Shown here one piece after another: positions 1 through 64,000 of a stretch of DNA of 64,000 nucleotides. The stretch's first letter is position 1; every line of letters begins with the position of its first letter. The notes below the pieces were generated by a model that saw nothing but the letters and a program-made list of their open reading frames with translations, was not told where the DNA came from and did no database searches. Made by a program: the position numbers and the translations under genes. The stretch is from Acetomicrobium hydrogeniformans ATCC BAA-1850 (GTDB lineage Bacteria; Synergistota; Synergistia; Synergistales; Acetomicrobiaceae). The DNA lies in the NCBI RefSeq assembly GCF_000160455.2, contig NZ_ACJX03000001.1:1932001-1996000 (forward strand), in the 5' to 3' direction.

Positions 1-17
1 AAGAGGGGGGTAAGGTG

Positions 18-1598
18 ATGGAGGAAAATAAAAAACATCCAAAAGCACTGGAAGTGCATATTTTAGTAGTTACTGTATTGGTTTCGGTTTTAGGCGTGAT
101 CGTTGGTTTAGAGCTTATAACCCGTTTAGGAATCACTACTAATACGTCAATCATAGGGGCATTGATAGCAATTGTGGTGGCACGTATTCCATTACGAGCC
201 CTGAAGGGATTTGCTGATATTCATAGTCAAAATTTAGTACAAACCTCGATTTCTGCATCGACATTTGTAGCTGGCAATGCAATCCTTTTGCCCATTGGCG
301 TTCCTTGGCTTCTTGGAAGATTTGATCTTGTTTTACCGATGTACATAGGTGCATTTGTAGGGGTAATCGCGAGTATAACTCAAGTATATTGGATATTCGA
401 TACCAGAGTATTTCCTGCTAGTAACGCATGGCCGCCAGGGATTGCAGCAGCAGAAGCTATTTTGGCTGCAGCTAAAAAGGGAAAAAGAGCCCTGTTGTTG
501 CTTTATGGCGGTATTGCCGGTGCTGTATTGAATGGTTTTTTCGGTATTCCTGCTGACGTTTTGGGTGTTTCTTGGATAGGCAATATTTGGGCACTTACGA
601 TGTTTGGTATAGGCTTACTCGTTAGAGGTTATTCGCCTGCGATATTGGGTGTGGATGTTAATAAGTTATATATACCGCATGGCATAATGATAGGAGCAGG
701 GGTGGTTGCTTTAATTCAGATCATATCCATCATTAGGGGGAAAGGTCACTCTGATACAAAGGGCCCAGAGCCAATGATGCCTGAGAAAATGATCAAGTAT
801 ACTCTTACCCGCGGTATTAGCCTATATCTAGTCATTGCAATATTAATAGTGGTCATAGGAAGATTATTTAACGAAATGTCTTTGGGAATGACAATCTTAT
901 GGATAATTTTTGCAGCCATTGCCTCTCTATGTTCACAATTTCTCGTTGGCTTATCGGCCATGCACGCTGGTTGGTTTCCGGCCTTTGCTATTGCCTTGAT
1001 AGTGTTGGCCTTGGGTATGCTTATAGGGTTTCCTGCTCCAGCCTTAGCATTATTGGTTGGCTATGCAGCTTCTGTTGGCCCTGCCTTTGCCGATATGTCA
1101 TACGATTTAAAGGCGGGTTGGATATTGCGTGGAAGGGGCGTGGACCCAAAATTCGAACTAGAGGGAAGAAAACAACAGTACATTGCAGAATTAGTTGGAG
1201 CAGTAATGGCCGCCATATTAGTGTTTTTTGCCTATGAATTTTATTTTGCACAAGATTTGTTTCCCCCTGTTGATAGAGTTTACGCATCGACAATTTTAGC
1301 CGGAGTGGATCCTACAATAGCAAGAAATTTATTTACCTGGATGATACCGGGAGCCATTATTCAGGCTATAGGAGGTCCGGCAAGACAGCTCGGAGTACTT
1401 TTTGCGACTGGTCTATTAATTTTAAATCCAATTGCAGGTTTTACAGTTTTAATAGGCATTGGAATTCGCCTGATCGTTTTAAGAAAGATGGGAGACAAAG
1501 GGCAAGACTATTTATACGTATTAGGAGCAGGTTTCATAGCAGGCTCAGCGTTAGTCAGCTTCTTTACCTCTACCCTTAAATTGGGTAAGCCAAAGTAG
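18..1598 (+). CDS. OPT/YSL-family oligopeptide transporter
   Basis: A 526-residue, almost wholly hydrophobic protein with about a dozen membrane segments. Its composition and motifs are those of the OPT family (proton-coupled uptake of oligopeptides or metal-peptide chelates), for example the loop reading ASNAWPPGIAAAEA near residue 140 and repeated Gly/Pro-rich helices. I take the ATG at 18 rather than the GTG at 15 because a G-rich ribosome site lies at 5-10. It is the first gene of a tight plus-strand run with a racemase, DUF917, DUF1177, AroM and an aminopeptidase, so the imported substrate is probably a peptide or a peptide-like cyclic compound degraded by those enzymes (inference). The operon promoter is left of the window. 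Confidence 0.85.
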   Translation: MEENKKHPKALEVHILVVTVLVSVLGVIVGLELITRLGITTNTSIIGALIAIVVARIPLRALKGFADIHSQNLVQTSISASTFVAGNAILLPIGVPWLLGRFDLVLPMYIGAFVGVIASITQVYWIFDTRVFPASNAWPPGIAAAEAILAAAKKGKRALLLLYGGIAGAVLNGFFGIPADVLGVSWIGNIWALTMFGIGLLVRGYSPAILGVDVNKLYIPHGIMIGAGVVALIQIISIIRGKGHSDTKGPEPMMPEKMIKYTLTRGISLYLVIAILIVVIGRLFNEMSLGMTILWIIFAAIASLCSQFLVGLSAMHAGWFPAFAIALIVLALGMLIGFPAPALALLVGYAASVGPAFADMSYDLKAGWILRGRGVDPKFELEGRKQQYIAELVGAVMAAILVFFAYEFYFAQDLFPPVDRVYASTILAGVDPTIARNLFTWMIPGAIIQAIGGPARQLGVLFATGLLILNPIAGFTVLIGIGIRLIVLRKMGDKGQDYLYVLGAGFIAGSALVSFFTSTLKLGKPK

Positions 1599-1616
1599 TT
1601 TAAGGGGGCAAGAATT

Positions 1617-2276
1617 TTGAAAACACAAAGAATAGGTCTCATCCGCGTGCTTACAACAGAGGATAAGGATTTGCTCGAACTTCACGGGAAAAAGGTGATG
1701 TCATGGTTTCCGGAACTTGAGGTAGTATCGCGCTGTATTCCGGATCAGCCTGAAGGCATACACGACGACGCAACAGAGCAGATGGCCGTTCCAAAGGTCG
1801 TAAATTTGGCAAAGGAATTTGAAAGCGAAGGGTTCGATGGAATATTAATAAGCTGTGCAGGAGATCCTGCAGTAAACGAACTTAAAGATGTGCTTTCGAT
1901 ACCCGTAGTGGGTGCAGGGAGGACAACAGCCTGCATCGCCCTTTCCTTTGATCTCCCCATTGGGGTTTTGGGAATTACCGATGAAGTACCCGTGGGCATG
2001 AAGGCGGTATTGCGTGATCGGATGATAGCTTGGACAAAACCCAGCGGTGTAACTTCGACGCTTGATTTGATGACCCCCACGGGCAGGTCGAACACGCTAA
2101 ATGCGGCCGAAGAGCTAAAGCAGAAAGGTGTCAAAGTGATCGCTTTAGCCTGCACTGGCATGGCAACCATAGGCGTAGCGCCTTTGATCGCTAAAGAAAC
2201 GGGTCTAATTGTAGTAGATCCGCTCAAGGCGGCTGCAGCTGCCCTTTGGACGGTTTTAAAAGAAGGAGGTAATTGA
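1617..2276 (+). CDS. Asp/Glu/hydantoin racemase family protein
   Basis: A 219-residue protein of the cofactor-independent racemase superfamily, which uses two cysteines as acid/base pair. Candidate catalytic cysteines sit in ISCAGDP (about residue 80) and ALACTGM (about residue 180), the expected places in the two pseudo-symmetric halves. The start is TTG, preceded by AAGGGGG at 1601-1607. It follows the transporter by 18 bases and is followed after one base by the DUF917 gene, so it is clearly co-transcribed. Whether it racemises an amino acid, a hydantoin or something else cannot be read from the sequence. The neighbouring thiohydantoin-desulfurase-type gene makes a hydantoin-like substrate attractive, but this is inference. 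Confidence 0.75.
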   Translation: MKTQRIGLIRVLTTEDKDLLELHGKKVMSWFPELEVVSRCIPDQPEGIHDDATEQMAVPKVVNLAKEFESEGFDGILISCAGDPAVNELKDVLSIPVVGAGRTTACIALSFDLPIGVLGITDEVPVGMKAVLRDRMIAWTKPSGVTSTLDLMTPTGRSNTLNAAEELKQKGVKVIALACTGMATIGVAPLIAKETGLIVVDPLKAAAAALWTVLKEGGN

Positions 2277-2277
2277 T

Positions 2278-3363
2278 TTGAGCAATAGCGATATCTTGAT
2301 AACCGAAGATATGGTAGACGCCATAGCCCTTGGCGGTTGCTTGCTTGGCGGCGGCGGTGGCGGTTCTATGGCAGAAGGAATTAAGCTTGCAATGGCAGCC
2401 CTGAAACATGGCAAAGTTCTATTGAAGGACATTAATGCCATTGACCCAGAATCAGTTGTGTTGACCTCCTCTGCCGTCGGAGCCCCGTCGTCGAGCGAAG
2501 CCTTTGTGACAGACCAAGATCACCAGCGTACGGTCGAACTGTGTCAAGCGGTAGGCGTTTCTGGGATAAACGCATTCATCACCAACGAGTGCGGAGGGGG
2601 ATCCATCTTCAACGGGTGGGTTCCGGCTGCCATATTGGGCCTGCCGCTGCTGGATGCCCCGTGCAACGGGCGGGCCCATCCTACGGGTTTGATGGGTTCT
2701 ATGGGGTTGCACCGAATTAAAGATTACGTTTCAGTTCAAAGTGCCGTTGGAGGGAATCCTAAAACTGGAAAGCACTTGGAAGCAGTTTTCAAGGGTACAC
2801 TAGATTCTGCTTCTTCTTTGGTAAGACAATGCGCGGTCTATGCGGGCGGCCTCGTAGCTGTGGCAAGAAATCCAGTGAAGGCATCCTTCATAAAAGACCA
2901 TGGTGCTCCGGGTGCAATAAAGCTGGCTTTAAAGTTGGGTGAGGCCATGATGAAGCTAAAATCAAGCGGCCCACAGGCTGTAGCTTCTACTTCGATGGAT
3001 ATTTTAGGAGGTAACGTAATCACAGCTTCCCGTGTAAGGGATAAGAAACTCGTCTCCGAAGGTGGATTTGATCACGGAAAGATAGTATTGGAAGATGGGC
3101 ATGAAATAACGTTTTGGAACGAATACATGACATTAGAGTGCAACGGCAAACGTATCAGCACCTTTCCGGATCTCATCATGACGCTTGATGGAGAAAGTGG
3201 CGTTCCCGCAACAAGTGCCGAGGTTCGCAAAGATCAAATGGTAATAGTCGTATCAGCCTCGGCCAAAAACCTAATTTTGGGTGAAGGCATGCGGTGTAAA
3301 GAGCTTTTTGAACCGATAGAAAAGGTCATTGGAAAAGAAATAATAAGCTACTTGACATTATAA
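2278..3363 (+). CDS. DUF917 (S-methyl-thiohydantoin desulfurase-type) protein
   Basis: A 361-residue protein with the DUF917 signature, a run of glycines (LLGGGGGGS, residues 22-30) near the N terminus, and family-like stretches such as ITNECGGGS and APCNGRAHPTG. As I recall, Pfam now names this family after S-methyl-thiohydantoin desulfurase, so members are expected to be metal-dependent hydrolases of cyclic ureides or thioureides. The TTG start is supported by GAAGGAGGT at 2262-2270 with a 7-base spacer. It sits between a racemase and a DUF1177 gene. A role in opening or desulfurising a hydantoin-like ring is inference from family and context; no catalytic residue can be assigned with certainty. 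Confidence 0.75.
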   Translation: MSNSDILITEDMVDAIALGGCLLGGGGGGSMAEGIKLAMAALKHGKVLLKDINAIDPESVVLTSSAVGAPSSSEAFVTDQDHQRTVELCQAVGVSGINAFITNECGGGSIFNGWVPAAILGLPLLDAPCNGRAHPTGLMGSMGLHRIKDYVSVQSAVGGNPKTGKHLEAVFKGTLDSASSLVRQCAVYAGGLVAVARNPVKASFIKDHGAPGAIKLALKLGEAMMKLKSSGPQAVASTSMDILGGNVITASRVRDKKLVSEGGFDHGKIVLEDGHEITFWNEYMTLECNGKRISTFPDLIMTLDGESGVPATSAEVRKDQMVIVVSASAKNLILGEGMRCKELFEPIEKVIGKEIISYLTL

Positions 3364-3380
3364 CAGGAGGCGTAAATCTC

Positions 3381-4319
3381 ATGTCGCTAAAATGGACCAT
3401 TGAAGCAATAGATCTTTTAAGCAGTCCTAAAGTAAATGGACAAGACGTCAAAGAAGTGTTGGTTAAGACAGGGCTTAAAGATGTTGAGGTAAAGTCAGTA
3501 ACTGGTCCAAATGGGAAGACTGATTTTGTAAAGGTTTGGATACCCGGAAAAGAGGGCAAAAGATCCGGAGGGACTGCTCCAACGCTTGGTATAGTCGGCA
3601 GGCTTGGCGGCATAGGCGCAAGACCGGAAAGGCTTGGCTTGGTCTCCGACGCCGATGGAGGCATAGCTGCCGTAGCTACTGCCATGCTTTTAGGTGATAT
3701 GTATAGCAAGGGAGATATCTTAAAGGGAGATGTTTTCATCTCTACTCACATATGTCCAGATGCCCCCACCCAGCCTCACGATCCCGTTCCCTTCATGGGC
3801 TCCCCTATCGATATGGCGATGGCTAACAAAGAAGAAATTACCGGCGAGTTGGACGCTGTGCTTTCGATTGACACGACTCGTGGAAACAGAGTCATAAACC
3901 ATCGCGGTTTTGCCATATCGCCGACTGTAAAAGAGGGATGGATACTGCGAGTGAGCGAGGATTTGTTGTCTATAATGAGCTATATTACCGGGAAAATGCC
4001 GGTGGTATTTCCCATAACCATGCAGGATATCACGCCCTATGGTAACGACGTTTATCATCTAAACAGCATAATGCAGCCCTGTACCGCAACCTCTGCACCA
4101 GTAGTAGGAGTTGCCTTGACGTCCGAGGTACCGGTCCCGGGGTGTGCAACGGGCGCTACGCAGGCCATGGATATTGACGAGGCAGTTAGGTTTAGCGTTG
4201 AGGTCGCTAAGTACTACGGTGAAGGAAAGGTATCTTTTTACGATGCGGCGGAATTCGACAGATTAATCTCGCTTTATGGATATATGAGGCATTTACAGAC
4301 CTTAGGAAAGATAAAATAA
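3381..4319 (+). CDS. DUF1177 domain protein
   Basis: A 312-residue soluble protein that I recognise as DUF1177, a family without an assigned reaction. Visible features are a glycine-rich GIVGRLGGIGARPERLG segment (about residues 70-87), a possible metal-binding stretch with His and Asp (ISTHICPDA near residue 118, then QPHDPVPF), and a C-terminal EVPVPGCATGATQ. The ATG is preceded by CAGGAGG at 3364-3370, directly after the previous stop. It ends at 4319 and the next start follows immediately, so the two are translationally coupled. Its conserved placement between DUF917 and AroM genes suggests a step in the same catabolic route (inference). Confidence 0.75.
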   Translation: MSLKWTIEAIDLLSSPKVNGQDVKEVLVKTGLKDVEVKSVTGPNGKTDFVKVWIPGKEGKRSGGTAPTLGIVGRLGGIGARPERLGLVSDADGGIAAVATAMLLGDMYSKGDILKGDVFISTHICPDAPTQPHDPVPFMGSPIDMAMANKEEITGELDAVLSIDTTRGNRVINHRGFAISPTVKEGWILRVSEDLLSIMSYITGKMPVVFPITMQDITPYGNDVYHLNSIMQPCTATSAPVVGVALTSEVPVPGCATGATQAMDIDEAVRFSVEVAKYYGEGKVSFYDAAEFDRLISLYGYMRHLQTLGKIK

Positions 4320-5150
4320 ATGAAAATTCAAGTTACACTTACCGTAGAAGAGGGGAAAAGGGTCATAGCGAGAGGCATTTCCTCGCTACCAGAAGTCAAC
4401 CGCGTAATGAAGCAAGGCATCTTGCTCCTAAAAGGGGGAACAACGGTATCTGCAGTTTCGGAGGACTTGGTTGGGGTTAAGCTAAGGATATCTGGAAGGA
4501 TAACCGAGAGAGGTGCCGTATCGGCCGAAGGTAATGTTGAAGGCCCGCATTCCATTGTGATTAGAAACGGCAAACCTGAAACGGCGGATGGACACCTTGA
4601 GGAGATAGTATCTCAAATGGGACCTAGCGATTTGGCAATTTGCGGAGCAAATATCATAGATGGGGATGGAAATGCAGCTATGATGGCAGGTCGTTTTTTC
4701 GGGGGTGAGCCGGGCAGGATTCTTCCTCTTTTGCATGTCGAGGGAGTGCCTATCATCGTAGCGGCAGGGCTTGAAAAATATTGCCCCTTTTCTTTGAGAG
4801 AAGCGATGTCCAGGTGTGGACGAAACGTACCGGATATGTCTATGGGCATGTCAGTTGGATTAGTTCCAATTGTAGGCAAGGTCTTTAGCGAGGTCGATGG
4901 CATCTATGCACTGGGTGCCACGCATGTAACGGTGATAGGACGAGGTGGAATTTACGAAGGCGCAGGTAGCACCACTTTTTTGATAGAGGGAGACAAATCG
5001 TGGGCTAGCGACTTCATGGAATATATTTGTTCCATCAAAGGTACATCGCCCAGTGGAATCGAGGATTCCTTAAAAGAATGCCTGCGTTGTGGCCCAGGGG
5101 CCCAGGATCACTTGAATTGTATTTATAAAGGGAGAATGAACAATGTATAG
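4320..5150 (+). CDS. uncharacterised 276-residue protein of the OPT/DUF1177/AroM operon
   Basis: I do not recognise this family. The protein is soluble, with no signal peptide or membrane helix, and rich in Gly and Ile/Val. Candidate functional stretches are LAICGANIIDGDGNAAMMAGRF (about residues 102-123), GLEKYCPFSLREAM (about 143-156) and VIGRGGIYEGAGST (about 203-216). The last resembles a phosphate- or nucleotide-binding glycine loop, but that is only a resemblance. The ATG directly follows the DUF1177 stop, and the end overlaps the aroM start by 8 bases, so it is an integral operon member. It is probably an enzyme or accessory subunit of the pathway; nothing in the sequence decides which. 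Confidence 0.7.
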   Translation: MKIQVTLTVEEGKRVIARGISSLPEVNRVMKQGILLLKGGTTVSAVSEDLVGVKLRISGRITERGAVSAEGNVEGPHSIVIRNGKPETADGHLEEIVSQMGPSDLAICGANIIDGDGNAAMMAGRFFGGEPGRILPLLHVEGVPIIVAAGLEKYCPFSLREAMSRCGRNVPDMSMGMSVGLVPIVGKVFSEVDGIYALGATHVTVIGRGGIYEGAGSTTFLIEGDKSWASDFMEYICSIKGTSPSGIEDSLKECLRCGPGAQDHLNCIYKGRMNNV

Positions 5151-5814
5151 AATTGGTGCCATAACAATAGGACAGTCGCCAAGAAGCGACGTTATGGTGG
5201 ACATAAAACCGATTTTGGGGCCTGACATTGAAATTGTGGAGGCCGGAGCGCTAGACGGACTTAGCAAAGAAGAAATAGCCAAGTTAGCTCCAATAGAAGG
5301 AGATTATGTATTGGTAACCAGGCTTCGTGACGGCACATCCGTCACAGTTGCAGAAAAGCACATCACTCCCCTGCTCCAGGACAAGATCGGCAAGCTTTTT
5401 GAAAGCGGCATTCACGTGGTTTTGCTTCTATGCACTGGAGAATTTCCTGATTTTGGCGCAAATGGTTTTCTTTTGAGACCCCAAAGAATGCTTTTTGAGG
5501 TAACCAAGGCAGTTGGAGAAGGTTTGAAGTTAGGCGTATTTACCCCTTCAAAGGACCAAATAGAGCAATCGCGCAAACGATGGTCTGCCGTGACAAAGGA
5601 CCTTCGAATAGTGGCTGCCTCACCTTACGTAGAGTCTGATGCCTCAATAGCAAGGGGCGCTATGGAGTTATCCGAATGGGGAGCGCAAATAATAGTAATG
5701 GATTGTATAGGCTACACTTCTAAGATGAAAAAGCATGTAAAAGAAATTACTTCATGTCCCGTTATCTTGGCCAGGACCGTCGCAAGCCGCATAGCCAGGG
5801 AATTGCTTGAGTGA
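5143..5814 (+). CDS. AroM family protein
   Basis: A 223-residue protein of the AroM family, whose biochemical role is not established. The diagnostic N-terminal GAITIGQSPRSDV (residues 5-17) and LLCTGEF (about residue 97) are both present, and the fold is expected to resemble Asp/Glu racemases. The ATG overlaps the previous gene by 8 bases and has GGGAG about 12 bases upstream. The stop at 5812-5814 overlaps the ribosome site of the next gene. In this operon it could be a second racemase- or decarboxylase-like enzyme acting on the same substrate as the product of 1617-2276; that is inference. Confidence 0.8.
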   Translation: MYRIGAITIGQSPRSDVMVDIKPILGPDIEIVEAGALDGLSKEEIAKLAPIEGDYVLVTRLRDGTSVTVAEKHITPLLQDKIGKLFESGIHVVLLLCTGEFPDFGANGFLLRPQRMLFEVTKAVGEGLKLGVFTPSKDQIEQSRKRWSAVTKDLRIVAASPYVESDASIARGAMELSEWGAQIIVMDCIGYTSKMKKHVKEITSCPVILARTVASRIARELLE

Positions 5815-5824
5815 GGAAAAGATC

Positions 5825-6784
5825 ATGATGAGCGAAATAAAAAGTTTGATGGAAATTGCAAAAAAGCTTTTAATGGTAAACATGGGCATAGTAAAGGGCG
5901 AAAGGCTCCTTGTCCTGTGTGATGATGCTACGCAGGGCATCGGCGATGCTATCTTTAAGGCCGGCATGGAGGTAAAAGCAAGGTCTTTCTTACTTTGCAT
6001 GCAAAAACTTGAAAGAAGCGGCATGGAACCCGACGAGCTGGTGGCAAAGGCTATGGCGATGTCGGATGTGGTTATGGCACCTACCAGTGCTTCTCTTACC
6101 CACACGCAGGCACGGAAAAATGCCTGCAGTTGTGGGGCACGAATTGCCACCATGCCAGGGATCACTGAAGATATGTTTTTTAATGGCCCGATAAATGCCG
6201 ACTATGAAAAAGTAGAAAAATTGACCAAAAATGTTACTGTCTTGCTGGATAAGGCGAGATCGGCCAGAATTGTTACCGGAAAGCATACGCTTTTAATCTC
6301 GCTCGAAGGAAGGCGTGGTGTGCCAAGCACCGGAATTTACCGCAATAAAGGAGAATCGGGAAATTTGCCCTCAGGCGAAGCATACATAGCGCCCCTTGAG
6401 GGCACTGCAACGGGGAGCGTTCTTATAGACGGCTCTTGCGTTGGGATTGGGCTTCTTGATTCTCCGCTCATCCTGGAATTTGACCAAGGGTTACTTTTGG
6501 ATGTGAAAGGTGATCGCGCCGATCGCCTGCTTGAGGTTTTGGGTGATAATCCTAATGCGCGTAATCTGGCGGAACTTGGCATCGGGACCAATGATAAGGC
6601 TCGTCTTACCGGGGTTATCCTAGAAGACGAAAAGATATATGGATCTGTCCATATAGCAATGGGAAGCAATGACACCTTTGGCGGAAAAGTTGCTGCAGGC
6701 GTTCATGTAGATGCTGTAATGCGGAGCCCTGAACTTTATTTGGATGATATACTTGTCGTAAAGGATGGCAAGATATGGGTTTAA
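5825..6784 (+). CDS. M29-like metallo-aminopeptidase
   Basis: A 319-residue protein resembling the leucyl aminopeptidase/M29 thermostable aminopeptidase family, which removes N-terminal residues from peptides using two metals. Family-like metal and active-site stretches are NLPSGEAYIAPLEG (about residues 182-195), the ELGIGTN region (about 255) and YGSVHIAMGSNDTFGG (about 275-290). I choose the ATG at 5825 because GAGG at 5813-5816 gives an 8-base spacer; an in-frame TTG at 5807 would overlap aroM. It has fewer residues than classical M29 enzymes (about 400), as is common for the leucyl-aminopeptidase-like branch. In context it would hydrolyse the peptide imported by the OPT transporter. Confidence 0.75.
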   Translation: MMSEIKSLMEIAKKLLMVNMGIVKGERLLVLCDDATQGIGDAIFKAGMEVKARSFLLCMQKLERSGMEPDELVAKAMAMSDVVMAPTSASLTHTQARKNACSCGARIATMPGITEDMFFNGPINADYEKVEKLTKNVTVLLDKARSARIVTGKHTLLISLEGRRGVPSTGIYRNKGESGNLPSGEAYIAPLEGTATGSVLIDGSCVGIGLLDSPLILEFDQGLLLDVKGDRADRLLEVLGDNPNARNLAELGIGTNDKARLTGVILEDEKIYGSVHIAMGSNDTFGGKVAAGVHVDAVMRSPELYLDDILVVKDGKIWV

Positions 6785-6810
6785 GCTATTGAATTAGGAG
6801 GTTTTTAGCA

Positions 6811-7248
6811 ATGGCGCGCGTTTTGGCAGTTTGTGTCAGCTCAAACAGACAGGAACCCAAAAAGCCTGTGGCGGAGGCGCGATTCATCGAAGGAAAAGGC
6901 ATTGAGGGGGATTCCCATTTTGGCATATCGTCACGACAGGTCAGCTTATTGAGATATGAGGATATAAAGCTCGCCGAAAAAGAGGCGGGCTTTTCCTTTC
7001 CGCCGGGGTCCTTGGCAGAAAACCTGGTGGTAGAGGGATTGCCCGACGAAATTCCAATAGGAAGCCGCCTTAAAATCAGCCGCGACGTGGTCTTGCTGGT
7101 AATAGAAAAGGGCAAAAGGCCGGATGAACCTCACACATACGATTACCGCGGATGGTGTCTGCTGCCAAAGGTGGGCTATTTCCTCGAGGTAGTCGGCGGT
7201 GGCATTGTTAAGCCAGGAGATGAGGTTGTGCTCGAGGCTCACGGCTAA
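6811..7248 (+). CDS. MOSC domain protein
   Basis: A 145-residue stand-alone MOSC domain. Typical elements are GIEGDSHFG (about residues 31-39), RQVSLL, and PGSLAENLVVEGL (about 64-76). MOSC domains bind the molybdenum cofactor or act as sulfur carriers, for example in cofactor sulfuration. The conserved Cys of sulfur-carrying members cannot be placed confidently; one Cys occurs in RGWCLLP (about residue 112). The ATG has TTAGGAGG at 6795-6802. It is the last gene of the tight run starting at 18. A sulfur-handling role next to a thiohydantoin-desulfurase-type protein is an appealing but unproven link; a role in Mo-cofactor delivery is the alternative. Confidence 0.85.
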   Translation: MARVLAVCVSSNRQEPKKPVAEARFIEGKGIEGDSHFGISSRQVSLLRYEDIKLAEKEAGFSFPPGSLAENLVVEGLPDEIPIGSRLKISRDVVLLVIEKGKRPDEPHTYDYRGWCLLPKVGYFLEVVGGGIVKPGDEVVLEAHG

Positions 7249-7276
7249 CAGCGATTTGTTAATATAATTTGCTTGC

Positions 7277-7305
7277 TTGACCAAAACATAATTGTAGCTT
7301 AAATT
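7277..7305 (+). promoter_or_regulatory. probable promoter of the acetamidase/formamidase gene
   Basis: A TTGACC -35 element at 7277-7282 and TAAATT -10 element at 7300-7305 are separated by 17 bases in the AT-rich gap after the MOSC gene. This supports separate transcription of the genes at 7349-9133 from the operon ending at 7248. Confidence 0.5.
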
Positions 7306-7348
7306 TTAATTTACATGCTGTATTGATAAAATAAAAGGAGTGAGCGAT

Positions 7349-8272
7349 ATGAACTGCTGTCAAAAACCGGATGTCGTGGTAAGCAGTGAGTCTACTTTTT
7401 TCTCCTTCGATCCCCAATTACCTCCCGCCGCCACCGTCGATCAAGACGTCTTGGTTCAAATTGAGGCAAAGGATTGCTTTTCTAATCAGATCACCGAGGA
7501 AGATCAGTTGGTTTCGGAAATAGATTTTTCAAGAATAAACCCGGCCACAGGACCGATTTACGTAAAGGGTGCTAAAAAAGGCGATGCTTTAGCAGTAACC
7601 ATCCATAAGATAGATCTAAAACAAAAGGGAGCTATTGTTACGATACCTAAAGAGGGCGTCCTTGGCGACATGGCAGAAGAAGCCAGAACCGTCATCTGTG
7701 ATATACATTCCGATCAGCTGAAGTTCAAGCATTTAAATCTGGCTTTAAAAAGGATGATAGGTGTAATAGGCGTTGCCACACCAGAAAATACACCTACGGG
7801 CACTCCGGGAAGACACGGCGGGAATATGGATGCCACTGTGATAACGGAAGGTGCTACCGTTTATTTTCCGGTCAGTTGCGACGGCGCTTTGTTCGGCTTG
7901 GGGGACCTTCATGCAGTGATGGGAGATGGCGAGGTCTGTGTTGCTGCTTGCGAGATCGCCGGCAATGTGACAGTAAGCTTTAAAGCGTTGGATAAATTGG
8001 CACCGATGTGGCCCTGTGTTGAAACGAAAGATTGGTTATACATAGTAGTCTCGGATGAAGACATAAACAAGGCTTTTTATGAGGCAACGAGATTGACGGT
8101 AAGAGCTTTTGAAGGTGCATTGGATCTGGATTGGCATGATGCTTACATGCTTGCCAGCATGGCGATGGACTTAGAAATTTGTCAATTGGTCGACCCCCGC
8201 AAGACTGTGAGGGCTAAACTTCCAAAGAATTTGATTTCGATCGATTTGCTTTTGAAAGCTATACGAGTATAG
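7349..8272 (+). CDS. acetamidase/formamidase family protein
   Basis: A 307-residue member of the acetamidase/formamidase family, which releases ammonia from small amides. Family signatures are the VKGAKKGDALAVTI stretch near residue 75, TPTGTPGRHGGNMD (about residues 150-163), and FGLGDLHAVMGDGEV (about 182-196), where the GDxHxxxGDGE segment forms the active site. I choose the ATG at 7349 because AAAAGGAG at 7333-7340 gives an 8-base spacer; a GTG at 7340 would sit inside that site. It has its own promoter. It may deaminate amide products of the upstream catabolic operon, but the substrate is unknown. Confidence 0.88.
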   Translation: MNCCQKPDVVVSSESTFFSFDPQLPPAATVDQDVLVQIEAKDCFSNQITEEDQLVSEIDFSRINPATGPIYVKGAKKGDALAVTIHKIDLKQKGAIVTIPKEGVLGDMAEEARTVICDIHSDQLKFKHLNLALKRMIGVIGVATPENTPTGTPGRHGGNMDATVITEGATVYFPVSCDGALFGLGDLHAVMGDGEVCVAACEIAGNVTVSFKALDKLAPMWPCVETKDWLYIVVSDEDINKAFYEATRLTVRAFEGALDLDWHDAYMLASMAMDLEICQLVDPRKTVRAKLPKNLISIDLLLKAIRV

Positions 8273-8389
8273 ATTTATAGATTCTTTTTAATATTAAATT
8301 ATTATTAAAATATAAAGTAAATATATACTATGAATTAAATTTATGATATTTTTGTAATAAAATACATGTTATTAAGGAAGTGTGCCTTT

Positions 8390-9133
8390 ATGATAGTCCA
8401 TAATCTTATCGCTTCCATAGAAGCGAAACTTGCCAAACTCACTGTTGAAAAAGTAACAATCGGTTTGCGGTACACCTGTGTGGTGTTGTCCGATGGCAGC
8501 TGTGGCCTGGCTGCTACTTTGGATGAGAGACAGTGCTGCAACAAGTTTAATTGGTCGGGTCCTCTGGCGGGGAGGCCTGCTTTAGAGCTGGCGCGAGGTT
8601 TGGCGACGGCAGATCCCATAGCGTCCTCCATAGGTCTTGCGACGGTAAACGCCGTGTTTTCTGAAGATGCGCCCCTTCAGGAGATCGAACCAATAGAATT
8701 ATTGAAAATAGACAAAGATGATGTCGTTGGAATGATTGGAAACATTGCTCCTTTGGCCTGCGATATTGTAGAACGGGCAAAAAAGCTGCTTATATTTGAA
8801 CGAAACCCTTCGCAACAATCCGAAAATGTGCTTCCCGATTGGGCAGCGGAGTGGGAACTGCCACGCTGTGATGCTGTCTTTATAACTGGCACTGCCTTTA
8901 TCAACAAGACCATAGATCATCTGCTCGACCTTTGTACAGGTCGTGTTGCGATCATCGGGCCTTCTACCCCACTATGGCCTGAGTTGTTAGGCGATATTAG
9001 CCTCAAGCGCATTGTAGGACTGTTTGGCGTTAGGGTATGCGATCCAGAACTTGTATGCCAAGTTGTAAGCGAAGGCGGCGGTACTCAGGCCTTGCTAAAG
9101 CATGGGGCAGTAAGGGCTGCGTTTGCATCCTAA
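8390..9133 (+). CDS. DUF364/DUF4213-type Rossmann-like protein
   Basis: A 247-residue protein resembling the DUF4213/DUF364 (putative heavy-metal chelation) family. The N-terminal part (about residues 1-90) matches the DUF4213 region and the C-terminal part carries the GPSTPL motif (about residue 190) of the Rossmann-like DUF364 domain. Cysteine-rich spots include RQCCNKF (about residues 46-52). The ATG at 8390 follows AAGGAAG (8374-8380) with a 9-base spacer; an upstream in-frame ATG at 8366 has no ribosome site. The gap before it (8273-8389) is very AT-rich with no hairpin. Its function is unknown; related genes often sit near metal transport or cofactor genes. Confidence 0.7.
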   Translation: MIVHNLIASIEAKLAKLTVEKVTIGLRYTCVVLSDGSCGLAATLDERQCCNKFNWSGPLAGRPALELARGLATADPIASSIGLATVNAVFSEDAPLQEIEPIELLKIDKDDVVGMIGNIAPLACDIVERAKKLLIFERNPSQQSENVLPDWAAEWELPRCDAVFITGTAFINKTIDHLLDLCTGRVAIIGPSTPLWPELLGDISLKRIVGLFGVRVCDPELVCQVVSEGGGTQALLKHGAVRAAFAS

Positions 9134-9155
9134 GGCCGTTCTAGCAGCTTATTCA

Positions 9156-11075
9156 CTACGTCTTTTTGAGTAAAACTCTCTTATCTCCTATCCTTCTCGT
9201 GATGCCACGGGCATCGAAGTCCTCGAGAAGTGGCAGTATGTATTTTCTGCTGACGTTAGTGGTATCGCGCATGGAAGCTATGGTTATCTCAGGAAGAGTG
9301 CGCAGGATGTCCAAGGCTTTTTCTTCGATTCTTTTGGATAACAAAAACTCTCCGCCAATTATTCTGATCTCTCCCTGCTGTTTTGCGACGTCGAGTGTTT
9401 TGTTCATCCTGTCTTTATCCCAATTTAATTCCTTTATTGCTTCTTCTACAGAGGGAAACTGAAACCCCTTGTTTTCACAATAGGAAAGCAGTTTATCTTT
9501 ATCTTTTAGTATCCCTTCATCCAACACCGGCGAGGCTCCGGGAAGCCTTACAATCTCTCCGTCAGTCTCTATTAGACCTCTGTTTACGAAAAGCCTTAGC
9601 AGTTCCTGAGACTGTCTTTTCGTGAGCGATATCTCTAAAGCCGCTATTAAATCCGAGGCTTTCATTCCGGCCAAATGGGAATTTTTCTCGTGAAAACGAT
9701 TCAATATGTCCTGAAGGGATCTCGTCAACCCCTTGTAATATGGGAGAGACATTAAAAGAGGTTGTTCTCCCGATTCTATAAAGATTATTCCCAAACCCCT
9801 CGCCTTGTTTAAAGTGAGCTTTAATTGTTCGGGCGTTAACTGGCTCAAGATGATCGCTTCGTTGAAGGAAAGAAGGCCAATCCTTTCTAAAATTACTGCA
9901 AATCGTTCTGCAGGATCTTTTGCTTGGGCTAACTTGTCTAAAAAAGCCAAAAGTTCTGTTCTTGCCTTTCCTCCCCTCGGTTTTTTATCGTAAGGGAAGA
10001 GAATTTCGCCTCCTCCAATCGTCCTAAGAGGTGTATGTGCCCGGATGATAAATCGTTGTCCCATGTGAACAACTATCGGCTCCTTCAAGACCAGCTGCCC
10101 AAAGGCCTCATCGTTGGGCAAAAGCTTGGTATCCTTCAGAAGCGCTACTCTAGCCATTGTTTCGGAAGTTCCTATATGAAGATGTACCTGTTGCCAGTGC
10201 TTTAGCGGTTCCGGCGTAGAGGCGAGCAGGGTTAATTTGACGTCAAGGCACTGTGTGGTTTTAAACAGACCGCTTGAACAGGCCACATCTCCCCTTTCAA
10301 GCTCTGTTGATTTGATGTTGGGCAGGTTTAGGGCTGATCTCTGTCCCGCTAATGCTTCCCGGACTGCTTTGCCGTGTACCTGAATTGAACGAACCTTGGA
10401 ATTCTTACCCAGAGGAAGCACGTCAAGCGTATCTCCTATTTGAACTTTCCCCCTATATACCGTTCCCGTTACTACGGTGCCAAAACCTGCTATAGGAAAG
10501 CTCCTATCGATAGGCATGAAAAAGGGGCCATCTGTGTCGCGCGGTTTAATTCGATATACCGTCCAGTCGATGACTTCGAGGAGCCTGTCTAAATTCGTCC
10601 CCTTCGTTGAAGAAACGCAAACCATTGGTTTCCCCTCAAGGAAGGTGCCCTTGACCAAATCCTCTACGTCCGATTTTACAAGCTCGAGCATCTCTTCATC
10701 CACAATATCCGCCTTGGTTATAGCGATCAATCCCTCTTTAATGCCAAGCAAAGACAGAATCTCCAGATGTTCCCTGGATTGGGGCATTACCCCTTCATCG
10801 GCGGCGACGACCAAAATAACAGCATCAATTCCAGTGGCACCGGCCACCATCTGTCTGATGAAGCGTTCGTGCCCCGGGACGTCGACGACGCTTACAATTC
10901 GACCGCTCGGCAGCGTTAAAGGAGCAAATCCAAGCTCTATCGTGATGCCGCGCCTTTTTTCCTCCCTAAGCCGATCGCAGTCCACCCCTGATAAAGCCTT
11001 TATTAAAGTGGTTTTCCCGTGATCTATATGTCCTGCCGTGCCGAAGACTATTGTCGTCTCAACAGGTTCGGTCAT
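9156..11075 (-). CDS. selB: selenocysteine-specific elongation factor SelB
   Basis: SelB is the GTPase that brings Sec-tRNA to UGA codons at a SECIS hairpin. The G domain is clear: GHIDHGKTT (residues 15-23), DVPGH (65-69), TKAD (120-123). EF-Tu-like beta-barrel domains follow, and then a C-terminal region of about 270 residues built of winged helices that bind the SECIS. Length (639 aa) is normal. The ATG at 11075 overlaps the selA stop as ATGA; an in-frame ATG at 11111 would lie inside selA and is not needed. It forms an operon with selA and serves the two Sec-containing genes at 52.0-55.2 kb. selD and the Sec-tRNA gene are not in the window. Confidence 0.96.
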   Translation of the reverse strand: MTEPVETTIVFGTAGHIDHGKTTLIKALSGVDCDRLREEKRRGITIELGFAPLTLPSGRIVSVVDVPGHERFIRQMVAGATGIDAVILVVAADEGVMPQSREHLEILSLLGIKEGLIAITKADIVDEEMLELVKSDVEDLVKGTFLEGKPMVCVSSTKGTNLDRLLEVIDWTVYRIKPRDTDGPFFMPIDRSFPIAGFGTVVTGTVYRGKVQIGDTLDVLPLGKNSKVRSIQVHGKAVREALAGQRSALNLPNIKSTELERGDVACSSGLFKTTQCLDVKLTLLASTPEPLKHWQQVHLHIGTSETMARVALLKDTKLLPNDEAFGQLVLKEPIVVHMGQRFIIRAHTPLRTIGGGEILFPYDKKPRGGKARTELLAFLDKLAQAKDPAERFAVILERIGLLSFNEAIILSQLTPEQLKLTLNKARGLGIIFIESGEQPLLMSLPYYKGLTRSLQDILNRFHEKNSHLAGMKASDLIAALEISLTKRQSQELLRLFVNRGLIETDGEIVRLPGASPVLDEGILKDKDKLLSYCENKGFQFPSVEEAIKELNWDKDRMNKTLDVAKQQGEIRIIGGEFLLSKRIEEKALDILRTLPEITIASMRDTTNVSRKYILPLLEDFDARGITRRIGDKRVLLKKT

Positions 11076-12499
11076 TGCGAATTCCCCCACAATAGAAGCT
11101 CTTTTAAGCATCCGTCGATCTCTGAAGAGACAAGAACATCCTCGCCGTCTCCCATCGTGCGAACGTGAAAGATAATCCTTTCCTGGTCCACGTTTGCTAC
11201 CACGGGAGTATCCAGTTGTCTTAGAAGGGCCGCGAACTTAGAAGGGCCGATAGTATCGGGAGGTGTTATCGCCACTCCGAAACCACTTAATTCGTCGTCA
11301 GGGAAGGCTCCTCCTCCTACCAAGTCCTTAACTTCGATGACCTCAACCTCCCAGCCGTCGTCTTTTGAAAGGATGCCTCGAAACAAATTAGCTAAATGCT
11401 CTGCTTTGGCCTTTAATCTCTCAAGGTCCGTCATTATCATGGCTAATGTGGGAATCTTTGCATAATCCTCCCTTAGATATATCCTCAAGGTGGATTCCAA
11501 TGCGGCCAAGGTCATCTTGTCTACCCTCAGAGCGCGAAGCAATGGATGTTTTTTGAGCTTTGATATGAGATCTTTCTTTCCTACAATGCCCCCGATCTGC
11601 GGTCCGCCGAGCAATTTGTCGCCCGAAAAGGTAACGATATCTACGCCTTCTTCTATGCATTGACCTATCGCCGGTTCGCCTTTCAGGCCATAGGCTGAAA
11701 GGTCCACCAAAAATCCGCTTCCTAAGTCTTCCATGACCACCAGCCCTCTGGAATGAGCCAACTCAGTCAGCTCCCTTCTTCCCACCTCTGAATGGAAGCC
11801 AACTATCCTGTAATTGGAGGGGTGGACCTTTAATACGATGCGGGTATTTTCGTTTATGGCCCTCTCGTAGTCGTAAAGGTGAGTCCTGTTTGTGGTGCCC
11901 ACTTCGATCATCTTGGCTCCGGAAAAGGACATGATGTCGGGTATTCTAAAGGATTCTCCTATTTCAATTAGCTCTCCCCTGGATATTATCGCTTCCCCGT
12001 CGCCAGCAAGAGCTGTTAAGCATAAAAGAACCGCAGCTGCGTTGTTGTTCACCACTAAAGCTGCCTCGGCACCTGTGAGTTGGCACAAAATCCATTCTAC
12101 GTGATCATATCTGTGTCCTCTTTTGCCCCTTTCAAGATCGTACTCCAGATTGCTGTAGCGGCTTGATATAAGTCGCACGTCGGATGCTACGTCATCGGCG
12201 AGACAGGACCTCCCAAGGTTTGTGTGCACTATGACGCCCGTAGCATTCACTACGGGCGTCAAATTGTGTCGTGAAGCTTTGTCTAAAGCCTTTCGGATCT
12301 CATCGTACAAAAATTTGAGGTTTACGTCTCTTACATTTCCGCGGAGCACATCGTTTCTGTAATTTTCGAGCACTCCTTCGATAATTAATTTAGTTGTTTT
12401 GCGTCCTAGGAGTGTGCAAAATCCTTCAACCCACTCCAAGGCCAGTAACTTGTCCATAGATGGTATCGTACGTAAAATCTTGCTCACATCTTCATGCAT
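11072..12499 (-). CDS. selA: L-seryl-tRNA(Sec) selenium transferase SelA
   Basis: A PLP-dependent enzyme converting Ser-tRNA(Sec) to Sec-tRNA(Sec) with selenophosphate. The 475-residue length is usual. The PLP lysine is K295 in TFSGDKLLGGPQ, and the cofactor-binding NNNAAAVLL (about residues 151-159) and VMEDLGSGF (255-263) are present. The N-terminal region (about 1-75) corresponds to the tRNA-binding domain. The ATG at 12499 has only a weak G-rich ribosome site. It overlaps selB by 4 bases and lies 79 bases downstream of the M20 hydrolase gene at 12579-13817, so it may be transcribed with that peptidase group or from its own promoter in the AT-rich gap. Confidence 0.96.
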   Translation of the reverse strand: MHEDVSKILRTIPSMDKLLALEWVEGFCTLLGRKTTKLIIEGVLENYRNDVLRGNVRDVNLKFLYDEIRKALDKASRHNLTPVVNATGVIVHTNLGRSCLADDVASDVRLISSRYSNLEYDLERGKRGHRYDHVEWILCQLTGAEAALVVNNNAAAVLLCLTALAGDGEAIISRGELIEIGESFRIPDIMSFSGAKMIEVGTTNRTHLYDYERAINENTRIVLKVHPSNYRIVGFHSEVGRRELTELAHSRGLVVMEDLGSGFLVDLSAYGLKGEPAIGQCIEEGVDIVTFSGDKLLGGPQIGGIVGKKDLISKLKKHPLLRALRVDKMTLAALESTLRIYLREDYAKIPTLAMIMTDLERLKAKAEHLANLFRGILSKDDGWEVEVIEVKDLVGGGAFPDDELSGFGVAITPPDTIGPSKFAALLRQLDTPVVANVDQERIIFHVRTMGDGEDVLVSSEIDGCLKELLLWGNSQ

Positions 12500-12578
12500 T
12501 TTTCGATCAACGCCCCACTTTAAGAAGTTGTCATTAATATTAACGTAATTTCGGGGCTGTGTTAATACATATGATTAT

Positions 12579-13817
12579 TTATTGAGCTATATCCAAAAGG
12601 GCATTGACCAAAACATCGCATCCGCGCTTCAAATCGTCGTATTTGGTGTCCTCTTCAGGTGCGTGACTTATGCCTTCTATGCTTTGGACGAATATCATGC
12701 CCACGTCGGTTACTTCTGTAAAGAGTGCCGAGTCGTGTCCGGCTCCGCTAGGCATTCTCAGGTACTTAATGCCGAGTTTTTCAGCGGCATTTTGAATGGC
12801 TGAAATCACCTTGTCAGAAAGTTTGACCGAATCGGATTCTCCTACCAGGTCTATGGAATAATTTAATCCATGATCTTCTGATACTTGTCTGACCTTTTCC
12901 CTGAGCAGCTGCTCTACCCTTTCGATGCCTTCTTTTTTTATATCCCGTATATCGACGGTGAAAGTTACCTTGCCGGGTATTACGTTGGTTACGTTGGGGA
13001 AGCACCATATTTTGCCTACGGTGGCAACGGTCGTATCAAAGACATCTTCTTTGGCGCAATGTTCAATAAATGTTATTATCTTACTGGCTCCTACCAGTGC
13101 ATCATGCCTCATGTTCATTGGCGTTGTCCCTGCGTGGTTAGCCATTCCCTCAAGGGTTAGGGAAAGCTGTTTTATGCCTACAATGGCTTCCACAACGCCA
13201 ACGGGAATAGATTTTGAATAAAGGATTTTGCCCTGTTCGATGTGAAGTTCGAGCAATGCCTTCAGGTCGCCCTTGCGCAAGACGTATCTTTCAAGTTCAT
13301 CTGGATTTAGGCCGAACCTTTTGGCTGCTTCGTAGAAAGAAAGGCCCTCGTCGTTTTTAAGCTTCTTTAAGTCTTCAAGCGTGTATTTTCCGACCAAAGC
13401 CTTGCTTCCCACGAGGCCGCCGCCAAAGGAAGAGCCCTCCTCCTCAACAAGGGCTATCATCTCGAGCGAATGTTTGGGCTGCACCTTATGTTCTTTTATC
13501 ACCGTCAAAGCTTCCAAGGCTGCCACAACTCCCGCCGCTCCATCGAATTTTCCGCCATACAAAACCGTATCAATATGAGAACCGAACATCACGGGAGGAA
13601 GGTCGGGCTCCCTGCCCTTTAATTTAGCCCTAAAATTGCCTATGGGGTCGACTAAAACCTCCAGCCCAAGGGATTTGCAGCTTTCCGTCAAATAATCTAT
13701 TGCCTTTTTGTGTTCGGGCGAAAAGGACAACCTTGTACAACCTTTTCCGGGTGTTGAGTTAAATGTATTTAGCGTTTCAATATGGTCTTTGATTCTCTCA
13801 AGGTTTGTCTCAAGCAT
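12579..13817 (-). CDS. M20-family Zn-dependent hydrolase (N-carbamoylase/allantoate-amidohydrolase type)
   Basis: A 412-residue amidase of the HyuC/AllC branch of M20. Metal ligands appear in GSHIDTVLYGGKFDGAAG (His and Asp, about residues 80-97), VEEEGSSFGGG (Glu pair, about 129-139), ELHIEQGKIL (His, about 192-201) and GAGHDSALF (His, about 366-374). Residues around 200-320 form the dimerisation domain. This branch hydrolyses N-carbamoyl amino acids or allantoate-type ureides. AAGGAGAT precedes the ATG. It lies 13 bases after another M20 gene. Given the hydantoin-type genes at 1.6-3.4 kb, N-carbamoyl-amino-acid hydrolysis is plausible, but they are in a different operon. Confidence 0.88.
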   Translation of the reverse strand: MLETNLERIKDHIETLNTFNSTPGKGCTRLSFSPEHKKAIDYLTESCKSLGLEVLVDPIGNFRAKLKGREPDLPPVMFGSHIDTVLYGGKFDGAAGVVAALEALTVIKEHKVQPKHSLEMIALVEEEGSSFGGGLVGSKALVGKYTLEDLKKLKNDEGLSFYEAAKRFGLNPDELERYVLRKGDLKALLELHIEQGKILYSKSIPVGVVEAIVGIKQLSLTLEGMANHAGTTPMNMRHDALVGASKIITFIEHCAKEDVFDTTVATVGKIWCFPNVTNVIPGKVTFTVDIRDIKKEGIERVEQLLREKVRQVSEDHGLNYSIDLVGESDSVKLSDKVISAIQNAAEKLGIKYLRMPSGAGHDSALFTEVTDVGMIFVQSIEGISHAPEEDTKYDDLKRGCDVLVNALLDIAQ

Positions 13818-13830
13818 TTTTTCATCTCCT

Positions 13831-14997
13831 TCAGTTTTGATTTAAATAGTCAAGGGCATATTGAAGATAAAGTGCTACACCGATCTCCAGGACATCTTCG
13901 TCCAAATCGAAGTTGGGATTGTGATGAGGATAATTTGTACCTTTTTTCTCGTTGCCGATTCCCACAAGGGCAAATACGCCCGGGGCTAATTTAAGATATT
14001 CTGCGAAATCTTCTCCGCCCATGACCTTTTCATATTCTACCAGACCGTCCCTGCCAACAATTTTTTCAGCGGCTTTGGCTGCGAGAGATGAACTTTCGAG
14101 GTCGTTGATCACGGGGGAAGTGGCAAACTTATAATTTACATATGCTTCAGCCCTATATCCTGCAGCAACCTGCTTGGCTATCCTTTCTATGGCTTGGGGC
14201 AAAACATCCTTGGTCTTGGGATTGAAGTACCTGTTTGTTCCCTCGAGTTTTGCCTCGGAGGCTAGGACGTTAAATCGAGTGCCGGCGACAAGTTTACCCA
14301 CCGTTACAACTAGAGGCTCAAGTGGCGTAAACTCCCTGCTGACGATTGTTTGGAGGGCCATTACTATGTTTGAAGCCACTACGACGGCGTCAACTCCTTC
14401 GTGGGGCGCAGATCCGTGCCCACCTTTGCCCTGGACGGTAATATCAAAGACATCCACAGCGGCCATTCTTGGCCCAGCTTCGACGGATACCTTTCCCGTG
14501 GGCAAACCGCTCCAAAGATGCATTCCGAATATGTTGTCTACTCCATCCATAGCTCCGTCGTCTATCATCCTAAGCGCACCTTGAGCGACCTCCTCTGCCG
14601 GCTGAAAGATTAGCTTCACGGTTCCCGGCAGCTCGCTTTTGATTTCCGATAAAATTTTGGCAACTCCCAACAGCATTGCAGTATGGCCATCATGTCCACA
14701 GGCATGCATGAGCCCTTCGTTTTTGGATTTATAGGGCTTGTCGTTTTTTTCGGAGACTTCGAGGGCATCCATATCGGCCCTTAAAGCTACGGTTTTCCCG
14801 GGTTTTTCTCCTTTTATAGTTGCGATTATTCCCGTTCCGCCTGCATTTGTATTGAGGATGCCCATCTTATCCAGCTCTTCTTTGATCCTCCGCGAGGTCC
14901 TTATCTCTTCGCCGGATTTTTCCGGATACATGTGGAATTCTCGTCTCAGTTCTATTACGTAATCCTTTACTTCTGCTGCCAGTTTTTTTATGTCCAT
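13831..14997 (-). CDS. M20-family N-acyl-amino-acid amidohydrolase
   Basis: A 388-residue protein of the M20D amidohydrolase/hippurate-hydrolase type, which releases amino acids from N-acyl derivatives or small peptides. Visible signatures are LRADMDALEV (about residues 72-81), HACGHDGHTAML (about 97-108), FQPAEE (about 131-136) and GGEDFAEYL (about 338-346). GGAGGTG lies upstream of the ATG. It is directly between a multispan transporter (33-base gap) and the N-carbamoylase-type M20 gene (13-base gap), suggesting uptake and cleavage of a modified amino acid or dipeptide. Confidence 0.9.
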   Translation of the reverse strand: MDIKKLAAEVKDYVIELRREFHMYPEKSGEEIRTSRRIKEELDKMGILNTNAGGTGIIATIKGEKPGKTVALRADMDALEVSEKNDKPYKSKNEGLMHACGHDGHTAMLLGVAKILSEIKSELPGTVKLIFQPAEEVAQGALRMIDDGAMDGVDNIFGMHLWSGLPTGKVSVEAGPRMAAVDVFDITVQGKGGHGSAPHEGVDAVVVASNIVMALQTIVSREFTPLEPLVVTVGKLVAGTRFNVLASEAKLEGTNRYFNPKTKDVLPQAIERIAKQVAAGYRAEAYVNYKFATSPVINDLESSSLAAKAAEKIVGRDGLVEYEKVMGGEDFAEYLKLAPGVFALVGIGNEKKGTNYPHHNPNFDLDEDVLEIGVALYLQYALDYLNQN

Positions 14998-15030
14998 TTA
15001 AAGTATGACACCTCCGTTAATAATAATTTT

Positions 15031-16227
15031 TTACAGTAAGTTTACGAATATACCCGCTAAAATTACCGAAGCGATAGTAACAGTGGTGAAACCGCCCACT
15101 AACATCTTTGGTAATAGGGAATCCATTAAAAATTTAAATTCCTCAGGATTTTCGGCGAGTGCCTTGGAGGCTTCCTCAGTTAATACGTAATTGGGAGGAA
15201 AGCCGTAAAGGGCAGTGAGCGCGCAGGCAAAGGACATTTCCTTAGAATAACCAAGGAGCTTTCCTAGAGCCATGGAAAACAGGGCCATGCCCGTAATGCC
15301 TATTGCTATTATTCCAAAAAGTGGTCCGACGAGGCTAACAATCATATTTGGGGTGGCTTTGGCCAAACCTGCAAATATAAAGGCCATCAAAGTGGTCATC
15401 ATAAACCCGAAAGAACCCGACAGATCGAGGGGTCTACGCTCGAGAAAGCCGATTTCCGCAGCTATAACGCCAAATATGAGGCATATCACAAAACGTGAAA
15501 CTACTTCGTTTATGGCCGTTGCCGTTATAGCCGATGCCCATGCCACTATACCAAGCTTGAAAAGATACATGTAAGTCGTCCTATATTTGGGCGGTATTTC
15601 AGGGATAATTTGAAGTTTTGACCTTTTCTGTGAAACGTCTGATGGTCCATTTGAGGTAGCGGTTTCTGCCTTAATTTCTCCCTTTCTGAAAGCTGTCAAC
15701 AGCCTCTTCCCCTCACGTTTTAGAGCAATTGCCGTCAGAGGATAACCAAAAAAGCCCTGCGTAACATACATGACTATGGCTAACACCGAAAGCTCAACCA
15801 ATCCCTTTTCCATGGCGGCATTTTGCATCATCAGGGCTGCTACGATTCCTCCCGTAAGTGGAGGTGTTGATATCACAACGGTTTCCCAACCAAATAGGTA
15901 TTTGCCAATCGTTAAAGTTCCCAAAGATATTCCTATGATCCCCCCTAGAGAAATTACGACGGTTCTCCACTGTGCGGCCAATTCCTTTAGATTCAACATT
16001 GTTCCCATGTGGACCAATAATAAATACATGGACAACGTAGCCAAAGGTTGTCCTAAACAGGCCAGATCTATCAGATTTTCTGGTAAAATGGTCCAGAAGC
16101 CCAATAAGAATAGGACTGCAGCTACGAACACAGAAGGAACAAAGGCTTTAGTTTTAGTAGAAATGAAGTCACCTATGTAAAGAATAAACAAGACAATAGT
16201 AAAAGCTGCAATTAAATCGAAGTTCAT
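15031..16227 (-). CDS. multispan membrane transporter, family uncertain
   Basis: A 398-residue protein with about 10-11 hydrophobic segments and a charged cytoplasmic loop near residues 180-215. The symmetric layout (TPPLTGGIVAALMM about residue 120; LVGPLFGIIAIGITG about 290) resembles ion-coupled symporters of the glutamate/2-oxo-acid exporter kind, but I cannot name the family. AAGGAGGAATC precedes the ATG. It heads a minus-strand group with two M20 hydrolases, so it likely moves an amino acid, acylated amino acid or peptide. The upstream gap contains a candidate TATAAC -10 element but no convincing -35. Confidence 0.65.
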   Translation of the reverse strand: MNFDLIAAFTIVLFILYIGDFISTKTKAFVPSVFVAAVLFLLGFWTILPENLIDLACLGQPLATLSMYLLLVHMGTMLNLKELAAQWRTVVISLGGIIGISLGTLTIGKYLFGWETVVISTPPLTGGIVAALMMQNAAMEKGLVELSVLAIVMYVTQGFFGYPLTAIALKREGKRLLTAFRKGEIKAETATSNGPSDVSQKRSKLQIIPEIPPKYRTTYMYLFKLGIVAWASAITATAINEVVSRFVICLIFGVIAAEIGFLERRPLDLSGSFGFMMTTLMAFIFAGLAKATPNMIVSLVGPLFGIIAIGITGMALFSMALGKLLGYSKEMSFACALTALYGFPPNYVLTEEASKALAENPEEFKFLMDSLLPKMLVGGFTTVTIASVILAGIFVNLL

Positions 16228-16425
16228 AAAAGATTCCTCCTTACTTTACTTTATTTTTTCTTTTGCCTCCGATCATGTTGGCTATAGTTATACCATATTT
16301 TTTGGATAAGTGAGATTTTAGAATATTCTGATATTATTTTTATTATTATTATTTTATTATTAAGACGAAATAAATTATCTTGTAATTTAATCTAATAATA
16401 ATTAATTAGGAGGATGAGTATTATC
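16228..16425. other. AT-rich divergent intergenic region
   Basis: About 200 bases between the divergent transporter and pncA genes, including a low-complexity ATT-repeat tract around 16336-16375. It must hold promoters for both directions. Only weak -10-like elements can be seen, and there is no hairpin or RNA motif. Confidence 0.4.
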
Positions 16426-17007
16426 ATGATGCTGTCGATAAAAAAGAGAGATGCCCTGATAATCGTGGATTTGCAAGTAGATTTCTGTCCCGGCGGAAAT
16501 CTACCGGTTCCTGAAGGGGATGAGATTGTTCCTATAGCAAACAAACTGGTTGAGCTTTTTGAGAAACAGGGAGGTCAAATAGTCTTTTCCCGCGATTGGC
16601 ATCCGGATAAACACATGAGCTTCAAGGAGTGTGGCGGACCATGGCCCGCTCATTGCGTCCAAAACACCAGAGGAGCGGAATTTCATCCCGATCTTTTTAT
16701 TCCACCTTCGGCAATCGTCGTAAGTAAAGCGACGGAAACCTTGAAAGAAGCCTATTCCGCCTTTGACGGGACAAGATTATCGGAGACATTGCATGAAGCG
16801 GGAATTGAACGAGTTTTTATATGTGGCTTGGCTACTGATGTCTGCGTAAAATCAACGGCCTTGGATGCTATTAAATTGGGGTATGATACTTATGTGATCC
16901 AAGATGCCTCGCGCGGAATTACTAAAGAAAGCGTTGAGCAAAGTTTGAAGGAAATGAAAAGTGTTGGCGTCAAGATCATCGAAAGCCGCCAAATTTTGAC
17001 GAATTAA
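16426..17007 (+). CDS. pncA: nicotinamidase (isochorismatase family)
   Basis: A cysteine hydrolase converting nicotinamide to nicotinate for NAD salvage. The catalytic triad is visible: Asp in IVDLQVDFCPGG (D15), Lys in VVSKATE (about residue 104) and Cys in LATDVCVKST (about residue 144). The metal-binding SRDWHPDKHMSF is also present. Length (193 aa) is normal. TTAGGAGG at 16407-16413 fits the ATG at 16426 (12-base spacer) better than the ATG at 16414, which abuts the site. yedF follows after 35 bases, so the two may be co-transcribed. Confidence 0.92.
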   Translation: MMLSIKKRDALIIVDLQVDFCPGGNLPVPEGDEIVPIANKLVELFEKQGGQIVFSRDWHPDKHMSFKECGGPWPAHCVQNTRGAEFHPDLFIPPSAIVVSKATETLKEAYSAFDGTRLSETLHEAGIERVFICGLATDVCVKSTALDAIKLGYDTYVIQDASRGITKESVEQSLKEMKSVGVKIIESRQILTN

Positions 17008-17042
17008 TGTAGATCAATGACGAAGGAGGTTAACAAGGAAAG

Positions 17043-17657
17043 ATGAAAATAGTCGATGCGAGAGGAACGACTTGCCCAAAACCGGTAATAATGACGAAAA
17101 AAGCGATAGATTCTGGAGAAAAAGAAGTGGAAGTTTTAGTCGATAACGACGTCTCCTTTCAAAACGTCAGGCGCTTCCTTGATTCACAGGGATACGAAAT
17201 CATCGAAGCGGTCAAAAAAGAGGAAGGGACTTTCGTTATTCGAGGCAAATCGGGAGAGACAGCAGAAGATAGCACGGCAGAAATCGAAGTTACAGCTAAA
17301 ACTAAGCCTAATGAAGAAAAAAAGAGCGTAGGGGTGTTGCTTCTGTCGGATACTATCGGCAGGCCAAACGACGGATTGGGAGAGGTGTTGATGAAAAGCT
17401 TTCTCGGAGTTCTCCTTGAAGGCGAACCTCCGGTAGTGATCGCTTTGATGAACGAAGGGGTGTTGTTATCCCTACCGGAAAACAGCGCTAGCGAAATACT
17501 AAGAGACCTCGAAAATAAGGGGACTTCCATCCTCGTATGCGGAACCTGTACCAATCATTTTGGAATAACCGATAAAGTCTCTGTTGGGACTATATCCAAC
17601 ATGTTTCAAATAACGGAAGCCATGCTCGAGGTGGATAAGGCGTTGGTTTACGGATAA
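17043..17657 (+). CDS. yedF: selenium-metabolism sulfurtransferase-like protein YedF
   Basis: A 204-residue two-domain protein: an N-terminal TusA-like domain with the CPKPV motif (residues 11-15), a linker around 75-100, and a C-terminal DsrE-like domain containing VCGTCTNHFGI (about residues 160-170). This architecture is annotated as the selenium-metabolism protein YedF and is found mainly in selenium users. Its exact role is unproven but probably involves binding or trafficking sulfur or selenium. AAGGAGG and a second AAGGAAAG lie upstream of the ATG. It fits with selA/selB 5 kb away and the Sec-containing reductase at 52-55 kb. Confidence 0.92.
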   Translation: MKIVDARGTTCPKPVIMTKKAIDSGEKEVEVLVDNDVSFQNVRRFLDSQGYEIIEAVKKEEGTFVIRGKSGETAEDSTAEIEVTAKTKPNEEKKSVGVLLLSDTIGRPNDGLGEVLMKSFLGVLLEGEPPVVIALMNEGVLLSLPENSASEILRDLENKGTSILVCGTCTNHFGITDKVSVGTISNMFQITEAMLEVDKALVYG

Positions 17658-17697
17658 ATATGAGTTAAGCATTCTTACATGAAATCAGGGCGATAAA

Positions 17698-19323
17698 ATG
17701 GCTAAAACAACAGGGGGCAGCTTTGTTGTAAAGACGCTTGAGGCTTTGGGTGTGGAAGTTGTCTTCGGAATTCCCGGGGTGCACAACCTCGAGATCTATA
17801 AGGCGTTGTTGGATTCGCCCATTCGCCATATAACGACGCGTCACGAACAGGGTGCAGCCTTTGCCGCGGACGGATACAGTCGAATCAAGGGCAAGCCAGG
17901 TGTAGCTATCACTATAACAGGGCCGGGGCTTACCAATGCGGTGACGGCCCTTGCGGGAGCATATCACGATTCGGTTCCTCTTCTTTTGATATCGAGTCAA
18001 ATACCCAGGCAATCTTTAGCCTCTCGAAGCGGATTTCTCCACGAAGTTAAAGATTCCCGCGGCTTGGCATCTTCTGTATGCAAAGAGAGCATTTCTGTCA
18101 TGTATCCGGAAGACATATCGTCGAGCTTAATTTATGCATGGGAGCTCTCTCAAAAGGGAAGGCCGGGGCCGGTTCATGTGGAAATACCCCTGGATCTGTT
18201 GTCGGAAGGCTTTTTCGGGGAATCGGAATATCGAAGTGATTGTCGGCTTAAAGTTTTACGCCCCATTTTATGCCCCGATGATGAGAACATCGACGAAGCC
18301 GTATCTTTTATCAATGAAGCTCGTTTTTGTGCCATCATTGCCGGAGGAGGCGCATTGTCTGCAGGTAGTGAAATTACAAAACTTGCGGAGAAGATTGCTG
18401 CCCCTGTAGTTACCACCTGTGCCGGCAAGGGGGTTGTTGACGAAAGACATGCCTTAAGCTTGGGAGCCAGGCTTAATTTCAAGGTCGTAAGGGATTACTT
18501 GGAATCTTTGGATTTGCTTTTGATCGCGGGGTCGGAGCTTTCTCCCACAGACCTTTACCAATATCCGCTCAAGCCGAAGGGTAAAGTTATCCGGATAGAC
18601 CTGGATCCCGGAAATTTCGCCCGACAACCTCTTCCCGATATACCCGTAATGGCCGATTGCAAAGCTGCGATAACCATTTTGGCGGATCGCGTTTCGGCCA
18701 GAGACGCCAGGGTTGTCGAAGAAGTTTCTTCCAAGGTAAAGTCCATAAAGGCAGCAGCGAGGGATGAACTTTTAAGCTCAGGCGAATTGGGTGAGGAGAC
18801 CTACGATGCCGTGCAAGCCGTTAACAGCATAAGAAAAGCCCTCCCCGACGAAGGGATGATCTTTGCCGACATGACCATTCCCGCCTACGTCGCTATTAGC
18901 GAATTTCCTTCATACGGGCCAAGGACGTTCCTTCATCCTGTGGGTTTTGGTACTCTTGGATGGGCCTTGCCCGCAGCTTTAGGTGCCAAAGCCGCATGCT
19001 CTCAGGCTCCAATAATCGTACTTGCCGGCGATGGCGGATTTCAATTTACCATGGAAGAGCTTGCCCTAACCATAGAAGAAAACCTGCCATTAGTTATAGT
19101 CATATGGCACAACAATGGTTTTGGCATACTAAAGAACATCGAAAAGAAACGTCATTTCCGAAAACCCTATGCAGTGAACCAAAACCTTCCGAATTTTAGC
19201 CTTTTGGCTTCAGCTTACGGTATAAGGTCCTTCCGTGCCACTTCGGCGGTCGAACTGGAAGAGGCGCTCGGAGCAAGTTTGAGCGATCGGGCCTCCGCCA
19301 TAATAGAATACAGGTCCCGCTGA
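17698..19323 (+). CDS. thiamine-pyrophosphate-dependent enzyme (acetolactate synthase-like; AruI type possible)
   Basis: A 541-residue three-domain TPP enzyme. The cofactor-activating Glu is in TRHEQGAAFAADGYSR (about residues 47-62) and the Mg/TPP motif runs from AGDGGFQF (about 442-449) to HNNGFG (about 470-475). Acetolactate synthase large subunits share this plan, but no small-subunit gene is nearby. The GIPGVHNLEIYKAL and SGFLHEVKD segments recall 5-guanidino-2-oxopentanoate decarboxylase (AruI), so an oxo-acid decarboxylase role is possible. The start has only a weak ribosome site. It follows yedF by 40 bases and ends before a bidirectional terminator. Confidence 0.8.
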   Translation: MAKTTGGSFVVKTLEALGVEVVFGIPGVHNLEIYKALLDSPIRHITTRHEQGAAFAADGYSRIKGKPGVAITITGPGLTNAVTALAGAYHDSVPLLLISSQIPRQSLASRSGFLHEVKDSRGLASSVCKESISVMYPEDISSSLIYAWELSQKGRPGPVHVEIPLDLLSEGFFGESEYRSDCRLKVLRPILCPDDENIDEAVSFINEARFCAIIAGGGALSAGSEITKLAEKIAAPVVTTCAGKGVVDERHALSLGARLNFKVVRDYLESLDLLLIAGSELSPTDLYQYPLKPKGKVIRIDLDPGNFARQPLPDIPVMADCKAAITILADRVSARDARVVEEVSSKVKSIKAAARDELLSSGELGEETYDAVQAVNSIRKALPDEGMIFADMTIPAYVAISEFPSYGPRTFLHPVGFGTLGWALPAALGAKAACSQAPIIVLAGDGGFQFTMEELALTIEENLPLVIVIWHNNGFGILKNIEKKRHFRKPYAVNQNLPNFSLLASAYGIRSFRATSAVELEEALGASLSDRASAIIEYRSR

Positions 19324-19348
19324 AGTTCGAAGTTACTCTAAAAGTTTT

Positions 19349-19383
19349 AACTTCCTGTGGGAGGTTTCTTCCTACAGGAAGTT
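19349..19383. terminator. bidirectional terminator-like hairpin
   Basis: A perfect 10-bp stem (AACTTCCTGT at 19349-19358 with ACAGGAAGTT at 19374-19383) between the convergent TPP-enzyme and hemW genes. T-rich sequence flanks both sides. The right arm overlaps the end of hemW. Confidence 0.7.
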
Positions 19384-20544
19384 TTCCCATAAAGCGTTTG
19401 CGATGCGAAATCCCTTGGGAGTGAAGGCATGCCTTCCGCGGGAAGATGTTCTGCAATCTGAAGGAAGTTTCATCCAGGTATCTAGAAATTTCCTGTAGGC
19501 TTTCCACCCGTATTTTCTTTTAAAAGTCGTCGCAGTTACTCCCCACCGGGTGCGAAGGGCCAGTATGGCAGCTTCTGTTGCCTGCTTGTCTTGTGGTAAT
19601 ATTTCCTGATATTCCACGGGAAGATTTTCGCTGGTAATTTGATCGAAATAATCGTTTATTTCCCTCGTGTTTCCGTATCTGAATCCGTCCAGGTAGCCCC
19701 AGGCGCCGGGGCCTACTCCTAAGAAGTTTTCACCTTGCCAGTAAGCGATGTTATGGCGACACCAATGGCGTGGCAAGGAAAAGCTGGCTATTTCGTACTG
19801 AATAAATCTTTTCTTGGGCAAGTACCATTGGGCGAACCTATACAGCGGGTATCCCTCGGTCAAACCTGAGGGCGGACATTCGCCCCATGGAGTGCCTTCC
19901 TCGAGGGTGAGTTCGTAGATCGAGAGATGACGTATTCCGAAATTGAGACAATCTTTGAGGGTCCTGTGCCAACTTTGTATGGTCTGTCCAGGCAGGCCGA
20001 AGATCAGATCGACGCTGACATCGAGGCCGCTGGCAACCAGCGCGGCTATGGCATCTGCGGCATCGTGAGCACTATGGGGGCGCTTGAGCAACTGAAGCTC
20101 TCCATCGTCAAGGCTTTGAACTCCAAGGCTTACACGGGTTATCCTCCAGGAGCGCCAAAGTTTAATGTGATCGGCGGTTAACGAACCGGGATTTGCTTCG
20201 ACGCTCGCCTCTAGGAAGGGCAAAAAGTCAACGTAACGTTCAAGCGACGAGATAAGCCTTTCCCATTGCCAGTGGTTTAATAAAGTTGGCGTGCCACCGC
20301 CAATGTAAAGCGTTTGGACCTTGATTTTCCCTCCTGCAAGAGCGGCCCACAACTTTAACTCCTCGTCGAGGCAGTTCATAAATTTGTCTATTTCAGAGGC
20401 TTTCGAAACCACGCTGTAGAAGGCGCAGTAGGGGCATTTTCTGACGCAAAAGGGTATATGAACGTAAAGCGAAAGTGGAGACGACAGCGCCAAGACAAAA
20501 GATTCGTTTAGTACATTTACGCGGTCCGATCTATTCTTCCTCAT
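19372..20544 (-). CDS. hemW: heme chaperone HemW (radical SAM, CPO-like)
   Basis: A 390-residue radical SAM protein with the 4Fe-4S motif [13 protein letters not shown] (C33, C37, C40) and [10 protein letters not shown] (about residue 93). It also has [21 protein letters not shown] (about residues 262-282), a version of the HNxxYW motif typical of HemW rather than true coproporphyrinogen oxidase. HemW delivers heme; no heme genes are near. The ATG lies inside the end of lepA (14-base overlap), and the lepA-hemW pairing is common in bacteria. The C-terminal part forms the HemW-specific helical domain. Confidence 0.92.
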
Positions 20545-22339
20545 TGGCTTGCAGGAATGCCAAAAAGGCTTCCTGGGGAATCTGCACTCTTCCTATCATC
20601 TTCATCTTTTCCTTGCCCTCTTTTTGTTTTTCAAGCAATTTACGTTTTCTGGTGACGTCGCCGCCATAACATTTTGCTAGCACGTTTTTGCGCAAGGGTT
20701 TGACGTTTTCTCGGGCTATAACACGGCTTCCTATTGAAGCCTGTATGGCGACCTCAAAAAGCTGTCGCGGTATCAGTTCCTTGAGCTTTTTTATAACACC
20801 TAATGCCCTTTTGTAGGCGTCGTCTTTATGGCAGATGAAGGAAAAGGCATCGACTGGCTCGCCGTGAATGAGGATGTCCACCTTGACCAGATCGGATTTT
20901 CTGTATCCTACCTGTTCGTAATCTATGGATGCGTAACCTCTTGTGAGAGATTTTAGCCTATCGTGGAAATCCACGATGAATTCGGCTAAGGGAAGGTCGT
21001 AAATAAGCTTTACCCTCTCTGGCGTAATGTAATCCAGCGAAACAAACTCTCCGTGCCTGTCCTGACAAAGTTTCATGGCTTTGCCAACATAATCGGAAGG
21101 CAAAAATATCGTAAGCCTAATAAAGGGTTCCCTGATCTCCTCTATCTTTACGGGATCTGGAAAGTCGGAGGGCTTTCTGGCCTCAATGACTTCTCCGTCT
21201 TTTAAAAGGATCTCATAGGCTACGGTTGGGGCCGTGGCGACTAAATCTATCTCGAATTCCCTTTTAAGCCTCTCGATAGTTATGTCCATGTGAAGAAGTC
21301 CTAAAAAACCACATCTGAAGCCGAAGCCCAGTGCTTCCGAAGTCTCCGGCTCAAAGGCCAATGCTGAGTCGTTTAATTGCAATTTCTCTATAGCCTCGCG
21401 GAGACGGGGAAAGTCGTCCCTGTCCAGCGGATACAGGCCACAGAAGACGACGGGTTTGATGTGCTTATACCCAGGCAAAGGTTTGTCGGCAGGCGAATTT
21501 GCATCGGTTATCGTGTCCCCCACTCTGGCTTCCCAGATGGTCTTTACGTTTGCAATGACATAGCCTACTTCTCCTGCCTTGAGTTCTTCAGCAGGGGACA
21601 TGAAGGGCGTAAAAAATCCCACTTCCTCCACTTCATATTCTTTTCTTGTCGCCATAAAGAAGATGGACTGACCCTTTTTAATACATCCGTTTACTACCCT
21701 GACGTAAGATATTACCCCTCTGTAGTTGTCGTAGATTGAGTCGAATATCAGAGCCTGAAGTTTGGCATCTTCATTACCTGTAGGAGGGGGAACGCGTTTC
21801 ACAATCGCTTCAAGCGCCTCCGGTATTCCGATTCCCTCCTTAGCGCTGACTAAAATAGCCTGGGAAGAATCCAACCCGATCACTTCTTCGATCTGTCGCA
21901 ATACCTCATCGGGACGCGCTCCGGGGAGATCTATCTTGTTTATCACGGGGATGATCTCCAATCCCTGATCAACAGCCAAATAAGCGTTGGCAAGCGTTTG
22001 AGCTTCCACCCCCTGGGCGGCATCGATGACCAAGAGTGCGCCCTCGCAAGCGGCAAGGGACCTAGACACCTCATAACTGAAATCTACGTGACCGGGAGTG
22101 TCTATGAGGTTGAGTATATATTCTTTGCCGTCATTAGCCCTGTATTGCATTCTGACGGGCACAAGTTTTATCGTAATTCCCCTTTCGCGTTCTATATCCA
22201 TTGTATCCAGAAACTGCTGTCGCATTTTTCGCGAATCTATGGTATTCGTATATTCGAGCAACCTGTCTGCTAACGTCGACTTGCCGTGATCGACGTGAGC
22301 TATGATGCAAAAATTTCTTATATTATTCATGTTAGTCAT
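20531..22339 (-). CDS. lepA: elongation factor 4 (LepA)
   Basis: A 602-residue translational GTPase, the standard length. It has [12 protein letters not shown] (about residues 12-23), DTPGHVDF (about 80-87) and NKIDLPGA (about 134-141). The LepA-specific C-terminal domain includes [21 protein letters not shown] (about 560-580). LepA acts on ribosomes, probably in initiation or biogenesis. GAGGTGG precedes the ATG by 7 bases; a second in-frame ATG lies 3 codons downstream. A TTGATA/TAGACT promoter is visible at 22395-22424. Confidence 0.97.
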
Positions 22340-22363
22340 TCATCAACCACCTCATAAAAATAG

Positions 22364-22377
22364 GCGTCATTTGACGC
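22364..22377. promoter_or_regulatory. short perfect inverted repeat in lepA leader
   Basis: GCGTCA-TT-TGACGC, a 6-bp perfect inverted repeat just downstream of the predicted lepA promoter. It could be an operator or the start of the leader RNA fold; no binding protein can be named. Confidence 0.3.
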
Positions 22378-22394
22378 ATAAAGAGACTTCGGAT

Positions 22395-22424
22395 AGTCTA
22401 TCAAAGCTGACGTGATTTTATCAA
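22395..22424 (-). promoter_or_regulatory. probable lepA-hemW promoter
   Basis: On the minus strand, TTGATA (22424-22419) and TAGACT (22400-22395) are separated by 18 bases, 55 bases upstream of the lepA start. Confidence 0.5.
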
Positions 22425-22465
22425 TAATTATCGTTGATTATGTTGATTATATGGGAGGTAAGCAA

Positions 22466-23464
22466 ATGAAGAACAAATCCCCGAAGGCATTACTTCTTTT
22501 TTCCGGCGGACTTGATTCCTTGCTTGCCGGTGAACTCTTGCGCAGAAACGGGGTTACAGTAACTTGCCTGGCCTTTACTACTCCCTTTTTCTCCGCTGAA
22601 AAATCTATTATAGCGGCACGCCGATATAATTTCCCGTTAATTATAGCACCGCTGCCTGAAAAAGAATACATTAAACTCCTCTTCGATCCGCCTCACGGCT
22701 TTGGGAAATGCATGAATCCCTGCATAGATTGTCATGCTTTGATGCTCAAAAAGGCAGGAAATTTGATGCGAGAAAGAGGATACGATTTTTTGGCAACGGG
22801 AGAAGTGTTGGGTGAAAGGCCTAAATCTCAGACGTCGCAGGCCTTGAGACATGTGGATTCTGCTTCGGGGTTTGGTGAGTATATCGTCAGGCCTCTATCG
22901 GCCAAGCTTCTTCCACCTACGGTGCCGGAACGGAATGGTTTAATAAAAAGGGAGTGGTTTCTTTCTATTTCCGGCAGGGGACGAAAAAAACAGATAGAGT
23001 TGGCAAGGAAATGGAATATCGATAGCTACCCATCCCCTGGTGGCGGGTGTCCGCTGACCGAGAAGTTTTTTTCGGTAAAATTAGAGCGACTAATGAATGC
23101 CTTAAAGGAAGATTTCTCATTCTTTCATGCAGCTTGTTTGCGCGTGGGGCGGCACTTCTTGCTCCCCGAGAACGCTCATTTGGTCATCGGAAAGGATGCA
23201 AGGGAAAACAAGCGGTTGCTCCAACTGCGATTGCCTCACATTTTACTATTAAATCCCATCAACGTTAAAGGTCCTGTAGCATTGCTTTACGCTCCAAAGG
23301 GAATCATATCGAAAGAAAATTTAGAAAGGTCTGCCCGTTTTGTAGCGCGTTACAGCGATCATGAAAATGGCGTTGTGAGAGTGTTAATTGCTTCAAGCGA
23401 AGACATACTGAACATAGTAACCGGACCAGCTCACGAAGCCGAGCTTGAAAGATATAGAATATGA
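22466..23464 (+). CDS. PP-loop ATPase, tRNA-thiolation-like (ThiI/MnmA-type)
   Basis: A 332-residue protein with an N-terminal PP-loop, LLLFSGGLDSLLAG (SGGxDS, about residues 10-23), the adenylating motif of ThiI, MnmA and related tRNA-modifying enzymes. Cysteines that may handle sulfur or metal occur in GKCMNPCIDCHAL (about residues 76-88). The middle region carries GGGCPLTEKFF (about 190-200), and the C-terminal 100 residues look like a separate domain. The exact tRNA target is unknown. The ATG at 22466 follows GGGAGG; an in-frame ATG at 22412 has no ribosome site. It is transcribed divergently from lepA. Confidence 0.75.
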   Translation: MKNKSPKALLLFSGGLDSLLAGELLRRNGVTVTCLAFTTPFFSAEKSIIAARRYNFPLIIAPLPEKEYIKLLFDPPHGFGKCMNPCIDCHALMLKKAGNLMRERGYDFLATGEVLGERPKSQTSQALRHVDSASGFGEYIVRPLSAKLLPPTVPERNGLIKREWFLSISGRGRKKQIELARKWNIDSYPSPGGGCPLTEKFFSVKLERLMNALKEDFSFFHAACLRVGRHFLLPENAHLVIGKDARENKRLLQLRLPHILLLNPINVKGPVALLYAPKGIISKENLERSARFVARYSDHENGVVRVLIASSEDILNIVTGPAHEAELERYRI

Positions 23465-23499
23465 GCCAAAATGGCAATGGCACATATTCTATATCTTTC
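23447..23499. terminator. bidirectional terminator, 17-bp perfect stem
   Basis: The arms at 23447-23463 and 23483-23499 are perfect reverse complements (GAAAGATATAGAATATG and its partner) around a 19-base loop. It lies between convergent genes, and the left arm encodes the last codons of the PP-loop gene. The stem is AU-rich but long. Confidence 0.65.
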
Positions 23500-23509
23500 G
23501 ACATCGCTA

Positions 23510-24283
23510 TTAGATCTTCTTACCTTTGGATTTTACATCGGCTACGACTCTCGAAACTGCATTAAGATATATTGATGCCTCGATGCCAAGTCCGACCAGG
23601 TTAAATCCCTGTTCGAAGCGCTTAACCGCTTCCTCAGGGGATGTCGCAAAGATTCCTGCTGCCTTGCCTGCGCTTTTGCATATTTTTAAGATCTGCGTTG
23701 CAACCTCTTCGACCTTTGGATCCTGCGTTCGTCCCGGAATTCCCAGGGAAGCCGACATGTCGAAGGGCCCGAAAAAGATCATATCTACCCCTTCGATGTT
23801 CACTATCTCCTCGAGATTTGCCAAACCCGTCGTGTTCTCACACTGCAGAGCGACGAAGGTATTGTCGTTAGATTCCTTGAAATAAGATGTCATCTCCTGG
23901 CTGCCGTATTGGGCTGATCTAACTAAGGCAACTCCCCTCTCTCCGACGGGGGTGTATTTGGCTGCCTTTACCGCTTTTATGGCATCCGAGGCCTTTTCGA
24001 CCATGGGAACGAGTACCCCGTCGGCGCCTGAGTCCAGCGCCCATAAAATTTCTTTCTTAGAATTTTCGGGCACTCTGACCAAGGTTGCCATCTCGTGAAG
24101 CTGTGCTACCCTTACCATGTCCTGCAGCTTTTCCATAGAATGAGGGCCATGCTCCCTGTCTAAAACCACGAAATCAAAGCCGCCCAAAGCTAAAATTTCA
24201 ATGGAATCGACTGAAGGCAGCACTGCAAAGGTTCCTAGAAGTGTCCTTTCATTTGTTAATCTCCTTTTTAGGATAAAGGCCAT
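23510..24283 (-). CDS. HpcH/HpaI family aldolase
   Basis: A 257-residue class II metal-dependent aldolase of the 4-hydroxy-2-oxoheptanedioate/2-dehydro-3-deoxyglucarate type. Typical stretches are DFVVLDREHGPHS (the usual DxEH catalytic region, about residues 36-48), GADGVLVPMV (about 89-98), ERGVALVRSAQYG (about 114-126), and FFGPFDMSASLGIPG (about 169-183). Substrates are hydroxy-oxo acids split to pyruvate plus an aldehyde. I place the start at the ATG 24283, about 12 bases after AAGGGGA; a GTG at 24295 abuts that site. A TATAAT -10 element lies upstream at 24334-24329 (minus). Confidence 0.88.
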   Translation of the reverse strand: MAFILKRRLTNERTLLGTFAVLPSVDSIEILALGGFDFVVLDREHGPHSMEKLQDMVRVAQLHEMATLVRVPENSKKEILWALDSGADGVLVPMVEKASDAIKAVKAAKYTPVGERGVALVRSAQYGSQEMTSYFKESNDNTFVALQCENTTGLANLEEIVNIEGVDMIFFGPFDMSASLGIPGRTQDPKVEEVATQILKICKSAGKAAGIFATSPEEAVKRFEQGFNLVGLGIEASIYLNAVSRVVADVKSKGKKI

Positions 24284-24328
24284 TTGTTTGTTCACTCCCC
24301 TTAGTTTTGTTTGAATGCTTCGTTAGGT

Positions 24329-24334
24329 ATTATA
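24329..24334 (-). promoter_or_regulatory. -10 element upstream of the aldolase gene
   Basis: A perfect TATAAT on the minus strand in the 220-base divergent gap, 46 bases before the aldolase start. No good -35 is visible. On the plus strand TATAAA around 24432 may serve the HD nuclease gene. Nothing else is seen in the gap. Confidence 0.35.
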
Positions 24335-24506
24335 AGCCACAATTTAGCATTTTGTGATATGAAACAGAGGGGTAAATTCTAGATTCTTTTGGCAGAAAAA
24401 TGTACGTCTGGCATTTCAGTTTCCTTCATGGTATAAAATGATGCTGAAGAGTCCGTGAAATACGAAAGGTCATGATGAGACCGATAAACAAGATAGGGTG
24501 ATATAG

Positions 24507-25514
24507 ATGTCTGATGAAAGCTGTTTGCTCATTGCTGACATAAAAGAAAACAAGAAATCGGGAGATAAGTTTAAAGCTGTCGGCCTATTGGCTACGGCCA
24601 AACTCAAAAAAGACAAAAACGACAAGCCTTACTGGGACTTGACGATCATGGACGCTAGCGGAACTTTAAATGCCAAGGCGTGGTCTGATAGCAAATGGTG
24701 GGATGCCCGATGCGGCGAGAAGAAGTTTTTAACTTTAGATGAATTGGCCGAGATGGACTGCATCTCAAAACAACCTGTGGGAATATTTGGGGTTGTTTCG
24801 AAGTTCAAGCAGAAGCTTCAGTATCATGTAAATCAAGTATATCTTCTGGACTCCGACAAATATCCTCCGGAATCCTTCGTCGAAAAATCGCCCGTTCCCG
24901 TCGAACAAATGGAGACAGATTTTTGGGAGATAGTCGGTGAATGCGGTGACCCCATACAAACCTTTTTGCTTCAACTTTTCAGCGGCAGCTTATGGGAACA
25001 GTTCAAAATAGCTCCCGCTGCGGTGAAAAACCACCACGCTTATGTCCACGGTCTCCTTGAACATACGCTTGACGTAACTAAAAGCGCCAGATCGATAGGT
25101 GTCTCCTATTTGAAAAAGGGACTAAAGATAGATATGGACGTTTTAACTGCCGGTGCCTTGCTCCACGACATCGGTAAACTGGAGGCTTACTCCATAGATT
25201 TGATCCCTCAAATTACACTGCAGGGAGCCGTCATAGATCACATTCCTTTGGGTTACTCCATCTTTATGGAGCATGCCAAAAAATACGCCTTGGACGAAGA
25301 GACAGCTTTGGCAATTGGCCACATCATAATAAGCCATCACGGAAAGAAGGAATACGGCTCTCCCGTGTTGCCCAGCTCGCCTGAGGCCCTGATAGTCTCT
25401 GCAGCCGATGAGCTCGATTTTCTCATTTACTGTTGGGATGCAGCCTCTCCTACGGACGATCTTGCTTTGTCCGAATACAATGGGCTAGCTCAGAGGCGTT
25501 TCTGGAAGTCTTAA
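24507..25514 (+). CDS. YhaM-like 3'-5' exoribonuclease (OB fold plus HD domain)
   Basis: A 335-residue protein with an N-terminal OB-fold nucleic-acid-binding domain (about residues 1-120; DASGTLNAKAWSD is typical) and a C-terminal metal-dependent HD domain. In the latter, HHAYVHGLLEHTLDV (about residues 177-191), LLHDIGKLEAY (about 218-228) and ISHHGKKEYGSPVLP (about 273-287) supply the metal ligands. This is the YhaM/CBF1 architecture, a 3'-5' exoribonuclease. The gene ends 30 bases inside the convergent mobA gene, with no room for a terminator between them. Confidence 0.85.
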   Translation: MSDESCLLIADIKENKKSGDKFKAVGLLATAKLKKDKNDKPYWDLTIMDASGTLNAKAWSDSKWWDARCGEKKFLTLDELAEMDCISKQPVGIFGVVSKFKQKLQYHVNQVYLLDSDKYPPESFVEKSPVPVEQMETDFWEIVGECGDPIQTFLLQLFSGSLWEQFKIAPAAVKNHHAYVHGLLEHTLDVTKSARSIGVSYLKKGLKIDMDVLTAGALLHDIGKLEAYSIDLIPQITLQGAVIDHIPLGYSIFMEHAKKYALDEETALAIGHIIISHHGKKEYGSPVLPSSPEALIVSAADELDFLIYCWDAASPTDDLALSEYNGLAQRRFWKS

Positions 25515-26216
25515 ATTACGAAAATCCGACTCATTAACGAAGATCTCTTCAAATCCTCCGTGAGGATAAGGAAGAAGCATTTTTTCTGCTCTTGCCAGGT
25601 CGTAAAAGTCATTTATGTTAAAAAAGGACCTATGGTAATTTTTAACTGCATTCATATCGCTTTCTTCCGAGATGGATAAATTTACGAAAGGATAAAAGTC
25701 CTTTATCTTTCTTTTGCCATGGCCGTATATGATTTCGGCTTCTTTTAAACAAGAACGGTGATAAAAGGCGTGCAAAGGCTCTAAAAAACCCTTAAATCGC
25801 GGCACCACTGCTTGCGAATTCCCATTTTTAAGGCCGTAAATATGTTTAACCAGGGATCTATTGATGAAAGGCATGTCGCATCCTGCCAGAAAAAGCCACT
25901 CCTTTTTCGAGACCCTCAAAGCCTCCAAAAGTCCCAGCAGAGGCCCTTGACCTGCATCCGAATCACATATTACGTTAATGTGATAGCATGGCGGCATGGA
26001 TGAATGAATTGATAGAATTCGGTCGTAATCGCAGCGTGAGGTCACGACAATTATATCGTCAAAAATTTTGCTCATGTTTTGCAATACCAACTCCAGCAGG
26101 TAGGTGTGGCCCAATTTGATAAACGCCTTATTATGACCTACCCTTGAGCCTTTGCCGCCTGCAAGAATTACGGCGGTTACATCGCTAAGAGCATCTTCTT
26201 TCGCTTTAAGATCCAC
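25485..26216 (-). CDS. mobA: molybdenum cofactor guanylyltransferase MobA
   Basis: A 243-residue nucleotidyltransferase with the GTP-binding signature ILAGGKGSRVGHNKAF (about residues 17-32) and FLAGCDMPFI (about 109-118, metal-binding Asp). MobA attaches GMP to molybdopterin to form the dinucleotide cofactor. The start is GTG with no strong ribosome site. The C-terminal about 45 residues extend beyond the usual MobA length and overlap the convergent HD nuclease gene by 30 bases. Related NTP transferases also make the cytosine form used by xanthine/aldehyde oxidoreductases, such as the one at the right end of the window. Confidence 0.85.
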   Translation of the reverse strand: MDLKAKEDALSDVTAVILAGGKGSRVGHNKAFIKLGHTYLLELVLQNMSKIFDDIIVVTSRCDYDRILSIHSSMPPCYHINVICDSDAGQGPLLGLLEALRVSKKEWLFLAGCDMPFINRSLVKHIYGLKNGNSQAVVPRFKGFLEPLHAFYHRSCLKEAEIIYGHGKRKIKDFYPFVNLSISEESDMNAVKNYHRSFFNINDFYDLARAEKMLLPYPHGGFEEIFVNESDFRNLRLPETPLS

Positions 26217-26340
26217 TTCAAGATCACCGCTATTTAAAGGACTGTTTTTGTATTATATAATCATCACGATGCTTAAAGCAAATATGTTCCGACTTGAAAT
26301 TAAAATAAATACATGATGATCTGAAGGAGGAATATTTACG

Positions 26341-27369
26341 ATGGATCGCGATTTTCTCGCAGAGGCAAAAGAGCTTCATAAAAAATACTTCGTTGCCGAT
26401 GTCCATTACGACTTGCTCCCACTGGTATGGGAAAGGCGCCAGAGAGGCGAAAGAAAGGTTATAAAAAATCATTACATTCCCTCTTTTAAAGAGGGAGGTG
26501 TCGATTTAGTGGTATCATCGCTTTTCATTTCCGACGAATATCTGCCGGAAATGGCTTTGAGGCGAGCCTTGGATTACGTAAGTGCGTTACATCAGGAGAT
26601 GGAAGAAAGCCCTGGGCTTTTTGCGCTTTGTCGAAATACAGATGAAATAAAGCGGGCTAGATCATCGGGAATGGTGGCCTTGTTGCTTTCCTTCGAGGGG
26701 GCAGAACCGCTGGGCAACGATATAAACCTGCTCAGGATATTTTACGAACTGGGGGTCAGGGGTTTGGGGATCGTTTGGAGCAGGAGAAATTATGCAGCAG
26801 ACGGCTGTCACTTTGAGGCAAAAGAAGAGGGCCGAAAGGGAGGGCTGACGAACTTCGGAGTGCAACTGCTTCGGGAGGCCGAAAGGCTTGGAATGTACGT
26901 AGACATAAGCCACTTGAACGACGAAGGTTTAGATGACGTCTTAAAATTTAGCAATAAACCTCTACTGGCCTCACACTCAAACTGCAGAAAACTTGTCCCA
27001 TCCATGCGCAACCTCAGGGATGAACAAATCCTAGAAATTGCAAAACGGGGCGGCGTCATTGGCATGAACGCCTATAGCAAATTTATCAAAGATGACGACG
27101 AAAACATCAATGCCAAGGATCTGGCGGATCATGTATGTCATATATACGAACTTGTGAGATCCTACGAGAATATTTGTTATGGCTTTGATTTCTGTGACGA
27201 GATCCACCAGCTGTCAGGGTCGGAGAGCAAGGGCTATGATTGCATTAAAGGCCACAGTCGCTGCTTTGAGCTGACTGCCGAACTCATCGCAAGGGGGATT
27301 GACGAAAAGGAAATTGCAGGAGTAATGGGCGAAAACTTTCTTAGATTTCTGGAAGTTACCATAGGCTAG
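26341..27369 (+). CDS. M19-family dipeptidase (membrane dipeptidase type)
   Basis: A 342-residue renal-dipeptidase-like zinc enzyme. Metal ligands are in VADVHYDLLP (HxD, about residues 19-28), SFEGAEPLG (Glu, about 120-128), DISHLNDEG (His, about 188-196) and LASHSNCRKL (His, about 209-218). It cleaves dipeptides, sometimes with D-residues. There is no signal peptide, so it is probably cytoplasmic here. AAGGAGG lies upstream of the ATG. A strong bidirectional terminator follows. It has its own transcription unit, divergent from mobA. Confidence 0.92.
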   Translation: MDRDFLAEAKELHKKYFVADVHYDLLPLVWERRQRGERKVIKNHYIPSFKEGGVDLVVSSLFISDEYLPEMALRRALDYVSALHQEMEESPGLFALCRNTDEIKRARSSGMVALLLSFEGAEPLGNDINLLRIFYELGVRGLGIVWSRRNYAADGCHFEAKEEGRKGGLTNFGVQLLREAERLGMYVDISHLNDEGLDDVLKFSNKPLLASHSNCRKLVPSMRNLRDEQILEIAKRGGVIGMNAYSKFIKDDDENINAKDLADHVCHIYELVRSYENICYGFDFCDEIHQLSGSESKGYDCIKGHSRCFELTAELIARGIDEKEIAGVMGENFLRFLEVTIG

Positions 27370-27380
27370 GGGGACGAAAA

Positions 27381-27428
27381 TGGGGCGAGGTCCGTCGTGT
27401 CGCAATTTGAAACCTCGCCCTATTTTTT
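27381..27428. terminator. bidirectional rho-independent terminator
   Basis: The stem GGGCGAGGT (27383-27391) pairs with ACCTCGCCC (27412-27420), followed on the plus strand by a T-run (27423-27428) and on the minus strand by CATTTTCG. It lies between convergent dipeptidase and nitroreductase genes. Confidence 0.85.
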
Positions 27429-27945
27429 ACCATTTATTTAAATGAATCTTGTCCCACCTGAGTTCGGTCGAGTCATGAGGAGCTTTTTCTTCGGCGGGAT
27501 AGCCTATCGCGATAAGACAAACCACTCTGTATTCTCTCGGAATGTTCAATAAGGCGCGGACGTAATCTTCTGCGCTCACTTCCTGCGAATGCATGCGGTT
27601 TCTTATCTGTATCCAACAAGACCCCAATCCAAGGGACAGGGCAGTTAACTGCACTATAATAGCAGCTATGGATGCATCCTCTATCCAGGTATCGTTTGCC
27701 TTTTCGTTCCCGAGCACTACAAGACATAAGGGTGCTTCCTTTAAAAATGCGGAGCTTTGCCCCCTTGCGTCGGCTAATCTGCCAATCATATCCTTGTCGT
27801 CCACGAAGATGAATTCCCAGGAGTGTAAATTTTTCGAGGTAGGCGACAGAAGGGCAGCCTCCTTTAGCATTTCCAGCTTTTCTCTTTCTACGGGTATGTT
27901 TTTGAATCGCCTGATGCTCCTTCTTTTTTTCAAAAGTTCGATCAT
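27427..27945 (-). CDS. nitroreductase family protein
   Basis: A 172-residue FMN-dependent nitroreductase-fold protein. RRSIRRF near residue 8 is the N-terminal FMN-phosphate-binding motif. SPTSKNLHSWEFIFV (about residues 34-48) and GLGSCWIQIRN (about 105-115) are typical. The physiological substrate is unknown; such proteins reduce quinones, nitro compounds or flavins with NAD(P)H. GGAAGGAGAGAGG precedes the ATG. A promoter with a palindrome over the -10 box lies just upstream, suggesting repressor control. Confidence 0.88.
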   Translation of the reverse strand: MIELLKKRRSIRRFKNIPVEREKLEMLKEAALLSPTSKNLHSWEFIFVDDKDMIGRLADARGQSSAFLKEAPLCLVVLGNEKANDTWIEDASIAAIIVQLTALSLGLGSCWIQIRNRMHSQEVSAEDYVRALLNIPREYRVVCLIAIGYPAEEKAPHDSTELRWDKIHLNKW

Positions 27946-27968
27946 ATTTACCTCTCTCCTTCCATTTG

Positions 27969-28007
27969 ATTGTACTTACAATATAGGAGTGTCGAGCGAT
28001 TGTCCAA
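27969..28007 (-). promoter_or_regulatory. nitroreductase promoter with palindromic operator
   Basis: On the minus strand TTGGAC (28007-28002) and TATATT (27985-27980) are 16 bases apart. The perfect palindrome ATTGTA-CT-TACAAT (27969-27982) overlaps the downstream edge of the -10 box, a classic place for a repressor site. The regulator is not identifiable here. Confidence 0.4.
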
Positions 28008-28132
28008 GGGTTGATTACGTCGTTTGTCGGATGCTTTTAGATTTAACGTATATATGCTATAAATGCTTGCGGCCAAATGGGGCATAGCAACTGTTATTTT
28101 TTTGGCTTGAGGTTTGAAGGGAGTGTATTTTG

Positions 28133-29716
28133 GTGAGGAGCAAAATTTTAATGCTGGTAGCTGCGTTTTTTATATTGAGCTGTTTTCTTTCTTTGAAAAT
28201 ACATGTTGCTTACGGAAATGCGAGATCCATAGATCATCAGATAAAACGTCTAGAAGAAGATGTGTGGAAGAAGGCACAGGATCTCTCGCTATCTGCCTAT
28301 GAAGAGCCAACGTTAAATTTGCCCGATCCCATCGCAAACCTGACTTACGATCAGTGGCGCGATATTCGATTCAAACCCGAACAATCCCTTTGGAGGGGCA
28401 GCGATTCCATGTTTGAACTGAGGTTTTATCATTTGGGATTTCTTTATAAAACTCCTGTCAAGATCAATTTGGTAACTTCCGAAGGGATTGAGGAATTTCC
28501 CTTCGACGTAAGCCTCTTTGATTACGGGAAAAATGCATTATCCCCGGAAAACCTAAATAACTTAGGCTTTGCGGGATTCAGAATTCACTACCCTCTCAAT
28601 AGAGATGATTATTACGATGAGCTCATCTCATTTTTAGGGGCGAGTTATTTTAGAGCTCTCGGAAAGGGGCAACGTTATGGCCTTTCGGCAAGGGGGCTGG
28701 CGGTAGATACAGCATTACCCAAGGGCGAAGAATTTCCCTTTTTTAAGGAGTTTTGGATCGTCAAGCCACCCAAGAAATCGAGAAACATAACAGTTTTTGC
28801 CTTATTAGACAGTCCAAGCCTCACAGGAGCATACAAATTTTACATTCAACCTGGCGAAAAGACGGCGGTAGACGTAAAAGCCTCAATATTCAGGAGAAAG
28901 GACGTTGAAAAGCTTGGCATTGCTCCCATGACCAGCATGTTCTATTACGGCGAAAACAGCATTTCCCTGCCCGATGACTATAGGCCTGAAGTCCACGATT
29001 CGGACGGATTGCTTATAGCCTATGAAAACGGAGATTGGGAGTGGAGACCTCTTCGCAATTTACCGCGCTTGGACGTGACGAGTTTACCTGCTAACAATGT
29101 AGCCGGATTTGGGCTGTTGCAGCGTGATATTGACTTCGACCATTATCAGGATCTGGAAGCTCGATATGACCTACGGCCAAGCCTTTGGATTGCCCCAAGG
29201 GGAAGCTGGGGAAAAGGGCGTGTTGAATTGATCGAGATTCCCACTAACTGGGAAACGACGGACAATATAGTCGCCTTTTGGGTGCCCGAGGAGCTTCCTC
29301 CCCTGGGTGAGCCTGTAGATATTTCCTATCGAATGAGCTGGCATTTGCCCCTAGGTTCTCCTCACGGACTCGGTTACGTTGTTGCCACTAGAACGGGAAA
29401 GGGAAGCGGTGACAATACTCGGTTATTCGTGGTCGATTTTATCGGCAAGGCTGTCGAGGAAATTCCTGCCGACACAGGGTTGACAGCGGTTGTCAAGGTC
29501 TCTGATGGCGGAGAACTTGTAGAAAAGGTTTTGACAAAAAACGAAGTCACCGGTGGATGGAGGCTCGCAATTCAGGTAAAGGCCAAAACCGTAGGCGCCA
29601 TAGAGCAGCTGCAGCCCGATAAACGTCCTAAAATAGAAATTCAGGCCTTTTTAAAAAGGGGCGACAATTTGCCTGATCTGTTAACCGAAAAGTGGAGTTA
29701 TCTATGGCAGCTTTAG
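28133..29716 (+). CDS. opgG: periplasmic glucan biosynthesis protein OpgG
   Basis: OpgG (MdoG) acts in the periplasm in building osmoregulated branched glucans. The protein (about 527 aa) starts with a signal peptide: a basic tip, a hydrophobic core at about residues 6-22, and likely cleavage near AYG-NA around residue 30. Family features include LIYDPIANLTYDQW-like text (here LPDPIANLTYDQWRDIRF, about 63-80) and a C-terminal immunoglobulin-like region. GTG at 28133 or TTG at 28130 are both compatible with GAAGGGAG at 28116-28123; I prefer GTG. Its end overlaps opgH. Presence of OpgG implies an outer membrane and periplasm. Confidence 0.93.
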   Translation: MRSKILMLVAAFFILSCFLSLKIHVAYGNARSIDHQIKRLEEDVWKKAQDLSLSAYEEPTLNLPDPIANLTYDQWRDIRFKPEQSLWRGSDSMFELRFYHLGFLYKTPVKINLVTSEGIEEFPFDVSLFDYGKNALSPENLNNLGFAGFRIHYPLNRDDYYDELISFLGASYFRALGKGQRYGLSARGLAVDTALPKGEEFPFFKEFWIVKPPKKSRNITVFALLDSPSLTGAYKFYIQPGEKTAVDVKASIFRRKDVEKLGIAPMTSMFYYGENSISLPDDYRPEVHDSDGLLIAYENGDWEWRPLRNLPRLDVTSLPANNVAGFGLLQRDIDFDHYQDLEARYDLRPSLWIAPRGSWGKGRVELIEIPTNWETTDNIVAFWVPEELPPLGEPVDISYRMSWHLPLGSPHGLGYVVATRTGKGSGDNTRLFVVDFIGKAVEEIPADTGLTAVVKVSDGGELVEKVLTKNEVTGGWRLAIQVKAKTVGAIEQLQPDKRPKIEIQAFLKRGDNLPDLLTEKWSYLWQL

Positions 29717-32094
29717 CTTTGACATTTACGAAACGAGTGCTCAACTATATTTGGATTTTGGGAGTTACCACTACTCGCTCCCTTGAGATCGCTATTGAGT
29801 TTTTACATCAGATCCCTTCCAAGGGCAATTCTACGTTTAGAATGTTCGACGACCTTATCGCAAAGCTGAAAGGAGACTTAGAAGAAGAGCCGTCCTTGGT
29901 CGACAGACCCCGTTGGCCGAAACTAAAGGAAAAGATCTTACCTCTTTTGCTGAACAAAGGATACGGCGGCATCGCCTCTGCTCCGCCCGTAAACAGATCG
30001 TCCATGGTCCCGAGGGATTTTATGGTCAAGTTCGGCAATCTCTTCGAGACTTCTAAGAATGGAGCCACCTGGGAAGGGACTGCTAATCGAAGAAGGACTC
30101 TTCTCGCGGCCTTGGTAGTCGGTTCTACGGCGCTTTCAACCCATTTTATGAGTTTAGTCATTCAGTTCAAAGACCGAGAAATTTTGGGTTACTTAATGTT
30201 GATAACCTTCGCGATTCTTTTTGCCTGGATTTCCGTCGGATTTTGGACAGCTCTCGCCGGGTTGGTATCGATTTTAAGGGGAGTAGATCGCTATGCTCCA
30301 AGCGCTTCGAGAAGGAAGATCGACGAACGTACTAAAGTTGCGCTGGTTTTTCCCATTTACAACGAAGATACCGGCAGGGTCTTCGCCGGAATAGAGGCTA
30401 CCTACAGGTCTCTCGAGAAAACTGGCATGTTGAAACATTATGATTTTTACATATTAAGCGATAGCAATGACCCCAACGCGTGGGTAAGCGAGGAGATGGC
30501 TTGGGCCGAGTGGCGCGAACGGTTAAACGCTGAAGGCAAACTTTTTTATCGAAGAAGGACGAGAAACATCAAAAAGAAGAGCGGAAATATAGCGGATTTC
30601 TGCAGGCGTTGGGGGAAAAATTATAAATATATGGTTGTTTTCGACGCCGACAGCGTCATGAGCGGAAATATACTGACGGAGATGACTTCAATTATGGAGG
30701 CCAACCCGAGACTGGGCATTTTGCAAAGCGCCCCCAAAGCTGTGGGAAGACGCTCGCTTTATGGACGCATACAACAGTTTGCAAGCTATATCTACGGTCC
30801 GATCTTCGCCGCAGGTTTAAGCTTCTGGCAGCTTGGAGATGCTCAATACTGGGGACATAACGCCATCATTAGAGTTAAGCCCTTCATGGAAAATTGTGCC
30901 TTGCCGAGGCTTCCGGGCGATCCACCCCTGGGAGGAGAGATATTGAGCCACGATTTCGTAGAGGCAGCCCTCATGCGAAGGGCTGGATACGAAGTGTGGC
31001 TTTCCTACGATTTGGAGGGAAGTTACGAAGAAACTCCTCCAACGCTGCTTGAAGAATTGTCCAGGGATAGGCGTTGGTGTCAGGGCAATCTGCAACATTT
31101 GAGGCTCTTTTTGCTCAAGGGCATAATACCGGCACATCGTTTTCTTTTTTTGAACGGAGTTATGATATATGGTTCTGGATTGCTCTGGTTTTGTTTTATA
31201 TTCATGAGCTCTTTGCAGGCGCTGCTCGACGTTTGGGTCGAACCCGTATATTTTCCCAGTGAGTACGCGCTGTTTCCCGAATGGCCCGTATGGTATCCAG
31301 GCTGGGCGCTATTTCTTTTCATCGTGACTATCGTGTTGCTTTTTCTTCCGAAGCTTTTTGGCCTTCTGCTTGTGATGGCCAAAGGAAGACCAGAACTTTT
31401 CGGAGGCAAGATAAGGTTGACTTTGAGCGTTCTTTTGGAGACGCTTTTTTCCGTTCTCTTTGCCCCTATTAAAATGCTGTTTCACAGCAAATTTCTGTTT
31501 TTTACCCTGCTTGGGCAAAAAGTTGGTTGGGGGCCTCAGGAAAGGTCCGACATAGGGATTGCCTGGAAAGATGCCCTTAAATTTCACTGGAGCAACATGG
31601 TGATAGGTCTTTTGTGGGGCGCTATAGTTGGCATGGTGAATCCCTCCTTTTGCGTCTGGCTTTTGCCCATATTGATTTCCTTTGTTCTGTCGGTCTTTCT
31701 TTCCGTTTGGACCAGCAGGCCTTCGGTCGGGGAGCGTTTCAGGAAAGCCGGACTTTTCCTGACGCCTCAAGAGGTGGATCCCTCGCCCGAAATGATGACC
31801 TTGAACGAAGTCATGTCCGACCCTCCTGCCTGGTTGGAGTGGGGATTTAAATCAGCTCTGTTCGACCCCTGGGTAAATGCCCTACATAGAGGGCTTTTGC
31901 GAAAAAACTTCAAAGCTCCGTCAAACTTAACGGAAAAGACCCTTTCGGGAGAAACGGAAAATTTGAATAACAAAGAAACCATGGCAGTTTTAAGCTCTCC
32001 TGAGCTGCTTTTTGACCTGCATAAAGCAATATGGAAATCTTCTGAAGATCGATTTACAGATGAATGGCGGGACCGGTTGTCATTCTTTTTATGA
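29704..32094 (+). CDS. opgH: glucan glucosyltransferase OpgH
   Basis: A membrane GT2-family glucosyltransferase that makes the linear beta-glucan backbone from UDP-glucose and moves it to the periplasm. The cytoplasmic domain carries VVFDADSVM (DxD motif, about residues 311-319), the catalytic Asp in LSHDFVEA (about 418-425), and DRRWCQGNLQHL (RW motif, about 453-464). About eight hydrophobic segments lie on both sides of it. Length (796 aa) is near that of E. coli MdoH. I choose ATG 29704 (GGAG at 29694-29697), which overlaps opgG by 13 bases; GTG at 29692 is possible. Confidence 0.94.
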   Translation: MAALALTFTKRVLNYIWILGVTTTRSLEIAIEFLHQIPSKGNSTFRMFDDLIAKLKGDLEEEPSLVDRPRWPKLKEKILPLLLNKGYGGIASAPPVNRSSMVPRDFMVKFGNLFETSKNGATWEGTANRRRTLLAALVVGSTALSTHFMSLVIQFKDREILGYLMLITFAILFAWISVGFWTALAGLVSILRGVDRYAPSASRRKIDERTKVALVFPIYNEDTGRVFAGIEATYRSLEKTGMLKHYDFYILSDSNDPNAWVSEEMAWAEWRERLNAEGKLFYRRRTRNIKKKSGNIADFCRRWGKNYKYMVVFDADSVMSGNILTEMTSIMEANPRLGILQSAPKAVGRRSLYGRIQQFASYIYGPIFAAGLSFWQLGDAQYWGHNAIIRVKPFMENCALPRLPGDPPLGGEILSHDFVEAALMRRAGYEVWLSYDLEGSYEETPPTLLEELSRDRRWCQGNLQHLRLFLLKGIIPAHRFLFLNGVMIYGSGLLWFCFIFMSSLQALLDVWVEPVYFPSEYALFPEWPVWYPGWALFLFIVTIVLLFLPKLFGLLLVMAKGRPELFGGKIRLTLSVLLETLFSVLFAPIKMLFHSKFLFFTLLGQKVGWGPQERSDIGIAWKDALKFHWSNMVIGLLWGAIVGMVNPSFCVWLLPILISFVLSVFLSVWTSRPSVGERFRKAGLFLTPQEVDPSPEMMTLNEVMSDPPAWLEWGFKSALFDPWVNALHRGLLRKNFKAPSNLTEKTLSGETENLNNKETMAVLSSPELLFDLHKAIWKSSEDRFTDEWRDRLSFFL

Positions 32095-32228
32095 GCGCTA
32101 CGCTTCTTCCACTTGCATTTGGCGGTTTCTATGGTTAATATACCAAGTGAGGAAAACGTTTACCTTAAATAAAAACCTTTATTATTTGTCCTTACGGTTT
32201 AAAAAGCGGACGAGGAGGAAAAAAAAGA

Positions 32229-32960
32229 TTGCGTTTTGTGCTTTATAACATACGCTATGCTACGGGGACAGGTTGGGATTACCATATTCCCTTTCCGTTT
32301 TGGGGTAGTTTCAGGAAAACTGAAAAGAATTTTGAAGATATATCGGACTTTTTGATAAAACTTAACCCCGATATAGTTGGCTTGGTAGAATCCGATGGAG
32401 GTACGTACAGGCAAAACGGCAAAAGCCAGCCCGTGGAGATGGCATCGAAGATTGGTGGGACGCCCATATTCGGATGCAAATATCATCCCAAATCCTTTAT
32501 CACCAAAGCCCCGGTGCTGAAATTGCAGGGCAATGCGGTTGTCTCCAAAATACCGCCGATAAAATCAAATATTAAATATCTCAGCTTTGGGGTAAAGAGA
32601 GCCATGTTGGAAGTGGAATACGATGACTTTGTTCTTTATTTGGTCCATTTGTCTCTCGGGCGCAAGGCAAGAGCAAAACAGTTGGAGGAATTGAGCAGGA
32701 AGTGTCTTTCGGCAGACAAGCCCGTTATCCTTGCCGGGGATTGCAATACCTTTGGCGGCGAAGAGGAGCTGGAGCCTTTGATAAGGAAGGTAGGACTTAA
32801 AAACGCCAATGCCGACTGCATGCCGACCTATCCCAGCTCATCGCCTCGAATGTTGCTCGATTTCGTTCTCCATAGCCCCAAGATAAAGGTAACTGACCTT
32901 TTAATTCCACGGGTAACGTTTTCTGATCACTTGCCCCTTGTGTGCGATTTTGCCCTTTAG
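32229..32960 (+). CDS. endonuclease/exonuclease/phosphatase (EEP) family protein
   Basis: A 243-residue EEP-fold hydrolase with the expected order of motifs: FVLYNIRYATG (N-terminal Asn), VGLVESDGG (metal Glu, about residue 55), LVHLSLGRKARAKQ (catalytic His, about 138), LAGDCNTFGGEEEL (D-x-N, about 165), and FSDHLPLVCDFAL (SDH, C-terminal). It lacks a signal peptide. The TTG start follows GAGGAGG with a spacer of about 10 bases. Sitting between opgH and a cardiolipin synthase, a phosphodiesterase or lipid-phosphatase role seems more likely than DNA repair; this is inference. Confidence 0.85.
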   Translation: MRFVLYNIRYATGTGWDYHIPFPFWGSFRKTEKNFEDISDFLIKLNPDIVGLVESDGGTYRQNGKSQPVEMASKIGGTPIFGCKYHPKSFITKAPVLKLQGNAVVSKIPPIKSNIKYLSFGVKRAMLEVEYDDFVLYLVHLSLGRKARAKQLEELSRKCLSADKPVILAGDCNTFGGEEELEPLIRKVGLKNANADCMPTYPSSSPRMLLDFVLHSPKIKVTDLLIPRVTFSDHLPLVCDFAL

Positions 32961-32987
32961 CACGAAAATATTATCGAGGTAAGGGAT

Positions 32988-34451
32988 ATGCAAGACCTTT
33001 CTACCCTGCTTCTTTGGTTGTACAATTTGACCTCATTTTGCATCCGCATAGGAATGCTTTGTTATGTCCCACTTAAACACGAGCCTCCCACAGCCGTGGC
33101 ATGGTTGTTGGCCATTAATATATGGCCCTGGGGAGGTTTAATTCTCTATTCCCTTTTCGGTTCGACGGGACTGCCCAGGGAAAGGTTGCGGCGGCGCCAA
33201 ACATTGCTGTCGGAATTAGGCAATGCACTTCATGATATCAGGGTTAAAGTATTACGGGAAGTTAACGACCCGGTCTTAAGGGATCAACAAAAGAGAATCA
33301 GCTATATGGCCTATAAAATGGTCGATATGAGTCCGGTAGCCGGCAATAAGATGGAATTGTTGGCCGATTTCGAGGAATATTTGGACAGGTTGTGTCAGGA
33401 TATAGATGAGGCCGAAAGGTACGTATATCTCCTTTATTACATATTTTCATACGACAAGATGACGAAAAAACTCTTTAATTCGTTGGAATGTGCAGCCAGA
33501 CGAGGGGTTGAATGTCGTATCCTCGTTGATTCTGTCGGAGCGAAGGAATTTTTACGACAACACACGTATTTACTACGAAGCAGCGGCGTCAAAATTGCCG
33601 AGGCTTTACCCTTAAGGTTTCTGAGAAGGACTTCCTTTACTGCAAGATATGACATAAGAAATCACAGGAAAATTGCAATAATCGACGGAAAAGTTGCTTA
33701 TACCGGTTCTCACAACATCATCGAGCCCTCCTACAATAGAAAAGCCGGGGGACGTGAGTGGCACGACCTTTCTGTGAGGCTAACCGGACCCGTGGTGATT
33801 CAGCTTTTAGCAGTATGTTATGAAGACTGGTACGTTGAAACTCATGAAGATGTGCCTCTGGATAAAATGTTGTATTTTCTCCCCAGGCTGAATAAAGAGG
33901 GAAATGCTATCGTTCAGACTGTGCCTAGCGGTCCGTCGATGCAGCTGCAAAATTATCAAAGGTTGTTGGTTTTAGCTTTACTGAACGCGGAAAGACGGGT
34001 CACTATAACAACTCCCTATTTTATACCCGACAGCGAAACCATGCGCGCCATAGAAACGGCACGCATCATGGATGTAGAAGTGAGGTTAATTGTGCCCGAG
34101 AGAGCCGATAAGCTCATAGTGGGCAGCGTCGCCAGGGCCTACTTCTCTCCCCTCCTTGAAATGGGAGTCAAAATTTACCAATATAAAGGAGATATATTAC
34201 ATGCCAAGACCGTTACTGTAGACGATGACTTGGCCTTTCTTGGGACAAGCAACTTCGACATTCGTTCATTCGCTTTGGATTTCGAGGTAGATTTGATTTT
34301 TTACAGCCAAGAGGAGATAAATTGCATTCTCGGGGCGCAGGAGGCCTATATGGCCCGATCCAAACTATTACACCCCAACGAATGGGAAAAAAGGCCGGCT
34401 CTGGAACGCGTGGTTTATGGAATTACCAAGCTATTCAGTCCATTGTTTTAA
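32988..34451 (+). CDS. cls: cardiolipin synthase (phospholipase D type)
   Basis: A 487-residue membrane enzyme condensing two phosphatidylglycerols (or similar) to cardiolipin. Two hydrophobic N-terminal segments (about residues 5-25 and 35-57) are followed by two PLD motifs: NHRKIAIIDGKVAYTGSHN (about 223-241) and HAKTVTVDDDLAFLGTSNFD (about 405-424), both with the HxKxxxxD pattern. This is the ClsA-type plan and length. It follows the EEP gene by 27 bases and precedes an MFS gene by 24. In enterobacteria, phosphatidylglycerol also decorates periplasmic glucans, so grouping with opgGH makes envelope sense. Confidence 0.93.
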   Translation: MQDLSTLLLWLYNLTSFCIRIGMLCYVPLKHEPPTAVAWLLAINIWPWGGLILYSLFGSTGLPRERLRRRQTLLSELGNALHDIRVKVLREVNDPVLRDQQKRISYMAYKMVDMSPVAGNKMELLADFEEYLDRLCQDIDEAERYVYLLYYIFSYDKMTKKLFNSLECAARRGVECRILVDSVGAKEFLRQHTYLLRSSGVKIAEALPLRFLRRTSFTARYDIRNHRKIAIIDGKVAYTGSHNIIEPSYNRKAGGREWHDLSVRLTGPVVIQLLAVCYEDWYVETHEDVPLDKMLYFLPRLNKEGNAIVQTVPSGPSMQLQNYQRLLVLALLNAERRVTITTPYFIPDSETMRAIETARIMDVEVRLIVPERADKLIVGSVARAYFSPLLEMGVKIYQYKGDILHAKTVTVDDDLAFLGTSNFDIRSFALDFEVDLIFYSQEEINCILGAQEAYMARSKLLHPNEWEKRPALERVVYGITKLFSPLF

Positions 34452-34475
34452 TTTCTGCTGTGAGGAGTATTTGCC

Positions 34476-35855
34476 TTGGCGGATAAGTCATTTAAAAGAA
34501 GAGTGCTTTTTGTCTCGGCAGCGGCCTCCTTCCTGGGGCCTTTTATGATATCGACGGTAAACATAGCTTTGCCGGTCATAGGTATTTATTTCAAAGCTGA
34601 CGCTGCAGATCTGGGTTGGGTCGCAACCTCTTACATGCTTGCAACGGCAGCTGCCTTAGTCCCCGTGGGAAGGGCTGCCGACATAATCGGAAGAAGGAAG
34701 ATCTTTTTGTTGGGCGCTGCCCTTTTGGCGATCTTCAACTTTCTTGCATTGTTTTCCATGAATTTGACTTTCCTTATTTTCTGTCGTCTGCTGCAGGGAA
34801 TAGGCGGTGCAATGATTGTTACGACGTCGGTTGCCATACTTGCTTCCATTTTTCCGCCAGGAGAGAGAGGAAGGGCTATGGGCATCAATACGGCAGCGAC
34901 GTATTTGGGATTATCAATGGGGCCCTTCTGCGGCGGGATTTTAGTCCAAAACTTCGGGTGGAAAAGTATCTTCGTTTCAACGGGTGTTTTCAGCTTATTT
35001 GTTTTTTATATGATACTTCGTTATATTAAAAGAGAATGGAGGGTCGCCAAAGATGAGCCCTTCGATATATTGGGCAGCGCTTTATATGTCATCTTTTTGT
35101 TGTCATTTATGTATGGCATTTTTCTCGTACCTCAGGTTAAAAGCCTTTATTTCATTTCGGCCGGTATCGTAATCGCCCTTCTGTTTCTAAGGCATCAATG
35201 GATTATCCCTAATCCTGTATTCAATATAAAGCTATTTCTCGGGAATAGGAGTTTTGCCTTTTCTAATTTGGCTGCCTTAATAAATTACGCGGCAACGGCA
35301 TCGGTTGCCTTTCTGTTGAGCCTCTATTTGCAATATGTCAAGGGTATGTCTCCACAGTTGGCAGGGTTTGTTTTAGTGATACAACCGGCCATCCAAGCCG
35401 GTTTTTCTCCCTTCGCAGGTCGCATGTCGGATAACGTCGAGCCGAGGTACATCGCTTCTGCGGGTATGGCCCTTACGGCGTTGGGCCTCTTTTTCTTGTC
35501 GCGATTAAGCCTTGCCACATCCTTTTTTCATTTGATTTTCGCCCTCTGTTTTTTGGGTTTTGGTTTCGCCCTTTTTTCATCACCAAATGTTAACGCCATA
35601 ATGAGTTCCGTCACAAACGAATATTACGGAGCTGCCTCAAGCACTTTGGCCACTATGCGACTGCTCGGTCAAACGATGAGCCTCGCCTTGGCCACGGCAA
35701 TATTTTCCGTAAAGCTTGGGAAAGCGCAAATAGCTGCAAACCTCGATCTATTCTTGGGAAGCGTTAATCTGGCGTTTTTTATCTCGGCTATTACTTGTTT
35801 GGTAGGTATTTACTTTTCTTACGTCAGGGGCAGGATACATATCGATAAAACTTAA
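34476..35855 (+). CDS. MFS drug/solute exporter (DHA2/EmrB-like)
   Basis: A 459-residue major facilitator protein with about 14 hydrophobic segments, the DHA2 (EmrB/QacA) count. Motif A-like GRAADIIGRRKIFLLG (about residues 68-83) and the family C motif around INTAATYLGLSMGPFCGG (about 137-154) are clear. The TTG start follows TGAGGAG (34461-34467). It is the last gene of the opgG-opgH-EEP-cls run. The substrate is unknown; export of a lipid or toxic compound is possible. Confidence 0.88.
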   Translation: MADKSFKRRVLFVSAAASFLGPFMISTVNIALPVIGIYFKADAADLGWVATSYMLATAAALVPVGRAADIIGRRKIFLLGAALLAIFNFLALFSMNLTFLIFCRLLQGIGGAMIVTTSVAILASIFPPGERGRAMGINTAATYLGLSMGPFCGGILVQNFGWKSIFVSTGVFSLFVFYMILRYIKREWRVAKDEPFDILGSALYVIFLLSFMYGIFLVPQVKSLYFISAGIVIALLFLRHQWIIPNPVFNIKLFLGNRSFAFSNLAALINYAATASVAFLLSLYLQYVKGMSPQLAGFVLVIQPAIQAGFSPFAGRMSDNVEPRYIASAGMALTALGLFFLSRLSLATSFFHLIFALCFLGFGFALFSSPNVNAIMSSVTNEYYGAASSTLATMRLLGQTMSLALATAIFSVKLGKAQIAANLDLFLGSVNLAFFISAITCLVGIYFSYVRGRIHIDKT

Positions 35856-35889
35856 GACGATCTCGTTCAGAAGTCCACGCTATATTGCT

Positions 35890-35942
35890 GCAAATGCCAG
35901 CCTCCTTTTAATCGTAATGCATTTATGGAGTCTGGCATTTGC
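35890..35942. terminator. terminator-like hairpin
   Basis: GCAAATGCCAG (35890-35900) and CTGGCATTTGC (35932-35942) form a perfect 11-bp stem with a long loop in the convergent gap after the MFS gene. It lacks a strong T-run. Confidence 0.5.
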
Positions 35943-35968
35943 GATGATAAGCGATACGGCTAAACCGG

Positions 35969-36232
35969 TTAACCCCAGACCTTCTTCTCGCTTTCCTGCA
36001 GAGCCTCATAAAGGAGGGAGATCGTTTTTTGTTTTGATCGCAGAGTTTCCATCAGCTTGTTTTTAATAACCTCGTCTTCGATCATATGCCAAGTACCGGC
36101 AAGTCCGCTCATGGAATCGAGTTCGTCCGCCAGGGTTTCTCTGAGTAATTCCGCTATCTCTAAAGGATCGTCCACATGGGAATGATGATGCTCATGTTCA
36201 AAATCTCCCTCGGAAGTGACAACTTTACACAT
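35969..36232 (-). CDS. small His-rich protein of unknown function
   Basis: An 87-residue protein with EHEHHHSH at about residues 10-17, then a helical, charged remainder and no cysteine beyond residue 2. I choose the ATG at 36232 because GAAGGAGAGG lies 6 bases upstream; an in-frame ATG at 36268 would run through that site. The His cluster suggests binding of Ni, Co, Zn or Fe, but none of its neighbours (MFS exporter, LUD protein) indicates which. I do not recognise the family. Confidence 0.6.
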   Translation of the reverse strand: MCKVVTSEGDFEHEHHHSHVDDPLEIAELLRETLADELDSMSGLAGTWHMIEDEVIKNKLMETLRSKQKTISLLYEALQESEKKVWG

Positions 36233-36342
36233 CAATATCCTCTCCTTCATCATGAAATCATTCGCCAATTAATGTTATCATTTTAATGGTAGGAGTCAAG
36301 CTGAAGTAATTTTATTCACAAAATATAGAGGAGGGATATTGC

Positions 36343-36996
36343 ATGGCCGATTGGGAAAGGTTCAGAAAAAATCATTATGATCTTTTGGGTAACGCTATGG
36401 TGAAAAACTTAGAGAAAAAGGGCTATAAGGCCCTATATGTGGCAACGGCCGATAAAGCCAAGGATTCGGTACTGGGATTGATACCCGAAGGTGCCAGCGT
36501 TGGCATTCCGGGAAGCGTGACGATAAGGGAATTGGGCCTGCTTGAAGAGTTGGAAAAAAGAGGCAACCAGGTTGTCCACCATTGGGATCCGAGCCTTGCG
36601 GGAGAGGAGAGATTAAAGAGGCTTCGCGATGAGCTTTTGTGCGACGTATTTTTGACGAGCGCCAATGCTATCACCATTGACGGGACTATCGTTAACATCG
36701 ACGGAAACGGCAACAGGGTTGCCGGAATGGCATGGGCTATGGGGAAGATAATATATGTCATCGGAATGAATAAAGTTTGCCCCGGTGATGTAGATGCGGC
36801 TATAGCACGCGTTAAAAACTTCGCTACTCCGCCTAACGCAATGCGACTTAATATCAAAACACCCTGCGCTTCCCTTGGCTATTGTGTGGACTGCGATTCG
36901 CCCGAGCGGGTTTGCCGTGCCATGCTCGTGCTGGAAAGGGCTCCTTCCGGGCGGGAATGTCATGTAATTTTAGTGGGCGAGACGCTAGGGTTTTAG
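36343..36996 (+). CDS. LUD (LutC/DUF162-like) domain protein
   Basis: A 217-residue stand-alone LUD domain related to LutC of the lactate-oxidation complex. Typical parts are GIPGSVTIRELGLLEEL (about residues 54-70), FLTSANAITIDGTIVNIDGNGNRVAGM (about 104-130; beyond family resemblance no catalytic residue is certain), and a Cys-containing end (TPCASLGYCVDCDSPERVC, about 176-194) that could hold a metal. lutA and lutB partners are absent, so it may work alone, as in many anaerobes. It is a single-gene unit ending in a clear terminator. Confidence 0.88.
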   Translation: MADWERFRKNHYDLLGNAMVKNLEKKGYKALYVATADKAKDSVLGLIPEGASVGIPGSVTIRELGLLEELEKRGNQVVHHWDPSLAGEERLKRLRDELLCDVFLTSANAITIDGTIVNIDGNGNRVAGMAWAMGKIIYVIGMNKVCPGDVDAAIARVKNFATPPNAMRLNIKTPCASLGYCVDCDSPERVCRAMLVLERAPSGRECHVILVGETLGF

Positions 36997-37006
36997 TATA
37001 CACAAT

Positions 37007-37045
37007 AGGTCGGGCGATTATAGTGATACCCGACCTGTTTTTAAG
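37007..37045 (+). terminator. rho-independent terminator after the LUD gene
   Basis: AGGTCGGG (37007-37014) pairs with CCCGACCT (37029-37036), followed by GTTTTTAA. It is the stop signal for the gene ending at 36996. Confidence 0.8.
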
Positions 37046-37075
37046 ATTCGTAAGGCAGCGGCTATCAAGACCGTC

Positions 37076-37174
37076 ATGGATGAGCTCAAAAGAAACCTGG
37101 ATGTTGTAGATGCATGTCTTGGATTGTGTGAAGGAGGGATCGTTCAACCGCTTTTAGAATCGCATAAAAGTTAA
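37076..37174 (+). CDS. possible 32-codon reading frame, doubtful
   Basis: A short frame MDELKRNLDVVDACLGLCEGG followed by about 11 more residues lies in the gap between the LUD terminator and the end of the P1 peptidase gene. Its frame stays open upstream as far as the terminator. It has no ribosome site or promoter that I can see. The amphipathic, protein-like composition suggests a decayed gene end or a tiny gene. Chance is also possible. Confidence 0.2.
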   Translation: MDELKRNLDVVDACLGLCEGGIVQPLLESHKS

Positions 37175-38319
37175 CGTCTATGTTTTTTTATAGTTTTTAT
37201 TACTTTGTTTATATCTATGCCTTCTCTGACATTGCCGTCTCGTCCCACCACAGTTGTGGCCTTTAAAATGGAGTTCACCGCCGCTTCTTCGACAGCTTCG
37301 ACCGTTGCCAGAAACAGCGGCGAAAGGGCCTCATTGGTTACCGTAGTACCTCGCAGGGTCAGTTTGTCGGTCTCGTGGAAAACGGTATGGGCTGTTGAAA
37401 AGGCTACGAAGAAGTCTCCGGACCCGTTGCTTCCGTAAAATCCCATCCGGGCAAGTCCTAAAACTGCCCGTTTTGCAACGCGCATCAGCCCTCTGTGAAA
37501 CAGTGGCGCATCCGTGGCTATGACGACCATGACGGATCCGCCAAGCTCTTTTTCAAAGAGAGGACCGCAAATTCGCTGATTTGTATTTTCAGAGTAAGGA
37601 AGATGGCCCAATTCTCTTCCGACAGGAGCTCCGTCGATTGTCAGGGCGCCGTCAAAGTTTGTAAGCGCCAAAGCCCCAATGGTATAACTGCCCAATTCGG
37701 GAGGAAGAAGACGGGACGACGTCCCGATTCCACCCTTCCATCCCATACAAGAACTCCCCGTTCCGGCACCGACGACGCCCTCCTCCACCGCACCCGACCT
37801 TGCTTCCTTTAAGGCTTCGTGGACGTGTTCTTTTTTGACGTGGCGTCCTTGGATGTCGTTTAAAAATCCATCGTTTATCTCTCCCACAACCGGATTGACC
37901 GTGCAGGTTTGAATGCCGATCTCTGGATTTTGCGTTATCATCCAATCTATGAGCGCATCCGCCACAAGCGGGACGTTCAAAGTATTAGTAAGAAGTATCG
38001 GTGTCTCCAGATTTCCTACCTCGTTTATCTGGTGTAATCCCGTTGATTTTCCGAAGCCGTTAAAGACGAAAGCTGCAGCCGGTAGCTTTTCCTTGAAAAT
38101 ATTGCCCTCGTGAGGAACGATAGCAGTTACTCCCGTCCGCACGGGTCCCCTTCCCGGTTTTAAGGCTCCTTCGCCTTCAATCAAAGTGCAATGTCCCACC
38201 TTAACTCCTTTTACGTCGGTAATAGCGTTGTAATTCCCCGGAGGAAATACTCCAATATTTACGTTAATATCTCTGGCTCTTGGGCGTTCTTTTATATTTT
38301 TATCAGTTATTTTCTCCAA
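37171..38319 (-). CDS. P1-family (DmpA/BapA-type) aminopeptidase
   Basis: A 382-residue Ntn-type self-cleaving aminopeptidase. The conserved core GVVGAGTGSSCMGWKGGIGTSSR (about residues 196-218) and the autoproteolysis site before Ser in LGGSVMVVIATDAPL (about 269-283, cleavage Gly-Ser, new N-terminal Ser nucleophile) are both present, as is GSGDFFVAFSTAH (about 313-325). Such enzymes release N-terminal D- or beta-amino acids from small peptides. It is a monocistronic-looking gene, convergent with the LUD gene, and one of several peptidases in the window. Confidence 0.92.
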   Translation of the reverse strand: MEKITDKNIKERPRARDINVNIGVFPPGNYNAITDVKGVKVGHCTLIEGEGALKPGRGPVRTGVTAIVPHEGNIFKEKLPAAAFVFNGFGKSTGLHQINEVGNLETPILLTNTLNVPLVADALIDWMITQNPEIGIQTCTVNPVVGEINDGFLNDIQGRHVKKEHVHEALKEARSGAVEEGVVGAGTGSSCMGWKGGIGTSSRLLPPELGSYTIGALALTNFDGALTIDGAPVGRELGHLPYSENTNQRICGPLFEKELGGSVMVVIATDAPLFHRGLMRVAKRAVLGLARMGFYGSNGSGDFFVAFSTAHTVFHETDKLTLRGTTVTNEALSPLFLATVEAVEEAAVNSILKATTVVGRDGNVREGIDINKVIKTIKKHRR

Positions 38320-38418
38320 AGTAATTTCTCCTTAAGAATTATTATATCCCGGCACGACTTGAAATAGCGCCAATTCTCTGCCTACACTCGCACATGATCT
38401 TTTCCTCGTCCAATGTCT

Positions 38419-39384
38419 TTATTTCTTTGAGTTAGATATACGAGTGCTGTTTTGTTCGCGAGCATCTTCATTAATTCTGGCATTAGATGGGCGGACAAAC
38501 CTCTTTAGGATAAAAGCCTCGAGTTCGGTGATTACGACCCCGGCAAATACGATCATTCCGCCCAGGACGACCTGTGCGTTTACTAGCTCTTCACCAATGA
38601 GAACGGCGAATACGTAGCCGGAGGGGCTTTCCAGGGAAAGTAACACGGCTGCGTGCACCTCGGGGCTATATCTTTGGGCGATGGTCTGCATTAAAAAGGG
38701 AATTACGGTGACGAATAAAACTACGTAGAAAATGCCCAACCAGGCTTTGAGCGGAACCGCTTGAAAGGAGGGAAAGGGTTCGATCAAAGACGCTGAAACC
38801 GTCAGGATCACGCTTGCCGAAGCCATCTGAAGGAACGTCAATGCTGCGGGATCTATTCTTCGGCTCAGGTTGCCCACGAAAAGAACGTGGAGCGCGCACC
38901 CCAGAGCAAGCAGCAGAGAAAGCGCGTCTCCTAAGTTAAAACTCATTCCGGGAGTAAATCCCATCACTAGAAGTCCGGCAGTTGCCAGAACCGCTCCAAC
39001 TGTAGCGACAGGCGACGGCATTTTTCTGTAAAATAGTGCGTACAATATGGGCACCATTACGACATAGCTACCTGTTATGAAAGATTGTTTCCCGGGAGTT
39101 GTAAAGAGCAGTCCGATGATGTGAGCCACAAAGGTACCTGCCAGCAAAGCTCCCAAGAGACACCCTAAAATGATATCTTGCTTGTTTAAAAGGGATAATC
39201 TTGAGTGAAAGAGCAAATAAAGAATACCTGCAGTCAGGAGAAAGCGAACCGACAGCAACCAAAGGGGCGACATAAAACCAAGTAACCAGTTTGTCGTTCC
39301 AAAGCCGGATCCCCAAAGTATGGCCGTAATCAAAAGCGCCATATCCGCTAAAATTACGGTTTTTCTGCTGCTTGTCACAGTCAT
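38419..39384 (-). CDS. EamA/DMT-family permease
   Basis: A 321-residue protein with ten hydrophobic helices made of two EamA repeats (about residues 10-145 and 155-295). LLITAILWGSGFGTTNWLL at the start of the first repeat and LLSLESPSGYVFAVLIGEEL in the second are typical. These drug/metabolite transporters move amino acids or metabolites; the substrate is unknown. A highly charged tail (about 300-321) follows. A perfect -10 box lies 44 bases upstream. Confidence 0.88.
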   Translation of the reverse strand: MTVTSSRKTVILADMALLITAILWGSGFGTTNWLLGFMSPLWLLSVRFLLTAGILYLLFHSRLSLLNKQDIILGCLLGALLAGTFVAHIIGLLFTTPGKQSFITGSYVVMVPILYALFYRKMPSPVATVGAVLATAGLLVMGFTPGMSFNLGDALSLLLALGCALHVLFVGNLSRRIDPAALTFLQMASASVILTVSASLIEPFPSFQAVPLKAWLGIFYVVLFVTVIPFLMQTIAQRYSPEVHAAVLLSLESPSGYVFAVLIGEELVNAQVVLGGMIVFAGVVITELEAFILKRFVRPSNARINEDAREQNSTRISNSKK

Positions 39385-39427
39385 CTCATTTCTCCAAAGG
39401 TTTCTTTATTTCGTACACTGCATATTC

Positions 39428-39456
39428 ATTATACATCATTATCTGTGTAAGGGTAA
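39428..39456 (-). promoter_or_regulatory. probable promoter of the EamA gene
   Basis: Minus-strand TATAAT (39433-39428) with TTACCC 17 bases upstream (39456-39451), in the gap after trkH. The -10 is perfect and the -35 is weak. Confidence 0.4.
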
Positions 39457-39471
39457 GAAAGGATACAGAAA

Positions 39472-40926
39472 TCATCTTTTCCACGTGTCAGGCAAAAAGA
39501 GCGCCATCATTGGATAAAGTTCCAGACGTCCAAAGAGCATACAGAAGGAAAGTATCCATTTGACCGGCATAGCCAGATCTGCGTAATTATCCATGGGTCC
39601 CACGTTGCCCAGTCCCGGTCCGATATTCCCGAGGGTAGCAGCCACAGCGGCTATGGCAGTGATCAAATCTACTCCCAACAATGTTAGCAGGAGAAAGGAA
39701 ATCACGAATACGATTACATACAGCGATAAAAAGGCCAAGATGGATAGGACAATGCCCCATTCCACAGTTTTGCCATTGAGCCTCATCGAATAGTGAGCCC
39801 GGGGATGAATCAATGTCTTAAGCTCGATACCGACATGTTTGAGCAGGATCATGAGTCTTACAACTTTCATTCCTCCACCGGTCGATCCGGCGCATCCTCC
39901 TATCAACATGAGGATGAGCAATAAGGACTGGGCATAAACTGGCCACTGTTCGTAGTCGGCCGTTACAAAGCCCGTGGTCGTCATAATGCTGATGGATTGG
40001 AAAGAAACGTAACGAATCGTTTTGGAGACGCTATCGTAAATATTGTTTTTAAACAATATTAGAGATATTGTAACGATGGCTCCTAAAATGACTATAAGAT
40101 AAAATCTGAATTCATCATCCCGCCACCATGCGTTTAGATCGCGTCTTGCCAACAATCTGTAATGCAATGCAAAGTTAGCACCCGCCATGAACATAAATAT
40201 AGTGACAACAGAATCGACGTAAAGGGAGTTGTATTGTCCTACGCTCCCGTTCAAAGGAGAAAAACCCCCCGTTGCCATTGTGCCGAATGTATGGGTAAGA
40301 GCTTCAAAGGGAGACAAACCTCCGACATACAAAAGAAAGGCCTCAAGAGCGCTTAAAAATAAGTAAACTCCCCACAAAAGAAGAGCAGTATGATGTATTC
40401 TGGGCGTCAGTTTTTCGGGCACCGGCCCGGGCACCTCTGCGCGAAAAAGTTGACGTCCTCCCACTCCCAGGAAGGGAAGGACGGCCAATCCCAAAACGAT
40501 GATCCCCATACCGCCTAACCAATGGGTTAGGCTTCTCCAAAAAAGTATTCCTCTGCCGTTGGCCTCTATATCAGTCAGTACTGTAGATCCTGTGGTTGTA
40601 AAACCCGATACGGCCTCGAAAAAGGCATCAGTATAGTTGGGAAGGGCTCCGGAAAGCCAAAAAGGTAAGGCCCCTATGGCAGAAACCGAAAGCCAGGATA
40701 ACCCTACTATCGCCAGCGCTTCCCTTGGCCTCATATCAGTCGAGGTGGAATTGCTGCCAGCAAAAAGCAAAATTACGCTTATGGCAATTCCGATTATCAT
40801 CGAAGAAAATATAGGACCGACTTCGGAAGAATTGTCTAAGTAAGCCCATGCAAGGGGCCACAACATAAAAAGCGATACTACTCCTACGATTAGTCCCAAA
40901 ATTTTCGCTACGATATTGAAGCGCAT
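39472..40926 (-). CDS. trkH: potassium uptake protein TrkH
   Basis: A 484-residue K+ channel-like subunit. The four selectivity-filter repeats can be seen: GFTTTGSTVL (about residues 108-117), TMATGGFSPL (about 216-225), MTTTGFVTAD (about 314-323) and TLGNIGPGLG (about 440-449). It has about ten membrane segments including the pore helices. It works with the cytosolic TrkA encoded directly upstream (2-base gap), which gates it with nucleotides. K+ uptake fits osmotic adaptation together with the betaine transporter and periplasmic glucans elsewhere in the window. Confidence 0.95.
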   Translation of the reverse strand: MRFNIVAKILGLIVGVVSLFMLWPLAWAYLDNSSEVGPIFSSMIIGIAISVILLFAGSNSTSTDMRPREALAIVGLSWLSVSAIGALPFWLSGALPNYTDAFFEAVSGFTTTGSTVLTDIEANGRGILFWRSLTHWLGGMGIIVLGLAVLPFLGVGGRQLFRAEVPGPVPEKLTPRIHHTALLLWGVYLFLSALEAFLLYVGGLSPFEALTHTFGTMATGGFSPLNGSVGQYNSLYVDSVVTIFMFMAGANFALHYRLLARRDLNAWWRDDEFRFYLIVILGAIVTISLILFKNNIYDSVSKTIRYVSFQSISIMTTTGFVTADYEQWPVYAQSLLLILMLIGGCAGSTGGGMKVVRLMILLKHVGIELKTLIHPRAHYSMRLNGKTVEWGIVLSILAFLSLYVIVFVISFLLLTLLGVDLITAIAAVAATLGNIGPGLGNVGPMDNYADLAMPVKWILSFCMLFGRLELYPMMALFLPDTWKR

Positions 40927-40928
40927 GG

Positions 40929-42320
40929 CTATAGTCTCTTGGCACCTTTTTTATTTTCTTTTATAAACATGGACAATATTTTGTCTTCATTGGGTGCATT
41001 TATATAGAGCAATATTCTATCTTTCGGTTTCAACACAGTCATTCCGCCGGGAACAAAAATTTCATCGTTTCGTTGGACCAGGACTATAATAGCATAAGGG
41101 TACAGATGCAGATCTATAATTTTCTTACCTGCGACAGGAGATCCTTCGCCTATCACCAGATCAACCATCTCGGCATTGATTTGTTTCACCGTGGACATAA
41201 TAGCTCCTTTGGTATTCAGCGTCACATAGCGCATTATGGCTGCCACGAGGGCTTCATGTGGGTTCACCATAGCATCGAGAGAAAGCCGATTCTCAAGTTT
41301 TCTATATGTTTCGTGCCTGACAACGGCGATAGATTTTTTTGCGCCAAGTTCCTTGGCCAAAATTGCCACAAGTATATTTAGCTCATCATTTGCCGTTGTC
41401 GCAACAAAACCATCTACATCGTCTATGCCTTCACTAAGTAAAACATCTTCATCGGCTACGTTCCCCTGGAGGATAAGGGTTTTGGTCAATTCACTCGACA
41501 ACCGCTGACATTTCTGAGGATCGAGATCTATTAAACGGACGTCGATGTCTTTATAATTATTCTCAAATCTCCTGGCAACTTGAAAACCTATCTTCCCTCC
41601 TCCGGCTACCATTATGCGTTTTAATTTGAAATCCTCCTTGATGCCAAACAGACGCTCGAGTAAATGGGCATCTTTTTTCAGCGAAACGACATAGCATAGA
41701 TCTCCCTCTGCCAATATTGTATTTCCGCGGGGTATAAAACCTTCCTTACTTTGTCTTTCCACGTATACAATTAGGGCATTCACGTCCGGACGAAGCTCCC
41801 TCACTTCTTTTAAGGGGCGGCCTGCCATAAGTGCTCCTTTTTTGATTCTCATTGCATATAAAGAAGCAATGCCGTCCCACAGCTCGTCGGAGACGATAAT
41901 CGAGCTCATGGATAGCATGTTTTCTATAACTCCCGCTACGGATCTTTCGGGAGAGATCATTTCATCTATACCTATTGCATCGGCCCAAATGCGGTTATCG
42001 GTGAACTCAAGGTTTCTGGCTCTGGATATGGTGTGCTTAACCCCGGCTTTTTTAGCGATCCAGCATGACAAGATATTAACTTCGTCCCTATCGGTACATG
42101 CGATCAGCAAAGAAACGTCTCCGCCCTCATGTATGCCGGCCTGAGCCAGAATTTGCGGTCTGGCGCCGTTGCCTGTGATGACCATAACGTCAAGCATTTC
42201 ATCGATTTTAGCTGCCCTTTCTTCATCATGCTCAATTACGATGACGTCATGTCCTAGGTCGACCAATTTCTTCGCCACATTGAAGCCAACGTTCCCTCCG
42301 CCAACAACCACGGTTCGCAC
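40929..42320 (-). CDS. trkA: Trk system NAD-binding regulator TrkA
   Basis: A 463-residue protein with two RCK modules. Each has a Rossmann domain, VVGGGNVGFNVAKKL (about residues 4-18) and VAGGGKIGFQVARRF (about 235-249), followed by a TrkA-C domain (about 140-220 and 370-455). It binds NAD(H) or ATP/ADP and controls TrkH. The start is GTG with GGAAGGGTG upstream. Full-length two-module TrkA is the enterobacterial-type arrangement. The divergent gap to the asparaginase gene holds its promoter. Confidence 0.95.
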   Translation of the reverse strand: MRTVVVGGGNVGFNVAKKLVDLGHDVIVIEHDEERAAKIDEMLDVMVITGNGARPQILAQAGIHEGGDVSLLIACTDRDEVNILSCWIAKKAGVKHTISRARNLEFTDNRIWADAIGIDEMISPERSVAGVIENMLSMSSIIVSDELWDGIASLYAMRIKKGALMAGRPLKEVRELRPDVNALIVYVERQSKEGFIPRGNTILAEGDLCYVVSLKKDAHLLERLFGIKEDFKLKRIMVAGGGKIGFQVARRFENNYKDIDVRLIDLDPQKCQRLSSELTKTLILQGNVADEDVLLSEGIDDVDGFVATTANDELNILVAILAKELGAKKSIAVVRHETYRKLENRLSLDAMVNPHEALVAAIMRYVTLNTKGAIMSTVKQINAEMVDLVIGEGSPVAGKKIIDLHLYPYAIIVLVQRNDEIFVPGGMTVLKPKDRILLYINAPNEDKILSMFIKENKKGAKRL

Positions 42321-42384
42321 CGTGAATCACCCTTCCTATTTTATATAGTCCTCGGAGCACAATTTTAACATTACCCCCTCTTTT

Positions 42385-42414
42385 TTGAAACTCAAAAAGT
42401 GTTACACTTGTACT
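42385..42414 (+). promoter_or_regulatory. asparaginase promoter with palindrome in the spacer
   Basis: TTGAAA (42385-42390) and TGTACT (42409-42414) are 18 bases apart, and the perfect palindrome AAGTGT-T-ACACTT (42397-42409) fills the spacer. A repressor or other regulator bound there would block polymerase; its identity is unknown. Confidence 0.4.
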
Positions 42415-42435
42415 TACGTTTAGGAGGTGTTTAGG

Positions 42436-43425
42436 ATGTCGGGAAGCTCCAAGGTCTTGCTAGTAGCTGCGGGCGGAACCATTGGCATGACGTATGACGA
42501 ACGTGCCAAGGGTTACGTGCCGAGCCTGAATGCAGGAGAAATGCTTTCATGGCTTAAATCCAAAGATCTTCCATGCGAAGTAAGCGTAGTGGATTGGAGC
42601 CATCAGCCCAGCAGTCACTACAACATCAGGATGATGGCCGATCTCGTGGAATTATTGAGAAAGGAAGCCGCTCAAGGCCTTAGTGGGATAGTCGTGACCA
42701 CCGGAACGGACTCCATGGAGGAAATGGCTTATTTGGTTGACCTCCTCTGGCCCTACCCTTACCCCGTGATATTTACCGGATCCATGGTGCCCCACGGAGA
42801 GTTGAGTTCTGACGGCCCTCTTAACTTATATCATTCCTTGCTTGCCGCTTCCTCCGAATCCACCTGGGGGCTCGGCGTTTTGATATGTTTTCAGGATCAA
42901 TTGTTTGCTGCTAACGAGGTTTGTAAGCTCAATAGCTACAGAAGGGATGCCATAGCTACCCTCAACAAGGGGCCCGTTGCCGAAATAGTGGCGAACAAGA
43001 TATGTGTGTTGAAAAAGCCAAAACGCGGAAGGGTAATCGAAGAGATGGTCCAACCGGCAAAGGAAGTGGAGATCCTTTGGGCTACCCTGGGAGGCGGAGA
43101 GAGGATTTTAAAAATGCTGGCCGAGGACGAGAATTTGGAGGGGCTGGTCCTGGCCGGCTTTGGGGCTGGAAACGTAAATCCGGCGTGGGTACCGCAAATA
43201 AGACAAATCGTTCGCAACGACGTACCTGTGGTCATTACCTCGAGATGTCTTCAGGCTCGAGTCCTGACTTGCTATGGTTATGAAGGGAGCGCTCAAAAGT
43301 TGATAGAGCTTGGAGTCCTTTCGGGCGGCAACCTGACTCCCCTTCAGGCCAGGTTAAAGCTGGCCGTGGGAATAGGTAAAGGCTTCACCGGAAAGGACCT
43401 GCAGAGTTATCTGCTGGATCAATAG
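42436..43425 (+). CDS. L-asparaginase (type I-like)
   Basis: A 329-residue asparaginase converting asparagine to aspartate and ammonia. The two catalytic threonine regions are VAAGGTIGMTYDE (about residues 10-22) and VVTTGTDSMEEMAYLV (about 87-102); FTGSMVPHGELSSDGPLN (about 117-134) is also typical. There is no signal peptide, so it is cytoplasmic. The ATG at 42436 is chosen over a GTG at 42427 that overlaps TAGGAGG. It is the first gene of a plus-strand group with an unknown protein and CstA. Confidence 0.93.
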   Translation: MSGSSKVLLVAAGGTIGMTYDERAKGYVPSLNAGEMLSWLKSKDLPCEVSVVDWSHQPSSHYNIRMMADLVELLRKEAAQGLSGIVVTTGTDSMEEMAYLVDLLWPYPYPVIFTGSMVPHGELSSDGPLNLYHSLLAASSESTWGLGVLICFQDQLFAANEVCKLNSYRRDAIATLNKGPVAEIVANKICVLKKPKRGRVIEEMVQPAKEVEILWATLGGGERILKMLAEDENLEGLVLAGFGAGNVNPAWVPQIRQIVRNDVPVVITSRCLQARVLTCYGYEGSAQKLIELGVLSGGNLTPLQARLKLAVGIGKGFTGKDLQSYLLDQ

Positions 43426-43478
43426 GAAGAAGTCAAAACCTTATTCGTTTGATTTTCAGTCGAGAGGAGAAAAACACT

Positions 43479-44480
43479 GTGGATTACGAGACAATTTTAC
43501 TGTTGTTCGATAAGGATCACCCATGCTGGGATGAAGAAACGCTAGTCTTGATCGGGGAAGATTGCAGGGGATTGAAAAAACTTGAGGACCTTGGATTCCT
43601 TGAGGCAGATAATGGGATTTACACCCTCAGCGAAAAAGGTCGTCAAGCCTTCAAAAAACTTTGCCTTGAGCAATTCATCGACGAAGAGCCCGCTACTTCT
43701 CCCAAGAGCTTTCAAGAAAAAAGACAGAGCCTCTGGCGCACCAGGCTTCAAATTCTTTTGGACAACAGCTTTACCTCGCGATGGGGGCTCAAGGAGTTTT
43801 ATCCGGGAAAAGCCCTTAAATATGTGCCACCTTTAAGAGGAAACCAAATATTCAAATTAAAGGACAACCATATCGATTGGACATACCTATGCCACGAGAG
43901 CGTCGTCAAGATAAAAGAGCATTTTAACCTCACCGGCTTGAAAGCTAGGGAGGCGACTCCTCCAGGCATCGAAGAAATCAAAGCCTGGATGGAGGAAAAC
44001 GAAATTTCCTGCGAATCTTTCGTTGTGGATTTGTTTTTTCTCTCTCGATACGATTTTGCCTACTACATGCAATTTCCAAAGCATCCCAACGACATTTTAG
44101 GGCTTGTAAACGCCGACAGGTTCTTTTTCTTTAAGGGCTTTACCCCCTTCGAGGATCATATTAAAGACTACATAGAAACGATAGGCAAGGTGCATCTTTT
44201 CCTGATGAACCAGCGGCACATATTTCTGCCGGGTTACTACGACCTGGATCTGGCTGATCAGGATTCGCTCAGTTGGGTGATTTGGGTTACCGAAACCGAG
44301 GAAGAAGCATTAAAGCTTGCCGGCTGTATTAAGCCCTTCGGCCAATCGCTGATTGAGCCTGCAAAGCCGATGGATATATGGATCATAAGCGCGGAAAAGC
44401 TCAAAGAGATTAGAGAAAAGCAGGAGACGCTTTTTGACCTTTTCTCCTTGATAGCCCATCCTGTGGCAAGAACGATATAA
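43479..44480 (+). CDS. uncharacterised 333-residue protein with a winged-helix-like N terminus
   Basis: I do not recognise the family. Residues 1-65 (ending LEADNGIYTLSEKGRQAFKKL) read like a winged-helix DNA-binding or methanogen-type HTH domain. The rest is mixed alpha/beta with an aromatic-rich centre (SRYDFAYYMQFPKHPND, about 196-212; ADRFFFFKGFTPFEDHI, about 219-235). GTG at 43479 is chosen because GAGAGGAG lies 9 bases upstream; an in-frame TTG at 43449 lacks one. It is 53 bases after the asparaginase gene and 26 before cstA. It could be a regulator of these transport genes, but nothing proves it. Confidence 0.65.
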   Translation: MDYETILLLFDKDHPCWDEETLVLIGEDCRGLKKLEDLGFLEADNGIYTLSEKGRQAFKKLCLEQFIDEEPATSPKSFQEKRQSLWRTRLQILLDNSFTSRWGLKEFYPGKALKYVPPLRGNQIFKLKDNHIDWTYLCHESVVKIKEHFNLTGLKAREATPPGIEEIKAWMEENEISCESFVVDLFFLSRYDFAYYMQFPKHPNDILGLVNADRFFFFKGFTPFEDHIKDYIETIGKVHLFLMNQRHIFLPGYYDLDLADQDSLSWVIWVTETEEEALKLAGCIKPFGQSLIEPAKPMDIWIISAEKLKEIREKQETLFDLFSLIAHPVARTI

Positions 44481-44506
44481 ACTTTTTATAAAGGAGGTTT
44501 GAAGGG

Positions 44507-46261
44507 ATGAACACCTCGATTTTATTGATAATAGGAATCGTCATTTATCTCGTCTGCTATTTATGGTACGGCAAAAGCCTCGAGCGAAGGGTCGTCGGAG
44601 CAGATAATTCCAGACCGACCCCTGCGCATTCCAAGTTTGACGATGTAGATTTTGTTCCCTCGCACCCTGCCGTCTTATTCGGACATCACTTCGCTTCAAT
44701 TGCAGGCGGAGCGCCAATACTCGGCCCTGCCTTGGCCATGGCTTGGGGTTGGTGGGCGGGTTTGCTTTGGATTTGGTTTGGAAACATATTGATTGGTGCA
44801 GTCCACGACTATTTGGCCATCATGGCTTCAGTACGACACGAGGGGAGATCGATCCAGTGGATAGCCGGCAAGATGATGCGCCCGCGCACGTCCTACCTTT
44901 TCCAGGTATTCGCTTACCTCACCCTTGTCCTGGCCCTTGCTGCGTTCGCTACATCTTTAGCATATCTATATATAGCCCGTCCCGACGTGGCGAGCATGTC
45001 CGTTTGGTTTATAGCAGCTGCAATTGTAACGGGTATTTTGCTGTACAAGCTGCGGATTAATTTTGTATTAGGAAGCATTATTGGGATTTTCCTGACCCTC
45101 GGTGCTATATGGCTGGGGTCTTTGACCCCGTTGAGCATCAGTTATAAGGGGTGGTTAATTATATTCTTCGTATATATGATGGCAGCTAGCTCCTTGCCGG
45201 TGTGGATATTGCTTCAACCGCGGGACTACCTTAACTCCTATATACTCGTCTTTGGTCTTGCCCTGGGAGTTGTTGCTTTAATTTTCGTGGGGGCAAAGAT
45301 GGAGTTGGCCGGCTTTGCAAGTTGGAGTCCGAATATCGTCGGAGGAGTACCGTCTCCCTACTGGCCAGTCGTTCCTCTGATAATTGCCTGTGGTTCCCTC
45401 TCGGGGATACACGGGCTCATTGGCTCAGGAACAACCTCCAAACAGCTGGACAAGGAGACTCAGGGCCTTATCGTAGGCTACGGAGGCATGCTGACCGAAG
45501 GTTTGCTCTCTTCGGTCGTAACGGTGACCATTGCTGCCTTCGGCTTGCTAGTATTTAAGGAAGCAAGCGGAAGGCTCTCCGAAATCGGCGTAGTGGCTGA
45601 AAGCTTAAAGGAACCTCTCTATCTTGGCAAAAATTATGTAAAGGCCATAGGAGCTGTCGGAGGCCCCTTGGGCATTTTTACGGAAAGCTACGGAAGACTT
45701 TTCGAGCAGGCCTTTGGCATCTCTGCCCAGGCAGGGACGATCTTTTCGAGCCTGTGGGTTTCTGCCTTTACCCTTACTTCCATGGATACAGGGAACAGAG
45801 TGTTGCGTTTTGCCTGGGAAGAGGTGTGGGAGCCGCTCAAAAGTAGCGGAGGGACGCTTCACAGGGCGATTACCCACCGTTGGCTGGCGTCGGCTATACC
45901 ATCGGCTCTGAGCATAGCCCTTGCCTGGGGCAAAGCCTACAGCGTGCTATGGCCAGCCTTCGGCGGCGCAAATCAAATGCTTGCAGCCGCTACTTTGTTA
46001 ACTATCGCACTGTGGGTGTTGCAGCTTGGCACTGCTCCCAAAGGGCACGTAAGGTTCATAATCGCCTGTGCAGGAGCTTTATGGTTTACAGTCTTCGTAG
46101 GGCTTTGGTGGTTTTTGTTTGCCGTCCCCTCTTCGCCTTTGGTGCGGGGATTCGTAGTTTTGGAGATCCTTCTGGCCCTTGTATTCCTATATGATTTTTA
46201 TCGTTCTTTGCAGAATACGTCGACTATAAAAGCAAAATATCCCGAGACGATAAAACCTTAA
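44507..46261 (+). CDS. cstA: carbon starvation protein CstA family transporter
   Basis: A 584-residue membrane protein with about 15-16 hydrophobic segments. The CstA signatures HPAVLFGHHFASIAGGAPILGPALA (about residues 52-76; the FGHHF and GPALA parts are diagnostic) and GSGTTSKQLDKETQ (about 307-320) are present. Family members import pyruvate or peptides. AAGGAGG precedes the ATG. It is shorter than E. coli CstA (701 aa), matching the short form found in many anaerobes. Together with the asparaginase upstream it fits amino-acid and peptide use. Confidence 0.92.
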   Translation: MNTSILLIIGIVIYLVCYLWYGKSLERRVVGADNSRPTPAHSKFDDVDFVPSHPAVLFGHHFASIAGGAPILGPALAMAWGWWAGLLWIWFGNILIGAVHDYLAIMASVRHEGRSIQWIAGKMMRPRTSYLFQVFAYLTLVLALAAFATSLAYLYIARPDVASMSVWFIAAAIVTGILLYKLRINFVLGSIIGIFLTLGAIWLGSLTPLSISYKGWLIIFFVYMMAASSLPVWILLQPRDYLNSYILVFGLALGVVALIFVGAKMELAGFASWSPNIVGGVPSPYWPVVPLIIACGSLSGIHGLIGSGTTSKQLDKETQGLIVGYGGMLTEGLLSSVVTVTIAAFGLLVFKEASGRLSEIGVVAESLKEPLYLGKNYVKAIGAVGGPLGIFTESYGRLFEQAFGISAQAGTIFSSLWVSAFTLTSMDTGNRVLRFAWEEVWEPLKSSGGTLHRAITHRWLASAIPSALSIALAWGKAYSVLWPAFGGANQMLAAATLLTIALWVLQLGTAPKGHVRFIIACAGALWFTVFVGLWWFLFAVPSSPLVRGFVVLEILLALVFLYDFYRSLQNTSTIKAKYPETIKP

Positions 46262-46269
46262 TTTAAGAC

Positions 46270-46548
46270 TTGAGCGAAGACAGTTCCATGATCGGCGAGG
46301 ACTTTTTTGAGCTTTTAAAGAAAATAACAAAACTTCAGGCCACGGATTACGTCAAAGCGGAACTTACGGCGCAGGAAGAGGCATTTGCCCTTTTGCTTTT
46401 GGGCAGCTTCATCGGGTTACCGGCTCCTTCGGCGGGGTTGGTAATCCAGCTTCTTCCTCATTTGGGGCCGGAACTTGAACTTTTAGAAAGGCGAGTGGCA
46501 GAAAGCGATGACCTTTTTGCGCAAGTTGCTGGGGTCCTTAAGATCTAG
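46270..46548 (+). CDS. small uncharacterised protein preceding the ArsA-like ATPase
   Basis: A 92-residue protein: a polar N-terminal helix (about residues 1-42), then a hydrophobic stretch EEAFALLLLGSFIGLPAPSAGLVIQLLPHLG (about 41-70; the LLLLGSFIGLP core could be membrane-inserting) and an acidic tail. The TTG start at 46270 is uncertain; ATG at 46288 is possible and neither has a strong ribosome site. It overlaps the ArsA-like gene by 41 bases, implying translational coupling. I do not recognise the family; a partner or substrate of the ATPase is a reasonable guess. Confidence 0.6.
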   Translation: MSEDSSMIGEDFFELLKKITKLQATDYVKAELTAQEEAFALLLLGSFIGLPAPSAGLVIQLLPHLGPELELLERRVAESDDLFAQVAGVLKI

Positions 46549-47524
46549 GCCTGAAAAAAGCAAATCTTTTACCAATGAGGGATGGGCAAAGTCCAAGCGC
46601 TTCATCGTTATGGGCAAAGGCGGAACGGGAAAGACCACGATCTCATCCGCATTGGCACGCGCTCTTTCGTCGAAGGGCAAAGGCGTCTTGGCCGTCTCTT
46701 TAGATCCTGCCCACAATTTGGGCGATGTCCTAGGGTGCCCCTTAAGTAGCGAGCCTCAAAAGATTGACGATCGCCTGACCGCCTTTGAATTGGATTTGGA
46801 CGAGCAAGTACAACGCTTCGTCGAAGAAAAGTTACGCCAAATGCGCCCCTTTTATGGCAATTTACAAATATTTAATGCGGACAAATTACTTGAGACCATC
46901 AAGCAATCTCCGGGCATGGAGGAATTTGCCGTCCTTGAAGCCATTAGGGAGATATCTACCTTTGCAGAAAAGTGCGATGCAGTGGTGCTTGATACCCCTC
47001 CCACCGGCATGACCGTGAGAGTTTTGTCCCTTCCCGATATCACGCTTATTTGGATAGCCGAACTCATGAAGTTGCGTTCTAAAATTTTGGACAGGCGCGC
47101 TTACATTCAAAATATCGAAGGAAGTGATGTCGAAACTAATCCGAGCAACGATCCTGTCATGGCTGAACTTTGCAGATATAAGAGCGAAATTGAGTCGACC
47201 AAGAACTTTTTGCTCGGGGAAGATTCATTTATATTTTTGGTGCTTCAGGCCGATAAACTTTCGGTATCTGAAACTGAAAGGACCATCAAAAAATTAGATA
47301 GCAACGGTTATGTAATAACTGCCTGTTTTATAAACAGGGCTTCGAAAGTTGAAAGGCGCAATTTTCTATATGATTCATGCGGGTTATCGAACTTGATGAA
47401 ACTTTACGACAAGATACCGTGGATAGAGTTACCCGACCTTGGAAGGGACATCTCCGACCCTGAAAATTTGCTCATCCTAGGCGATATAATTTGTAATTTT
47501 CTCGATGCGGGTGATGCAAGGTGA
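46508..47524 (+). CDS. ArsA/Get3-family ATPase
   Basis: A 338-residue single-domain ATPase of the ArsA/Get3 branch of SIMIBI P-loop proteins. The deviant Walker A is VMGKGGTGKTTISSALA (about residues 34-50), followed by the signature SLDPAHNLGDV (about 63-73, switch I) and LDTPPTGMTVRVLSLP (about 158-173, switch II). Get3 targets tail-anchored membrane proteins; ArsA drives arsenite export, but no arsenic genes are nearby. It lies between two small unknown genes, the second with a membrane anchor, so protein targeting or membrane-complex assembly is the more likely theme (inference). Confidence 0.85.
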   Translation: MTFLRKLLGSLRSRPEKSKSFTNEGWAKSKRFIVMGKGGTGKTTISSALARALSSKGKGVLAVSLDPAHNLGDVLGCPLSSEPQKIDDRLTAFELDLDEQVQRFVEEKLRQMRPFYGNLQIFNADKLLETIKQSPGMEEFAVLEAIREISTFAEKCDAVVLDTPPTGMTVRVLSLPDITLIWIAELMKLRSKILDRRAYIQNIEGSDVETNPSNDPVMAELCRYKSEIESTKNFLLGEDSFIFLVLQADKLSVSETERTIKKLDSNGYVITACFINRASKVERRNFLYDSCGLSNLMKLYDKIPWIELPDLGRDISDPENLLILGDIICNFLDAGDAR

Positions 47525-48120
47525 ACGCGGGCGTTGCTTTATTGGTCATTTTAGGTTTGGTGGCAAGCCTTCAATACTGGCGTGGCAGGAGGTTGAACTT
47601 AACTTTAATCAGGGAGCTTGTAAGGCAGATGGAGGAAGCTCTTCAACCTGTAAACAAAAATTACACTTGGATAGGCGGGTATGTCGGCGTAGTGGCCGAA
47701 TATGATTTAAAGCACGAGGTTTACGAAAAGGTCAAGGGGACAATTTCTCTCTTGCCCCATCATAGCTTGCTTTATTTCCCAATTTCCCTTCTTTTGGGGC
47801 GAAGGGACAGGGTTTATATATTGATCTATCCCAAAAGAAAGCTTAAAGGGAAAGCTCATATAGCCATAGGAAAAATCAAAAACATCTCTCGAACTTCCTT
47901 TAAAGATGAAATAGAATTAAAAGGAGTTGTCGCCCAAAGGCGCTACGATAGCAAAGAAGAGATAGAATTTTTGACGAAGATCATCTCCCGAGTCAAAGAT
48001 CCTTCCTCCCTGGAGCACCTGGCTGCCAATGTTGAGGAAAACGCCTATTATGCTAGGTTAAGGATCGGCCGTGGGGATATTTCAGAACTGTTAAGGTGTT
48101 TTATTGCGACCGTAAATTAA
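47521..48120 (+). CDS. uncharacterised membrane-anchored protein downstream of the ArsA-like ATPase
   Basis: A 199-residue protein with one N-terminal hydrophobic segment (about residues 4-20), so probably anchored in the inner membrane with a cytoplasmic body. The body is mixed alpha/beta with basic patches (YPKRKLKGKAH, about 102-112). GTG overlaps the ATPase stop as GTGA, indicating tight coupling. I do not recognise the family. It could be the membrane receptor for the ATPase, as Get1/Get2 are for Get3, but there is no visible similarity to those. Confidence 0.6.
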   Translation: MNAGVALLVILGLVASLQYWRGRRLNLTLIRELVRQMEEALQPVNKNYTWIGGYVGVVAEYDLKHEVYEKVKGTISLLPHHSLLYFPISLLLGRRDRVYILIYPKRKLKGKAHIAIGKIKNISRTSFKDEIELKGVVAQRRYDSKEEIEFLTKIISRVKDPSSLEHLAANVEENAYYARLRIGRGDISELLRCFIATVN

Positions 48121-48128
48121 TATATAAA

Positions 48129-48162
48129 TATGGCGCCGAAAACTTCAAGCTTCGGCGCCATA
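48129..48162. terminator. strong bidirectional terminator
   Basis: TATGGCGCCGAA (48129-48140) and TTCGGCGCCATA (48151-48162) form a perfect 12-bp stem with a 10-base loop between the convergent membrane-anchored-protein gene and glmS. Confidence 0.85.
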
Positions 48163-48170
48163 TTATGATT

Positions 48171-49997
48171 TTATTCTACCGTAACGCTCTTAGCTAAGTT
48201 CCTGGGCTTGTCTATTTCGCATCCGCGCTTTTTGGCCACGTGGTAGGCAAAAAGCTGTAAGGGCACGACCGTCACGAAGGGAGAAAACTCCTCCAAAGTT
48301 GATGGAACGTATAAGACATGGTCCGCGTCACTCGCCAGTCGCTCGTCGCCATCGAAACCCACTGCAATTATAGGAGCGTGCCTTGCCTTTGCCTCCTGTA
48401 TATTGGACAATGTTTTCTCGTAAAGGCTGTCTTTGGGTGCAACGACCACCACAGGCACGTTTGGATCGATCAACGCAATTGGGCCGTGTTTCATCTCGCC
48501 TGCGGCGTAAGCTTCGGCGTGAATGTAGGATATTTCCTTTAGCTTCAATGCTCCCTCGAGGGCTACGGGGAAGGACATCCCCCTTCCCAAAAACAGGAAG
48601 TTTTTGTAATCTGCAAATTTCCACGCCAGATCTTCGATGGAGGGCTCGCGTTCCAATATAGTCTCTATCTTGTAAGCCAGCTGAATCATTTCGTCGGTCA
48701 ATTCCTTTTGCTTTTGATCGGATAGGGTGCCTTTAATTTTTGCTATATACAGCGCCAGCAGGTAGAGGGAAGTTATCTGTCCCATAAAGGTCTTTGTCGC
48801 CGCTACCCCTATCTCCGGACCGGCTTTGAGAAGCAAAAAGTCATCGCAGCTTCTTGCAAGCGTAGAACCCTGAACGTTAGTGACTGCCAATGAATACGCC
48901 CCTGATTCGCGAGCTTTTCTTTGAGCTGCAAGGGTATCGGCAGTTTCTCCCGATTGAGAGACGAAGACTACCAAAGTATCAGGGGAAATCTTACTGTCCC
49001 TGTAACGATATTCGGAGGCGATGTCTACCTTTATATCCAGATCAGTCCAACGTTCGAAAACCCTTTCAGCGATTAGCGATGCATAATAGGATGTTCCGCA
49101 GGCAACTATGTGTATTGCCTTGAATCCCTTGATGGTCTCTTCGTCCATGGCGAGTTCGCCCGACAGGTCCACCTTTCCGTCGTGGACCCTACCTTTGATA
49201 GTAGCTCTGCAAACTCCTCCCTGCTCGTGGATTTCCTTCAGCATATAGTGAGGATATCCGCCCATCTCGGCCATCGATAGATCCCATTCTATAAAAAAGC
49301 TTTTTTTCTCGATGGGCATTCCCCTTTCGTCCCACAGCTTAATTCCCCGGGGCGAAAGCTCTGCAATGTCCCCGTCGTCCATGTATATAACTTTCCTCGT
49401 GTAGGGAAGGATGGCCGGAATATCTGAAGCGCAAAGTGCCTCGCCATCTCCCTGTCCCAACACAAGGGGTGAGCCCTTGCGCATGCAGTATATGTGATCG
49501 GTATCATCTCTGTTTAGTATCGCCAAAGCATAGGAACCCCTCAACCTAGATTGCAGGTACGTGAGGGCATTTAACATATTGCCATCGTATACTTTATAGA
49601 GCAAATGAGCTATCACTTCTGTATCCGTCTGAGAAGCGAAGGTAATGCCCTGGGCAGATAGCTCATCTTTAAGTTCGTGATAATTTTCTATTATGCCGTT
49701 ATGAGCCAGGACAAAACGCTTATATCCGTCCGAGTGAGGGTGGGCGTTAACCGCGGAGACTCCGCCGTGCGTAGCCCAACGGGTATGGCCTATACCGATG
49801 TTGCCCTTTGGAGCGCGATTGGAGACGATGCGCTCGAGGTCAGAGACCTTTCCAACTTCCTTTATGATTTCTATTTCTTTGTTGTTAAGGACAGCAATGC
49901 CTGCCGAATCATATCCCCTGTATTCAAGTCTTTTCAGACCGTCCAAAAGCACACCACAAACATCTCTATAGCCTATATAGCCGACTATACCGCACAA
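48171..49997 (-). CDS. glmS: glutamine-fructose-6-phosphate aminotransferase GlmS
   Basis: GlmS makes glucosamine-6-phosphate for cell-wall and LPS precursors. The N-terminal Ntn glutaminase domain needs Cys directly after the start Met. The frame reads Met-Thr-Leu-Cys-Gly-Ile, so I place the start at the TTG (49997-49995) with Cys as residue 2, instead of the ATG at 50003 which would leave Cys fourth. AAAGGA lies upstream. The result is 608 residues, the usual length. Two SIS sugar-binding domains (about residues 285-430 and 455-595) and the C-terminal AKSVTVE are standard. The leader contains a glmS ribozyme, so expression should fall when glucosamine-6-phosphate rises. Confidence 0.95.
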   Translation of the reverse strand: MCGIVGYIGYRDVCGVLLDGLKRLEYRGYDSAGIAVLNNKEIEIIKEVGKVSDLERIVSNRAPKGNIGIGHTRWATHGGVSAVNAHPHSDGYKRFVLAHNGIIENYHELKDELSAQGITFASQTDTEVIAHLLYKVYDGNMLNALTYLQSRLRGSYALAILNRDDTDHIYCMRKGSPLVLGQGDGEALCASDIPAILPYTRKVIYMDDGDIAELSPRGIKLWDERGMPIEKKSFFIEWDLSMAEMGGYPHYMLKEIHEQGGVCRATIKGRVHDGKVDLSGELAMDEETIKGFKAIHIVACGTSYYASLIAERVFERWTDLDIKVDIASEYRYRDSKISPDTLVVFVSQSGETADTLAAQRKARESGAYSLAVTNVQGSTLARSCDDFLLLKAGPEIGVAATKTFMGQITSLYLLALYIAKIKGTLSDQKQKELTDEMIQLAYKIETILEREPSIEDLAWKFADYKNFLFLGRGMSFPVALEGALKLKEISYIHAEAYAAGEMKHGPIALIDPNVPVVVVAPKDSLYEKTLSNIQEAKARHAPIIAVGFDGDERLASDADHVLYVPSTLEEFSPFVTVVPLQLFAYHVAKKRGCEIDKPRNLAKSVTVE

Positions 49998-50044
49998 AGT
50001 CATTTCATCCTTTCTATTTTCCCGACACAAGGAAGATTGTCGCC

Positions 50045-50190
50045 TCCTTTGTCCCGCAGATCGCTCCACGGTTTTGTAAGACGACTTACTGGCCTACCTT
50101 CCCAGGCCACGGGGGCATCCGCCGATAGCTTCGATTCTCCCCCAACCTCGTCAACTGGTCTGCAACCAGTCCCGGCGCTTGACCACACTA
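50045..50190 (-). ncRNA. glmS self-cleaving ribozyme
   Basis: The minus strand upstream of glmS carries the ribozyme core in order: AAGCGCC with cleavage expected before G50178, a P1-type hairpin ACTGGT/ACCAGT (50170-50152), TTGACGAGG (50154-50146), ATCGAA (50135-50130), and CGGCGGATGCCCCC (50124-50111). A GGCCT...AGGCC stem (50108-50091) and a GTAAG/CTTAC stem (50089-50077) follow. These conserved blocks and spacings match what I know of the glucosamine-6-phosphate-dependent glmS ribozyme. It ends about 40 bases before the glmS start. Confidence 0.9.
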
Positions 50191-50279
50191 CCGCTGATTC
50201 CGTAAATGTCTAAAAGTATCTTCCGATGCCCTTCACCTCCTTTGAGCCGAACAACATCTCTGCATTCTCTCTACATAAA

Positions 50280-50319
50280 GAAGAGAGATGGGCACTTCTT
50301 GAGGAAGTGCCTCTCTCCG
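50280..50319 (-). promoter_or_regulatory. hairpin at the 5' end of the glmS leader
   Basis: A long stem (GGCACTTC/GAAGTGCC extended by AGAGAG/CTCTCT pairing with a small bulge) begins a few bases after the predicted transcription start. It may stabilise the leader RNA. It could also end read-through from the BCCT gene, though no T-run follows on the minus strand. Confidence 0.5.
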
Positions 50320-50328
50320 CCTTTTGTC

Positions 50329-50357
50329 AGTATATCTAAAAACCCGGAAATTATCAA
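50329..50357 (-). promoter_or_regulatory. glmS promoter
   Basis: Minus-strand TTGATA (50357-50352), 17-base spacer, TATACT (50334-50329). A transcription start near 50322 gives a leader of about 144 bases before the ribozyme cleavage site. The remaining part of the 420-base gap between the BCCT and glmS genes shows nothing further. Confidence 0.65.
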
Positions 50358-50417
50358 TAAAGTTTCACATGAGAAATTGCTTTTAATTCAGCGTAGATAT
50401 AAAATAGAAAAACATCT

Positions 50418-51938
50418 TCAGCTTTCAATCTCCCTTAAAGCTGCCTCGTCGGATTTTAAGGCCTTCACCAGAGAATAGCAGGCAAGGATCATGATAATAG
50501 CGAAAGGAGCTGCGGCAGCTATGGATGCTATTTGCAGTGCCTGCAGTCCTCCTCCCATCAATAGCACAAAGGCCAGTGCTGCTTGCAATACTCCCCAAAT
50601 TGCCATCTTTTGTCTGGGCGGGTTTAGGTCTCCTTGAGTCGAGTACATCGATAGGACGAAGGTCGCAGAGTTGGCTGAGGTTATGAAAAACGTAGAGATC
50701 AATATTACCATTACTACGGACATTATCATCCCCAAAGGATAGTGCATGTACATTTCAAAGACTCCCGTGGAAATGTCCGTGCTCACGGTAGAGGCGATAT
50801 TTGCCAAGCCCTTAAGCTCCAAATAAAGAGCTGAGGTTCCAAACACGGCAAACCAGGTAAAACAACCCAATGCTGGGACGACGAGCACTCCCGTAACGAA
50901 TTGTCTTATAGTCCTTCCCTTCGATATCCTTGCGATAAAGGAGCCCACAAATGGCGCCCAGGCGATCCACCAGGCCCAGTAAAAGAGCGTCCAACCTCCG
51001 AGCCACTGCCTGAATTCTCCGCCATATGGAGCCAGGGCAAAACTTTCGGGAACAACGTTAGCCAAATATTCGCCTATACCCGTAAGAAGGGATTCCAATA
51101 TGGAGATGGTTGGCCCCAGTGCGAAAAGGGACAAACACAACAGTGTGGCGATAAATAGATTGAAATTGGCAATGAACTTAATGCCCCTTTCCAATCCCGA
51201 TACGGCCGATCCCGTGTAAACAAGACACAATGCCGCAATTATAAGAAATTGGACAGTTATGGTCTGAGGCACCCCGAATATGTATTTTAACCCGCTGTTG
51301 ATCTGCAAGACGCCAAGGCCAAGCGAGGTAGCCACACCTGCGGCCGTCGCAAAAATGGCCAGGACATCCACTAATTTGCCGAAAGGTCCCCTCACGCCCT
51401 TCTCTCCTATGAGGGGAGTAAAAAAGCTGCTGATCAGCCCCGGCGAATCTTTCCTAAACTGAAAATATCCTAATGGCAAAGCGATGACCGTATAAGCTGC
51501 CCAGGGATGCAAACCCCAGTGAAAGAAGGAAATCCTCATAGCATCTGTGGCTGCCTTGACGGAACCCGGTTCAGATGCAAAGGGTGGATTCAAAAAATGA
51601 AATATCGGCTCGCCAACTCCGTAGAATACCAGCCCCACGCCCATTCCGGCAGAAAAGAGCATTGCAAACCATGAAAGGGTGTTGAATTCGGGCTTCGAAT
51701 CGGCAGGGCCGAGCTTCAGTTTTCCGTACTTGCTTATCGCCAATCCGACGGGGAAAACGACGAAAAAGGTCATGGAAAGCATGTACCCCCAGCCGAAGTT
51801 ATGTATGAGGAAGTTAAAGAGGCTGTTTGCCGCCGATCCGAAGCCTTCGGGGGATAAGAACCCCCATATAACTATAGCGGCGATGACTAGCATGGAGATT
51901 ATATATACCGAATTATCCTTGCGATTGTCGTTTATCAT
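50418..51938 (-). CDS. BCCT-family betaine/choline/carnitine transporter
   Basis: A 506-residue, twelve-helix transporter. The Trp-rich helix GWTLFYWAWWIAWAPFVG (about residues 323-340), which forms the trimethylammonium-binding box, is intact and followed by SFIARISKGRTIRQF, typical of BCCT. The ATG at 51938 follows AAAGGAGG with a 7-base spacer; an in-frame ATG at 52010 has no ribosome site and overlaps grdB. It is the last gene of the grd operon, which strongly suggests that its substrate (glycine betaine or a relative) is what the reductase uses. Confidence 0.93.
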   Translation of the reverse strand: MINDNRKDNSVYIISMLVIAAIVIWGFLSPEGFGSAANSLFNFLIHNFGWGYMLSMTFFVVFPVGLAISKYGKLKLGPADSKPEFNTLSWFAMLFSAGMGVGLVFYGVGEPIFHFLNPPFASEPGSVKAATDAMRISFFHWGLHPWAAYTVIALPLGYFQFRKDSPGLISSFFTPLIGEKGVRGPFGKLVDVLAIFATAAGVATSLGLGVLQINSGLKYIFGVPQTITVQFLIIAALCLVYTGSAVSGLERGIKFIANFNLFIATLLCLSLFALGPTISILESLLTGIGEYLANVVPESFALAPYGGEFRQWLGGWTLFYWAWWIAWAPFVGSFIARISKGRTIRQFVTGVLVVPALGCFTWFAVFGTSALYLELKGLANIASTVSTDISTGVFEMYMHYPLGMIMSVVMVILISTFFITSANSATFVLSMYSTQGDLNPPRQKMAIWGVLQAALAFVLLMGGGLQALQIASIAAAAPFAIIMILACYSLVKALKSDEAALREIES

Positions 51939-52011
51939 TCTGTGGCCTCCTTTGTGATGATAAATGTGATGCGCAAAAGGGAGGCTCAAGGCCTCCCATT
52001 TGCTTATCAAG

Positions 52012-53337
52012 CTATATCTTTACCGGAAAAACGGTCTGTTCGTTAATGTCAGTCTCGAGAGCATCGAGTGCCACGCCGACGCGATGGAAGCGCAATTTCC
52101 ATTCGTCTTCCGGCGAAAGGTTGGGGTTTCCAAGGGGATAGGGAACCGCAACACCGGGTACGATGCGGTTTACCCCTACGGTCTTGGCAATATTGATGAG
52201 GTTGCAAATTACCACCACAGGAATGCCCGTGCGTTCGATTTCCTTTGCGATCGTTGACCCGCAACGAGTACAGGTTCCTCAAGTCGCCGTTAAAACTACT
52301 GCTCCTACGTTTCTTTCCTTAAGCTGTTGGGCTATCTCACGGCCCATTCTGGCTGCTTCAGCCTGTGTGGTGCCGGTGCCGACGGTTACGTAATATTGGT
52401 CATCAACCTCTCCGATGCACCCCTCTTTTTGGTACTGGCGTATGGCGTCAAGGGGAAGGACGACGTTGGGGTTTTTGTTGGCCTGCTCTGGATCGTAACC
52501 GGCATGTATTGTCTTAAACTCAGGCGCCGTCAGGCGATCGAGTTTGGAAATGTCGTAGGCGCCCCATTTCGTAGCCGAGCAGGACTGTATCCTGTCGGGG
52601 TTGTCCTTGGGGACGATGCCTCCGGAAGTAACAAGTGCAATCTTTACCTTGCGAAGATCCTTTACTGCTGGGGCTATAGGCACCCTTTCCTGTTTTGGTA
52701 TGGGAAGTTCGGTCTCGTAGGGCTCGCCTTTGAGCTTTTTAAGGAGCATTTCAAATGCCCTGTCGGCTGCGCATTTAGGTTCCACACCAAGGTCCTCGAG
52801 GAAGACCTCATGACGTATGCCTCTTGGAAAGTAGCCTTCCATTGAGGCAGGAAGCAGTTTATCTCCACGAGCTATTTTATCGGCAAAGACAGCCATCTTT
52901 TCGACGTCTTGCTTCATATAGGTTGCACGACGTCCGCCTTTAAATATGTATATGTTGGATTTAAACATCTCCACCGCAGGGTTTTCCTCGTTCATGGAGG
53001 TGATAGCTGGGACATCGAACTTTTCCTTTACGGCCTTGCAGATCGTTCCGCAGGCCACGCCGTAGCGACCTGCATTGAAGGCAGGACCTGCCAGGAAGAC
53101 GTCGAACTTCAATCCCTCAAGCATCTTTAAAATCCGAGCGACCGCTTCCTCAGGATGAGATGCCATGAAGTTGTCCCCGCATATTACGGTATGGGTGATC
53201 TTGACTTCCTTCATGGATTCGTTTAAAAGAAGCCCTGGCCCGACCGGACCTTCCTGCAATACAGGTTCGAAATCGGCGCTTTCTTCTCCTCCCACCTGCC
53301 CGAAGAACTGGTTTATGTAATGAACGGCCTTTAACAT
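52012..53337 (-). CDS. glycine/sarcosine/betaine reductase component B selenoprotein (GrdB/GrdF/GrdH type)
   Basis: This is one 441-residue gene read through an in-frame UGA at 52281-52279. The codons around it give Thr-Ala-Thr-Sec-Gly-Thr-Cys-Thr-Arg-Cys-Gly, the UxxCxxC active site of GrdB-type subunits, with Sec at residue 353. The frame continues to 52012 with the family's normal C terminus, and the total length is as expected. A small stem (ACCTG/CGGGT, about 6 bases after the UGA) is a possible SECIS. The subunit removes the substrate's leaving group with Sec and passes a carboxymethyl group to GrdA. The BCCT neighbour favours betaine (GrdH) as substrate. Confidence 0.93.
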
Positions 53338-53356
53338 AAAATCATCCCCTCATTTC

Positions 53357-54667
53357 CTAAAACTCGGCGCAGGTCTTCAGCGAAAACCCGCTTATGTGAT
53401 CGGAGCAAAAGAAGGCGTTATTTTCCATAATGATCGATCCGTCATCCCTGACGCAGCCTTCCCAGCCTCCGGAAAGCCCGTCCCTGGCAAGGGATTCAAG
53501 CTCCCCTAAAACCGTCTTCATAGGAGGAAGCTCGTAAAGCTCGGAGACGTTTCCGGTGGATACGAGCGCGTTCGCCCTCTCGTCTAAAGCAACCAGGGGC
53601 TGAGAGGTTCCGTCGCGTCCCGTGCATTCGTTCGTCATGCCCACTGTCTTGATGCCAGCCTTTTCAAGCTCCACGAGGGTGAGGATGTAGTCTACGTCGG
53701 GGTTTCCGTAGCCTTCCTCGGCAACTATGGCACCCTCTGCGCCCAAAGATTTTGCGATGTTTGCCACCATCATGGCAGACCTTATCTTTTCTTCCATTAC
53801 TACGTTGAGGTTAGACAACACGACGCCCAAGAAGTTGATCGTCCTTCCGTGTTCCCTCATCAGGCGCTTTATCATGGGATTGTTTACCCACTCATAGGTA
53901 GAAATCTTCGACGAGCAGGGCATGAAGCTTCCCGAAATTACGGCTCCGTCAAGAATTTCGTTGGGATGAAGGTATGTAGGAAGCATGCGGTTGCCGTCCC
54001 AGCCGTAGACCAGGGCGTTGTAGCCTAAGGCCTCCATCTGCGTTTGAATTTGAGGCACGTAGACGACCGATGGCAGATTTTTTACCTCGGAAGTCCTTTC
54101 GTTTACGGGCTCAAGCTCCCACGTCTCTATCTCTTCAGGTTCCAAGTCTTTGACGCATTTTCCGATGTATTCGGATAACCTCATTCCTGCCCAACGAAGG
54201 GCGCGGTTTTTCTTCTGCTGCTCGTGCCTTTCGAATTCCTCGTCAGTATCCCCGACTAATACCAGGTTGGGCATGGATCCGAAAATGGTGTTTCGCTGTG
54301 CCGGTCCGCTCATGTCGATGAGGCCGTCCTGAAAGGATCCCCAATGTTTTCCCACCACTAAAAGCGAACATCCCTTTAGTGCGTGTGTTCTTCCGGCCCC
54401 GACCGGCTCCACAGGCGCCGTGCAGCCAGGATATACGGACTGGCCTCCCGATACCTTGCAACGCATCTCGTAGGCTTCCTTTACGGGAACGAGCCTCACC
54501 TCATCTCCCGGCCTTACGATGTAAAGCTCGGCTTCGGTTATGTGAGAGTCCTCGAAGACGACGTCTAAAGCCTCTTTCTTGTTGACCGTTAATACGCCTC
54601 TATCGTAGAAGGTCTTGTCGCCGAAGACGATATCTTTCACTGTAAATTTACCAATTTCAAGTTTCAT
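53357..54667 (-). CDS. glycine/sarcosine/betaine reductase component B proprotein (GrdE/GrdG/GrdI type)
   Basis: A 436-residue proprotein that is expected to cleave itself into two subunits, giving a pyruvoyl or similar carbonyl group that binds the substrate amine. In GrdE the cut is before an internal Cys around residue 242. Here C251 in GSFMPCSSKIST is in the matching position. C348 in TNECTGRDG is another conserved-looking Cys. It lies 19 bases upstream of the grdB-type gene and 70 bases downstream of grdA. Quaternary amines such as betaine cannot form a Schiff base, yet betaine systems have this subunit too. Confidence 0.92.
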   Translation of the reverse strand: MKLEIGKFTVKDIVFGDKTFYDRGVLTVNKKEALDVVFEDSHITEAELYIVRPGDEVRLVPVKEAYEMRCKVSGGQSVYPGCTAPVEPVGAGRTHALKGCSLLVVGKHWGSFQDGLIDMSGPAQRNTIFGSMPNLVLVGDTDEEFERHEQQKKNRALRWAGMRLSEYIGKCVKDLEPEEIETWELEPVNERTSEVKNLPSVVYVPQIQTQMEALGYNALVYGWDGNRMLPTYLHPNEILDGAVISGSFMPCSSKISTYEWVNNPMIKRLMREHGRTINFLGVVLSNLNVVMEEKIRSAMMVANIAKSLGAEGAIVAEEGYGNPDVDYILTLVELEKAGIKTVGMTNECTGRDGTSQPLVALDERANALVSTGNVSELYELPPMKTVLGELESLARDGLSGGWEGCVRDDGSIIMENNAFFCSDHISGFSLKTCAEF

Positions 54668-54709
54668 AACTTAACACTTCCCTTCAAAATTAGGTAGTCC
54701 CGCGACATA

Positions 54710-54735
54710 CTGTCGTAATTACGTCAATACGACAG
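54710..54735 (-). promoter_or_regulatory. intercistronic hairpin between grdA and grdE-type gene
   Basis: CTGTCGTA and TACGACAG form an 8-bp stem around a 10-base loop, three bases after the grdA stop. With no T-run it is more likely an mRNA-stability or processing element, or a leaky terminator that lets grdA exceed the downstream genes. Confidence 0.45.
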
Positions 54736-54737
54736 GC

Positions 54738-55211
54738 CTAGAGCTCATATTTGCTGTGCTCTTTTCTCATTTCGGCAACAGCATCGATCAGGCCTTGGAC
54801 GTCCAAGACCATTTCCATCATGCCGAGCTGCTCTTCCCAAAGTGTTGGGTCTACCTTTTCTTTGAATAGGGGATCGAAAATGTGATACACGGCGAGCCCC
54901 AACGGGGCTCCGGCTAATGGCCCTGCAAATGTGGGATCACCAGCAGTTACGGTCTCCGCGTAAATCGACGCACCTTCCGCGTCGGAACTTCCAAGTACGA
55001 CCACCACATTTTCCGGTCCGTACTTTTCAGCTATGTCCTTTACGCGCTGCTGGTTTTGCAGGTCCATCGCCCCTGCCGCAGTTCAGACGAAGCACTCCGT
55101 CACGGCAAAGGCGATATCACAACCGAGGGGTTTTAAAACTTCTTCCATAACCGGGGCGGGTATTCCGTCCCTTTCTCCGAGCAGGATGAATTTTTTGCCC
55201 TCAAAAGCCAT
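54738..55211 (-). CDS. grdA: glycine reductase complex selenoprotein A (GrdA)
   Basis: A 157-residue selenoprotein read through UGA at 55085-55083. The context codes for Glu-Cys-Phe-Val-Sec-Thr-Ala-Ala-Gly, the CxxU motif of GrdA with Cys40 and Sec43. Length and the N terminus (MAFEGKKFILLGERDG) match GrdA. A stem GCAGG/CCTGC begins about 6 bases after the UGA and is the probable SECIS. GrdA accepts the carboxymethyl group from component B as a Se-ether and hands it to component C to make acetyl phosphate. GGAAGGAGGG precedes the ATG. Component C (grdC/grdD) and thioredoxin genes are not in the window. Confidence 0.96.
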
Positions 55212-55310
55212 TTTATACCCTCCTTCCTATTTGTGAAAATACCGAAGAATAAGAGATACCATTCACATATACATGCAAACAATATCCTCATAAATCGATG
55301 ATTTGTTTTT

Positions 55311-55340
55311 AGTATAGAAAGGAAATCGGCCGAGGGGCAA
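55311..55340 (-). promoter_or_regulatory. candidate grdA promoter
   Basis: Minus strand TTGCCC (55340-55335), 18-base spacer, TATACT (55316-55311), about 100 bases before grdA. The leader is AT-rich. I saw no sigma-54-type element. Confidence 0.4.
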
Positions 55341-55360
55341 TTGTAAAAAACTTGAATTTT

Positions 55361-55381
55361 GACTAGCGCCTATTGCTAGTC
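55361..55381 (-). terminator. weak terminator after the response-regulator gene
   Basis: GACTAGC/GCTAGTC 7-bp stem includes the response-regulator stop codon; a TTTTTT run follows only after about 9 bases. It probably separates the two-component genes from grdA in part. Confidence 0.45.
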
Positions 55382-56044
55382 GTCATCGTCCAGACCTACC
55401 AAGCCTTCCCTAATGGCGTAGCGGGTAAGATCCGCAATATTAGCGCAATTCAGCTTTTCCATGATATTTTTCCTGTGCGTGTCGACGGTACTTTTGCTGA
55501 TCGAAAGTTTGGAGGCAATGGATTTGGTATGTTCTCCCTTGACCAAAAGTCTTAAAACCTCCATTTCTCTGGGAGATAGTTTATTTTCAGCGGCAAGCAC
55601 GTCTCCTCTTTTTAATAGCAAATAATCTTCCAAGACGATCTTTGCGGCTTTAGGCGTTAGGTATACGAGGTCCTGTGAAACTGCTTTTATGCCTTGGACA
55701 AATTCATCTATGCTGCAATCCTTTAAAATATAACCGCGAGCACCGGCTTCCAGAATTTGTGAAATCATCCCTCTGTCCAGGTGCATTGAAAGGGCTATTA
55801 TCTTTACGTTCGGATGTCTTTGCGTCAGCATCTTTGTTGCATCGATCCCGTTCATATCTGGCATGGTAATGTCCATGACCACTATATCGGGGTTATAACG
55901 AGGGACCAGTTTCAATGCCTCACGTCCACTGGAAGCCTTGCCCACGACGGAAATAGCCTCTTCCTTCGATAAAAGCTCGCTTAATCCATCTAAAAAGATC
56001 TTATGATCGTCCACCAAAAGGACCTTTATCTCATCGGACGCCAT
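55376..56044 (-). CDS. NarL/FixJ-type response regulator
   Basis: A 222-residue protein with an N-terminal receiver domain: VDDHK (acidic pocket, about residues 11-15), phospho-Asp in VVMDITMPDMNG (about 55-66) and Lys in LKDCSIDE (about 105). A C-terminal LuxR-type helix-turn-helix follows (LSPREMEVLRLLVKGEHTKSIASKLSISKSTV, about 158-189). The ATG lies inside the end of the kinase gene (14-base overlap). It is directly upstream of grdA on the same strand, so control of the betaine reductase/transport operon is a natural guess. Confidence 0.92.
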   Translation of the reverse strand: MASDEIKVLLVDDHKIFLDGLSELLSKEEAISVVGKASSGREALKLVPRYNPDIVVMDITMPDMNGIDATKMLTQRHPNVKIIALSMHLDRGMISQILEAGARGYILKDCSIDEFVQGIKAVSQDLVYLTPKAAKIVLEDYLLLKRGDVLAAENKLSPREMEVLRLLVKGEHTKSIASKLSISKSTVDTHRKNIMEKLNCANIADLTRYAIREGLVGLDDDD

Positions 56045-57158
56045 GTTCCAACCTCCTTGGGGCTGTCAAAGATACCGTAGTCCCCTTTCCCGGCTCTGAT
56101 ATGATTTGAATCGAACCGCCTATAGAATGAAGCCTCTCCTTTATGCTGAAAAGCCCGAATCCGGAGGCTGTCGGTTGTGAGCGCCTCTTTTTGATTATGA
56201 AACCCCTTCCGTCGTCTTCGACTACCACGCGAACCTTATTCTTGCCGTGATGCAGGCGAATAAAGACGCGAGAGGCTTTTGCGTGTTTAACAACGTTTAT
56301 CAACAGTTCTCTTGTCATTTGGTAGAGCAACACAGAGATATCCGTATCGATCTTTTCAGAAGCGTCTCCTTTTTCCTGAAAATCTACATCTATGCCGTGA
56401 GGTTTGAGAATTTGTTCAGCCACTGATTCTAGCGCTGCTCCGAGGCCAACATCGTACAGCAGAGGCGAACTTATCTCAAAAGTGAGGGTTCTGGTATCCT
56501 GTATCACATTATCCAGCATCTTCATGATTTCTTCCAACTCATTTTTGGCGTTATGGTCTTGGGCTATTCCGTGGAGGCGTTGCAATCGGTGCATTATCAT
56601 GGCCAGAGAATAGCCCACTCTATCGTGAATTTTTGTGGCTATACTGTGTCTCGTTTCCTCTTCCGTCAGAGAAATCTTTGCTATTAGTTTCCTAAGTTCC
56701 TCGCGGTAACTTAGAAGCTGGGACTCGCTTTTTCGAAGTGCCTCTTCGGTTCTTTTCCAATTTGTCATGTCGAGAAAGACTACAGCTACCTGACCTTTTG
56801 CGGGGCTGAATCCGAGGCCGTAGAGATATTTGCCCGTGTCGCGACTTTCTCCTTCGTGATGTTTAGACCGTCCGCTGCGGGCCACATCGATAACAAGCTG
56901 GTGCCATTCCTTTTCCGCATAGGGCCAGACTTCCGCAAAAGTATGGCCCACGACCTGCTTTCTCTTGACCCCCATTACTCTTTCGTAGGCGGGATTGACG
57001 TCCAGAAAAACCACTTCCGTTGGATTGCCATTATCATCATATATAACCCTATAGAGCGCGATAGGGTCAAATATCCTGTAAAAAAGCTTACGGTTTATGG
57101 CTGCGACCTTGTCATCCAAGTCATTTTTTGAGAAATACTTATGAGGTATCTCCTTCAT
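56031..57158 (-). CDS. cytoplasmic PAS-domain histidine kinase (NarL-partner type)
   Basis: A 375-residue sensor kinase with no membrane segment. A PAS domain spans about residues 20-140, then a coiled linker, a HisKA_3 dimerisation domain with the phospho-His in TRHSIATKIHDRVG (about 193-206) and an HATPase_c domain (ELLINVVKHAKASRVFI N-box about 295-311; DDGRGFIIKKR about 323-333). The PAS domain suggests sensing of a soluble ligand or redox cofactor. I place the start at ATG 57158, because a TATAAT box lies at 57199-57194 just before an in-frame ATG at 57191; GTG 57167 is another option. Confidence 0.88.
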   Translation of the reverse strand: MKEIPHKYFSKNDLDDKVAAINRKLFYRIFDPIALYRVIYDDNGNPTEVVFLDVNPAYERVMGVKRKQVVGHTFAEVWPYAEKEWHQLVIDVARSGRSKHHEGESRDTGKYLYGLGFSPAKGQVAVVFLDMTNWKRTEEALRKSESQLLSYREELRKLIAKISLTEEETRHSIATKIHDRVGYSLAMIMHRLQRLHGIAQDHNAKNELEEIMKMLDNVIQDTRTLTFEISSPLLYDVGLGAALESVAEQILKPHGIDVDFQEKGDASEKIDTDISVLLYQMTRELLINVVKHAKASRVFIRLHHGKNKVRVVVEDDGRGFIIKKRRSQPTASGFGLFSIKERLHSIGGSIQIISEPGKGTTVSLTAPRRLEHGVR

Positions 57159-57193
57159 TTGTGTCACTGCCTTCGCGAATGTGCTTAACATAT

Positions 57194-57199
57194 ATTATA
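57194..57199 (-). promoter_or_regulatory. -10 element of the kinase gene
   Basis: Perfect minus-strand TATAAT at the very end of the CoA-ligase-like gene. The -35 region (around 57217-57222, inside that gene) is poor. It argues for a downstream translation start. Confidence 0.4.
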
Positions 57200-57216
57200 C
57201 TATCTTTACTGATTGC

Positions 57217-58497
57217 TCAGTCTTCCCAGTCCATCTTTGGGCTTTGATGTCGAAAGGAGGAAAGGCTTACTTTTTTTACGATGATATTGCGAGGAACGCC
57301 GGGGACTTGCCTTAGAACCTCAGCTGCTTTGTCAACGTACTCCTGTTTGCCTTCCGCCACGGCTATGGTGAAAGATAACTTTTCGGTAATGTCTCCTGTA
57401 TTCTGCAAGGATACTTTAAAGTCTTCAATCCAGGGCAATCTCCAAAGGGCATCTTCCACGTCATAAAGACGAAGTGGGACGCCACCTGCGCCTTTTCTGG
57501 GTAGGCGACCGAGGATTTCTATGCGTTTTAAGGGCGAACCGCAAGGACAAACGTCCTGAAGGATGCGGCCTTCGTCGCCCGTTCGGTAGCGGATCAATGG
57601 AAAAGACATTCGACCAAGTGTGGTGACGACTATTTCTCCCCACTTGCCGTCGGGAAGGACTTGTCCGTTTTCATCTACGATTTCAACGTAGACATCAAGT
57701 TCTCTGACGTGACAACCTTGTCTTGCGCGACACTCCACTGCACAGCCCCAGCCTGTTTCGGTGAGGCCGTAATGGTTGAAGGTCGTACATTCCCATAGTT
57801 TTTCTATTCGATGCCTTATCGAAAAAGGCGCCATGTCAGCGCTAAGCAGGACAAAATCGGGCTTATGAGTGGTCTTTCCCGCAATCCTTGCAATCTGCGC
57901 AGAAAGACCGACTACGATATTGGGGTGGTGATCGTTTATGGCCCAAATTGCTTCGGTCGGGTTGCGGATAAGCCCAAATACAAGCGTTTCACATCCGAGG
58001 CGTTTTAAAGCACGCTTAAGTATTTGCCCTATGCTGTCGGGGAAAGACCCTTCCATAAATACGATGACTTTGCTTCCCGAAGGTGTAAATGTCGACATTC
58101 CGTACATGAAGAAATCTTCGGTCGCCTTTAGATCTTCTTCGGTAAAAAAGATCCTCTTGGAAGGAGCCGACGTTCCAGAGGTGTTTAAAGTAACGATGCG
58201 ACGTACCTTTGACTGAGACACTGTCAAAAAGCGCAACGCCGATTCAGCGAGATCCTGAGGGAAGGTGAAGGGAAGTTGGTTGAAAGGAACGCCCTTTACA
58301 AAGCCAAGGCGATCACGGTAAAAAGGGGAGTGCAAAAAAGCATGCTCGACTGTACGGGATAAAAGGTGCTCTTGTGCCCTTTCTATTTCGCTGCGGTCTT
58401 TGATCCTGATGGACTTTTCCCCGGCCTCACGCCAGGGAAACTCCTTGGCAAGGCGGCTGGCAATCCATGGGTCCAGAGGGGTCAGCGGGATTTTCAT
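57217..58497 (-). CDS. AMP-dependent CoA ligase-like protein (phenylacetate-CoA ligase/F390 synthetase type)
   Basis: A 426-residue adenylate-forming enzyme of the PaaK/coenzyme-F390-synthetase branch. Visible are LNTSGTSAPSKRIFFTEED (P-loop, about residues 104-122), FNHYGLTETGWGCAVEC (about 222-238) and LIRYRTGDEGRILQDVCPCGSPL (about 296-318). The ATG at 58497 overlaps the upstream radical SAM stop as ATGA. As I recall, similar ligases sit in aldehyde-oxidoreductase gene neighbourhoods like DVU_1553 of Desulfovibrio. The substrate is unknown. It may activate the carboxylate produced or handled by the oxidoreductase, or take part in its maturation. Confidence 0.85.
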   Translation of the reverse strand: MKIPLTPLDPWIASRLAKEFPWREAGEKSIRIKDRSEIERAQEHLLSRTVEHAFLHSPFYRDRLGFVKGVPFNQLPFTFPQDLAESALRFLTVSQSKVRRIVTLNTSGTSAPSKRIFFTEEDLKATEDFFMYGMSTFTPSGSKVIVFMEGSFPDSIGQILKRALKRLGCETLVFGLIRNPTEAIWAINDHHPNIVVGLSAQIARIAGKTTHKPDFVLLSADMAPFSIRHRIEKLWECTTFNHYGLTETGWGCAVECRARQGCHVRELDVYVEIVDENGQVLPDGKWGEIVVTTLGRMSFPLIRYRTGDEGRILQDVCPCGSPLKRIEILGRLPRKGAGGVPLRLYDVEDALWRLPWIEDFKVSLQNTGDITEKLSFTIAVAEGKQEYVDKAAEVLRQVPGVPRNIIVKKVSLSSFRHQSPKMDWED

Positions 58498-59813
58498 CGG
58501 CGACGATACAGGGGCTTGCCGCCCCTGGCGGTCAGGTTCCAGGCACAAAAAGGTACAAGTCTTCCATCAAGTGCTGCCACGTGAATGCAGCAGAAGCGCA
58601 AACGTTCTAAGTCGAGGTTTTCCGCATCTTGAAAGGCCATAGCGCTTACGCTAAAGCTCCCTCTTTCGTAAAGGCCGATAAACCTTTCAAAGGCATCTCC
58701 ACTTTGTAGGTCACAAGTCTTTGGGGCGATGTCGGCTCCCCAGCGGCGTCGGATGCTTCCGACAGAGCTTTTAAATCCCTCATCTAAGGACCGACCGTTA
58801 CAACAACATGGCTCACTTGTCAGGGGAATGATTTTGTCAGGGGATTCAACCAGATAGACTGCCCGAAAGGAACATCGTTCATGCTCACATCGAGATGGGC
58901 GAAAATGAGATAAATCGATCATCCCGTCTGTCTGTGCTACCAGATCTCTCATGATCCTTGGAAGCGTCAGACGTTTATCGTCGCTTGGCGGTTCAGGAAA
59001 ACGGCCAAAATAGCTCATGGGCTGAAAATGGACTCCTCTAACGGCTGGAAAGCAAGAAAGTCCGAAACGGACGATATCTCCCATCTCGTTGTCGTTGATC
59101 CCTTTTGTGAGAGTGGGAACCAAGACGACCCCAAGGCCCGCCTCTTGGCACGCATTTATAGCCCGTACCTTCTCGCTCAAAAGCGGCCTTCCCCGCAAGG
59201 CTCTGTAAGTCGTTTCGCGAAGGCCGTCGAATTGCAGAAACACCCAGTTCAGTCCTGATTTTTTTAATTTTTGCGCGTAACCAGGTTCTTGTGCCAGCCT
59301 AAGGCCATTCGTATTTAGCTGAATTCCTGGAAATTTAAGATTTGAGGCCAAGCGAATAAGGTCAAATAGATCGTCTCTAATCGTCGGTTCGCCGCCCGAA
59401 AATTGAAGGATGGCGTTTGATGCCTTATGGCGTACGTCATGTAACAACTTCGCCAAATCATGAAAGTCAGGCTCAAAGCCCTCTCCTGCGCTTGCAAAAC
59501 ATACCGGACACTTGAGTTGACACTTTTCGGTAACCTCAACCACCACTGTGCAGCTTTTTTGCAGATGATCGGCGCACAGCCCACAGCCGGCAGGGCAAGC
59601 TTCAGGGGGGACGTCCTCAGGTCCCGTAACCGGAAAGCGGCCCGATGTCCAAGCCTCAAGGCTTGGCATTCCTTCCCATACCAGGCAGAAAAACTCTCCA
59701 TGATCCGGGCAATGTTTCCTCAAGAAGACGTCGTTTTCTTTTCCTTCCAGAACTGCCGGGACTTGTTTTAGACAGACAGGGCATACGCTGTACGTGTGTC
59801 GTAAGATCGTCAT
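58494..59813 (-). CDS. radical SAM protein of the aldehyde-oxidoreductase accessory cluster
   Basis: A 439-residue radical SAM enzyme with the cluster motif EKCQLKCPVCFAS (C98, C102, C105) and ILQFSGGEPTIRDDL (about residues 136-150). An extra N-terminal cysteine-rich region (C11, C14, C35, then C73, C77, C80, C88) looks like a zinc or Fe-S domain. A C-terminal cysteine cluster (SEPCCCNG about 330; RFCCIH and PFCAWN near the end) suggests auxiliary clusters. I recall a '(seleno)protein' radical SAM family in such neighbourhoods; the copy here has only cysteines. It shares start/stop overlaps with both neighbours. Confidence 0.85.
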   Translation of the reverse strand: MTILRHTYSVCPVCLKQVPAVLEGKENDVFLRKHCPDHGEFFCLVWEGMPSLEAWTSGRFPVTGPEDVPPEACPAGCGLCADHLQKSCTVVVEVTEKCQLKCPVCFASAGEGFEPDFHDLAKLLHDVRHKASNAILQFSGGEPTIRDDLFDLIRLASNLKFPGIQLNTNGLRLAQEPGYAQKLKKSGLNWVFLQFDGLRETTYRALRGRPLLSEKVRAINACQEAGLGVVLVPTLTKGINDNEMGDIVRFGLSCFPAVRGVHFQPMSYFGRFPEPPSDDKRLTLPRIMRDLVAQTDGMIDLSHFRPSRCEHERCSFRAVYLVESPDKIIPLTSEPCCCNGRSLDEGFKSSVGSIRRRWGADIAPKTCDLQSGDAFERFIGLYERGSFSVSAMAFQDAENLDLERLRFCCIHVAALDGRLVPFCAWNLTARGGKPLYRRR

Positions 59814-60271
59814 TAAAGGGGCCGCCCCTCCCGTATATCAAAACCATGGGTTTCAAGAAGCTCTAAAGCCTTCTCCAACGTTTCCATTATCATTGGAAAA
59901 CATTTTTGAAAGCATTTCTTTGGATCTGTAATTGGCTCGTGGCCCAGAATATCCCCGCAGTTGACGCGCCCGCCCGATCCCCAACTTTCTTGAAACCATT
60001 CGTGGAGGCGGCCGATCATTTCGGGCAACTTGGGGTCTTTTTCTTCAAACGGCGCCCCCTTGCCGGCATAAAACCCAAGAAGACAGCAAGCGCCTGTCAA
60101 TGCCCCGCACGTACAAGCAGGCGAAAATGTCCCTCTGCAAAGGCCGTTCATCGCTGCTGTCAGATCCTTATTTTCCTTCCCTGTAAGCGCCAATCCGGTT
60201 AGTATCATGACCTGTGAACAGCAAAAACCTTCCTGCCCCCATTGCATGACTGCGGTGCTTAGGTCTTTCAT
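59813..60271 (-). CDS. C_GCAxxG_C_C family protein (redox protein)
   Basis: A 152-residue protein of the C-GCAxxG-C-C family. The pattern is seen in GFCCSQ (C17, C18), ACTCGALTGACCLLG (about residues 53-67), VNCGD (about 104) and KKCFQKCF (about 119-126). These cysteines likely bind a metal or Fe-S cluster, or exchange thiols; the molecular function is not known. Its stop overlaps the radical SAM start by one base (TAATG), so the two are coupled. In Desulfovibrio-type clusters (DVU_1555, from memory) the same neighbour order is found. Confidence 0.85.
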   Translation of the reverse strand: MKDLSTAVMQWGQEGFCCSQVMILTGLALTGKENKDLTAAMNGLCRGTFSPACTCGALTGACCLLGFYAGKGAPFEEKDPKLPEMIGRLHEWFQESWGSGGRVNCGDILGHEPITDPKKCFQKCFPMIMETLEKALELLETHGFDIREGRPL

Positions 60272-60297
60272 ATCGATCTCTCCTTTAATCTTCCCGA

Positions 60298-60999
60298 TTA
60301 ACTTGCTGCCCTTTTGGCGTCATCAATCTCATATCGCTCTTTTAATGTACCTTCATTGCCCACCTTTTTGCACAACCACAGGCCGTAACTCAAGCTACAA
60401 CACGTCTTTATAGGTGCTTCAATGACGCCTGCCCACACCAGTTGGGCAGTACATTCCCGGAGCAGTTTGGGATAAGCTTCAAAGAAAAAGACCTCAAATC
60501 CATGGATCCTGAATGCTTCGTTCAATTCAAGTGCTGACCTGGCTCCGCTTGCACATGAACCGTCGAAGGTGTGACTGTCGAAACTGCGATTGAGGGAAAA
60601 GATGTCTGTTATGCCCAAAATTGCCTCTTCCTTTAAGACTCTTGCAAGTTCTGACAAGGCTGGCGAAAGCTCCTTTTGCTGCGAGAGGACGCACTCGCAG
60701 ATCACGCCGTCAAAACTGCCGTCTTCGAAGGGCATGCCACACAAATCTCCGCGTACTGTCGGCCCCTTTTGCATTGCCTTTGAGAGCAACTCATAAGATT
60801 TGTCTAGTCCTACGGCGTCCAAACCCTCTTCAATCAAAAGTCTTAGCGTTGCACCTGCACCACAGCCTGCATCAAGCACCTTGGCCTTTGGGGGAAAGTT
60901 GCACAAGTGTATCAGTCTTCTTGAGAGTGCTTCTCCTCCCGGGTGAAGCGCTTCGCCCATGACCAAATGCCACTTCGGATGTTCGTAGGGCAAAGACAT
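60298..60999 (-). CDS. class I SAM-dependent methyltransferase of the aldehyde-oxidoreductase cluster
   Basis: A 233-residue methyltransferase. The SAM-binding motif is KVLDAGCGAGATLRLL (about residues 39-54), with the acidic post-motif GLDKSYELL (about 63-71) and FEDGSFDGVICECVL (about 92-106). The C-terminal part has extra cysteines (RECTAQL, IKTCCSLSYGLWLCKK) that are unusual for this fold and may bind metal or a thiol-bound substrate. The start overlaps the stop of the small redox gene. It resembles the DVU_1556 family, as I recall. The acceptor is unknown. Confidence 0.82.
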   Translation of the reverse strand: MSLPYEHPKWHLVMGEALHPGGEALSRRLIHLCNFPPKAKVLDAGCGAGATLRLLIEEGLDAVGLDKSYELLSKAMQKGPTVRGDLCGMPFEDGSFDGVICECVLSQQKELSPALSELARVLKEEAILGITDIFSLNRSFDSHTFDGSCASGARSALELNEAFRIHGFEVFFFEAYPKLLRECTAQLVWAGVIEAPIKTCCSLSYGLWLCKKVGNEGTLKERYEIDDAKRAAS

Positions 61000-61214
61000 T
61001 ATTTGTCCTCCAATATCTTTTCAACCTCGAGCATCTTACCCACCGCTAATGACTCCGGCACCAATATGAATCGGCAGCGAGAGCAGGCAGGAAGCTCTAT
61101 CTCGAAGCGGTTACCGAGATAGAGCGCCGCAACCTTGTGCGGCGTAAGTTCGTTGCCACAGCTGCACCTCCAGCCTGTCTGTTCGTGAAAACCGAGATCA
61201 GTTTCCTTGCTCAT
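60999..61214 (-). CDS. small CxC/CxxC ribbon protein (DVU_1557-like redox protein)
   Basis: A 71-residue protein with two cysteine pairs, WRCSCGNE (C17, C19) and ACSRCRF (C44, C47), arranged as a zinc- or iron-ribbon. It overlaps both neighbours by 1-4 bases, so it is translated with them. It likely serves as a small electron carrier or scaffold in the aldehyde-oxidoreductase accessory system; the metal cannot be told from sequence. Confidence 0.8.
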   Translation of the reverse strand: MSKETDLGFHEQTGWRCSCGNELTPHKVAALYLGNRFEIELPACSRCRFILVPESLAVGKMLEVEKILEDK

Positions 61215-63421
61215 GACATCAACTCCATGACCATCCTGTGGCTCCAGGCGTTGATGATCACAAAAGAACGATCATCCTCGCTGAATTCCACCCAAAAAGT
61301 AACGTTTCCTATTCTCGAAGAAGCAAGCTTGGTGCCCTCGGGAGAGATGAGGTGCCTTCCCCCGGAAGAGGCTTCCCACAGAGTTTGCTTTATATCGCTA
61401 TCGATGATATGACGATCTTCAAGTTTTTCGCGAACCGCGTCAGAGACGAATATGGGCAGGGCATCCCATGGCTCTTGAGGTAGGTCGCAAGGCCCAAGCA
61501 GTTTTAGCCTAAGGGACTCCCTGTTCTGCTGTCGTTTGGCGTAACCTAAACGCTTGTTTTCTACAGGAGGGGGAAAGAGGATGTCCAAGAGATGTAAGAC
61601 CGTTTTCCCTGACCCGGAAAGGTTTTCGCGGCACATGGCGCAATAGGTCAGAAAATTATTTTTGCTTTCTTTAAGCCTGCGTAAGACGCCCTCGCGGGCA
61701 AGATCGGGGTCGGCCATAAACTGAAGGCCGCCGTAACCGCAGCAGCGCGTGGTTTCACCAGCAAAGAGGAGCTCTTCGTAAGGTTGTCCCAGGATTTGAA
61801 GTATTTTTCGAACTGACTGCCTCCAATCCGGTTCGTGGCGGGTAGTGCAAGGGTCATGAAGGGCAAGAGTTTCCGCAACAGGTCTTGTTTCAGGTAACCC
61901 CTTTTCAAGTAATGCCTGCCACAATGAGACCCTGGGCACATTAGGTAAAAAATGCTTAAATACATCATTGCAGGATGAACAAGCCAAAATCAGCATCGGG
62001 TTTCCCAAGGATTCGATAGTTTTCTCAATGTTTTTAACGACCTCATCTGCTTTGTCTCGCCTACCTGCCCACCATGCGGGAGCACCGCAGCACCCGAGCA
62101 TTATGCCAACATGGCCGTCGAACGTCTCCTTTAGAAAGTTTGCGACTCTTTCTGTCTGATCCGGCATGGCGCCGCTCAACTGACAACCGGGAAAGAAGAT
62201 GGCCTGCGTCGTCTTTGCTCCGCTTCTAAATCCGGACGACCTTGGAGAGTTGGCGTGTTCCATATCGAGGAGTGCAAACTCATGCACTGATGGCGGCATT
62301 ATGTTTTGTTCCACCATTTGCTCTCGCGCGAAGCGACACAGGTCAGCCATCGAAAAATCGTTGGGGCAAAGGACCTCGCAAAGTCCGCAAAGCGAACAGG
62401 AATTTATCATTTTATTGGCGCTGTGGGTGCCTTGGACTATTGCGAAATTGTTATATATTTGCCTGGCGTATACCTTCGGATAACCCTTATATTTTTCCAA
62501 GAAAGCACATTCGTGCACGCAATATAGGCACTCGCACTTGATACAGCGTTTCGCTTCTTCTATAGGGTCATCTCGGGGAGAAAGGGATCGTACCCCCTCA
62601 AGTGGGGTATAAAGTTTCGTAAGGACTGAGAACTCCTTTTCCCTTCCCGACAGTAGAGATGTTCCCTGCAGGTAACGGTCTATAGTGTTTGCTGCTCTCT
62701 TGCCGTCAGCCGACTCCCAAACAGGCGAAGGTTTATCGCTACGAGGAAAACCGCCGGCAAACAGTCCTTTAATGGAAGTTTCATAGGTTTGGGGGTTTAT
62801 TTCTTTATTGTCTACTCTATCTGACCAATCGGGGTCGTCAATGCCTATATAAACAGCATTTCCCTCTTCAATATCACTTCTTATTGGGTCTTTTTCTTGA
62901 GACCGCGTTATTCCCATTTGAATTAAGGTTTTCCAAGCATTGACAAGAATTTCTTGAGGTAAAACTTCCTCCGGTAAGGATAAAAGTCTTCCGCCGAGAA
63001 TTTCACCGTTAAATACCATTTGTACAGTATAACCCTTTCTTGCAAGCTCAAAGGCGCAGGTTAACGAAGAAAGTCCACTGCCGTAAACGGTGACAGACTT
63101 TACCTTTGAAGGAAGGCGAAGTAGCATTCCCATATCCTTGGAGTTTTCAAGACAAAATCGTTCAAGTCTTCCGATAGCAATAGAACCTCCCTTTTGAGAT
63201 AGGATGCAGGCATCTTCACCGGGATGATCGCAGATTCTGCCAAGAATGTCTGGCAGGGGCATCGACCTTGAAAGTATTTTCCTCGATTCGTCGAATTGTT
63301 CCTGCCCTATAGCTGCGCAAAGGGACCTTACGTCTACTTTAAGAGGACATGCAGCCTGACAATAAGGAAGTTCCTCTTGGATACAGCGTTGTTCGAAATT
63401 GGTTAAGTCAAGGCGTTCCAT
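61211..63421 (-). CDS. FAD/dicluster-binding protein fused to heterodisulfide-reductase-like CCG domains
   Basis: A 736-residue electron-transfer protein. In order: a GltD-like N-terminal cysteine domain (YCQAACPLKVDV about residues 20-31, plus ICDHPGEDAC about 63-72), a compact FAD-binding part (TVYGSGLSSLTCAFELA about 111-127, and GLFAGGFPRS about 223-232), and 4Fe-4S motifs (CIKCECLYCVHEC about 286-298; CSLCGLCEVLCPND about 337-350). Two CCG domains follow (GCCGAPAWW about 448; TTRCCGYGG about 577) of the heterodisulfide reductase type. The NAD(P)-binding half of a normal GltD-like domain seems to be missing. It probably carries electrons for the adjacent aldehyde oxidoreductase. Confidence 0.85.
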   Translation of the reverse strand: MERLDLTNFEQRCIQEELPYCQAACPLKVDVRSLCAAIGQEQFDESRKILSRSMPLPDILGRICDHPGEDACILSQKGGSIAIGRLERFCLENSKDMGMLLRLPSKVKSVTVYGSGLSSLTCAFELARKGYTVQMVFNGEILGGRLLSLPEEVLPQEILVNAWKTLIQMGITRSQEKDPIRSDIEEGNAVYIGIDDPDWSDRVDNKEINPQTYETSIKGLFAGGFPRSDKPSPVWESADGKRAANTIDRYLQGTSLLSGREKEFSVLTKLYTPLEGVRSLSPRDDPIEEAKRCIKCECLYCVHECAFLEKYKGYPKVYARQIYNNFAIVQGTHSANKMINSCSLCGLCEVLCPNDFSMADLCRFAREQMVEQNIMPPSVHEFALLDMEHANSPRSSGFRSGAKTTQAIFFPGCQLSGAMPDQTERVANFLKETFDGHVGIMLGCCGAPAWWAGRRDKADEVVKNIEKTIESLGNPMLILACSSCNDVFKHFLPNVPRVSLWQALLEKGLPETRPVAETLALHDPCTTRHEPDWRQSVRKILQILGQPYEELLFAGETTRCCGYGGLQFMADPDLAREGVLRRLKESKNNFLTYCAMCRENLSGSGKTVLHLLDILFPPPVENKRLGYAKRQQNRESLRLKLLGPCDLPQEPWDALPIFVSDAVREKLEDRHIIDSDIKQTLWEASSGGRHLISPEGTKLASSRIGNVTFWVEFSEDDRSFVIINAWSHRMVMELMS

Positions 63422-63452
63422 AAGCTCTCTTCCTCCTCAAATGCTTGAACAT

Positions 63453-63486
63453 GCTCACCCAAGGTTTGAATAAATCTTGGGTGAGC
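63453..63486 (-). promoter_or_regulatory. intercistronic hairpin after the aldehyde oxidoreductase gene
   Basis: Perfect 11-bp stem GCTCACCCAAG/CTTGGGTGAGC (63453-63463 with 63476-63486) and a 12-base loop in the 83-base gap. There is no T-run after it, so it is more likely an mRNA processing or stability element, or a leaky terminator, than a full stop. Confidence 0.5.
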
Positions 63487-63504
63487 GCTCATTAACACTT
63501 CTTC

Positions 63505-64000
63505 TTAGACATATTCGCCTTTGAGGCCGGCGAGTATCTTTTCGGGTTTGGCAGGCAGACGGTGGACCCTGACTCCGCAGGCGTTGTAAATGGCGTTTCC
63601 TATAGCGGCATGGGGGCTTGTGAGGGGTAATTCTCCTACTCCTGCAGCTCCAAAGGGGCCAAACTCCCGGGGGTAATTTTCGAAGTAGACTATCTCTATG
63701 TCATCTGGGAGATCCTTAGCGTAGGGGAACCCTCCCCCGATGAGGGAAGAATGCCTTTTAATATCCTCAAAGTCCTCCGATAGAGCAAGTCCGATTCCCT
63801 GGGCGATCCCTCCGTAAATCTGGCCATCGGTCACCAGGCGGTTATTGACTTTTCCGATATCAGCCATCAAGGTCATCTTGTCCACGGCAACCTTGCCTGT
63901 TTCGGTATTAACCGAAACCTCGGCAAGAAAGACTCCATACATATAGACGACGAAGGGCCTTCCCTGACCCTTTTCGTCGCAGGGAACGCCTGGAACTGAA
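63505..64000 (-). CDS. molybdenum-dependent aldehyde oxidoreductase, C-terminal part (cut by window edge)
   Basis: The open frame runs from the stop at 63505 to the window edge (164 codons, no start inside), so it is the C terminus of a larger gene. The sequence matches the molybdopterin-binding subunit of the xanthine oxidase family. GAAGVGELPLTSPHAAIGNAI has the active-site Glu of the GVGE motif, and DGQIYGGIAQGIGLALSED is the cofactor-binding loop. In D. gigas-type Mop the Fe-S and Mo parts are one chain; the rest lies right of the window. It is the first gene of the operon continuing to 57217. Confidence 0.88.
   Translation of the reverse strand, partial: SVPGVPCDEKGQGRPFVVYMYGVFLAEVSVNTETGKVAVDKMTLMADIGKVNNRLVTDGQIYGGIAQGIGLALSEDFEDIKRHSSLIGGGFPYAKDLPDDIEIVYFENYPREFGPFGAAGVGELPLTSPHAAIGNAIYNACGVRVHRLPAKPEKILAGLKGEYV

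Follow-up and report, generated by a model that had tools for sequence, protein, structure and literature searches.

The glmS ribozyme is best known from Firmicutes, and its appearance elsewhere raises the questions of how it came to be there and what the RNA in front of it does. Both are posed by a 64,000-nucleotide stretch of the genome of Acetomicrobium hydrogeniformans ATCC BAA-1850 (hereafter the window), where an earlier note had claimed a glmS ribozyme with a long structured leader on the minus strand upstream of glmS, in a probable non-Firmicute for which it would be an unusual occurrence or a sign of transfer. Acetomicrobium belongs to the Synergistota, a diderm phylum. Two earlier reports bear on the fate of such RNAs. 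After glmS cleavage, RNase J1 attacks the downstream fragment at its 5'-OH end and degrades it (PMC3997798). On cry3A mRNA, RNase J1 is stopped by a STAB-SD element, which binds the 30S subunit but starts no translation (PMC4113751).

Methods

The glmS ribozymes, their leaders and the GlmS proteins were compared across 188 Synergistota genomes and a Firmicute-side sample of 300 genomes, taken from the phylum of a Symbiobacteriaceae MAG. An upstream Shine-Dalgarno-like sequence was scored as an orphan site when its pairing with the 16S 3' end reached -14 kcal/mol or lower. A replicate set consisting of lower-scoring Firmicute-side ribozymes was obtained once this threshold was fixed. One Synergistota genome whose contig begins at the ribozyme (G005) was left out of the Synergistota orphan-site counts, and matches inside the galU coding sequence were left out of the count of intergenic sites.

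Ribozyme, gene and leader

The claimed ribozyme was recovered as a full-length RF00234 match of 96.3 bits, so that the Rfam comparison proposed in the earlier note ended above the gathering cut-off of 37 bits (E 3.4e-21), and a genome-wide search returned this single copy (Table 1). The sequence blocks on which the claim had rested (AGCGCC, ACGAGG, ATCGAA and GGCGGATGCC) were all found in the ribozyme; the span then given, 50041-50330, takes in leader and ribozyme together, the ribozyme by itself being the shorter element of Table 1. Cleavage is predicted between A-1 (50179) and G+1 (50178), the same coordinates as those of the note. The catalytic-core blocks in the window read A-1/G+1CGCC (the slash marking the cleavage site), UUGACGAGG, AUCGA and UCGGCGGA, and UUGACGAGG contains the G that corresponds to Tte G40. 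A-1/GCGCC was present in 55 of 55 Synergistota ribozyme loci. The ribozyme lies in the glmS 5' UTR, where about 26 nt (to ATG) or 32 nt (to TTG) separate the model end from the glmS start.

Table 1. Features of the glmS locus in the window
Feature	Position	Strand	Remarks
Sigma-70-type glmS promoter, TTGATA-17-TATACT	50357..50329	-	10/12 consensus matches
Hairpin at predicted transcript 5' end	50318..50282	-	About -22 kcal/mol alone
Standalone extended Shine-Dalgarno, AAAGGAGGTGAA	50243..50232	-	65-54 nt before cut site
GCG triplet	50192..50194	-	About 14-16 nt upstream of cleavage site
glmS ribozyme	50190..50029	-	RF00234, model 1-167, no truncation
glmS, isomerising glutamine-fructose-6-phosphate transaminase	48171..50003	-	TIGR01135, 807.8 bits

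Compared with RF00234 members of the Bacillus subtilis type, the element shares the full covariance-model match, A-1/GCGCC, the core formed by GACGAGG and GGCGGAUGCC, the position directly upstream of glmS and the single copy per genome. It differs in its Synergistota host and high G+C (58%) and, at this locus, in a long leader with a hairpin and an orphan Shine-Dalgarno sequence and in the GCG triplet at about -14. The ribozyme itself is thus an ordinary RF00234 member, and the leader is the interesting part.

The gene order is an ORF matching selenoprotein B, then a glycine-betaine BCCT transporter (50418-52010), then glmS. The 5' end of glmS reads ATG-ACT-TTG-TGC (window 49995-50003, minus strand, with the ATG at 50003). 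GlmS requires an N-terminal Cys, and in the congeners the gene starts at the codon immediately before it; TTG 49997 is therefore more probably the start than either ATG 50003 or GTG 50069, the one listed. Further upstream, a SECIS_4 match of 39.7 bits (52241-52278, minus strand) lies immediately 3' of the in-frame stop of ORF 52279-53337 (minus strand); the match of the encoded protein is to betaine reductase selenoprotein B, over its first 350 residues. The stop is probably a selenocysteine UGA, and the ORF as listed would for this reason be cut short.

The promoter claimed in the earlier note held up by its consensus match, with 0.4 promoters expected from shuffling for the region, and it is kept in diverged congeners (TTGATA-17-TATACT in G011, TTGATT-17-TATACT in G014) within a leader that has diverged around it. 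The leader was also structured as claimed: together with the ribozyme it folded better than 200 of 200 shuffles (z -3.3). From promoter to ribozyme it measures about 145 nt and comprises a 5' hairpin followed by the orphan Shine-Dalgarno sequence. Both congeners have a hairpin of altered sequence in the equivalent position, and the hairpin is possibly a 5' stabiliser of the glmS transcript. It matched a lax terminator scan, with the tail CATCTCTCTT and without a real U-run. It can also be read as a weak intrinsic terminator for the BCCT gene, a reading that we do not favour, because the conserved promoter precedes it and the G014 hairpin has no U-run.

The GCG triplet before the cut site was found near -14 in 62% of Synergistota genera, against a background of 6%, and in only 3 of 89 Firmicute-side loci. 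Pairing of the triplet with CGC at +2 to +4 or with the 3' flank was considered and rejected, as adjacent bases fail to extend the helix and visual inspection revealed no consistent partner.

Orphan Shine-Dalgarno sites upstream of glmS ribozymes

The sequence AAAGGAGGTGAA was noticed by side-by-side comparison of leaders. It is near-complementary to the 16S 3' end (-17.4 kcal/mol), the anti-Shine-Dalgarno sequence being assumed from other Synergistota because neither a pattern search nor an RF00177 search found the 16S gene in the A. hydrogeniformans assembly; the usual form, GGAUCACCUCCUU, was confirmed in 33 Synergistota genomes. In the predicted fold of the window's RNA, part of the site is paired. 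All six congeneric genomes have the site (-15.0 to -17.4 kcal/mol against GGAUCACCUCCUUU), which is kept while the remaining leader sequence varies among three lineages.

Such sites are enriched before glmS ribozymes. On the Firmicute side, where 197 of the 300 genomes have the ribozyme, an orphan site was found in 42/79 leaders against 3.3-3.7 expected from dinucleotide shuffles, in 13/29 of the replicate set against 0.9, and thus in 55 of 108 ribozymes combined against 4.6, leaders from related species being not fully independent in these counts. When the 16S tail was permuted 60 times, the mean was 3.2 hits and the maximum 20, compared with 55 for the real tail. A count made with no pairing model gave GGAGGTGA (25), AGGAGGTG (24) and AAGGAGGT (22) as the commonest 8-mers in the 108 upstream regions, all of them fragments of a single extended Shine-Dalgarno sequence, AAAGGAGGTGATG or its AAAGGGGGTGAT variant. 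Regions before FMN, TPP and T-box elements had no orphan site (0/79) in 35 of the Firmicute-side genomes, which were picked largely among site carriers, the rates of 42/79 and 13/29 being the unselected ones. The 8-mers of these control regions are A+T-rich and promoter-like (e.g. TATATAAT and TTGACAAA), and neither GGAGGTGA nor AGGAGGTG occurs there.

About half of the Firmicute-side ribozymes have no site at the -14 threshold. Among named Bacilli, Listeria, Lysinibacillus and Anoxybacillus have the site in a shorter form, AAGGAGG, no more than about 45 nt upstream of the cut, and no orphan site was seen in the glmS ribozyme leaders of Paenibacillus and Acetoanaerobium. In the Synergistota, a site at or below the threshold was present in 12 of 12 loci where the ribozyme is preceded by 45 nt or more of intergenic sequence, and in 13 of all 29 ribozyme loci examined, with about 1 expected. 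In many members of the phylum the ribozyme follows galU almost directly, and the purine-rich matches there are coding sequence. Synergistota glmS leaders without a ribozyme had the site in 1 of 42 cases.

Alternative pairing was assessed within the 42 site-bearing Firmicute-side leaders. No better intramolecular partner for the orphan site was found in 40 of them, and pairing with a CCUCC run in the leader was rejected, being available in only two. G213 (Firmicute side), on contigs C122 and C165, has two glmS ribozymes; the others have one.

Distribution and inheritance

A glmS ribozyme was present in 63 of the 188 Synergistota genomes, always in one copy, and a GlmS-family match in 185. At 97% GlmS identity, the named relatives are Acetomicrobium MAGs. 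In a FastTree phylogeny of 119 GlmS proteins, drawn from the midpoint and unsure in its deepest branches (G005 and G002 included), 81 Synergistota proteins (51 with and 30 without the ribozyme) fell on one side of a branch with an SH-like support of 100. This trunk holds 51 of the 52 ribozyme-bearing Synergistota GlmS, apart from the sampled Firmicutes. Its ribozyme-less proteins form one nested group, which points to a single loss of the ribozyme within the trunk. The taxonomic check suggested in the earlier note thus places the genome in Acetomicrobium and its GlmS in the Synergistota trunk.

A group of Synergistaceae without the ribozyme (L123, L125, L129, L130, L134 and L140-L142) has a GlmS beginning MCGILGY, which falls not in the main trunk but close to the proteins of Firmicutes and Symbiobacteriaceae. 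Here, an apparent replacement of the glmS gene accompanies the absence of the ribozyme. Among other diderms, the ribozyme is carried by Cetobacterium (Fusobacteriota) and, as a control, Deinobacterium, and a diderm host is therefore not exceptional.

Discussion

The glmS ribozyme of the window is vertically inherited, and we consider it probable that it acts together with a STAB-SD-type docking site for the 30S subunit, which its cleavage removes. When glucosamine-6-phosphate is scarce, the RNA would remain uncut, and a 30S subunit parked on the orphan site, aided by the 5' hairpin, would block 5'-to-3' decay by RNase J, so that GlmS is made. When glucosamine-6-phosphate is abundant, the ribozyme would use it as cofactor and cut at 50179/50178, stripping hairpin and orphan site together and leaving a 5'-OH end exposed to RNase J; the glmS mRNA would therefore be lost. 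RNase J was found in 116 of 116 high-quality Synergistota genomes, including that of A. hydrogeniformans. Binding of 30S and stabilisation of the RNA are proposed here by analogy with STAB-SD, and cofactor-dependent cleavage and RNase J decay in Acetomicrobium by extension from Bacillus, where they are established. The wider proposition, that in Firmicutes and Synergistota about half of the glmS ribozymes are paired with a 30S-parking orphan site that confers RNase J resistance, the ribozyme cutting this protector off, seems to us evenly balanced between true and false.

The STAB-SD of Bacillus thuringiensis cry3A (PMC4113751) is likewise a Shine-Dalgarno-like 5' UTR sequence that can pair with the 16S 3' end, in a host with an RNase J gene; it does not direct translation, and the site described here has no usable start codon. 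The present site differs in being followed by a self-cleaving ribozyme, which would cut it off in response to a metabolite. Initiating ribosomes are reported to shield hbs mRNA from RNase J1 (cited in PMC3997798). The ribosome is again a barrier to 5'-to-3' decay, but hbs has a true ribosome-binding site (RBS) and start codon, whereas the orphan site has no start codon.

Other explanations of the orphan site have to be weighed. The locus could hold a plain glmS ribozyme whose orphan site has no role in decay and either arises as a by-product of the purine content of the leaders or survives from an ancestral glmS RBS. This would agree with the leaders that have no site, and purine-rich glmS leaders do raise the shuffle expectation; however, the combined Firmicute-side count far exceeds that expectation, and the complementarity spans 9-12 nt at positions that differ between unrelated leaders, which suggests that it is maintained. 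Moreover, the glmS RBS was the weaker of the two in 35 of 36 cases, with a median of -10.7 kcal/mol against -17.4 kcal/mol for the orphan site, and a by-product or relic is an unlikely explanation. A few loci invite a different reading, in which the site serves as RBS for a short leader peptide and translation of that peptide shields the RNA or influences how the ribozyme folds: in a minority of leaders a well-spaced start codon opens an ORF that extends into the ribozyme (e.g. G227, G301 and G216), and G018 of the Synergistota has a 5-codon ORF. Yet a start codon follows the site in 11 of the 42 Firmicute-side leaders, with 11.1 expected, and none stands at usable spacing in the window, Listeria or Lysinibacillus; because start codons are no commoner than chance, we regard a leader peptide as quite unlikely.

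A ribosome standby site, from which a parked 30S subunit moves to a weak glmS RBS past the ribozyme and raises translation instead of stability, would suit the modest strength of that RBS and its place behind a stable structure. The RBS, however, lies about 220 nt downstream of the orphan site, known standby sites are much closer to theirs, and this function is unlikely. As for origin, the abundance of ribozymes on the Firmicute side might suggest recent horizontal transfer of ribozyme and glmS from a Firmicute, but the phylum-wide presence in Synergistota and the separation of their GlmS trunk from the sampled Firmicutes give no support to recent transfer into Acetomicrobium, which we hold to be extremely improbable. 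A transfer long ago, at the root of the Synergistota, is possible. Of the earlier note's claim about the host, the non-Firmicute identity therefore stood, and the view of the ribozyme as an unusual occurrence or a sign of transfer gave way to the Synergistota counts, the GlmS tree and the other diderm carriers.

No description of a composite leader of orphan Shine-Dalgarno and glmS ribozyme, and no paper on the ribozyme together with Synergistetes, was found in the open-access papers searched; the key papers on distribution (McCown 2011/2012) lie outside that search and may mention them. PMC3997798, the one listed paper to name both glmS and STAB-SD, does not connect the two in the passages covered.

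Taken by itself, the ribozyme does no more than add a phylum to the range of a known class. If the proposed docking site and its removal are real, classic glmS regulation would include a step not described before, in which a metabolite triggers the loss of a ribosome-based 5' stabiliser; this would explain why cutting at this position turns the gene off. STAB-SD elements would then have a broad natural role, and in vivo reporters and antibacterial screens that use the ribozyme without its leader would miss part of the switch.

Follow-up and report, generated by a model that had tools for sequence, protein, structure and literature searches.

For about 40 years the aldehyde oxidoreductase (AOR) of Desulfovibrio gigas has been studied as a model for molybdenum enzymes with, to our knowledge, neither its physiological substrate nor its partner settled. 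Aldehyde oxidation and a pyranopterin cytidine dinucleotide (MCD) cofactor are known for this enzyme, and structures of the natively purified protein contain the ordinary cofactor with no extra modification reported. One review, which does not mention an operon, reports flavodoxin, called putative, as the only direct partner, and the ordinarily purified enzyme functions with flavodoxin in vitro without an added carrier. Two other described families are relevant to the locus examined here. The PaaK-like enzymes are adenylate-forming ligases known for aromatic acids, and Tes (GDGT-MAS) is the archaeal maker of tetraether lipids, joining the terminal carbons of two lipid chains. Bacterial homologues of Tes have been proposed as makers of membrane-spanning lipids (PMC8941075). 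The gene set itself is represented in NCBIfam by eight curated families (NF045645, NF045646, NF045663–NF045667, and NF045669), and its radical SAM member, TrsS, is given as one of the selenoprotein families of Haft and Tolstoy (2025), as cited in PMC13188914.

Operon Organization and Family Assignment

The window (the whole 64,000-nucleotide stretch of DNA analyzed, from Acetomicrobium hydrogeniformans ATCC BAA-1850) contains at positions 57217–64000 a tight minus-strand operon of six complete genes and the last 164 codons of a seventh, in the order Mop, DICL, RIB, MT, CGC, TrsS, and LIG. Neighboring genes overlap by 1–4 nt at four of the six junctions (DICL/RIB, RIB/MT, CGC/TrsS, and TrsS/LIG), while gaps of 83 nt and 26 nt separate Mop from DICL and MT from CGC, respectively. 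In profile searches, all six complete genes scored above the curated cut-off of their own NCBIfam family (DVU_1553, DVU_1555, DVU_1556, DVU_1557, TrsS, and “diclust_near_Sec”), and thus the gene set has already been recognized. The sequence-only reading had numbered the set as about DVU_1553–1559, which agrees with the NCBI family names, and its coordinates for a seven-gene operon were borne out. Its description of an undescribed system is accurate only in part, as the families have been curated and, for TrsS, listed among selenoproteins.

Relatives in the NCBIfam DVU_1551–1559/TrsS set also bear NF045664 and NF045665 neighbors, whereas no XdhC-like or NTP-transferase-like gene of the source genome reaches the cut-offs of these two models, although sub-threshold relatives occur elsewhere in the genome. 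A Moco riboswitch (RF01055; covariance score 81.6 bits, threshold 36) precedes the start of Mop by 320 nt (L007:10554–10672, minus strand), at a position beyond the end of the window. No dedicated transporter is present in the operon, and a substrate would therefore have to be made inside the cell.

We know of no substrate, activity, or mutant phenotype for this operon, and a search of the literature on DVU_1553 and DVU_1555–1559 found no function. DVU_1559, the Mop gene of D. vulgaris Hildenborough, has been detected in the proteome, and the sole name given to it in the literature is “Aor,” used in an ethanol model; a large fitness study covers the tungsten AOR DVU1179 but not the DVU_1553–1559 operon.

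The Molybdenum Enzyme and Its Putative Electron Acceptor

Mop (63505–64000, minus strand, C-terminal 164 codons) runs past the window end; the complete gene in the genome encodes 909 amino acids and is equivalent to window positions 63505–66234. It belongs to the xanthine oxidase family, with a Mo-binding domain and two sets of [2Fe-2S] cysteines, and lacks the FAD domain. Mop matches the D. gigas AOR (1SIJ/1VLB) over its full length with 1470 bits, and shares with this enzyme and that of D. desulfuricans (1DGJ) the same single-chain architecture, the absence of an FAD domain, and the conserved Fe-S cysteines. By analogy with the D. gigas enzyme, we infer that Mop of A. hydrogeniformans binds MCD and oxidizes aldehydes. 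Moreover, D. gigas carries the whole operon, and the crystallized AOR is encoded within it; the published account of the enzyme has flavodoxin as a putative partner and no operon.

DICL (61211–63421, minus strand; NF045663, 904 bits, cut-off 530; Pfam Fer4_20, Fer4_17, and CCG) consists of a [4Fe-4S]/FAD domain, a [4Fe-4S] dicluster, two CCG (HdrB-like) motifs, and a C-terminal domain of approximately 90 residues, and has conserved cysteines. The C-terminal domain gave no convincing match to anything. In the alignment to GltD-type proteins, DICL residues 172–207 span template residues 258–454, so that the NAD(P)-binding segment is absent and DICL does not belong with the NAD(P)H-dependent GltD-like oxidoreductases. 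DICL, lacking this segment, is proposed as the electron acceptor of Mop. A longer relative in one locus (L053) matches GltD-type models throughout. RIB (60999–61214, minus strand; NF045645, 91 bits, cut-off 60; PF24292, DUF7479), which is of the DVU_1557 family, is a zinc-ribbon-like redox protein of 71 amino acids with the pattern CxC...CxxC.

The Tes-Like Radical SAM Enzyme and Neighboring Proteins

TrsS (58494–59813, minus strand; NF045646, 576 bits, cut-off 490) is most similar to Tes in both sequence and fold (7TOL; profile E-value 2.7e-114, TM-score 0.81). The two share the whole fold, the SAM residues, the rubredoxin motif, the N-terminal auxiliary cluster, the CX3CX2C motif, the C-terminal cluster ligands, and the position of the labile Met. 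TrsS has a site of the rubredoxin type and auxiliary [4Fe-4S] sites at both the N and the C terminus, in addition to CX3CX2C. However, TrsS is shorter, as the long insertions that flank the first C-terminal cluster motif in Tes are absent. Its score with the Tes model NF045702 is 330 bits (cut-off 450), and it has an extra Cys88 and Cys/Sec309, which are atypical of archaeal Tes-like proteins. The source organism has Cys rather than Sec at the variable position 309. Among the aligned relatives, TGA (Sec) occurs at this site only in L010, L011, and L072, and most have Cys; since the NCBIfam model is also named for a “(seleno)protein,” Sec is optional and the assignment to TrsS stands. In some full operons, Ala replaces the Cys/Sec near the C-terminal cluster.

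LIG (57217–58497, minus strand; NF045666, 383 bits, cut-off 300) is a PaaK-like adenylate-forming enzyme of the DVU_1553 family, for which the ATG at 58497, overlapping the TrsS stop as ATGA, is a better start than the TTG at 58548. Its ANL N-terminal core (PF00501, 34 bits, cut-off 29.9) shares motifs and conserved Cys/His residues with PaaK-type phenylacetate-CoA ligases, whereas its C-terminal domain is weakly conserved and is missing in about ten relatives. Because of this absence and the degenerate C-terminal lysine motif of the source organism (K-M, where most relatives have K-R near the C-terminus), the ligase activity of LIG is uncertain. A general truncation of LIG was considered but set aside, as the K-R motif is kept in most relatives.

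Two further proteins are encoded between RIB and TrsS. MT (60298–60999, minus strand; NF045667, 194 bits, cut-off 155) belongs to the class I SAM methyltransferases of the DVU_1556 family, and its Glu-Cys and N-terminal PGG motifs are conserved. CGC (59813–60271, minus strand; NF045669, 148 bits, cut-off 103), a C-GCAxxG-C-C protein of the DVU_1555 family, has four invariant cysteines and may bind an Fe-S cluster. Its sequence weakly resembles split-Soret cytochrome c (1H21), but a fold search, which gave no match, did not bear this out.

Distribution and Gene Neighborhoods

The seven genes cluster at 33 loci, which span five phyla (Synergistota, Desulfobacterota, Bacillota, Chloroflexota, and Pseudomonadota) with the gene order mostly kept, and the clustering of the seven families is far beyond chance. 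The sequence-only expectation of the same set in Desulfovibrio and other anaerobes was thereby confirmed outside the Synergistota. Across 149 Desulfovibrionia genomes, counted without correction for shared ancestry, Mop and TrsS were both present in 104, Mop only in 1, TrsS only in 2, and neither in 42; the first-pass counts (102, 3, 2, and 42) were revised after examination of the loci of two genomes (G146 and G159) showed TrsS in both. The unit is found in approximately 70% of the sampled Desulfovibrionia genomes, and also in many gut Clostridia. Within Synergistales, the genomes with DICL are precisely the ten that bear TrsS, although in one (G002) DICL is a fragment at a contig end. Where TrsS is displaced from the operon in Clostridia, it is kept in the genome, with Mop, DICL, and LIG located elsewhere. 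Fused proteins include TrsS-LIG (L040), MT-LIG (L080), and DICL-RIB (five Desulfovibrionia loci).

Modules that lack Mop retain TrsS and LIG, and such modules are present in genomes without a detected Mop. Mop paralogues with 51–55% identity occur without TrsS. The redox partners beside TrsS-LIG modules are Mop and DICL in most cases, a NuoF-like protein and a partial DICL in L057, and HGD-D with DUF5714 in L126. Many of the surveyed operons include XdhC, MocA-like, and MoeA-like genes. The corrinoid-related MtaA-like (L084) and AcsV-like (L064) genes and the CobW-like GTPase gene (Clostridia) recur too inconsistently for a corrinoid role to be assigned.

Proposed Function and Alternative Explanations

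The operon may encode Mop with an ordinary Mo site, an electron acceptor dedicated to it, and an associated TrsS/MT/LIG unit that processes a small carboxylate or thioester, a reading that we place midway between likely and unlikely. LIG would activate a small carboxylic acid as an acyl-AMP or thioester, and TrsS would abstract a hydrogen from the activated acid, with the C-terminal [4Fe-4S] cluster capturing the substrate radical in a Tes-like reaction that forms a C-C or C-S bond. MT may methylate the same compound or the product of this step, and Mop may catalyze an aldehyde-to-acid (or hydroxylation) step of the same route, passing electrons through its two [2Fe-2S] centers to DICL/RIB and not straight to NAD(P). 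The MCD would be supplied by XdhC/MocA/MoeA-type factors and left unmodified by TrsS, MT, and LIG. We counted in favor of this pathway the 33 loci in five phyla, the Mop-TrsS co-occurrence, the matching DICL and TrsS genomes of Synergistales, the fusions, the retention of displaced TrsS, the riboswitch, the Tes-like fold and sites, the missing NAD(P) segment of DICL, the complete operon and ordinary cofactor of D. gigas, and the TrsS and LIG kept by Mop-less modules; counted against it were the lack of a transporter and of a known substrate, activity, or mutant phenotype, the degenerate LIG lysine motif and the relatives without the LIG C-terminal domain, the Ala at the TrsS Cys/Sec site, flavodoxin as the partner of Mop in the review, and the co-occurrence counts being uncorrected for ancestry.

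More tentatively, and on the doubtful side in our judgment, this could be an anaerobic pathway not known before, with a Tes-type radical SAM enzyme creating a C-C or C-S bond in a small acid that has been activated, the classic D. gigas AOR oxidizing an intermediate, and an HdrB-like flavo-Fe-S protein receiving the electrons with no NAD(P) involved. Should the pathway reading hold, new radical chemistry would occur in approximately 70% of the sampled Desulfovibrionia genomes and in many gut Clostridia. The operon context also provides a testable lead to the natural role of the long-studied D. gigas AOR, and Desulfovibrio is genetically tractable.

An alternative that we consider unlikely is that TrsS, MT, LIG, CGC, and RIB build a small redox cofactor or electron carrier for Mop-DICL, which other redox enzymes (HGD-D type, NuoF type) would use in the Mop-less versions. 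The differing redox partners beside TrsS-LIG modules, the broad occurrence in Desulfovibrionia, and the lack of a transporter, as expected of a cofactor pathway, are consistent with this explanation, but RIB is the sole candidate for a precursor peptide or carrier protein, and the D. gigas enzyme functions with flavodoxin in vitro with no added carrier. Still less probable is a role in lipid metabolism, in which TrsS would, like Tes, act on lipid tails, LIG would activate fatty acids, and Mop would oxidize fatty or ether-lipid-derived aldehydes. The proximity of TrsS to Tes and the lipids proposed for bacterial homologues point in this direction; on the other hand, TrsS falls below the Tes cut-off and lacks its long insertions, LIG resembles an aromatic-acid family, and no lipid genes recur in the surveyed neighborhoods.

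The sequence-only reading had put forward three mechanisms. Two of them, the building of a novel cofactor and the maturation of the active site, are disfavored, and the one left is a pathway built on an aldehyde or acid that the cell itself makes. Modification of the Mo cofactor or maturation of Mop by TrsS, MT, and LIG would fit the near-perfect TrsS-Mop co-occurrence, the Moco riboswitch, and the XdhC, MocA-like, and MoeA-like genes. However, the ordinary molybdopterin cofactor of D. gigas Mop, the product of the same operon type, is a strong argument against a novel Mo cofactor, and together with the Mop-less modules and TrsS-less paralogues it makes this explanation very improbable. Lastly, the patchy spread of the set across phyla could reflect neighbors joined by horizontal transfer with no common function, which is hardly credible given the fusions, the fixed gene order, and the fact that genomes with a displaced TrsS still keep it at another site.

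Gene organization and family assignment

The molybdenum aldehyde oxidoreductase (Mop) operon lies on the minus strand of the window (G000:C1:1932001-1996000, in a 2.12-Mb genome), where the last 164 codons of Mop and six complete genes run from position 64000 down to 57217. The full Mop gene continues past the window end and encodes 909 amino acids (L007:7505-10234, in this organism's locus around Mop). The sequence-only reading of a tight operon is borne out, as four of the six gene junctions overlap by 1-4 nt, and the others have spacers of 26 nt (methyltransferase MT to C-GCAxxG-C-C protein CGC) and 83 nt (Mop to the [4Fe-4S]/FAD/CCG protein DICL). The PaaK-like adenylate-forming enzyme (LIG) most likely starts at the ATG at 58497, through an ATGA overlap with the stop codon of the radical SAM enzyme TrsS. 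Mop is preceded, 320 nt upstream on its own strand, by a Moco riboswitch scoring 81.6 bits (RF01055, threshold 36; L007:10554-10672, minus strand, equivalent to window 66554-66672, just beyond the window), and another is present at a second Synergistaceae locus. A sensor kinase with a PAS domain and a response regulator are encoded as a pair at 55376-57191 (minus strand), which begins 25 nt after LIG and might be transcribed together with the Mop operon.

All six complete proteins scored above the curated cut-offs of NCBIfam families: LIG with NF045666 (DVU_1553), TrsS with NF045646, CGC with NF045669 (DVU_1555), MT with NF045667 (DVU_1556), the zinc-ribbon-like redox protein RIB with NF045645 (DVU_1557), and DICL with NF045663. 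Neighboring genes in relatives match NF045664 (XdhC family aldehyde oxidoreductase maturation factor) and NF045665 (DVU_1551 NTP transferase). The near-consecutive accessions suggest that NCBI curators handled these families as one set, and TrsS appears among the selenoprotein families listed in PMC13188914, credited to Haft & Tolstoy 2025. The gene set is real, widespread, and already catalogued. The label "CoA ligase" for LIG is provisional because the lysine motif near its C terminus is degenerate in this protein and about ten relatives lack the C-terminal domain. CGC has four invariant cysteines; its sequence match to split-Soret cytochrome c was weak, and a fold search gave no support for that relationship.

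Co-occurrence across phyla

A scan for TrsS relatives yielded 80 named loci, whose neighborhoods were then profile-searched, with later loci added. Mop, DICL, and TrsS occur together in 41 loci spanning Synergistota, Desulfobacterota, Bacillota, Chloroflexota, and Pseudomonadota, and 33 of these have all seven genes, so the proposed fixed co-occurrence beyond this lineage holds. XdhC-, MocA-, and MoeA-like genes repeatedly adjoin these loci. Raw counts among 149 Desulfovibrionia genomes, which ignore shared ancestry, were 102 with Mop and TrsS, three with Mop only, two with TrsS only, and 42 with neither. Reading the loci showed that two of the Mop-only genomes (G146 and G159) carry TrsS, leaving a lone Mop in G088 only; of the TrsS-only genomes, G160 has an operon starting at the edge of a contig, and G211 carries a variant of another type, with TrsS in tandem. 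In Synergistales, kinship ignored, DICL is found in exactly the ten TrsS genomes, including G002, in which TrsS is cut at a contig end. In many Clostridia, TrsS lies away from the operon, with Mop, DICL, and LIG mostly elsewhere in the same genomes. In seven Clostridia loci (L043, L059, L060, L063, L073, L074, and L083), the displaced TrsS is accompanied by a CobW-like GTPase gene, which lies next to it in the loci examined for this.

Cofactor maturation or a dedicated pathway

The possibility that the accessory genes build a novel cofactor is countered mainly by the Desulfovibrio gigas enzyme, with which Mop aligns end to end (1470 bits). Residues 1-515 of the crystallised D. gigas protein are 100% identical to a protein encoded in genome G103, where TrsS is located ~5.5 kb downstream of Mop in the order MoeA-like, Mop, DICL, RIB, MT, CGC, TrsS, LIG, XdhC, and NTP transferase (locus L112). 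The D. gigas enzyme was isolated from its own cells and carries a cytidine-dinucleotide pyranopterin; an oxo replaces the sulfido ligand, and the enzyme is active in that state (PMC3877041). An enzyme produced alongside the complete accessory set therefore has an ordinary cofactor. A historical review does no more than name flavodoxin as a putative partner of the D. gigas enzyme, and the word "operon" does not occur in it (PMC10223205).

Gene fusions provide direct evidence that TrsS, LIG, and MT share one job and that DICL and RIB share another. TrsS and LIG form a single open frame in a Desulfobulbaceae locus (L040), as do MT and LIG in an Oscillospiraceae locus (L080), while DICL and RIB are fused in five Desulfovibrionia loci. 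Archaeal locus L084 combines the C-terminal domain of DICL with a weakly matching RIB-like (DUF7479) domain. Together with the D. gigas link, the riboswitch, and the Mop-less variants, these fusions move the balance of evidence away from cofactor maturation and in favour of a dedicated pathway.

The window DICL retains a GltD-type N-terminal Fe-S part and both FAD halves. Judged from the alignment, in which the query jumps from 172 to 207 against 258 to 454 in the template, the NAD(P)-binding segment is absent. DICL also has a [4Fe-4S] dicluster, a pair of CCG motifs, and, at its C terminus, a ~90-aa domain that gave no convincing match. DICL is proposed to take electrons from the Mop [2Fe-2S] centres.

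TrsS is related to tetraether lipid synthase

The nearest solved relative of TrsS in profile searches is the tetraether lipid synthase (Tes) GDGT-MAS (7TOL; E 2.7e-114), and the predicted TrsS model (mean pLDDT 90.8) matches its fold with a TM of 0.81. In the published Tes structure, a CxxC...CxxH rubredoxin site is accompanied by three clusters: one at the N terminus with three Cys and one His, the CX3CX2C cluster, and one at the C terminus that has a labile Met. A sulfur of one of these clusters is transiently bonded to the substrate carbon (PMC9433317). All of these site positions, including the labile Met, are retained in TrsS. With 330 bits, however, TrsS falls short of the Tes family cut-off (450); it also lacks the long Tes insertions around the C-terminal cluster motif and has two additional cysteines, C88 and C309. 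C88 is found in nearly all bacterial TrsS. Site 309 is occupied by Cys in 57 rows and by Sec in L010, L011, and L072; some full operons have Ala or another residue there, and most archaeal Tes-like proteins have Thr. Each Sec is encoded by an in-frame TGA, and the three cases come from two Synergistales genomes and an Acidobacteria locus. As C309 is five residues ahead of a conserved C-terminal Cys, Sec at this site is probably near the C-terminal cluster. The window also encodes glycine/sarcosine/betaine reductase selenoprotein A (54738-55211, minus strand), in which an in-frame UGA (Sec43) shortens the mechanical ORF; this organism thus decodes Sec, yet its own TrsS has Cys.

TrsS-LIG as the constant core

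In the tree, Mop-linked TrsS, including displaced copies, form one set (68 rows; SH-aLRT 99), and the Mop-less and tandem TrsS are separate from it and closer to Tes. Mop was not found in the draft assemblies containing L053, L057, and L084, and these loci retain TrsS and LIG with variable RIB, MT, and parts of DICL. Conversely, Synergistales genomes without TrsS or DICL hold Mop paralogues (51-55% identity). The constant core is therefore TrsS-LIG, and Mop is its partner in one large clade. A second Mop-type molybdoenzyme (L009:4184-7093, plus strand; 55% identity) adjoins a small cupin-like ORF with no trs genes, and similar paralogues are present in many Synergistales. Tandem TrsS pairs are located at L068:1761-4686, L070:30-4614, and L126:4641-10349, the latter two with LIG and DUF5714, which may be distantly related to the CGC family. 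In L126, a gene of the 2-hydroxyacyl-CoA dehydratase type (HGD-D) lies upstream.
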